Shown here piece after piece: positions 1 to 28,814 of a DNA stretch of 28,814 bases (positions are counted from its first letter, which is position 1; every line of letters starts with the position of its first letter). The stretch is from Thermodesulfobium sp. 4217-1 (GTDB taxonomy: Bacteria; Thermodesulfobiota; Thermodesulfobiia; Thermodesulfobiales; Thermodesulfobiaceae). The notes beneath the pieces were generated by a model. The model worked only from the letters and a program-made list of their open reading frames with translations, was not told where the DNA came from and did no database searches. Both the position numbers and the translations under genes were made by a program. The stretch lies in contig NZ_JBAGBW010000023.1 in NCBI RefSeq assembly GCF_039822205.1, positions 1-28,814 on the forward strand. The letters run 5' to 3'.

Positions 1-12
1 CGCTTTTGCCAT
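1..12 (-). CDS. tuf: Start of elongation factor Tu gene (partial, runs off window)
   Basis: Only four codons are inside the window: ATG GCA AAA GCG, giving MAKA, the usual first residues of EF-Tu. A good ribosome binding site, GGGGGA, lies about 6 nt upstream on the minus strand. The identification rests on context as much as on sequence: tRNA-Tyr and tRNA-Thr(GGU) lie directly upstream in the same direction, the arrangement known from the tRNA-tufB operon of Escherichia coli and many other bacteria. Four residues cannot prove identity, so this is an inference; another protein beginning MAKA is possible. Confidence 0.55.
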
Positions 13-58
13 TGAACATCCCCCGTTCAAAATGGTTTTAATTTCAAATTTTTAAAGC

Positions 59-134
<76 letters not shown>

Positions 135-137
135 TCA

Positions 138-222
138 TGGTGGGGAGGAAAGGATTCGAACCTTTGAAGGCGGTGCCAGCGGATTTACAGTCCGCCCCCT
201 TTGGCCGCTTGGGTACCTCCCC
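138..222 (-). tRNA. tRNA-Tyr (anticodon GUA)
   Basis: An 85-nt class II tRNA with a long variable arm. The acceptor arms GGGGAGG and CCTCCCC pair fully, the anticodon stem GCGGA/TCCGC closes loop CTGTAAA (anticodon at 186-188), and CCA is encoded at 138-140. It is the first gene of the tRNA-Tyr, tRNA-Thr, tuf transcription unit, with a sigma-70 type promoter just upstream. Confidence 0.97.
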
Positions 223-235
223 AACTGCGATTAAG

Positions 236-264
236 ATTCTATCAAGTTTTTCGAATTTTGTAAA
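236..264 (-). promoter_or_regulatory. Promoter of the tRNA-Tyr/tRNA-Thr/tuf unit
   Basis: Minus strand: TTTACA (259-264), a 17-nt spacer, then TAGAAT (236-241). Both boxes match five of six consensus positions and the spacing is ideal. Transcription would begin near 229, about 7 nt before the tRNA-Tyr 5' end at 222. Confidence 0.75.
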
Positions 265-653
265 CAGTTAATTTTTTTGTTGTTAAGGGACAGTAATATT
301 AAGCGACAAATATACCCAGAATTAGAATTTTATTTATCTATATATAAAGATGTCTAACAAGTTATTAAGATATTCTTTTTAGTTTTCTTGATTAAATAAC
401 AATATATACTGCAATATTTTAAATGTTTTACAAATCTAAATATAGCCCCATAAATAAGATAATAAAGAACTAAAATTCCAATAACACTCTAAATAAATAT
501 AAAATTAATTGGATTATTGAAAGCATGTTTTGTTTGCCCTTGATTTTATATATGATCAATAAAGCAAATTAATTATCATTTATTAATATTTTATAAGACC
601 CATACTCTCTGTTCTCTTGGGAAAGTATAGCTACTTTAAAATTTAAAATTCAA
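265..653. other. AT-rich intergenic region, no gene seen
   Basis: Between the tRNA-Tyr promoter and the end of the MFS gene there is very AT-rich DNA with stops in all frames. No tRNA, conserved coding segment or strong hairpin was seen. It may carry the 3' end of the MFS transcript and decayed sequence. Confidence 0.5.
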
Positions 654-680
654 TAAAAAATAGATTTTCTATTTATTTTT
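654..680 (-). terminator. Weak AT-only hairpin at the end of the MFS gene
   Basis: On the minus strand AAATAG, a 5-nt loop and CTATTT are followed by a run of T. The stem has only 6 bp, one of them G-C, and overlaps the stop codon. It is in the right place to be a terminator but is weak in structure. Confidence 0.3.
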
Positions 681-2091
681 TATTCGAACCCAATTCTTCA
701 AAAGAAATTTGTTCTAAACTTTTACCTTTAGTGCCAACACCAAAAACTATTACAAATAAAGCACCTATAATCAATACCAATGTAGTAATATTAAAAACTC
801 CACTAAAGCCTATTTTAGAATAAGTAAAACCAATTATAATCGGTGCTAATAACCCACCAATACGACCGATAGAAGATGCAACCCCCATACCTGTCGTTCT
901 AAATGAAGTTGGATATAATTCTGGAGTATATGTATATATTCCAGCATAAGTACCATTCATAAAAAATGACAAACAAAAACCAAATAATACTATTAAATTA
1001 TCCGATCGAGATATTGACAAACAGTACGCCGATACACCGCCAAGAAGCATATATAGAACAATAGTCCATTTTCTATCAAATTTTTCACTAATAAAGGCTG
1101 CCGAATAGTATCCAGGAATTTGTGCTAAATAAATCAATATACTATAACCAAAACTTTTAGTAATAGTCATGCCAGATTTTACAAGAAGAGTAGGTATCCA
1201 TACAAAAAAGCCATAATAAGCAAAAGTTATTGAAAACCATAAAACCCAGAGCATTAAGGTAGTGCGAGCAACACCACCAGCCCAAAGAGAAGCTAAATTT
1301 TTTATAAATGTTCCTTTTTGGCCAATAAAGCTTGGCATTTTAACATCTTCAAATGAAGGCAAAGTCTTACCCTGTTTAATTAAAGACTCTTCCATTTTTG
1401 CAACAATTTTTTCAGCTTCTGCAGATCTACCTCTCTGTAACAACCAACGAGGAGATTCAGGCAATGCACGACGCCACCATAAAAGCATCAAAATTGGCAA
1501 AGCTGAAATTAATTGCACAATACGCCAGCCTTCTGAGTGCGATGGCACAATCATATAACCGAGAATAGCCGCGAAAAGAAAGCCAAAAGAAAAGAATCCT
1601 GCTAAGGATCCGATAAAGCGTCCTCTAAACTTGCTTTGTACAAATTCAGATAAAAACGGTGCAATAATCGCGCTCTCAGCACCAGTACCAAAACTAGCAG
1701 CAACTCGAGACCAAAAAAGGAAGTACCAATTTGGAGAAAGAGCTGCAAAAATACTCGCAATGGCATAAATAGCCAAAGCATACATCATAATCTTACGTCG
1801 GCCAATTAAGTCACCTAATGTACCAGCAGAAAATGCACCAAATAAATAACCTAACATAGCTGAACTTCCCAATAAACCAGTTTGTTGATTTGTAAGATGC
1901 CATAGCGCTATAACTGGAGATAAAATAAATGCAATTAAAGCAAGATCCATACCATCAAAGGTGTAGCCAAGACCACCCATAAAAAGCAACTTAAAATGCG
2001 GCCTACCAAATGGCAAGCGTTCTAACCGTTTCAAAATATTCAGATCAGCTTCATTTAAATTACCTTGAAATTCTTTATTATCTTTAGACAT
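673..2091 (-). CDS. MFS transporter, sugar/aromatic-acid porter type
   Basis: A 472-aa inner-membrane secondary transporter with about 12 hydrophobic segments. Visible family signatures are DGMD in helix 1 (46-49, as in aromatic-acid:H+ and NiaP-like porters), the loop 2-3 motif GDLIGRRK (93-100), PESPRWLL before the central loop (211-218), and PELYPTSFRTTGMG (390-403), the duplicate motif of the second half. It probably imports a small organic acid or related compound by proton symport; the substrate cannot be told from sequence. The ATG has the ribosome binding site GGGAGGAG. It starts 34 nt after the amidohydrolase stop, so the two genes probably form an operon and share a substrate pathway. 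Confidence 0.88.
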   Translation of the reverse strand: MSKDNKEFQGNLNEADLNILKRLERLPFGRPHFKLLFMGGLGYTFDGMDLALIAFILSPVIALWHLTNQQTGLLGSSAMLGYLFGAFSAGTLGDLIGRRKIMMYALAIYAIASIFAALSPNWYFLFWSRVAASFGTGAESAIIAPFLSEFVQSKFRGRFIGSLAGFFSFGFLFAAILGYMIVPSHSEGWRIVQLISALPILMLLWWRRALPESPRWLLQRGRSAEAEKIVAKMEESLIKQGKTLPSFEDVKMPSFIGQKGTFIKNLASLWAGGVARTTLMLWVLWFSITFAYYGFFVWIPTLLVKSGMTITKSFGYSILIYLAQIPGYYSAAFISEKFDRKWTIVLYMLLGGVSAYCLSISRSDNLIVLFGFCLSFFMNGTYAGIYTYTPELYPTSFRTTGMGVASSIGRIGGLLAPIIIGFTYSKIGFSGVFNITTLVLIIGALFVIVFGVGTKGKSLEQISFEELGSNKK

Positions 2092-2125
2092 TATGCCACT
2101 CCTCCCGTTTTAATTAAATATTGAT

Positions 2126-3349
2126 TTAGCTCATTGTGTTTTTGTATACTTTACCATTTTGCATTATAAAAGTTATGTTTTCTCTATATTTTTGGAATAA
2201 ACTAATTTTATCGATTGGATTTCCGTTTAATAAAATTAAATCAGCAATTTTCCCAACTTCAATTGTACCCAATTCTTTCTCTTGTCTAATAATTTCTGCA
2301 TTAACTTTTGTCGCAGCTAACAACGCATTCATTGGTCCCATAATCTCTGCTTGCAATTCTAATTCTAACCCTTTAAAAACTTGCATAGGTCCTAGCAAAT
2401 CGCTGCCAGATCCAATTTTTAAACCATTGGAATAAGCTATGTTTAAAGAATTTTGGGCCTTTTCAAGCGCCTGATTAATTTTTCTTATCATATCATTTGA
2501 CAAACCAAGTTCTTTACCCATTTTTGATATCATTACATAAGTAACAATAGTTGGCACTAAATAAGATCCTTTTTCTTTAATAAGTTTGGCTGCTAATTCT
2601 GTTAACAAATTTCCATGCTCTATGGTCCTTACACCTGCATTACAGCAAAGTTCTATGCTGCGATCTGAGTAACAATGAGCTGCTACATATTTTCCAGCCG
2701 ACTGAGCCTCGAAAACAATTGCTTGCATTTCTTCTAAAGAATATTGGGAAGTATCAATCTCATCACTTGGAGATGCTGCACCGCCTCCAGCCATGATTTT
2801 TATAAAGTCTACACCACGACGAATTTGTTCACGCGCACCTTTTCTAACTTCATCAACTCCATCACAAATCCCTAAATTAACCTTTGTCTCATAGCTTTCT
2901 GTAGATAATCTAAAATCTCCATGACCACCAGTTTGAGTAAGTGGCTGTCCAGATATAAATACTCTTGGACCTGAAATTAACCCCTCATTTAAAGCTTTTT
3001 TAAACCCTAAATCTAACCAACCACAGTCTCTCGCAGTTGTAAATCCCTGTTCAAGTGTTTCTTTAATTATTGATAGAGACTTAATTACTATTTCAGAAGG
3101 AAAATTACGCCTATTTAACTCTACAAGATTTGCATCAATAGCTGACATATGCACATGGCAATCAATGAGTCCAGGCAACAATGTTTGACCGTGACAATTT
3201 ATAACAATAGAATTTTCTGGTAGATTTCCAATTTTACCATTACCAACTTCTTTGATCCTATCGTTTTCTACGACCACCCAGCCTTCAAACATCGAATTTT
3301 CATTCGTACAATCAATCACAAAAGCATCAGTAAAGATGTAATTGCTCAT
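2126..3349 (-). CDS. Metal-dependent amidohydrolase (imidazolonepropionase/prolidase-like)
   Basis: A 407-aa amidohydrolase-superfamily enzyme of normal length with a TIM-barrel metal centre. The full set of ligands is visible: HVH (His65, His67), Lys184 in KIMAGGG (the usual carbamylated lysine), His225 in AAHCYSD, His245 in TIEHG and Asp317 in GSGSD. This predicts a binuclear zinc-type site hydrolysing a C-N bond. The subgroup resembles imidazolonepropionase-like hydrolases, which include prolidases acting on acylated dipeptides, so the true substrate is uncertain. No signal peptide, so it is cytoplasmic. The ATG has GGAGG 9 nt upstream. Downstream is the MFS transporter, suggesting that an imported amide or dipeptide-like compound is hydrolysed inside the cell. 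Confidence 0.85.
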   Translation of the reverse strand: MSNYIFTDAFVIDCTNENSMFEGWVVVENDRIKEVGNGKIGNLPENSIVINCHGQTLLPGLIDCHVHMSAIDANLVELNRRNFPSEIVIKSLSIIKETLEQGFTTARDCGWLDLGFKKALNEGLISGPRVFISGQPLTQTGGHGDFRLSTESYETKVNLGICDGVDEVRKGAREQIRRGVDFIKIMAGGGAASPSDEIDTSQYSLEEMQAIVFEAQSAGKYVAAHCYSDRSIELCCNAGVRTIEHGNLLTELAAKLIKEKGSYLVPTIVTYVMISKMGKELGLSNDMIRKINQALEKAQNSLNIAYSNGLKIGSGSDLLGPMQVFKGLELELQAEIMGPMNALLAATKVNAEIIRQEKELGTIEVGKIADLILLNGNPIDKISLFQKYRENITFIMQNGKVYKNTMS

Positions 3350-3433
3350 TTACCCCATCCTCCATATTATTGAATTTAAAATAGCAAAGAGTTTAATGTG
3401 ATAGAGAAATAACACAGCCATTTTTGACAAATC

Positions 3434-3447
3434 AGCTAAATTTAGCT
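3434..3447. promoter_or_regulatory. Perfect 14-bp palindrome upstream of the amidohydrolase
   Basis: AGCTAAATTTAGCT is perfectly self-complementary and lies about 85 bp upstream of the amidohydrolase ATG, inside the likely 5' leader. This is the usual form of a dimeric repressor site, but no regulator gene is nearby, so its function is inferred. Confidence 0.35.
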
Positions 3448-3520
3448 TAACTTTAGATTACCTTGCTAATCCATAACGATCAAAATAGTAACAAATGTCA
3501 ATCTTTATTCAACAAAACAG

Positions 3521-3544
3521 CTAATTAAAATAAGTAAAATTCAT
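3521..3544 (-). CDS. Possible 7-codon leader peptide (MNFTYFN)
   Basis: On the minus strand GGAGGTGGG (3549-3557) stands 8 nt before an ATG that opens a seven-codon frame, MNFTYFN, ending in TAG. A TATAAT box is 52 nt upstream. The combination of a good ribosome binding site and a very short frame in the leader of the amidohydrolase-MFS operon suggests a regulatory leader peptide, with three aromatic residues in seven. It could instead be the remnant of a decayed gene start. Confidence 0.3.
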   Translation of the reverse strand: MNFTYFN

Positions 3545-3595
3545 GAAACCCACCTCCAAATTATTAATAGAATAACCCCTTAAATCTACTTTTAT

Positions 3596-3601
3596 ATTAT
3601 A
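3596..3601 (-). promoter_or_regulatory. Candidate -10 box of the amidohydrolase-MFS operon
   Basis: A perfect TATAAT reads on the minus strand at 3596-3601, with only a poor -35 (TTAAAT at 17 nt). If used, it gives a leader of about 240 nt carrying the 7-codon frame and the palindrome at 3434. Confidence 0.35.
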
Positions 3602-3871
3602 CACTTTTAATTAAAAATATTTAAAAATATAAATAATAGAAATTTTATTGATCTTGAGCGAATAATACAATTACTTTTTAATTACAAGAAATTTAACCTA
3701 TTCTTTATTTGTAAAGAATTTAAATATGTATACAGCTATGATTAAATCATAATTTAGAAGATTAATTGAATTTTTCAATAAAATAAATTTTAAAAAATTA
3801 ACTAAAATAATTTTCTTTATTTTAACGCATACAAACCACATCGAATGCAAACAAAAGAAGCTTGAACAATT
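3602..3871. other. AT-rich intergenic region
   Basis: Very AT-rich spacer between the amidohydrolase leader and tRNA-Asn. The only ordered element seen is a perfect 8-bp hairpin with a 4-nt loop, ATTCTTTA and TAAAGAAT, at 3700-3719. No gene is supported. Confidence 0.5.
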
Positions 3872-3946
3872 TGGCTCCCCGGGTAGGATTCGAACCTACA
3901 ACCTACCGGTTAACAGCCGGTTGCTCTACCGTTGAGCTACCGAGGA
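3872..3946 (-). tRNA. tRNA-Asn (anticodon GUU)
   Basis: A complete 75-nt cloverleaf on the minus strand. The acceptor arms TCCTCGG and CCGGGGA pair with one G-U, the anticodon stem ACCGG/CCGGT closes loop CTGTTAA (anticodon at 3912-3914), and CCA is encoded at 3872-3874. It lies 11 nt after tRNA-Lys and is probably cotranscribed from the promoter at 4047. Confidence 0.97.
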
Positions 3947-3957
3947 ACATTTGGAGC

Positions 3958-4033
<76 letters not shown>

Positions 4034-4046
4034 GCTACGGGTTAAT

Positions 4047-4075
4047 ATATTACTAATAAATTTTGATTTTGTCAA
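4047..4075 (-). promoter_or_regulatory. Promoter of the tRNA-Lys/tRNA-Asn pair
   Basis: Minus strand: a perfect TTGACA (4070-4075), a 17-nt spacer, and TAATAT (4047-4052). The expected start is about 7 nt before the tRNA-Lys 5' end. It lies in the gap after the gene ending at 4123. Confidence 0.8.
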
Positions 4076-4122
4076 ATTTTTCGTAAAGAAAATTTTTGAA
4101 AATATTACAAACGCCAAATTAA

Positions 4123-5232
4123 TTAAACTCCGAGATCCCTTAGCCTACTGGTATAGTAACTATAGAATTTCGAACTTGGAACTTCTTGAAATGCGAGAAT
4201 GATAGAAGGCACTTCTTCTCCGCGAAGAAAAGAAATATGACTTTCCAGTTCGCTTATTTTTGCCTTTTCATCTCTTTGCAAAAAGTGCCTCATAGAGCTA
4301 TCGGGAACATTTCCCTTCATTTCTTCCGGAATACTTGCTAAATATATAAATTTTAAAAGTAAATCTTCACGAAGATCAAATTGTTTGAACTTAGAGATAA
4401 GCTCAAAGGCAATCTCTTCGTCCTGACCAAGCTCCACTATCCTATCTGAAAATTTATCAAGGGTATCTACCGAATCAGCTAAGAAGGCACCAATAAGCGC
4501 AGAAACATCTCTTTTTTTAAAAATTGACAAAAATCCAGCAGAGAGCAAAGCCGCGTCATCAGATAACCCAGGTCCTTTTTTGTGCCTAATATAATGAGAC
4601 ACTATTACATTTGAACCAGGGACAACCTTATCATTGGAAACTATTAAGCCCTTTTTCTTATATTCTTCAATGTTCTTTTCATTTTCTTCCTTTGCAAGCA
4701 TATCGCCTGATATGCCCAACTCTTCCATCTTGGTCCTATCTACGATATATATATCCCCTCCGCCAATATTCACTTTATATTTTGCCTCAGTTTTTTCTCT
4801 ATAATTGATGTCATCCATTAACCCAGCCAAAATATATCCTACAACAGCACTTTTTACCGAAACTTGCATATTTTCGAACATCTTAATTCCAAGCAATGGT
4901 TCTCCATTAGAATTCAATAATGGTTTTCTGTCATCCAGATCTTTTTCTTCCAGGCTAAGAAACCATTCTCTTATGTCATCGATCAATTTCTGTCTTTCTT
5001 TTTTTATTAAATCGACATCCATTTTCAAAGCTAAAACGATATCTTCCATACAAGTATTCGGAAACTTCTCACCCCTGAACACAGAGTGTCCCTCGTGCGA
5101 GTGTCCCTCAATTGATTGAATCAATATAAACGGTTTTACCCTATCGTTAACTATCAAATGAACAGTAGAATTAAGATGCTCAAAATCTTTCCTAATAAGC
5201 GATTTTGGGGCTACATTAGTAAATGTTTTCAT
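4123..5232 (-). CDS. Uncharacterised 369-aa protein, last gene of the glmS-CDF-nnr block
   Basis: I do not recognise a family. The protein is soluble (no membrane segments or signal peptide), mostly helical in its second half, and rich in charged residues. A histidine cluster HSHEGH (44-49) followed by Cys61 near the N-terminus could bind metal, and a short Gly-rich turn IGGG is near the middle. The ATG has a strong site, GGAGG, 7 nt upstream. It begins 21 nt after the stop of the NAD(P)HX repair gene, so the two are probably cotranscribed and may be linked. The length and clean ribosome binding site make it a real gene; the function is open. Confidence 0.75.
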   Translation of the reverse strand: MKTFTNVAPKSLIRKDFEHLNSTVHLIVNDRVKPFILIQSIEGHSHEGHSVFRGEKFPNTCMEDIVLALKMDVDLIKKERQKLIDDIREWFLSLEEKDLDDRKPLLNSNGEPLLGIKMFENMQVSVKSAVVGYILAGLMDDINYREKTEAKYKVNIGGGDIYIVDRTKMEELGISGDMLAKEENEKNIEEYKKKGLIVSNDKVVPGSNVIVSHYIRHKKGPGLSDDAALLSAGFLSIFKKRDVSALIGAFLADSVDTLDKFSDRIVELGQDEEIAFELISKFKQFDLREDLLLKFIYLASIPEEMKGNVPDSSMRHFLQRDEKAKISELESHISFLRGEEVPSIILAFQEVPSSKFYSYYTSRLRDLGV

Positions 5233-5253
5233 AAATAATCCTCCAAAAGTTAT

Positions 5254-6690
5254 TTATATAAATTTACAATTATCTATGATCTTCTCAAAATCTCCAAAAG
5301 CTTTTAAGAGTCTTGCTAAATCTCCTGCTCTTGTCACTCTTGTCCCACTTTGCCTTGCAACTTCAGGGACAATTGCGTGAACAAAGGCTGCAAGAAGTGA
5401 AGCGCTCAAGGTATTATATCCGGTAGAGAGAAGGGCTCCTATCATACCGCTTAGCACATCTCCAGAACCTGCTATAGCCAGATCACAATCTGCTATTGGA
5501 ATCACATATTTCTGCGTCCCTTTGCCTATCAGAGTATTTGGACCTTTTAAGACAAGAGTAATATTTGGATATTGCTCTAGAAATGCTTCGAACCTTTCCA
5601 CTCTATCAGCGTCATTCTTATATATTCTTTCAAATTCGCCATCATGTGGCGTGATTATTGCGTCTTTATCTTTTATCAAGCTAAGAATATCCGGAAACAA
5701 GGCATCAGCGTCCAAAATCATTGGTAAATTCGTCTGTGATACGAGCTCTCTTATATGTGGTTCTCTGTTCTTTGTAAGACCAGGCCCTACTAAAATAGCC
5801 TTCCATTTTTTTGAAATGCTTTTGTCAATCTTGTCATTGATAAAATCCTTTTCAATAATCGGTATCGTCTCAGGAGGCAAAAGTGAAAACTCATCTTCTA
5901 CAATTGAAAAGCTCATCCCCAAACCCATATTCAGAGCACCCTCCAAACAGAGTCTTAGCGCACCGGGATACTGCTTCGAGCCAGCCCAGACAAGCAACGA
6001 GCCCTTGCCTATTTTATGAACAAAATCATCCTTCTTTCTGATTAACTCTTTTGTATCGCAAGATGTTAGGATCTTTAATCCGCTTTCAGGTGTAGGAAAT
6101 CCAATATCAATTACAGTTACATCGCCCGTGTAATCATATGACTGCTTAAAAAGGCATCCTCTCTTTAAAAATCCTATTGAGTATGTATATGTAGCTCTAA
6201 TTGCATCAGGTTGAGGTTCTCCAGTATCCGAATTTAATCCAGCAGGAACATCCATAGAAACTATTGGCTTGTTTAAATTATTTAATTCTCTAATCAGCCG
6301 AAGGGTATCTTTCCTAAGCTCTCCATAAAACCCAACCCCCAGTAGCCCTTCTACAACGACATCAGCACTTTTCAAGTCTGAAGTCTCTTCTATACCAAGG
6401 GACCTACACAGCTCTCTTTGGACCCTGCACTCCTCCGTAGCAGCGCCCCACGGTTGAAAGATAGAACAACTATAGCCTTTTAGTTTCAGGTTATAGAGTA
6501 AAGAAAGTGCATCTCCAGCATTGTTGCCCTTACCACAAACAGCTACCACTTTACATGCATCTTTGAAATCTTCCATAAACCTCAAAGAACTCATCACCCC
6601 AACAACGCTCATAAGAGCTAAAGGAGTTTGCCCCATAGAAAAAAGCTTTTCCTCTTCAAACCTAATATCTGAAGAGCTCAAAACAAACAT
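5254..6690 (-). CDS. nnr: Bifunctional NAD(P)H-hydrate epimerase / ADP-dependent NAD(P)HX dehydratase
   Basis: A 478-aa two-domain metabolite-repair enzyme. The N-terminal YjeF_N epimerase domain (about 1-210) interconverts R and S forms of damaged NAD(P)HX. The C-terminal ribokinase-like domain (about 215-475) dehydrates S-NAD(P)HX using ADP. Visible motifs are CGKGNNAGDA (52-61), DVPAGLNSDTG, LVGPGLTK, ILDADAL, ITPHDGEFERI, VLKGPNTLIG and AGSGDVLSGMIGALL. The epimerase loop is normally NNGGDG; here it is NNAGDA, an unusual change near the active site. The dehydratase motifs look intact. A 9-bp hairpin covers the start codon. The gene follows the CDF transporter by 46 nt and precedes an uncharacterised gene. 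Confidence 0.92.
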   Translation of the reverse strand: MFVLSSSDIRFEEEKLFSMGQTPLALMSVVGVMSSLRFMEDFKDACKVVAVCGKGNNAGDALSLLYNLKLKGYSCSIFQPWGAATEECRVQRELCRSLGIEETSDLKSADVVVEGLLGVGFYGELRKDTLRLIRELNNLNKPIVSMDVPAGLNSDTGEPQPDAIRATYTYSIGFLKRGCLFKQSYDYTGDVTVIDIGFPTPESGLKILTSCDTKELIRKKDDFVHKIGKGSLLVWAGSKQYPGALRLCLEGALNMGLGMSFSIVEDEFSLLPPETIPIIEKDFINDKIDKSISKKWKAILVGPGLTKNREPHIRELVSQTNLPMILDADALFPDILSLIKDKDAIITPHDGEFERIYKNDADRVERFEAFLEQYPNITLVLKGPNTLIGKGTQKYVIPIADCDLAIAGSGDVLSGMIGALLSTGYNTLSASLLAAFVHAIVPEVARQSGTRVTRAGDLARLLKAFGDFEKIIDNCKFI

Positions 6691-6710
6691 TTCAAAGCCC
6701 CCTTTGAAAT
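6689..6710 (-). promoter_or_regulatory. Hairpin over the nnr ribosome binding site and start codon
   Basis: On the minus strand ATTTCAAAG, a GGGG loop and CTTTGAAAT form a perfect 9-bp stem. The G-rich Shine-Dalgarno sequence is in the loop and the AT of the start codon closes the 3' arm. In the mRNA this could hold the start site closed until melted or bound. Confidence 0.5.
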
Positions 6711-6711
6711 T

Positions 6712-6740
6712 ATAATATAGTTATTGTATCACTAACTCAA
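6712..6740 (-). promoter_or_regulatory. Candidate promoter for nnr
   Basis: Minus strand: TTGAGT (6735-6740), 17-nt spacer, TATTAT (6712-6717); a TATAAT also overlaps at 6709-6714. It overlaps the end of the CDF gene. If used, transcription would start within the RBS hairpin and remove part of it, so the hairpin would matter only in read-through transcripts. Confidence 0.35.
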
Positions 6741-7654
6741 TTCTTAATTACCCCAATCCCTTTACATGAATCATGTTCGAATTGTACAGTTACATGGTTT
6801 ATCCCAAATTTTTTTAACCTATCTTCAATCTCAACCAAAGTTTTCTTGGTCTGACTCACCAGAACGTCTTTAATATTTACATGTGCTTCAAAATTTACAT
6901 TTTTTTCATTCAAGCACCACACGTGAACGTGATGCACGTCATCAACACCATCAATTTGCTTTATTTCTTCTACAATCTTATATACGTCAATATCGTCTGG
7001 AACGCCTTCAAACAAGATGTTTGTAGAATTCTTTAGAATGTCAAAGCTTTCTTTAAGAATATATAAGCTAATCAATGTAGCTATAAGAGGATCCACCCAA
7101 TTTATATGAAAGAACAAAATTAGAATTCCAGCCACTATGACGCCAATAGAAGAAAGCGCATCTCCGAGCAAGTGTAAATAAGATGATTTTATATTTATAT
7201 CTTCTTTGGAGCCCCTATGAAGCAGAAAAACACCTAAAGAGTTTGCAATAGTTGCTACAATAGCGACTAAAATTATTATAGAACTATTGATGCTTGTAGG
7301 ATGTAAAAACTTTTCATAAGCCTCTCTAAAAAGAAATAAAGATATAAATATCAAAACCAAAGAATTTATAAAAGCTGAAATAATACTCGATCTCTTATAC
7401 CCAAATGTTCTTTTTTCATCATTTTTCTTTTGCTGAATTTTTATAGCGATATAGCTTATCAATACAGAAAGCCCATCGCTAAAGTTATGCATAGCATCGG
7501 AAATAAGAGAGACGCTGCCCGAAAAAACGCCTCCGAATATCTCAGCAAAAGCTATAACAAAGTTTAAGATTACGACCAAAAATAAATTTAGAGCACTTAT
7601 ATTAGTAGGATCATGAATATGCTCGTGAGAATGATGGTGATGAGATTCGTTCAT
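6737..7654 (-). CDS. Cation diffusion facilitator (zinc-type metal exporter)
   Basis: A 305-aa CDF-family metal/proton antiporter of the inner membrane. It begins with a His-rich cytoplasmic tail (HHHHSHEH, 5-12), then six membrane helices (about 20-200) and a cytoplasmic ferredoxin-like domain with more histidines (HHVHVW). The transport site reads His56 and Asp60 in helix 2 (MHNFSD) and His161 and Asp165 in helix 5 (HLLGD). That two-His two-Asp set is typical of zinc/cadmium/cobalt transporters rather than manganese or iron ones. It starts 5 nt after the glmS stop with a modest site (TAGGAA) and is therefore in the glmS operon. Probably relieves excess Zn or Co. Confidence 0.92.
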   Translation of the reverse strand: MNESHHHHSHEHIHDPTNISALNLFLVVILNFVIAFAEIFGGVFSGSVSLISDAMHNFSDGLSVLISYIAIKIQQKKNDEKRTFGYKRSSIISAFINSLVLIFISLFLFREAYEKFLHPTSINSSIIILVAIVATIANSLGVFLLHRGSKEDINIKSSYLHLLGDALSSIGVIVAGILILFFHINWVDPLIATLISLYILKESFDILKNSTNILFEGVPDDIDVYKIVEEIKQIDGVDDVHHVHVWCLNEKNVNFEAHVNIKDVLVSQTKKTLVEIEDRLKKFGINHVTVQFEHDSCKGIGVIKN

Positions 7655-7659
7655 CGTTC

Positions 7660-9501
7660 CTATTCTACAGTTACCGATTTCGCAAGGTTTCTGGGCTTAT
7701 CAGGATCTCTTGAAAGCCATACAGCCGCATAATATGCAAAAAGCTGTAAGGGTACCACATTATAGATTGGAGATACTATTTCTGGCACATCAGGAGCGTA
7801 TATTATGTCGTTTACAAGATTTATGACATCTTTATCTCCTTCACTTACAATCGCCACTACTCTGGATCTCCTGCTTTTCGCCTCTTCTATATTCGAGAGA
7901 ACCTTCTCATAAGTAGTAGCTGATCTTGTAGCGATAGCCAGGACGGGCGTGCTAGGATCGAGCAGCGCTATAGGGCCATGCTTCATCTCTCCAGCAGGAT
8001 ATCCTTCTGCATGGATATATGAAATCTCCTTTAGCTTCAGAGCACCCTCAAGAGCAACTGGATAGTTGATTCCTCTACCCATAAAAATCATATTTTTATA
8101 TCCAGAATATATTTTCGCACTATGTTCAATATCTCTTAGGAATCTTGGAATATATTCTTCGAACCTTTTAGGCACTTCTAATAGATAGCCAAGCGTTTCG
8201 TTTATCAGCTCTTTGGAAATGCTCCTTTTACAACTACCTAAATACATTGCTAAAATATAAAGAGTAATCAATTGAGATGTAAATGTCTTGGTAGCAGCGA
8301 CACCAATTTCTAAACCTGCTCTCGTCAATATGCTAAAGTCAGCTTCTCTGTTTGCCGTAGAGCCCAACCTATTTGTGATAGCAAGAACATAGCTACCTCT
8401 TTTTTTAGCTTCTCTCATAGCTGCAAGAGTGTCTGCAGTCTCTCCAGACTGAGAGATAGCGATCGTTAGAACGCTATTATTGACTGCTGCATTTCTATAT
8501 CTAAATTCAGATGAATAGTCAACTTCACAGGGCATATCCGCTAAATACTCCAATAAAAATTTGCCTATCAGAGCAGCATGATAAGATGTGCCACATGCCA
8601 CAAAGCAAATTCTCGAAATACCTCTTAAGATGTCTTTTGGAAGTTCTTCCTTGTAGGGTTCAAATTCATTTTCAGAAAAAACTCTCTGACCGATTGTCTC
8701 CTGCACCACTAAGGGCTGCTCAGATATTTCTTTTAGCATGAAGTGGTCAAAACCACCTTTTTCAGCGTCTTCTTCGTTCCACTTTACTTCGAAAAATGAT
8801 GGTTCAATTTTATTTCCAGACATATCAAAAATGTTGATTTCATCCTTGCCTAATACCGCAACTTCTCCATCCTTCATTATGTAGACGTCTTTGGTATACT
8901 TTAGAATTGCAGGTATATCAGATGCCAAGAAATTTTCTCCCTGACCACGTCCTAAGATTAAAGGAGCAAACTGTCTTACAGAATATATCTTATCTGGCTC
9001 CCTGGAACTAATTAGAGCAATTGCAAAGACACCTCTTAAATCTCCTAATGCCTTCAAAAAAGAGCTAAAAATATCAGGATTGTTTTTTTGATAATCTTCT
9101 ATTAAATGAGCAATAACCTCTGTATCGGTGTCCGATCTGAAAATATGATCTTTTGCAATTAATTTTTCTTTAAGCTCAAGATAGTTTTCAATAATACCAT
9201 TGTGAACCACTGCAATAGTAGAAGTGCAATCTACTTGAGGATGAGCATTTTTAATACATGGCTCACCATGAGTAGCCCAACGGGTATGACCAATTCCTAA
9301 AAATCCTTCAAGGGGAGCATCCCTTAAATTATCCTCAAGGAAGAGTATTTTCCCTACTGCATGTCTTGTTTCGAGATTCCCAGACTCATTTACGACAGCA
9401 ATACCCGCTGAATCATAACCCCTATATTCAAGCTTCTTCAAACCATGTAACACAACATCAGCTGAATTTTTTGGGCCTATATAGCCAACTATTCCGCACA
9501 T
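7660..9501 (-). CDS. glmS: Glutamine--fructose-6-phosphate aminotransferase (isomerizing)
   Basis: A 613-aa protein of typical GlmS length that makes glucosamine-6-phosphate from fructose-6-phosphate and glutamine, the first step to UDP-GlcNAc for the cell wall. The N-terminal MCGIVGYIG exposes the catalytic Cys after Met removal. The glutaminase domain covers about 1-230, with GHTRWATHG and the DTEVIAHLIED segment. Two SIS sugar-isomerase domains follow (about 290-430 and 460-600), with ISQSGETADTL and the end DPDKPRNLAKSVTVE. The ATG has the site AAGGGAG. A terminator-like hairpin lies between it and glnA, so it either receives read-through or has a promoter I could not identify. Confidence 0.97.
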   Translation of the reverse strand: MCGIVGYIGPKNSADVVLHGLKKLEYRGYDSAGIAVVNESGNLETRHAVGKILFLEDNLRDAPLEGFLGIGHTRWATHGEPCIKNAHPQVDCTSTIAVVHNGIIENYLELKEKLIAKDHIFRSDTDTEVIAHLIEDYQKNNPDIFSSFLKALGDLRGVFAIALISSREPDKIYSVRQFAPLILGRGQGENFLASDIPAILKYTKDVYIMKDGEVAVLGKDEINIFDMSGNKIEPSFFEVKWNEEDAEKGGFDHFMLKEISEQPLVVQETIGQRVFSENEFEPYKEELPKDILRGISRICFVACGTSYHAALIGKFLLEYLADMPCEVDYSSEFRYRNAAVNNSVLTIAISQSGETADTLAAMREAKKRGSYVLAITNRLGSTANREADFSILTRAGLEIGVAATKTFTSQLITLYILAMYLGSCKRSISKELINETLGYLLEVPKRFEEYIPRFLRDIEHSAKIYSGYKNMIFMGRGINYPVALEGALKLKEISYIHAEGYPAGEMKHGPIALLDPSTPVLAIATRSATTYEKVLSNIEEAKSRRSRVVAIVSEGDKDVINLVNDIIYAPDVPEIVSPIYNVVPLQLFAYYAAVWLSRDPDKPRNLAKSVTVE

Positions 9502-9528
9502 ACGATCTCCCTTCTAAGCATTACATAA

Positions 9529-9563
9529 AATTGGCACCTGGTAACTATCACCAAGTGCCAATT
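9529..9563 (-). terminator. Intrinsic terminator between glnA and glmS
   Basis: On the minus strand the arms AATTGGCAC and GTGCCAATT form a perfect 9-bp stem, extended inward by four more pairs after one mismatch. The 3' arm runs into TTTTA. It lies 24 nt after the glnA stop. Confidence 0.65.
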
Positions 9564-9587
9564 AATTTAAATTAACAAAATTCTTGT

Positions 9588-11027
9588 TTAAATATCAAAA
9601 AGTGTAACAAATTCATATGGGTGAGGCCTAATAGCTAATTCTTGAGCTTGAGCTCTCTTTAGTCCGATATATGATTCTATCAATCCCTTTGAAAACACTC
9701 CGCCCTTTAAGAGATATTCGTGATCTGATTCAAGAGCGTCGAGTGCTTCATCTAAAGAACCTGGGACAGAGGGAATATTTTTTGCTTCTTCTGGTGGCAA
9801 ATCATATATATTTTTGTCAAGAGGCTTACCTGGATCGAGTTTGTTCTCTATGCCATCCAATCCAGCCATAAGCATTGCAGAGAAAGCGAGATATGGGTTT
9901 GCTGATGGATCTGGTGGCCTAAATTCGATCCTTTTGGCTTTTGGATTTGCAGTATACATTGGAATACGTACAGCAGCAGATCGATTTCTTTGCGAATATG
10001 CCAGGTTCACTGGTGCCTCATAATGAGGTACCAGCCTCTTATAGGAGTTTGTAGTAGGAGCAGCAAAAGCCAGAATAGACTTTGCATGCTTTAGGAGACC
10101 ACCGATATACCACAATGCCATATCGCTAAGACCAGCATAACCCTTTTCATCGTAGAAAAGAGGCTTGCCGCCCTTCCACAAGCTCTGATGACAGTGCATG
10201 CCCGAGCCGTTATCGCCAAATAATGGTTTTGGCATAAATGTTGCCGTCATTCCATTGGACCTTGCAACATTTTTTGCAACATATTTATATTTCATAAGGT
10301 CATCAGCCATTCTCAACAAGTTGTTAAACTTTATATCAATTTCCACCTGACCTGCAGTTGCTACCTCATGGTGATGAACCTCAATATCGAGTCCAACATC
10401 CATCATAGCCTTTACCATTTCAGATCTTACATCTTGCAACTGATCGTTTGGTGGGCAAGGGAAATAGCCCTCTTTAGATCTGATTTTGTGGCCAAGGTTT
10501 GGCCCTTCTTCTCTGTCAGAATTCCACCACGCCTCTACAGAGTCGATAGAAAACATTCCGCCCTTTGAGTCATATTTATATTTTACGTCGTCAAAAATAA
10601 AGAATTCCGCTTCAGGACCGAAATAAACAGCATCAGCAATCCCCAAGGTTTGAACATAATTTTCTGCTCTTTTTGCTACGCCTCTTGGATCCTTTGGATA
10701 ATCTCTCAAAACAATAGGCTCTTTTACATCACAAATAATATTGATAGTTAAATCTTCAAAAAATGGATCTACGAAAGCTGAAGTTAGATCTGGAATAAGG
10801 ATCATATCGCTTTCTTCTATCTGCTGAAATCCTCTTATACTGGAGCCATCGAAACCCAAACCCTCTTCTACAACACCCTCATCAAAAGCCTCGACAGGAA
10901 CAGTAAAGTGCTGCCAGGTGCCAGGAACATCGCAAAAACGAATATCGACGAATCGAACTTCGTTTTCCTCAACGAAAGTTTTAAAATCCTCAAAATTATT
11001 AAATCCAACTTTATCGCTACAGCTCAA
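9588..11027 (-). CDS. glnA: Glutamine synthetase type I
   Basis: A 479-aa GS-I enzyme that joins ammonia to glutamate with ATP; it forms cytoplasmic dodecamers. Motifs include FGPEAEFFIFD (metal ligands), GSGMHCHQSLW, APTTNSYKRLVP, RNRSAAVRIP and IEFRPPDPSANPYLAF. Tyr408 sits in NIYDLPPEEAK, the adenylylation site of the GSI-beta subgroup, so adenylylation control is possible. The start is a TTG at 11025-11027 that overlaps the pdxJ stop (TTGA), with AGGAGGT a few nt upstream, so translation is probably coupled to pdxJ. A terminator follows the stop. Confidence 0.97.
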   Translation of the reverse strand: MSCSDKVGFNNFEDFKTFVEENEVRFVDIRFCDVPGTWQHFTVPVEAFDEGVVEEGLGFDGSSIRGFQQIEESDMILIPDLTSAFVDPFFEDLTINIICDVKEPIVLRDYPKDPRGVAKRAENYVQTLGIADAVYFGPEAEFFIFDDVKYKYDSKGGMFSIDSVEAWWNSDREEGPNLGHKIRSKEGYFPCPPNDQLQDVRSEMVKAMMDVGLDIEVHHHEVATAGQVEIDIKFNNLLRMADDLMKYKYVAKNVARSNGMTATFMPKPLFGDNGSGMHCHQSLWKGGKPLFYDEKGYAGLSDMALWYIGGLLKHAKSILAFAAPTTNSYKRLVPHYEAPVNLAYSQRNRSAAVRIPMYTANPKAKRIEFRPPDPSANPYLAFSAMLMAGLDGIENKLDPGKPLDKNIYDLPPEEAKNIPSVPGSLDEALDALESDHEYLLKGGVFSKGLIESYIGLKRAQAQELAIRPHPYEFVTLFDI

Positions 11028-11791
11028 ATTAGACCTCCTAATAAGTTTTTATTTTCTCTGAGAATACCTGCCAGATTCAGGATTTCCACAATCTCTTCAA
11101 CTGCTCTAAAGATACCGACAAATATCGACCTAGCGACAATGCTATGACCAATATTTAGCTCCTCAATATCAGGTAACAAAGCGACATCCAGAAGGTTGTC
11201 TTTGTTCAAACCATGACCTGCATAGACATTAAGACCTGCCTCTTTAGCAAGGACAGATGCTTTTTTCAACCTTTCTAATTCAACATTTCTCTCGATCTCA
11301 TCCATAGAGTCAGCAAATCTACCAGTATGCAGCTCTACAGAGTCAGCAGCCAAAACTGCACTTTTTTCAATCGAAACTTCATCTGGGTCGATAAAAAGTG
11401 AAACTTCAATGCCATTCGATCTCAGTGTTGCAATACTATCTTTTAAAGAGTCATAGTTTTTTGAAAGGTCTAATCCTCCCTCTGTAGTGAGCTCTTCCCT
11501 TTTTTCAGGAACTAAGGTCACTTTGTTTGGTTTAATCTTTAGAGCAAAAGAAACAATTTGCGAGACACAGGCCATCTCTAAATTTAAATTTTCCACAGCC
11601 CTTCTTATTCTAAGGACATCATCGTCCTGGATATGCCTTCTATCTTCTCTTAGATGAACTGTTATAAGATCGGCGCCAGCGGAAAGCGATATAGAAGCAG
11701 CGGAAAGCGGATCAGGGTATGAAATTCGTCTTGATTCTCTAAGCGTAGCAACATGGTCAACGTTAACTCCCAAGCGGATTTTTCTGACCAC
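11024..11791 (-). CDS. pdxJ: Pyridoxine 5'-phosphate synthase
   Basis: About 255 aa, a TIM-barrel enzyme that condenses deoxyxylulose-5-phosphate with 1-amino-acetone-3-phosphate to give pyridoxine 5'-phosphate, the last ring-closing step of the DXP-dependent vitamin B6 route. Motifs: GVNVDHVATLR, GADLITVHLREDRRHIQDDDV, VELHTGRFA and YAGHGLN. The longest frame begins at a GTG at 11806, but a GTG at 11791 has the site AGAGGTGA at the right distance and fits the family N-terminus better. A -10 box at 11820 also leaves a sensible leader for it. The stop overlaps the glnA TTG start. Confidence 0.93.
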   Translation of the reverse strand: MVRKIRLGVNVDHVATLRESRRISYPDPLSAASISLSAGADLITVHLREDRRHIQDDDVLRIRRAVENLNLEMACVSQIVSFALKIKPNKVTLVPEKREELTTEGGLDLSKNYDSLKDSIATLRSNGIEVSLFIDPDEVSIEKSAVLAADSVELHTGRFADSMDEIERNVELERLKKASVLAKEAGLNVYAGHGLNKDNLLDVALLPDIEELNIGHSIVARSIFVGIFRAVEEIVEILNLAGILRENKNLLGGLI

Positions 11792-11819
11792 CTTATCACC
11801 TCTCACTTATAATGTAAAA

Positions 11820-11828
11820 ATTATAACA
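11820..11828 (-). promoter_or_regulatory. Extended -10 promoter for pdxJ-glnA
   Basis: TGTTATAAT on the minus strand, a perfect TATAAT (11820-11825) with the TG extension; the -35 region is poor. It lies in the 44-nt gap after coaBC and just upstream of a T8 run in the coaBC 3' region. Transcription would begin near 11813. Confidence 0.5.
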
Positions 11829-11850
11829 TAAAAAAAACGATGAATTTATT

Positions 11851-13023
11851 TCAGATCTTCTTTGCTAAAATATCTAAAATAAAATTAGCAATATCCTTTT
11901 TAGTAGAATTTAATTCAAATAAATCGCCTTCTGAAGACAAAACCAGAACCTCATTGTTCTCGCTGCCAAAGGGGAAGCCAGTGTTGTGAATTTTATTTGC
12001 AATTATATAATCAAGGCTTTTTTCTACTAATTTTTTCTTAGCATAATTATTCAGATTCTCTGTTTCAGCAGCAAAGCCTACAACTATCTGATTTTTTTTG
12101 AGCTTATTAATTTCTTTCAATATATCAGGATTTTTAGTAAGCCTAATTTCAAAATTATCTTTCTTTTTAATCTTGTTTATAGATTGCTCATACATTTTGA
12201 AATCTGAAACAGCAGCAGCCATAATTAAAACATCGCAAGTTTCAAAATTTTCAAGAACGCATTTTAGCATCTCTTCAGTGGTTTCAACATCCATTCTTTC
12301 CACCATAAAAGGAGTCCCTAAATTAGTAGGCCCTGAAACGAGCTTTACTTGCGCGCCCCTCAAAGAAGCAGCCTGAGCAAACGCGTAGCCCATCTTGCCA
12401 GAGGATCTATTTGAAATGTATCTTACAGGATCTATAGGTTCACGAGTAGGGCCAGCAGTTATCAAGATTTTTTTATCCAAAAGGTCTTTTATAGGGTAAA
12501 AATGATAATTAAATATTTCTAAAAGTTCATCGACCTCGAGCATCCTGCCCTTGCCTACACTTTCACAGGCAAGTCTGCCATAAGCAGGACCAAAAAATAT
12601 TACATTTTGATCAATCAACCTCTTGACATTCTCCTGCAAAGAAGGATTTTGCCACATAATATCGTTCATTGCAGGAACTATTACAAGGGGGCATTTCCTT
12701 GCTATAGCCATTGTAGTAAGGAGATTATCAGCTAACCCTAGTGAAATCTTTGAGATAGTATTTGCTGTAGCAGGACATATAATAAAGACATCAGAGCTTT
12801 GCGGCAAAGAAATATGAGCTATACAATCTTTTCCACTTGGCAAATTCAAGTCTGTATAACAAATATTTTTCGTCAAAGCTTCAAAAGTTAGCGGCGAAAC
12901 AAACCTGGTGGCACTCTCTGTCATCACGACATTTACATCGTGTCCTTCCTTGACAAGAGAAGAAACAAATCCAGCAGCTTTATAGGCAGATATGCCACCG
13001 CTAACCCCAAAAAGTATTTTCAA
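11851..13023 (-). CDS. coaBC: Bifunctional phosphopantothenoylcysteine decarboxylase / phosphopantothenate--cysteine ligase
   Basis: A 390-aa fusion enzyme of coenzyme A synthesis. The N-terminal flavin-dependent decarboxylase (CoaC, about 1-175) has the active-site His70, PAMNDIMW (118-124) and the substrate-loop Cys153 in LACESVGKGRM. The C-terminal CTP-dependent ligase (CoaB, about 185-390) has ITAGPTREPIDPVRYISNRS, MAAAVSDF, KNPDIL and GFAAET. Both halves are complete. The start is a TTG at 13021-13023 directly after the rpoZ stop (1 nt between) with no clear ribosome binding site close by, so translation probably depends on coupling to rpoZ. The gmk-rpoZ-coaBC order is common in bacteria. 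Confidence 0.95.
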   Translation of the reverse strand: MKILFGVSGGISAYKAAGFVSSLVKEGHDVNVVMTESATRFVSPLTFEALTKNICYTDLNLPSGKDCIAHISLPQSSDVFIICPATANTISKISLGLADNLLTTMAIARKCPLVIVPAMNDIMWQNPSLQENVKRLIDQNVIFFGPAYGRLACESVGKGRMLEVDELLEIFNYHFYPIKDLLDKKILITAGPTREPIDPVRYISNRSSGKMGYAFAQAASLRGAQVKLVSGPTNLGTPFMVERMDVETTEEMLKCVLENFETCDVLIMAAAVSDFKMYEQSINKIKKKDNFEIRLTKNPDILKEINKLKKNQIVVGFAAETENLNNYAKKKLVEKSLDYIIANKIHNTGFPFGSENNEVLVLSSEGDLFELNSTKKDIANFILDILAKKI

Positions 13024-13024
13024 T

Positions 13025-13216
13025 TTATTTATTTATAGAAACCTTAATTTTTCCACTTGCAATCTCTTCAAAAGCCTGTTCGAGTGGATCGCTTATGTTA
13101 GATGCGAATGGATCCTTGTTATTTCTGATTTCTTTTGCTCTCTTAACTGCAGCTATGGCCAAAGCATATCTTGAATGTACCATATTAAAAGATCTTTCTA
13201 AACTGGGTGCTATCAA
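13025..13216 (-). CDS. rpoZ: RNA polymerase omega subunit
   Basis: A 63-aa protein, the small omega subunit that helps assemble the beta' subunit. The core signature VHSRYALAIAAVKRAKEI (13-30) matches the omega helix containing the SRY/AAxxAR pattern. I chose a TTG start at 13214-13216: AGGAGGT lies 9 nt upstream, and it starts 2 nt after the gmk stop, giving MIAPSLERSF. The longer open frame to 13315 would overlap gmk by about 100 nt and has no family resemblance. Slightly shorter than many omegas (about 65-90 aa). Confidence 0.9.
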   Translation of the reverse strand: MIAPSLERSFNMVHSRYALAIAAVKRAKEIRNNKDPFASNISDPLEQAFEEIASGKIKVSINK

Positions 13217-13218
13217 AA

Positions 13219-13854
13219 TTATTTTACCTCCTGTCCAAATTGGATTTCTGATCTTAGTCGAGATATAATGTCTTCTCTCTTTGCTCTTTTTGCGCGTTGT
13301 GATACAATCACACATTCTAATTCACTTGCAGCTTCTATTATACTATTGTTTACTATTATATACTCATAAATAAAATATTCTTCAATTTCTTCAATAGATC
13401 TAGAAAGTCTTCTTTGTATTTCCTCAAAGTTTTCTGAAGACCTTGTTTCAAGTCTCGACCTAAGATCGCACCACCTGGGTGGAACTATAAAAATTAAAAT
13501 CGCATCAGGATACAATGACTTAATTTTGCTTGCGCCTCTTGTATCGATTTCCAGTATGACATCATTATTTTCATTTAACTTTTTCAAAACATAATCTTTC
13601 GGGGTACCATAGTAATTCCCATGCACCTTAGCCCATTCTAAAAGATTATCTTTTTCAATCTGATCTAAAAATTCAGACTCAGAAACAAAGAAATAATCCT
13701 TCCCATCGACTTCATTAGACCTTCTCAATCTGCTCGTCATCGAGATAGAAAGGCAAAGCATTGGATCTTTTTGCATCAGCTCTTTTATAACAGTACCTTT
13801 TCCCACACCTGAAGGACCAGAAACAACAAATAATGTACCAATTTTTTCAGCCAT
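13219..13854 (-). CDS. gmk: Guanylate kinase
   Basis: A 211-aa cytoplasmic kinase that converts GMP to GDP with ATP. The P-loop GPSGVGKGT is at 13-21, followed by the GMP-binding segment SMTSRLRRSNEVDGKDYFFVS and the lid-to-core region EIDTRGASKIK. Length and motif order are normal for the family. A ribosome binding site AAGG lies 9 nt before the ATG. It starts 11 nt after the SDH-type peptidase and is followed 2 nt later by rpoZ. Confidence 0.95.
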   Translation of the reverse strand: MAEKIGTLFVVSGPSGVGKGTVIKELMQKDPMLCLSISMTSRLRRSNEVDGKDYFFVSESEFLDQIEKDNLLEWAKVHGNYYGTPKDYVLKKLNENNDVILEIDTRGASKIKSLYPDAILIFIVPPRWCDLRSRLETRSSENFEEIQRRLSRSIEEIEEYFIYEYIIVNNSIIEAASELECVIVSQRAKRAKREDIISRLRSEIQFGQEVK

Positions 13855-13865
13855 TTCTTTATACC

Positions 13866-14693
13866 TTATTTACCTTTCGTAGGAAGTCTATATGGAATAG
13901 GAATAAATTGCACCGAAGGCCTTCTGTTGCCAGCCTGGGGATACAATTCCATCAGTTCATATACCTCATCTGGCAAATCATTTTTAACCGGAATGCTCAA
14001 ATTCTTTATCTCTTCAAATGAAATCGGATAATCATGGGTCCATTTTCCGCTTGTAAAGAGATCGGCTAAAAATGATGCCCTTTCGTTGTCCATCCTATCA
14101 GACAAAAGCTGCCTTATAGTGCTCTTTACTTGATTAATAGCTTTTTGTGACATGTCTGCCAAAATCAAGGTTTTATCTTCCACATTCTCCATGCCCTTTT
14201 CTCTTACAGCCTGAATAATAGAAACTGCAGGATATTCTCCTAACTGAGGGTCTACAGGTCCTAAGACAGCATTCTCATCAAGGTATATCTCATCGGCAGC
14301 GAGAGCGAGCATAGTACCGCCAGACATTGCGTAGTGAGGGACGAAAACCCTCACCTGCGCAGGATGCCTGATAAGTGCCTTTGCTATCTGTTCGGCAGCC
14401 AGCACCAGCCCTCCAGGCGTGTGCATGATAATATCGATAGGCATATCTTTTTCTGTAAGCCTTATGGCTCTCAATATTTGCTCAGAATCGTCAATATCAA
14501 TATATCTTGAAAGAGGAATTCCAAAAAATGATATAGTCTCCTGTCTGTGAATGAGGGTGATAACCCTTGAGTTCATCTTCTTTTCAAGAGACCTTATGGT
14601 CCTTACCCTCATACTCTCAAGATATTTTTGCTGTAGAACAGGGGTAAAGGCAAAAATTATAAATAGAAACCAAATTATATCAAAAGGATTCAA
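13866..14693 (-). CDS. Membrane-anchored serine peptidase, SDH/ClpP-crotonase fold
   Basis: A 275-aa protein with one N-terminal hydrophobic segment (about 5-20) and a ClpP-like domain of the SDH_sah family (related to SppA). Visible signatures: IDIIMHTPGGLVLAAEQI (85-102, the oxyanion-type Gly-Gly turn), YAMSGGTMLALAADEI (121-136, likely nucleophile Ser124) and LGPVDPQLG (144-152). The domain probably faces the cytoplasm or periplasm on a membrane anchor and cuts membrane or misfolded proteins, but the substrate is unknown. Its start overlaps the ClpB-like gene by 4 nt, so it is cotranscribed with the heat-shock operon, which suits a protein-quality-control role. Confidence 0.85.
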   Translation of the reverse strand: MNPFDIIWFLFIIFAFTPVLQQKYLESMRVRTIRSLEKKMNSRVITLIHRQETISFFGIPLSRYIDIDDSEQILRAIRLTEKDMPIDIIMHTPGGLVLAAEQIAKALIRHPAQVRVFVPHYAMSGGTMLALAADEIYLDENAVLGPVDPQLGEYPAVSIIQAVREKGMENVEDKTLILADMSQKAINQVKSTIRQLLSDRMDNERASFLADLFTSGKWTHDYPISFEEIKNLSIPVKNDLPDEVYELMELYPQAGNRRPSVQFIPIPYRLPTKGK

Positions 14694-17095
14694 TTTTCTA
14701 TTACCAAAGAGATATTATTATTCTCTACAACTATTTTCACATTATCTCCCTCTTTTAAGTTTTTATTTAAAATTTCTTTTGCAATGAGATTCTCAAGTTT
14801 TTTCTGCATAAACCTTTTTAGAGGTCTCGCTCCCATAGTTGGCTCATATCCTTCTCTGGCAAAAAAGTCTTTAGCTTCATCTGTTAGTATAATATTAATC
14901 TTTCTTTCGCTCAATCTTTCCTGTATATTATCTATTATCAATTTTACAATTTTCTCTATATCAGATCTCGAAAGTGGCTTAAATACGACAATCTCATCAA
15001 TTCTATTTAAAAATTCCGGTCTGAAGGAAGAGTTTAACAAAGATAGAACTCTATTTTTAGCTTTTTCAAATTCGTGCTCGTCTTCCACATTTGTATTTAA
15101 CAATACATCAGAACCCAAGTTAGATGTCATTATTATAACAGTATTTCTAAAATCTATAGTCCTGCCCTTACCGTCAGTCAATCTGCCATCATCAAGAACC
15201 TGCAACAATATGTTAAACACATCAGGATGGGCTTTCTCAATTTCGTCCAAAAGGATCACAGAGTATGGCCTTCTTCTGATAACCTCAGTAAGCTGTCCAC
15301 CTTCTTCATATCCCACATATCCTGGAGGAGCTCCAACCAACCTTGATACAGAATGCTTTTCCATATACTCTGACATATCAATCCTTACCAAAGCATTTTC
15401 ATCTTTAAATAAAAAGGCAGCCAGCGCCTTGCTAAGCTCAGTTTTGCCCACACCAGTTGGCCCCAAGAATAGAAAGGATCCTACAGGCCTCTTCGGATCC
15501 TTTAATCCAGACCTTGATCTCCTGATAGCTTCTGAGACAGCTTCGACTGCCTCATCTTGACCAATTATTCTTTTATGTAATATGTCCTCCATCTTAGTCA
15601 ATTTGTCAACTTCTTCTTGAACCAATTCTGTTACAGGTATCCCTGTCCACCTGGAAACCAGATTTGCAATATCTTCTTTATCTACAACCTCATTAACCTT
15701 TTTGTCAATAAGCCATTTATCTCTTTTTTCTTTAAATTCTTTTGAAAGTGAATCAGATTCATTTTTTAACTTTGCAGCCGATTCATAGTCTTCTCTTTTA
15801 ACGGCCTCTTGGCCTTCTTGATTTAATCTTGAAAGTTTATTTTCCATTTCTTTGAGGTCTGTTGGCATATTTGAAAGTTGGATCCTTACCTTTGCAGCAG
15901 CTTCGTCAATCAAATCTATAGCTTTATCTGGCAAAAATCTATCGGATATATACCTCTCAGAGAGATTAGCAGCCGATTCTATTGCATCATCAGTTATCTT
16001 CACCCTGTGATGCGCCTCATATTTATCTCTTAGGCCCTTTAAGATAGAAACAGTATCCTCTACGCTGGGTTCCTTAACAAAAACTGGTTGAAACCTTCTT
16101 TCAAGTGCTGGGTCTTTTTCAATATGCTTTTTGTATTCGTCGAGTGTAGTAGCTCCTATCACCCTCAGTTCACCTCTTGCAAGAGCAGGTTTCAAAAGAT
16201 TAGACGCATCCATAGCGCCTTCTGCAGCGCCTGCTCCAACTACAGTGTGCAATTCATCAATAAACAATATATAATTTTGCGTCTTAGTTACAGAATCAAT
16301 TATTGCCTTCAATCTCTCCTCGAATTCGCCTCTAAACTTTGTTCCAGCTATGAGCGCACCCATATCAAGAGATAGAAGTTGTTTGCCTTTCAATATTTCA
16401 GGAACATCGTTTGAAGCTATCTTTTGAGCAATGCCATCAACAATAGCAGTCTTTCCTACACCTGGTTCACCTATTAATACAGGATTGTTTTTCGTCCTTC
16501 TTGAAAGGATTTGCATAACTCTTTCAATCTCTTCATCCCTACCTATTACAGGATCTAGCTTTCCTTCTAAAGCAAGTTGAGTTAAATTTCTTGTATATTT
16601 TTCAAGGGCTTGATATTTATCTTCAGCACCAGGATCCGTCACTCTTTGGGTACCTCTTATATCTTTAAGTATTTGGTAAACTTTTTCTTCTGTAAAGCCG
16701 TATTCATTCAATAATCTTGAAGCAGGGCTCTCGCCCTCCTTTACAATCGCGATCAAAACATGATCAATTCCTACAAATTCATCTTTTAGCCTGATAGCTT
16801 CTTCCTCAGCAATATCCAAAACTTTTTTTAGAGAAGGAGTAATGTAAATTTGTGGAGTTGCGGATGAATATTGGATTTTTGGCAATTTGTGTAAGATTGA
16901 TTCCAGTTTACTTTTAATATCGTTCTTGTTAATGCCAGCTCTTGTTAATATATTCCCAACAAGTCCCTCTTGCTGACTAAGCATCGCATACAAAAGATGT
17001 TCCACATCCAGCTGGCTATTCTGAAAAGATATTAAAATTCTTTGTGCTGATTCCAAAGAATCTCTTAATTGTTCGGTAAATTTATCTGGATTCAT
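14690..17095 (-). CDS. clpB: ClpB-like Hsp100 AAA+ ATPase with a short middle domain
   Basis: About 801 aa, two AAA+ modules in order: ClpB-like N-domain (1-150), module 1 with GEPGVGKT near 210, middle region near 408-470, and module 2 with GPTGVGKT near 545 and TSNLGSD. The N-domain, [23 protein letters not shown]-type linker and operon place favour the disaggregase ClpB. However, the middle region is only about 60 residues, including a UVR-like segment [15 protein letters not shown], close to ClpC and about half the ClpB M-domain. No ClpP-binding VGF/IGF loop is seen. I prefer the ATG at 17095 over the GTG at 17104, because GAAGGTGAG sits just before it. Overlaps hspR and the peptidase gene. 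Confidence 0.85.
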
Positions 17096-17411
17096 TATTC
17101 TCACCTTCTTTCTCTTGAGAAATTTTTTCCAAGATACTATTTAGTCTTAACACTTCAGACTCTAACTCCTCTACACGCTTCGAAAGCCTTAATATTACCT
17201 CCACTCCAGCTATATTTATTCCAAGGTCTTTTGTAAATTCCTGAATCTTTTTTAACACTTCAATATCTTCATCGCTAAAAACTCTTGTTTTGCCAGCAAG
17301 CTTTTTTGGACAAATCAAACCCAACTCTTCATATCTTCTTATAGTCTGCGGGTGAATTGACAGCATCTTTGAAACAATACTAATTGCATAAAAACCTACT
17401 GTTTCTGACAT
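17082..17411 (-). CDS. hspR: HspR-type MerR repressor of the heat-shock operon
   Basis: A 109-aa MerR-family regulator. A winged helix-turn-helix covers about 8-75: YAISIVSKMLSIHPQTIRRYEELGLI is typical of HspR, and the C-terminal third is a coiled coil for dimerisation. HspR represses dnaK-type operons by binding HAIR inverted repeats and uses DnaK as co-repressor in actinobacteria. The gene lies between dnaJ and clpB, the same order as in actinobacterial operons. Its ATG overlaps the dnaJ TAA by one nt and its end overlaps the clpB start. A HAIR-like repeat upstream of dnaK (21060-21080) is the probable target, so the operon is probably autoregulated. Confidence 0.9.
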   Translation of the reverse strand: MSETVGFYAISIVSKMLSIHPQTIRRYEELGLICPKKLAGKTRVFSDEDIEVLKKIQEFTKDLGINIAGVEVILRLSKRVEELESEVLRLNSILEKISQEKEGENNESR

Positions 17412-18310
17412 TATTTCTCACCCCTTAACTTTGCCCATTTCTCTACAAGCTCTTTCTCATCTTTTGAAAGATTTTTCGGAATTTGTACGTTCAAACTAAC
17501 AAGAAGATCGCCTCTAACTTTATTATGTTTTAATAACCCAAGTCCCTTTAATCTTAAAGTTGTTCCAGATGAAGAACTGGGTGGAATCTTTACAGTCACC
17601 TTGCCATCAGGACTTTCCACCGAGGCCTCTCCTCCAAGAAGTGCAGTAAATAGAGAAATGTTTATCGATGTTTTAATGTTTTCACCGTCAAAAGAAAATC
17701 TTGAATCTTTTTCGATCTTCACTTTTACATATAGATCTCCGCCATTTTGGCCCAAACCTTTAAACTTGATCTTGGACCCTTCTTTTACTCCAGCAGGAAT
17801 CTTTAGCTCAACGTCTCTTTTTAAATAAGATAGATTTACTTTTTTTGTAGTTCCGTGTAAAAATTCATGAAAAGATAAAACTACTTCAGATTCTACATCT
17901 TGACCCATATTTGTTCTAACGTTTTGCTGCTTTCCAAAAAGGTCAAATGGTGAAAATCCCTTACTGGAAAAGCCCTTCTTACCGCTAGAACCAAATATGC
18001 CATTTATGAGGTCAAAGATATTGTCAAAGTCACCAGGGTTAACGTTATATTGATTATAGAATCCACCATTTGCGTTTTGATTGCCTGACGCTCCGCCTGT
18101 CCATGAAGTCCCCATCTGATCGTATATTTTTCTCTTTTCAACATTTGATAATACCTCGTGGGCTTCGTTTATCTCTTTAAATTTTTCGGCATCACCGCCT
18201 GGGAGATCAGGGTGAAATTTTCTTGCCAGCTTTTTATAAGCCTGCTTAATCTCTTTCTCAGTAGCATTTTTGTTTACACCAAGGATCTTATAATAGTCTT
18301 TATAGTTCAT
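17411..18310 (-). CDS. dnaJ: DnaJ-family co-chaperone, class B (no zinc finger)
   Basis: A 299-aa Hsp40. The J domain (1-65) has the HPD tripeptide at 33-35, which stimulates DnaK ATP hydrolysis. A Gly/Asn/Phe-rich linker (about 68-135) and two C-terminal substrate-binding beta domains follow (about 140-290). The four CxxCxGxG zinc repeats of classical DnaJ are absent, so it is a class B (CbpA-like) protein, though it occupies the normal dnaJ place in the operon. The start overlaps the grpE end by 11 nt, with AGGAAGG about 12 nt upstream. Confidence 0.92.
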
Positions 18311-18854
18311 CTAAGATTTCGCCTTCCTTTTTGGGCGGTCGGCTTACTTTTACTTTTGATGGGATCAATACTTCGTTGTTATACATATAACCAGCACTAA
18401 GTTCTTGAAGTATTGTGCCTTCAGGTTTATCTGATTCCTCTGCGAAAACGATTTCATGATAAAGTGGATTAAAGATGCTATCGGGCTCAGCGTCAATCTT
18501 TTTAACATTTTCCGATTTGAGCGCTTCATACAGGTTTTTGTAAACCATCTCTATTCCCTTTTTAAAGCTATCAGAGTCAGAGTAAGACAGGGCTTTTTCA
18601 AGCTGATCAATATTGGGAAGTATCTTAGACAAGAAACTTCTTCTTATCTCATTTGATTTAAAATCTATTTCTCTTTGATTTCTTTTTCTAAGATTGTCAT
18701 AATCAGCGACACTTCTTAGATATTTATTTTGCAAATCGCTTACTTCTTTTTTTAGCTGCTCAATAAGAGCATCTTTATCTTCAATTGGAGTTTCGACATA
18801 GTCTTTAGACTCCTTGTCGAACTCATCATTGTTTTCTATTTTTATCTCAGACAT
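18300..18854 (-). CDS. grpE: GrpE nucleotide exchange factor
   Basis: About 184 aa. It releases ADP from DnaK. A long N-terminal coiled coil (about 30-95, with [17 protein letters not shown]) is followed by the four-helix and beta-wing domain ending [11 protein letters not shown] chose the ATG at 18854, because AAAGGAGGT is a few nt upstream; the open frame continues to 18947, but the extra residues are not GrpE-like and overlap the hairpin of the dnaK-grpE gap. Second gene of the dnaK operon, 223 nt after dnaK. Confidence 0.94.
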
Positions 18855-18929
18855 ATTTTTACCTCCTTTCAATATACTGCTTAAATATTTATAAAGTTTT
18901 CCAAAACATGTTTCAAGTATTGATGCCCT

Positions 18930-18986
18930 GGTAACGAGTGACAGCAAATTTAAATAACCATATTTATAATGTTGCCACCCGTTACC
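18930..18986 (-). other. Long stem-loop in the dnaK-grpE gap
   Basis: On the minus strand the arms GGTAACGGGTGGCAAC and GCTGTCACTCGTTACC pair over 16 positions with two G-U wobbles and one mismatch around a 25-nt AT-rich loop. The mismatches on the DNA level become wobble pairs only in minus-strand RNA, so it is probably an mRNA structure. No T-run follows, so it is more likely a processing, stability or pausing site than a terminator. Confidence 0.6.
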
Positions 18987-19077
18987 TTAGCAAAAGAAAC
19001 AATCAAGCTCAAAAACATTTAACTATCTTAAAAGCAATAATTCTCAAAACAAATACAAAATATTTTTAGAATTTCTC

Positions 19078-20985
19078 TTAATTGTCCTTTTTAAAATCAG
19101 CGTCTATAACTTCGCCTTCTTGAGGACCTTGTTGTGAAGACTCAGATGTTGTCGGTCCAGAAGAGGCAGTAGATGAGCTATTTTTATAAATTTCTTCGCT
19201 AAGCTTATAGCTTAGCTCTTTTAGCTCATTCATTTTTGCTTCAATTTCAGACTTGGCAGCGTTATTGTTTACCAGATCTCTCAATTCTGAAATTCCTTTT
19301 TCAATCTTTGTTTTTTCATCTTGAGAAACCTTATCGCCCATATCCTTAAGAGTCTTCTCTAAGCTATAGGCGAAGCTTTCTGCCTGATTTCTTGTATCAG
19401 TTTCTTCTTTGATCCTCTTATCTTCTTCAGCAAATTGCTCAGCCTTCTTAACCATTTCATCAATATCATCCTTAGACAGGGTAGAGGCTCCCGTAACGGT
19501 AATCCTTTGCTCCTTGCCAGTACCAAGATCTTTCGCATGAACAGTTAAAATACCATTTGCATCAATATCAAAAGCAACTTCGATTTGAGGTACCCCTCTT
19601 GGAGCAGGTGGCAATCCTTCCAACCTAAACCTTGCAAGGGTTCTATTGTCCCTTGCCATAGCTCTTTCTCCCTGAAGAACATGAATTTCCACGGCAGGCT
19701 GACTATCCTCTGCTGTGGTAAATATTTCACTCTTCTTAGTAGGAATAGTAGTATTTCTCTCAATCATCTTTGTAAAGACGCCACCAAGAGTCTCAATGCC
19801 CAAAGAAAGCGGCGTAACGTCTAACAAAACTATGTCCTTTACTTCTCCCGTAAGAACTGCGCCTTGAATAGCAGCGCCTACAGCCACAACTTCATCAGGA
19901 TTTACTCCCTTATTTGGTTCTTTTCCAATTAACTTCTTTACAAGCTCTTGAACAGAAGGCATCCTGGTAGAACCGCCCACAAGGATGATTTCATCTATAT
20001 TTTCAACCTTAAGTTTTGCATCATCAACAGCCTGTCTAAATGGAGCGATACATCTTTCGGTAAGACTTCTTGTGATATCCTCAAACTTTGCTCTGGTAAT
20101 AGCCATCTCAAGGTGCTTTGGACCAGTTTGATCAGCAGTAATAAATGGCAAGCTTATGTTCGTGGATGTCATGGAAGAAAGCTCAATCTTAGCTTTCTCT
20201 GATCCCTCCAGCAGTCTTTGCCAGGCTTGCTTATCAGTTTTTAAATCTATTCCCTGATCCTTTTTGAACTCTTCAGCCAGATAGGTTGCAAGAGCTAGAT
20301 CGTAATCATCTCCGCCTAAGTGAGTATCTCCAGATGTAGATTTTACTTCGAAAACTCCGTCACCAACTTCTAATATTGACACATCAAATGTTCCGCCGCC
20401 AAGATCCCAAACAAGAACTGTTTCATTCTTTTTCTTATCCAAACCATAAGCAAGAGCTGCAGCAGTAGGCTCATTTATTATCCTTACTACTTCTAAGCCA
20501 GCGATTTTACCAGCATCTTTTGTAGCCTGTCTTTGTGAATCGTTAAAATATGCGGGCACAGTAATAACAGCTTTTGTAATCTTGGTGCCAAGATATGCCT
20601 CTGCATCAGTCTTTAACTTCATTAGTATCATTGAGGATATCTCCTCAGGAGAGAGATCCTTATTTGCAACTGGTATTTTAAATTTTACAGAATCATTAGG
20701 ACCCTGCACAACTTCATATGCCACTCTTTTTTTCTCAGCAGAAACCTCAGAAAAACGATGCCCTATAAACCTTTTCGCCGAATAAACAGTATTATCAGAG
20801 TTAAGTACAGCCTGCCTTCTCGCAAGTTGACCTACCAATCTATCACCAGTTTTTGTAAAACCGACTACAGATGGCGTCAGTCTACTACCCTCACTATTTG
20901 GTATTACAACAGGCTCGCCGCCTTCAACTACAGCAATAACTGAATTAGTAGTACCTAAGTCGATACCAACAATCTTGTCTGACAT
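19078..20985 (-). CDS. dnaK: Molecular chaperone DnaK (Hsp70)
   Basis: A 635-aa Hsp70 of normal length. The ATPase domain (about 1-375) starts [17 protein letters not shown] and has [10 protein letters not shown] and [11 protein letters not shown]. The linker [11 protein letters not shown] leads to the substrate-binding domain and the helical lid, and the C-terminus [13 protein letters not shown] carries the conserved IDADF tail. It includes the exchange-factor dependent loop, consistent with grpE in the operon. First gene of dnaK-grpE-dnaJ-hspR-clpB, with a strong promoter at 21027 and a HAIR-like repeat just upstream. Confidence 0.98.
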
Positions 20986-21026
20986 TATTACACCTCCGAA
21001 AAGTATTAAATTATATTTTCAAAAAT

Positions 21027-21055
21027 AATATACCATATTGATTACTACGTGTCAA
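21027..21055 (-). promoter_or_regulatory. dnaK operon promoter
   Basis: Minus strand: perfect TTGACA (21050-21055), a 17-nt spacer, then TATATT (21027-21032). The predicted start is near 21020, leaving a leader of about 35 nt. A housekeeping-type promoter fits negative regulation by HspR. Confidence 0.8.
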
Positions 21056-21059
21056 TAGT

Positions 21060-21080
21060 ATTGATAACATAATACTCAAT
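21060..21080. promoter_or_regulatory. HAIR-like HspR operator
   Basis: Plus strand ATTGATA, 7 nt, ACTCAAT. Compared with the HAIR consensus CTTGAGT-N7-ACTCAAG, the right half matches 6 of 7 and the left 4 of 7, with the exact spacing and symmetric outer bases. It ends 5 bp from the dnaK -35 box. The hspR gene in the same operon makes it a good but degenerate candidate. No CIRCE element is present. Confidence 0.5.
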
Positions 21081-21174
21081 AGAACGATAGAGTGATAATT
21101 AATAGGTTTAGTATATATAGCTTACTTTTATGAACTTTAAAAAATTCTCAATAAAAAACATCTCATAAGTGTCA

Positions 21175-21192
21175 CATAAATGGTCATTTATG
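21175..21192. promoter_or_regulatory. Near-perfect palindrome upstream of dnaK
   Basis: CATAAATG, GT, CATTTATG: two 8-bp arms with a 2-bp centre, about 120 bp upstream of the dnaK -35 box. The centre is too short for an RNA hairpin, so a protein-binding site is more likely. Its regulator is unknown, and chance is possible in such AT-rich DNA. Confidence 0.3.
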
Positions 21193-21340
21193 ATTTCGAT
21201 AAACAGTCTATTAATGGATATATTAGCCTTAGAGATTAAAGAAGAGCTTATAGAAGCCAACAGGTAGAAAAAAAAGAAACTTTTACAATAAAGCAACTTG
21301 AGAAAAATTTTAGAAAATTATAATAACTTCAAAGCCTATC

Positions 21341-22198
21341 TCAGAAAATTTTATCATCATCATCATCATTCCAAACAAACGCCTTTAGGAAATATTGCAA
21401 CATATAAAGTTTCAATATATCGCTCATACCACTTTCTGAAAGCTCAAAAACAACTATAACGCCTTTCCAATTAACCTCTTCAGATAATATTTTTATATTA
21501 TTGCATCCTAATTTAACTGCACAATTGTTAGAAATGATGATCAATCTGCCATTTGTTTCTTCTATAATTCTTCTTAAAGTATACAAACCATAACCTGCAT
21601 GATTTATTTCTGAATAATAAAGGTTAACTTTAGATGGTGGAGAACTAACCCCTTTTTCTAAAGCTTTTATTATTGCTTCACTCTCTGTAAAGACATTATA
21701 TTTTCCTCTCAAATTAGATAAAAATCCTACACCTCTGTCAATTATACATATCTGAATTTTACCCTTTTTTGAGAAATACTGTCCTGATATAACAGGTGTT
21801 CTATCGCTTAAAGAATGATATACAGCGTTATTTAAAAGTTCACCAGTCATATATATCAAATAATCACTTAGATCATTTTTGTCTTCTTTATGCAAGTTAC
21901 GGATTATTAAATTAACTATTTTATTGCCATTTTCTCTAATATTATTAAAGTCTACAATTTCTAAAGGAATATAATTTTTATCTATATTATATTTAGAAGA
22001 AAGAGTTTTTATATAACTAGATGATAAATATGAAGGATTTGTACGTACATTAAGATTAGAATTTTCTAGTTCTAAAGCTTTCAATATTGCCCCACCTATA
22101 GGTTCAATAAACCAGTAGTTTGAAACATTAATCTCATTTTGACTTATTTTTACAAAATTATTGAATTCTTCAACAAAATTTTCAAAAGTAAAATCCAT
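21341..22198 (-). CDS. Histidine-kinase-type ATPase (GHKL) partner of a STAS-like protein
   Basis: A 285-aa soluble protein with a GHKL ATP-binding fold: N-box GELLNNAVYHS (Glu120, Asn124, His128), G1 box IDRGVGF (153-159) and G2 box HAGYGLYTLRR (200-210). There is no HisKA or sensor domain; the N-terminal 115 residues are of unknown type. This points to an anti-sigma-factor-like or regulatory kinase rather than a two-component sensor. It follows the STAS-like gene by 15 nt. The C-terminus carries five aspartates encoded by a GAT repeat. Ribosome binding site is weak, suggesting coupling. Function is inferred from motifs and partner; substrate and signal unknown. Confidence 0.75.
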   Translation of the reverse strand: MDFTFENFVEEFNNFVKISQNEINVSNYWFIEPIGGAILKALELENSNLNVRTNPSYLSSSYIKTLSSKYNIDKNYIPLEIVDFNNIRENGNKIVNLIIRNLHKEDKNDLSDYLIYMTGELLNNAVYHSLSDRTPVISGQYFSKKGKIQICIIDRGVGFLSNLRGKYNVFTESEAIIKALEKGVSSPPSKVNLYYSEINHAGYGLYTLRRIIEETNGRLIIISNNCAVKLGCNNIKILSEEVNWKGVIVVFELSESGMSDILKLYMLQYFLKAFVWNDDDDDKIF

Positions 22199-22213
22199 TT
22201 TAATAATCTTATT

Positions 22214-22516
22214 TTAAGCAGTCTTCATCTTTTTGCTATAGCTTACAACAAAATTCAAAACATCTTTTATTTGCCCATTTGTATTAATTAAACCTATATG
22301 ATTTTTTACAAATTCTACACCTTTATTGCGAACTATTACACCTATTATCTCATCTCCAAAAGACTGAGTAATAAGGACAAACCCTTCAAAATCAATCACA
22401 ACTTTATTATCATTTTCTAATATTTTTTCGATATTTTTTCTCACAATTAATCCATCATATCTTGATATCAAATTATCAGAATCCGAGAACAGACTTTTTA
22501 ATTTTACAATTTCCAT
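22214..22516 (-). CDS. STAS-like protein (DUF4325 family)
   Basis: A 100-aa single-domain protein. The pattern LISRYDGLIVRKNIEKIL (16-33), VVIDFEGFVLITQSFGDEIIGVIV (39-62) matches the DUF4325 STAS-like family: a start with an SR pair, then a hydrophobic strand with DF.G and a [Q/S]SF.DE helix. Proteins of this family tend to be encoded next to GHKL ATPases, as here. By analogy with partner-switching anti-anti-sigma factors it may be the ATPase's phosphorylation or binding partner, but the typical phosphorylated serine is not obvious. A strong site (GGGGAGG) precedes the ATG, and a promoter lies at 22552. Confidence 0.75.
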   Translation of the reverse strand: MEIVKLKSLFSDSDNLISRYDGLIVRKNIEKILENDNKVVIDFEGFVLITQSFGDEIIGVIVRNKGVEFVKNHIGLINTNGQIKDVLNFVVSYSKKMKTA

Positions 22517-22551
22517 AACAAATTACCTCCCCTATCTAATAGCAATAAATA

Positions 22552-22580
22552 ATTATACTGTTATTAAAAAAATACTTCAA
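22552..22580 (-). promoter_or_regulatory. Promoter of the STAS-like/ATPase pair
   Basis: Minus strand: TTGAAG (22575-22580), 17-nt spacer, perfect TATAAT (22552-22557). Predicted start near 22546, about 30 nt before the ATG. Further upstream, 22623-22656 has short inverted repeats (AGAAAC/GTTTCT, ACTCAA/TTGAGT) of unknown meaning. Confidence 0.65.
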
Positions 22581-22673
22581 GTTGACAAATTGCTTTGTTT
22601 CAAGCTACACCGAATTACCATCAGAAACTCAAAAGTGTTTCTAATGAAGCTTGAGTATGCAACTCTTTATGTT

Positions 22674-22723
22674 AAATAACCACCCAAAAATACTTGATAA
22701 TATGAATCTAAGGGTGGTTATTT
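22674..22723 (-). terminator. Terminator-like hairpin after iscU
   Basis: The arms AAATAACCACCC and GGGTGGTTATTT give a perfect 12-bp stem with a 26-nt loop, 20 nt after the iscU stop. The 3' arm ends in TTATTT. It is T-rich on both strands, so it could act in either direction. Confidence 0.6.
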
Positions 22724-22743
22724 GATTTTATATAATTAAAATT

Positions 22744-23172
22744 TTAATTATTACATTGATGATCCTTTATAACCTCAGCATGCGTCCTCTCTTTCCACAG
22801 ATCAAGATTATTGGCTTTTCTGTAGTCATTTATAGCTTTATGTATTGCTTCTTCAGCCAAAACGCTGCAATGCATTTTCATAGGAGGTAAGCCATCCAAT
22901 GCCTCTGCTACAGCCCTATTTGTTATCTCCCACGCTTCTTCGACCGTCTTGCCTTTTATCAGCTCACTTGCAATACTAGATGATGCAATTGCAGATGCAC
23001 AGCCATAGGTCTCATATTTTACATCCTCAATAATATTATCCTTAACTTTTATATAAACCTTCATAATATCGCCGCATCTGGGATTGCCTACTTCACCTAT
23101 TCCATCAGCGTCAGAAATAACGCCCACATTTCTTGGGTTTCTAAAATGATCCATTACTTTCTCGCTGTACAT
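22744..23172 (-). CDS. iscU: Iron-sulfur cluster scaffold IscU/NifU-like
   Basis: A 142-aa scaffold on which IscS assembles Fe-S clusters before transfer to target proteins. Conserved ligands are present: Cys33 and Asp35 (NPRCGD), Cys58 (YGCASAIASSS), His101 and Cys102 (MKMHCSVLAEEAI). The N-terminus MYSEKVMDHFRNPRNVG is typical. It is slightly longer than E. coli IscU, with a C-terminal tail of about 20 residues. The start overlaps iscS by 19 nt. No iscR or hscAB is nearby. Confidence 0.95.
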   Translation of the reverse strand: MYSEKVMDHFRNPRNVGVISDADGIGEVGNPRCGDIMKVYIKVKDNIIEDVKYETYGCASAIASSSIASELIKGKTVEEAWEITNRAVAEALDGLPPMKMHCSVLAEEAIHKAINDYRKANNLDLWKERTHAEVIKDHQCNN

Positions 23173-24362
23173 GATATCTGCTCCTCTCTATCTAAAATTT
23201 GACTCCAAAGGGGCGACATAGCCCTTCTTCTTTCCACAATTTTAGGCAAAACATCTAAAACATAGTCAACGTCTTCTTCGGTTGTATTCAATCCAAGAGT
23301 CATCCTTACAGAACCATGAGCGACTTCATGAGATAGACCGATCGAGAGCAGGACATGCGAAGGTTCCAGGGAACCAGATGCACAGGCACTTCCAGTAGAG
23401 ACAAAAACTCCTGCGTCATCCAGGTCAAAGAGCAAGGTCTCGCCCTCTACTCCTACAAAACTAATGTTTACATTGTTGGGCAATCTATTGTCGCCTCTGG
23501 GACCATTCAACTTTGCATTAGGGACTTTATTTAGAATGCCTTCAATTATCTTATCTCTTAAAACTCTCAGACGATTGATTTCAAAATCAAGCTCTTCTCC
23601 AGCAATTTCAATAGCCTTACCCAATCCAACAATTCCAGACACATTCTCTGTACTGGCTCTCTTACCTCTTTCCTGTGCACCGCCATCAATTAAATTATCT
23701 ATCTTAACGCCTTTTCTTATATACAATACTCCGACACCTTTAGGCCCATAGAATTTGTGGCCTGACATAGACAACAGGTCTATGTTCATTGATTTTACAT
23801 CAATAGGCAAATGTCCAACTGCCTGGACTGCATCAGTATGAAAATATATACCCTTTTCTCTACAGATTTTTCCAATTTCTGATACTGGCTCAATCGTACC
23901 AATTTCGTTATTCGCAAACATTATTGAAACCAATATAGTCTTCTCGGTAATAGCATTTTTCAGATCCTCTATTTTTATAAAGCCTTCAGAGTCTACAGGC
24001 AAATAAGTCACAGAAAATCCATTCTTTTCAAGAAACTTACTTGCATTTAATATTGCATGATGTTCTATCTGTGACGTGATAATATGATTTCCCCTGGCTC
24101 TATTAGCAAATGCAATGCCCTTAATAGCCCAATTGTCGCTTTCAGAACCGCCAGATGTAAAATAAACCTCGTTCTCATCCGAGTTTATAACTTTTGCTAC
24201 CTTATGTCGCGCAAGCTTGATAGCACTTTTGTTGATCTCAGAAAAAGAATACAAGGAAGATGGATTGGCGAAATTATCCTTGAAATAAGGCATCATCTCA
24301 TCTAAAACACCTTGCCTTACAAAAGTAGTAGCAGCATAATCCATATATATAGATCTTTTCAT
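23154..24362 (-). CDS. iscS: Cysteine desulfurase IscS/NifS-like
   Basis: About 402 aa, a PLP enzyme that removes sulfur from cysteine as a persulfide and passes it to IscU. Visible features: MDYAATT near the N-terminus, SGHKFYGPKG (Lys203, PLP Schiff base), IEHHAIL (100-106), and the long mobile loop TGSACASGSLEPSHVL with Cys327, as in group I enzymes. The ATG at 24362 is chosen because CAAGGAGG lies just upstream; the open frame to 24425 adds 21 residues not like the family. Its stop overlaps the iscU start. I could not identify a convincing promoter in 24363-24450. Confidence 0.95.
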   Translation of the reverse strand: MKRSIYMDYAATTFVRQGVLDEMMPYFKDNFANPSSLYSFSEINKSAIKLARHKVAKVINSDENEVYFTSGGSESDNWAIKGIAFANRARGNHIITSQIEHHAILNASKFLEKNGFSVTYLPVDSEGFIKIEDLKNAITEKTILVSIMFANNEIGTIEPVSEIGKICREKGIYFHTDAVQAVGHLPIDVKSMNIDLLSMSGHKFYGPKGVGVLYIRKGVKIDNLIDGGAQERGKRASTENVSGIVGLGKAIEIAGEELDFEINRLRVLRDKIIEGILNKVPNAKLNGPRGDNRLPNNVNISFVGVEGETLLFDLDDAGVFVSTGSACASGSLEPSHVLLSIGLSHEVAHGSVRMTLGLNTTEEDVDYVLDVLPKIVERRRAMSPLWSQILDREEQISCTARK

Positions 24363-24450
24363 CTTAAATCCTCCTTGAATCACATTTTTAATAATCAAAT
24401 TTATAACTTTCTTACACACAGCCATTTAAACTTAAATTTTTTATAAATAA

Positions 24451-24505
24451 AGTTTACTAATTTACTATACTATTATTGTATAATAATTTACCATTTTAGT
24501 AAACT
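24451..24505 (-). terminator. Terminator at the end of the RiPP cluster
   Basis: On the minus strand AGTTTACTAA and TTAGTAAACT form a perfect 10-bp outer stem around a 35-nt AT-rich loop that can itself fold (a small TATTA/TAATA stem). A TTATTTATAAAAAATTT stretch follows. It begins 2 nt after the exporter stop codon. Confidence 0.6.
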
Positions 24506-24506
24506 A

Positions 24507-26201
24507 TTAAATTTTATAATCTGTTTTGTCTGTTTTAAAAATCCTGCCCTCTTGAATAACCAGAAGATAATCAGAATATCTTAAGTTCTCAGGCCTATGG
24601 GTAGTATAAACAATAGTCTTGTCTTGAAATCTGTTCATAATATTCTCAAATAAGTCTTTTTGTGTGTTTATGTCGATTGCCGATGTGGCCTCATCAAAGA
24701 TAAAAACTCCTGCGTTTGTGAGCAAGGCTCTCGCAAGAGATATTCTTTGTCTTTGCCCCTCAGAAAGCATATATCCCCTCTCCCCCACATGAGTGTGGAT
24801 TCCATCTGGCAAGTTTTTTACAAAATCATCTAAACATACAATTTTTAAAATTTCATCTATATCGCAATCTGATTTATCAAAATTCGAATATTTTATATTT
24901 TCAAGAATTGTTCCATTAAACAATATTGGTCTTTGCCCAACCAAACAAATGCTATCTCTGAGTGATCCCAGTTTGAATTCCTTTATATCTTTGTCATTTA
25001 TGAGTATGTCACCCATAGTGGGCTCAATAAAGCGAATCAACAAAGAGGCGATTGTAGTCTTGCCAGATCCAGACTTGCCAACCAAAGCAACCTTATCAGA
25101 ACGAAAAATTTTAAAATTTGCGTCTTTAATTAGCAGGTCATTAGATTCATACAAAAAGTTGACATTTTTAAACTCAATATAGTTAATGATGTTATTTTTT
25201 ATACATTCATGTCCATCAACTATTAGTTCGTTTTCATTTAGGAGAGATAGAACTCTTTCTATACCAGCCCTCGATTCATAATATAGGCTAATGCTCTGAG
25301 AAATGCTGTTAATAGGTCCATATAAGGACTCTAAGTAAGAAATAAATATTATCAAGTCTCCAATGGTCAAATCATTTGACAAAACCTGTTTTACCCCAAA
25401 CCACAATATCACTGCAGTACCCAAAGCGATTAGAACATTTACAACCCAGGCATGAATAGTTTCAAAAATATTAAGTTGGAGATTTAGACTAAGCGCGTCG
25501 CTGCTGGAGGTTTGGAATTTTTTGTATTCAGAATCTTCCATGTTAAAAATTCTCACGATATGCATATTATTTAAGAAGTATTCCACCGTAGACAATAGCT
25601 TGCTCTCTTTTTCCCTTAACTTATTTGAAACCTTAAAAATAGCCTTATTTAGAAAAGAGATAGACAAAAACAAAACAGGGATAGTAAAGAAGAATACAAA
25701 TAAAAGCTTTTGATTGATTTGAAATATCACAATAAATATTCCAAAGAGAAGAATTATTGAAGAAATCAAAGGAAAAATTATTTTTGTTGCTATGACCTGA
25801 ATTGACTGAGTGTCATTTATAGTTCTATATATTATGTCACCTGCTGATTTTTTATTAAAATATGAGATCTGAATTTTCTGTAATTTTCTATAAATATCCA
25901 ACCTAATATCGGTCAATATTGCGTTTCCAAAATATATTTTAGATATATTATTCAGCAGTACAAACGCGCCTAACAGAAAATATATTAATACAAATGACGC
26001 ACAAAGAATAAATAGTTGGATATCGAAAGGCAGATAACCCACAGCACTAAAAGGCAGATTTTTCTTTTCAATTAGATAATCAAATGCAAATTTTACAGGC
26101 CAGGGCTTAAGAAGTTGAAATAGTTGGATAAAAAGAATCTGAAATATTATAAAAAGTGTAATTTTTTTATAACGAAAGAAAAACTTAAAAATATCTTTCA
26201 T
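24507..26201 (-). CDS. ABC exporter (fused membrane and ATPase domains)
   Basis: A 564-aa half-transporter that works as a dimer in the inner membrane. Six membrane helices cover about 12-310, and the ATPase domain about 340-555. Motifs: Walker A GKSGSGKTT (375-383), Q-loop Gln423, signature LSEGQ (479-483, one change from LSGGQ), Walker B VFIFDE with Glu504, and the H-loop His535. There is no C39 peptidase at the N-terminus, so it probably exports without itself cutting a leader. It starts 11 nt after the ATP-grasp gene and ends at the cluster terminator, so the likely cargo is the modified peptide, or a general lipid/drug. Confidence 0.9.
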   Translation of the reverse strand: MKDIFKFFFRYKKITLFIIFQILFIQLFQLLKPWPVKFAFDYLIEKKNLPFSAVGYLPFDIQLFILCASFVLIYFLLGAFVLLNNISKIYFGNAILTDIRLDIYRKLQKIQISYFNKKSAGDIIYRTINDTQSIQVIATKIIFPLISSIILLFGIFIVIFQINQKLLFVFFFTIPVLFLSISFLNKAIFKVSNKLREKESKLLSTVEYFLNNMHIVRIFNMEDSEYKKFQTSSSDALSLNLQLNIFETIHAWVVNVLIALGTAVILWFGVKQVLSNDLTIGDLIIFISYLESLYGPINSISQSISLYYESRAGIERVLSLLNENELIVDGHECIKNNIINYIEFKNVNFLYESNDLLIKDANFKIFRSDKVALVGKSGSGKTTIASLLIRFIEPTMGDILINDKDIKEFKLGSLRDSICLVGQRPILFNGTILENIKYSNFDKSDCDIDEILKIVCLDDFVKNLPDGIHTHVGERGYMLSEGQRQRISLARALLTNAGVFIFDEATSAIDINTQKDLFENIMNRFQDKTIVYTTHRPENLRYSDYLLVIQEGRIFKTDKTDYKI

Positions 26202-26212
26202 TCTATATGAAG

Positions 26213-27163
26213 TTAATATCTTGAAAATGGAATGGTATAAAGAGGCGTATCGGGTGAAATTTCATTAATAACTTTATCCAATAGTTTAAGCTTTCTCTCA
26301 GAATCTAACCATGCCCATTGCCCGTTTGGGTTTATCTCCAAAAAATAGTACTTATCTTCGCCATATAGAAAGTCAAACCTTCCAAAGTGAAGTTTTAGTT
26401 CTCTCATAAACTGAAAAATAGAATCCCTTACACAGTCTGGCAGAATGTGTGGCAACCACATATCAGTAGTAGTATCAACCGAAAGCTCTCTCCAGTCAAT
26501 CGTTTTATCAAGAAAAGAAGTTCTATCAAGTTCAAAAGCAAATATTTCATCCCTTACAAATACTACCGTAATGTCCTTCTGAGAGTGAACATACTCCTGA
26601 ACAAACCATGGACAATTAACATCTAACTCATTTTGATTCACTTTAGTAGCGAAAACTACCGATCCATCCTCAGAAATTGGCTCAGATGTAAGGCTCTTAA
26701 TAATAGTATCACCTTCTGTATTGAGTTTCTTATCAAAACCATATCTAAAAATATATTTAGGCACATTAAAGAACTTTTTAGCACATTTTAGTTGAACAAA
26801 TTTTCCCACTCTATAATCCACAAGGGGCTCAGTTAAAACAATTTTACCTTCAGACCATAGAAGATTGATTATCTCTCTCATTACATACCATATCTCTATT
26901 TCATAATAAGCATCTTCTGAAGATAGCCTTTCTTCAGGAAATAGATCTCTTATTCTGGAAGGCTTTCTCCAAAGAACCTTTGTAATGTCCTTATCGGTAA
27001 CGTATCTACCTGTAGGGTCCTCAATCTTAAATGAATCTTCATCTATAAATATTTTATAATCTTTAAAAATATCAGTATTAAATCTAAATACCTTATCCTC
27101 GCCAATATAATATACTAAAAGATCTACAGTCGTATCATATGTAGTAGAAAATATAAATAACAA
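26213..27163 (-). CDS. MvdD-like ATP-grasp RiPP ligase (graspetide synthetase)
   Basis: About 316 aa. Signatures of ATP-grasp peptide maturases (MvdC/MvdD, grasp-with-spasm group) are visible: LFIFSTTYD at the N-terminus, WRKPSR (65-70), IIKSL (154-158), WFVQEYV, DWREL (223-227), FGRFDF and FLEINPNGQWAWLD (274-287). The last is the hallmark of ligases that join Asp/Glu side chains to Ser/Thr (ester) or Lys (amide) in a precursor peptide. The ATG at 27193 lies inside a terminator stem, so I chose a TTG at 27161-27163 with AAGGGGG a few nt upstream. It lies between a candidate precursor and an exporter. The family call is sound; the exact peptide product is inferred. Confidence 0.85.
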   Translation of the reverse strand: MLFIFSTTYDTTVDLLVYYIGEDKVFRFNTDIFKDYKIFIDEDSFKIEDPTGRYVTDKDITKVLWRKPSRIRDLFPEERLSSEDAYYEIEIWYVMREIINLLWSEGKIVLTEPLVDYRVGKFVQLKCAKKFFNVPKYIFRYGFDKKLNTEGDTIIKSLTSEPISEDGSVVFATKVNQNELDVNCPWFVQEYVHSQKDITVVFVRDEIFAFELDRTSFLDKTIDWRELSVDTTTDMWLPHILPDCVRDSIFQFMRELKLHFGRFDFLYGEDKYYFLEINPNGQWAWLDSERKLKLLDKVINEISPDTPLYTIPFSRY

Positions 27164-27175
27164 GTAATCCCCCTT

Positions 27176-27212
27176 AAAAAAAGTTGCCCACATCCATCAA
27201 ATGGACATGGGC
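27176..27212 (-). terminator. Intrinsic terminator/attenuator between precursor and ligase
   Basis: Minus strand: GCCCATGTCCAT, loop TTG, ATGGATGTGGGC, giving a 12-bp stem with two G-U wobbles, then AAC and seven T. The run ends just before the AAGGGGG site of the ligase. It is a strong terminator inside the operon, so most transcripts would stop after the precursor and fewer would reach the ligase and exporter. Confidence 0.8.
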
Positions 27213-27222
27213 TCAAGTTTAG

Positions 27223-27414
27223 CTAAGAATCCCCTTCAGTTGACTTGCTTTCTCCGTCGAACATCGTAGAGCTTTTCATGCTGTATTTAATCAACTTAAG
27301 ATCTTTCCCTACCCAGCGCCTTTGCATAATGTGATCGTACGAACCAGTTTCAGTCAGTAATTCATCTTTTGAAATAGAGAGCTTTGATCTTGATAAATCT
27401 CTTCCCCTTAACAT
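27223..27414 (-). CDS. Candidate graspetide precursor peptide (63 aa)
   Basis: A 63-aa peptide, too short for a normal enzyme, with a very good ribosome binding site (AAGGAGG, 7 nt before ATG) and an extended -10 promoter upstream. The N-terminal half is basic (RGRDLSRSKLS), like a leader. Residues 26-34 (YDHIMQRRW) could be a recognition segment. The last 20 residues hold nucleophiles Ser45, Lys47, Ser48, Ser49, Thr50, Ser56, Lys57, Ser58, Thr59 and acceptors Asp53, Glu55, Glu60, Asp62, as expected of a core for ester/amide crosslinks. The motif KSST..DGE then SKST.EGD looks like an imperfect repeat. No known precursor family is recognised. Position before the ATP-grasp gene and the attenuator support the role. 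Confidence 0.65.
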   Translation of the reverse strand: MLRGRDLSRSKLSISKDELLTETGSYDHIMQRRWVGKDLKLIKYSMKSSTMFDGESKSTEGDS

Positions 27415-27456
27415 CCCTTAACCTCCTTAATATAGCTTAATCTAAATACTTATTGT

Positions 27457-27484
27457 ATTATACCATAAATAATATTTAGATCAA
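27457..27484 (-). promoter_or_regulatory. Promoter of the RiPP cluster
   Basis: Minus strand: TTGATC (27479-27484), 16-nt spacer, perfect TATAAT (27457-27462) with a TGG just before it, giving an extended -10. Start near 27450, about 36 nt before the precursor ATG. Confidence 0.7.
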
Positions 27485-27527
27485 ACATTATAATTTACGT
27501 GAATTCAACGCAAATATACTGTTAAAT

Positions 27528-27542
27528 TTAATTTCAAATTAA
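27528..27542. promoter_or_regulatory. AT-rich palindrome between divergent promoters
   Basis: TTAATTT, C, AAATTAA: a perfect 7-bp inverted repeat with a 1-bp centre between the RiPP promoter and the likely promoter of the divergent membrane-protein gene. It could bind a shared regulator, but such repeats occur by chance in AT-rich DNA. Confidence 0.25.
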
Positions 27543-27577
27543 TGATAAAAACTTAACCAATTTCTAAAGTATTTTTA

Positions 27578-27586
27578 TGCTAAAAT
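27578..27586 (+). promoter_or_regulatory. Candidate extended -10 for the divergent membrane gene
   Basis: TGCTAAAAT: a TAAAAT box (27581-27586) with TG extension and no convincing -35. The predicted start is near 27593, about 30 nt before the TTG start of the next gene. Confidence 0.35.
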
Positions 27587-27625
27587 TAGTAATATTGCAT
27601 ATAAAATATATAATATGGTGATAAT

Positions 27626-28738
27626 TTGACTATATACGAAAAATTAACTATTTATTTTCTGGTAATTATAGGCTTTATGCTTGGTTTTGCAGGCTTAGTT
27701 TTTCCACATCAAAAAGACCTGCTTATTTGGACATCTTCTGAATCGTTTCAAATCCAGCGTCTGCATATATTTTTCTTCAATCTAATTGTAGGAGGGACAG
27801 TTATATTATGGTTTACAAATAAAGAAGTTAGGTTTTCAAAAAACACATGGCTTTATCTGGCAATATCGTTTCTTTTCAGTATAAGTGTTTTTCTAAACCT
27901 CTATATGATCTCATTAATTTTAGGAGCAGCATTAGTCTTGCTTGTTGAAAGAGTTAGGATTCATCATTTTGGATTCTTTCCATTTTCCTTCTTTAATTAC
28001 AAAGTTCCTGTTGAAAGAAAATTCCACTTAGCTTCGTTGCTTTGCCTGTCAATTGGGATAGTTTTAGCTGAATTAACGATTTTAAATAATTATTATTTAC
28101 AAATATTGCCCTCAAACGTTTTGCCTTTAAATTATTTTTATCTAGGATTTTCCTTTCCGCTGTCTTTAATAATATTTTCAATAATTTACGATCTAATGGG
28201 TCACAAAGATGATCCGATTTTAAAAATGCAAGAGGAAATCAGTTTTTGGTTTGTAAACATTGGCGTTATCATATTTTTCATATTTATAATCTTAAAAATA
28301 GCAATAGGAGAGATTATTTGTGCTAGTTTATTAATAATCTATATAATATTTACTCTTTATCTGTTTCTTAAAAACTCCACTTATTTTATAAATAAAAAGT
28401 TTTTAATATCTGGAATTTTTTTTCTTATTTTAACTTCTCTCACCGGACTTTCAATGATATGCTTACAATTTTTTCATCCAGATATCTCTATCTATCAATT
28501 CTTAAACAGCCTATTACTGCAAATGCACGGATATTTAGCCCTGTATGGGTGGTCACTCTCAGGTTTGATTGTGATAATTAGAAATTTAGATATTCAGCAA
28601 AAATTTCAAAGCAATAAAAAAATACTAATTCATTGGTTTTTGTTAGTTATAATAGTTCCAATTGGAATTTTAAATCTGTGGTTTGCTATTTTAGCTATTC
28701 CGATATTTCTTATATATTTTTGGTCTACTTTAATATAA
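27626..28738 (+). CDS. Uncharacterised polytopic membrane protein
   Basis: A 370-aa, strongly hydrophobic protein with about 10-11 predicted membrane helices. Starts with TTG; GGTGAT lies upstream as a modest ribosome binding site. Conserved-looking histidines are in helices: His47 in QRLHIFFFN and His301 in MHGYLALYGW, a pattern seen in haem-copper oxidase-like and NnrS-like membrane proteins, where a helical His holds haem or metal. That comparison is only suggestive and no family is firmly recognised. It is the only plus-strand gene and is divergent from the RiPP cluster, so it could be an immunity or associated factor, or simply unrelated. An AT-rich terminator follows. Confidence 0.75.
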   Translation: MTIYEKLTIYFLVIIGFMLGFAGLVFPHQKDLLIWTSSESFQIQRLHIFFFNLIVGGTVILWFTNKEVRFSKNTWLYLAISFLFSISVFLNLYMISLILGAALVLLVERVRIHHFGFFPFSFFNYKVPVERKFHLASLLCLSIGIVLAELTILNNYYLQILPSNVLPLNYFYLGFSFPLSLIIFSIIYDLMGHKDDPILKMQEEISFWFVNIGVIIFFIFIILKIAIGEIICASLLIIYIIFTLYLFLKNSTYFINKKFLISGIFFLILTSLTGLSMICLQFFHPDISIYQFLNSLLLQMHGYLALYGWSLSGLIVIIRNLDIQQKFQSNKKILIHWFLLVIIVPIGILNLWFAILAIPIFLIYFWSTLI

Positions 28739-28770
28739 TAAATAAAATTATTTCGTAAATTTTATTTATT
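28737..28770 (+). terminator. Terminator of the plus-strand membrane gene
   Basis: AATAAATAAAATT and AATTTTATTTATT form a 13-bp stem with an 8-nt loop overlapping the stop codon of the gene, followed by TGCTAATAATTTTTATA. It is all A-T pairs, so weaker than a GC stem, but well placed and extended. Confidence 0.5.
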
Positions 28771-28814
28771 TGCTAATAATTTTTATATTCAAAAACCAAC
28801 AAATAATATATAAT

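Follow-up and report, generated by a model that had tools for sequence, protein, structure and literature searches.

A probable graspetide-type gene cluster whose peptide-ligase pair recurs in two bacterial genera

Introduction

Graspetides are ribosomal peptides whose precursors adjoin an ATP-grasp ligase and carry Ser, Thr or Lys donors and Asp or Glu acceptors in a C-terminal core. The ligase phosphorylates an Asp or Glu side chain, and a Ser, Thr or Lys side chain then attacks (PMC13097080). Published sets comprise 43 RODEO groups (PMC13097080) and 174 precursor families (PMC8939145), and about half of the precursors in the latter carry the leader motif Phhx(1,2)h. Since so many families are already described, one more is an increment. 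In the microviridin and chryseoviridin systems (MdnB, MdnC, AMdnB, CdnC; NCBIfam MvdC, MvdD), a small precursor adjoins its ATP-grasp ligase, acidic residues follow hydroxyl residues in the core, and some clusters include an ABC exporter.

Here we describe a locus in a stretch of 28,814 nucleotides, referred to as the window, in which all window positions are counted. It probably represents a graspetide-type RiPP cluster, in which a ligase would make rings in the core of a small peptide and the product would be exported.

Results

Gene order and conservation

Three genes in the same direction occupy positions 24507-27414 of the minus strand and encode a 63-aa peptide, an ATP-grasp ligase and an ABC exporter (Table 1). 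All three elements that an earlier note had placed in a minus-strand unit are thus present. Their order is identical in 4/4 genomes of the window's phylum, namely the window genome and three companions, all of one genus that we take to be Thermodesulfobium. Genes resembling iscS and iscU follow the exporter and were left out of the cluster. The iscS-like gene in G001 (L031) has only a 285-aa ORF versus 402-423 aa in the others, from a frameshift or a sequencing error.

Table 1. Features of the peptide-ligase-exporter locus in the window
Feature	Position	Strand	Evidence or remark
Promoter-like site TTGATC-16-TATAAT, TG before second hexamer	27457..27484	(-)	Upstream of peptide gene; best-scoring site
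63-aa precursor peptide MLRGRDLSRSKLSISKDELLTETGSYDHIMQRRWVGKDLKLIKYSMKSSTMFDGESKSTEGDS	27223..27414	(-)	Purifying selection; orthologues in four species; second-genus homologues with KSSTxFDGES
Terminator-like hairpin between peptide and ligase genes	27186..27212	(-)	Hairpin at same site in 7/7 loci
Graspetide-type ATP-grasp ligase, 316 aa, TTG start	26213..27163	(-)	NCBIfam maturase models; PDB macrocyclases by sequence and fold
ABC exporter, 564 aa, membrane domain and ATPase, without peptidase domain	24507..26201	(-)	Pfam; synteny in four species
Weak AT-rich inverted repeat after exporter, possible operon end	about 24505-24451	(-)	z -1.75; terminator scan did not pick it

The three orthologues of the peptide are 86-98% identical to the window peptide, and a dN/dS of 0.04-0.16 over all pairs in the four-genome genus shows purifying selection. 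Among the four species, there is a single variable position between residue 36 and the C-terminus. Identity between G000 and G002 is 86% for the peptide, 81% for the ligase and 68% for the exporter. On this comparative evidence the 63-aa ORF is a real gene. The cassette pattern likewise exceeds chance, judged from the synteny in four species, the purifying selection on the peptide gene and the recurrence of the peptide-ligase pair in another phylum.

Several observations concern the surroundings. A 370-aa membrane protein without Pfam or NCBIfam match is encoded divergently from the peptide gene (27626-28738, plus strand); a relative stands at the same place in G001, and in G002 this place is taken by other ORFs, one of them transposase-like. 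At 21341-22516 on the minus strand, neighbouring genes encode proteins of 285 aa (weak HATPase match) and 100 aa, the shorter of which seems to resemble a STAS-like DUF4325 domain; the two are possibly a regulatory pair.

Hairpin and promoter-like site

The hairpin consists of 12 pairs followed by a T run. All seven loci have a hairpin at this position, between the peptide gene and the ligase gene (z -2.2 to -4.5); its stem differs in sequence for G002 and for the second genus described below. A terminator-like hairpin ahead of the ligase gene is also what attenuators have, and the 63-codon stretch might then be a regulatory leader controlling that gene and not a peptide gene. We consider this very improbable, as selection on the codons is purifying, all seven precursors keep exactly 63 codons and align without gaps across two phyla, a Shine-Dalgarno site is present, and Rfam gives no match.

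The promoter and terminator in the earlier note hold in part. The promoter-like site exists, is an extended -10 site and the best of 24 candidates, with its -10 stretch TTATGGTATAAT largely kept in orthologues, but the number of such sites is near chance for an AT-rich stretch. As for the terminator, a clear terminator-like hairpin is found, yet between peptide and ligase, and the repeat after the exporter is AT-rich and weak.

Precursor peptide

The peptide likely divides into a leader of about residues 1-43 and a core of about residues 44-63. S/T/K account for 10 and D/E for 4 of its last 20 residues, with the candidate donors K47, S48, S49 and T50 ahead of the candidate acceptors D53, E55, E60 and D62, so that a ribosomal peptide of the kind described for graspetides adjoins the ligase. 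Across the seven peptides of two genera, 22 positions are invariant, including Q31, R32, R33, G36, K47, S48, T50, F52, D53, G54, E55, S56 and D62.

The microviridin core TxKxPSD and leader PFFARFL are absent from all seven precursors, as the earlier note had stated for the window peptide. None of the seven contains a proline, and the Phhx(1,2)h motif is therefore missing as well; the 63-aa peptide has no GG cleavage site. Homologues were found neither in plasmids nor in viral contigs, and a precursor profile run on about 190 other genomes gave only weak, chance-like matches, the second genus being reached through the ligase search. AlphaFold gives no confident structure for the precursor (mean pLDDT 45), as expected for a leader-core peptide. 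The computed monoisotopic mass is 7226.63 Da for the precursor and 1663.65 Da for its tryptic fragment SSTMFDGESKSTEGDS, with an expected loss of 18.011 Da per cross-link. Because the core allows several donor-acceptor pairings, we assign no ring pattern.

Ligase family and fold

The ATP-grasp ORF contains WRKPSR, DWREL and FLEINPNGQWAWLD. Its start is most likely the TTG at 27163 (316 aa) and not the upstream ATG (27193), because the four orthologues align from MLFIFSTTYD, the frame of G002 opens there, and an AGGGGG ribosome site precedes it. Among all NCBIfam models searched, strong matches are limited to GRASP_SAV_5884, MvdC, MvdD and grasp-with-spasm (2.6e-27 to 6.6e-16). The scores lie far under the curated cut-offs of all four maturase models (94.9 and 84.6 bits versus 425 and 475 for MvdC and MvdD), and the ligase is therefore not a member of the named subfamilies. 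A sequence search of the PDB returns CdnC, AMdnB, MdnB and MdnC, and weakly 9bou (PruB); strong E-values are confined to macrocyclases.

The fold agrees. In a Foldseek search with the AlphaFold model (20-row alignment, mean pLDDT 87.8), the first 31 rows are all graspetide-type ligases, with CdnC, MdnC, AMdnB, PruB, MdnB and PsnB ranking before all other ATP-grasps, and ArgX and RimK come next; the eight best VIA-align entries are likewise graspetide-type ligases. The Foldseek rmsd is high (about 15 A), which makes the domain placing in the model unreliable; for the ATP-grasp part, superposition on AMdnB, MdnC, MdnB and PruB gives 1.6-2.9 A. Residues D223, R225, D264, E276, N278 and G281 do not vary among 20 ligases. 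The protein thus falls in the graspetide synthetase group, as the earlier note had supposed, and a grouping with unrelated amino-acid ligases is not borne out. It is the single graspetide-type ligase of the window genome, which has no microviridin-like pair of MvdC- and MvdD-type enzymes.

A related possibility is that no rings are formed and that the enzyme instead couples an amino acid or small molecule to an Asp/Glu side chain or the C-terminus, in the manner of RimK, ArgX/LysX or the pheganomycin ligase PGM1. The fold list has RimK and ArgX next after the macrocyclases, with the fold in common, and distinguishing such ligases from graspetide synthetases is difficult unless phylogeny is used (PMC8939145). 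We nevertheless find this quite unlikely, given that four graspetide models match the window protein but the RimK family model (TIGR00768) does not do so at E <= 1, that macrocyclases come first by sequence and by fold, and that the conserved core sets donors before acceptors in graspetide-like order. Ring formation remains our preferred reading of the enzyme.

In a ligase tree with no true outgroup and a small sample of known groups, the two genera's ligases cluster together (97/97) beside the G273-class group, and all twelve are split (100/100) from 14 other ligases, two of which adjoin textbook microviridin precursors with TMKYPSD cores (e.g. in L039). Within this sampling, the two-genus ligases are a clade apart from MvdC- and MvdD-like ligases. 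A profile of four ligases has G273 and G237 as its nearest matches, a contig scan of the genomes found just one near relative, and phage records gave few, distant ligase matches.

A second genus with intact and broken ligases

In G237, a genome of another phylum, a 63-aa peptide directly upstream of the ligase aligns gap-free with the window peptide (44% identity over 57 residues). The peptide is present in 3/3 genomes of this genus, presumably Desulfurella (G237, G386 and G387), where it adjoins a ligase of the same type, and the peptides of both genera have the core KSSTxFDGES in common. The association proposed in the earlier note thus recurs, with a peptide gene next to the ligase in 4/4 genomes of the first genus and 3/3 of the second. 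The peptide was not found in the other 16 genomes of the second genus's order, nor in the remaining genomes of the phylum (25 examined in all). More distant sister ligases also adjoin small peptide genes, which are of another kind.

Of these three genomes, only G386 has an intact ligase, 54% identical to that of the window. The G237 ligase is missing about 150 residues from its middle part and continues as the tail of a TPR protein, and the G387 ligase is frameshifted and contains stops. The joined G237 gene (L061:6040-6867, minus strand) points to at least two deletions.

Between the two broken-ligase species, the peptide has 3 synonymous and 10 nonsynonymous changes (dN/dS 0.78). The Fisher p is 0.009 against G000-G002 and 0.12 against G000-G001, for 13 changes in a comparison selected once the data had been seen. 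Within these small counts, constraint on the peptide seems weaker where the ligase is broken, which fits a peptide retained for the ligase's sake. Position 60 is K in both broken-ligase species and E in all ligase-bearing species, and one broken-ligase species has S49L. The two relatives may therefore serve as a small natural test of the residues that the enzyme needs, pointing at E60 and S49.

Exporter

The exporter gene begins 11 bases after the ligase stop, and its product matches ABC_membrane (1.2e-39) and ABC_tran (6.7e-28). Peptidase_C39 was found neither in the exporter nor in the window genome (controls positive), which sets the locus apart from the double-glycine/C39 RiPPs. The exporter is not an obligate part of the cluster, because none adjoins the intact cluster of the second genus (G386), whose exporter relatives have only about 30% identity and are located elsewhere in the genome. 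In place of the exporter, the region downstream of the intact G386 ligase (L071:862-4909, minus strand) encodes proteins of 297, 350 and 710 aa, the largest having TPR repeats and matching PDZ weakly. Its constant place in the first genus suggests that the exporter serves the product.

A dedicated exporter in four species, together with the fact that many RiPPs are antagonistic (PMC8939145), would also suit a bacteriocin, with the exporter giving both secretion and self-protection. This we hold to be unlikely, as the core stays nearly constant across the four species whereas exporter identity falls to 68%, no immunity gene is present, and each genome has one copy. A core that scarcely varies points less to an arms-race toxin than to a fixed target, for example a protease or a receptor of the same species.

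Discussion

A tentative scheme for the graspetide-type cluster runs as follows. The peptide would be made in excess over the enzyme, because the hairpin downstream of its gene, acting as a partial terminator or as an mRNA 3' end, would stop or protect most transcripts. The ATP-grasp ligase would recognize the N-terminal part of the peptide and phosphorylate Asp/Glu side chains of the C-terminal core, for which D53, E55, E60 and D62 are candidates. Attack by Ser/Thr/Lys side chains (candidates K47, S48, S49, T50 and S56) would then close omega-ester or omega-amide rings, with 18 Da lost for each. The ABC exporter may carry the product out of the cell, and the leader would be cut by an unlinked protease or be kept.

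It is also possible, as a more tentative reading, that these genes represent a graspetide lineage with a leader recognition of its own (e.g. QRR[WF]xG replacing the proline motif), a KSSTxFDGES core giving an undescribed ring pattern, and a fixed, non-antagonistic use in two lineages. If true, this would account for a core that hardly changes while the exporter does.

The nearest relatives outside the two genera are the G273-class ligases (L060, L079-L084), which have 30% identity and a small peptide gene just upstream of each. Their peptides differ in that the N-terminal stretch is hydrophobic and in most cases includes proline, and that the tail is variable apart from an invariant Asp-Asp; they show no evident homology to the 63-aa peptide. 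A likeness of SSTMFD to SGTMID of the G273 peptide was set aside, since it is not shared by the remaining sister peptides. The gene at L060:5657-5911 (plus strand) and those upstream of the ligases in L079-L084 resemble a second, different graspetide-type precursor family.

The earlier note had raised a possible new subgroup. The locus is indeed not of the microviridin type, and its ligase sits on a separate branch outside the named subfamilies, but it amounts to one further family and not to a new kind. Our best reading is one more precursor family within the graspetides, new in the sense of not being found in accessible text. The locus thereby contributes such a family, together with a ligase branch of its own, from lineages on which the accessible literature yielded no graspetide report and no text with both Thermodesulfobium and ATP-grasp. 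The minimal cluster of peptide, one ligase and pump should be easy to express.

Group 13 graspimiditides have a methyltransferase gene (PMC13097080), and the window cluster is without one. With the microviridin and chryseoviridin systems, the locus shares the ATP-grasp fold and sequence family, the adjoining precursor, the order of core residues and the exporter, but it has one ligase and not two, neither the TxKxPSD core nor the PFFARFL leader, and a separately branching ligase with about 25% identity to CdnC. A repeated TTxxxxEE-type core is the plesiocin-type motif, and the window peptide has no repeated core of that type. With plesiocin (PsnB) and the PruB-type actinobacterial single-ligase clusters, the locus has in common the same fold and a single ligase that would be expected to make all links.
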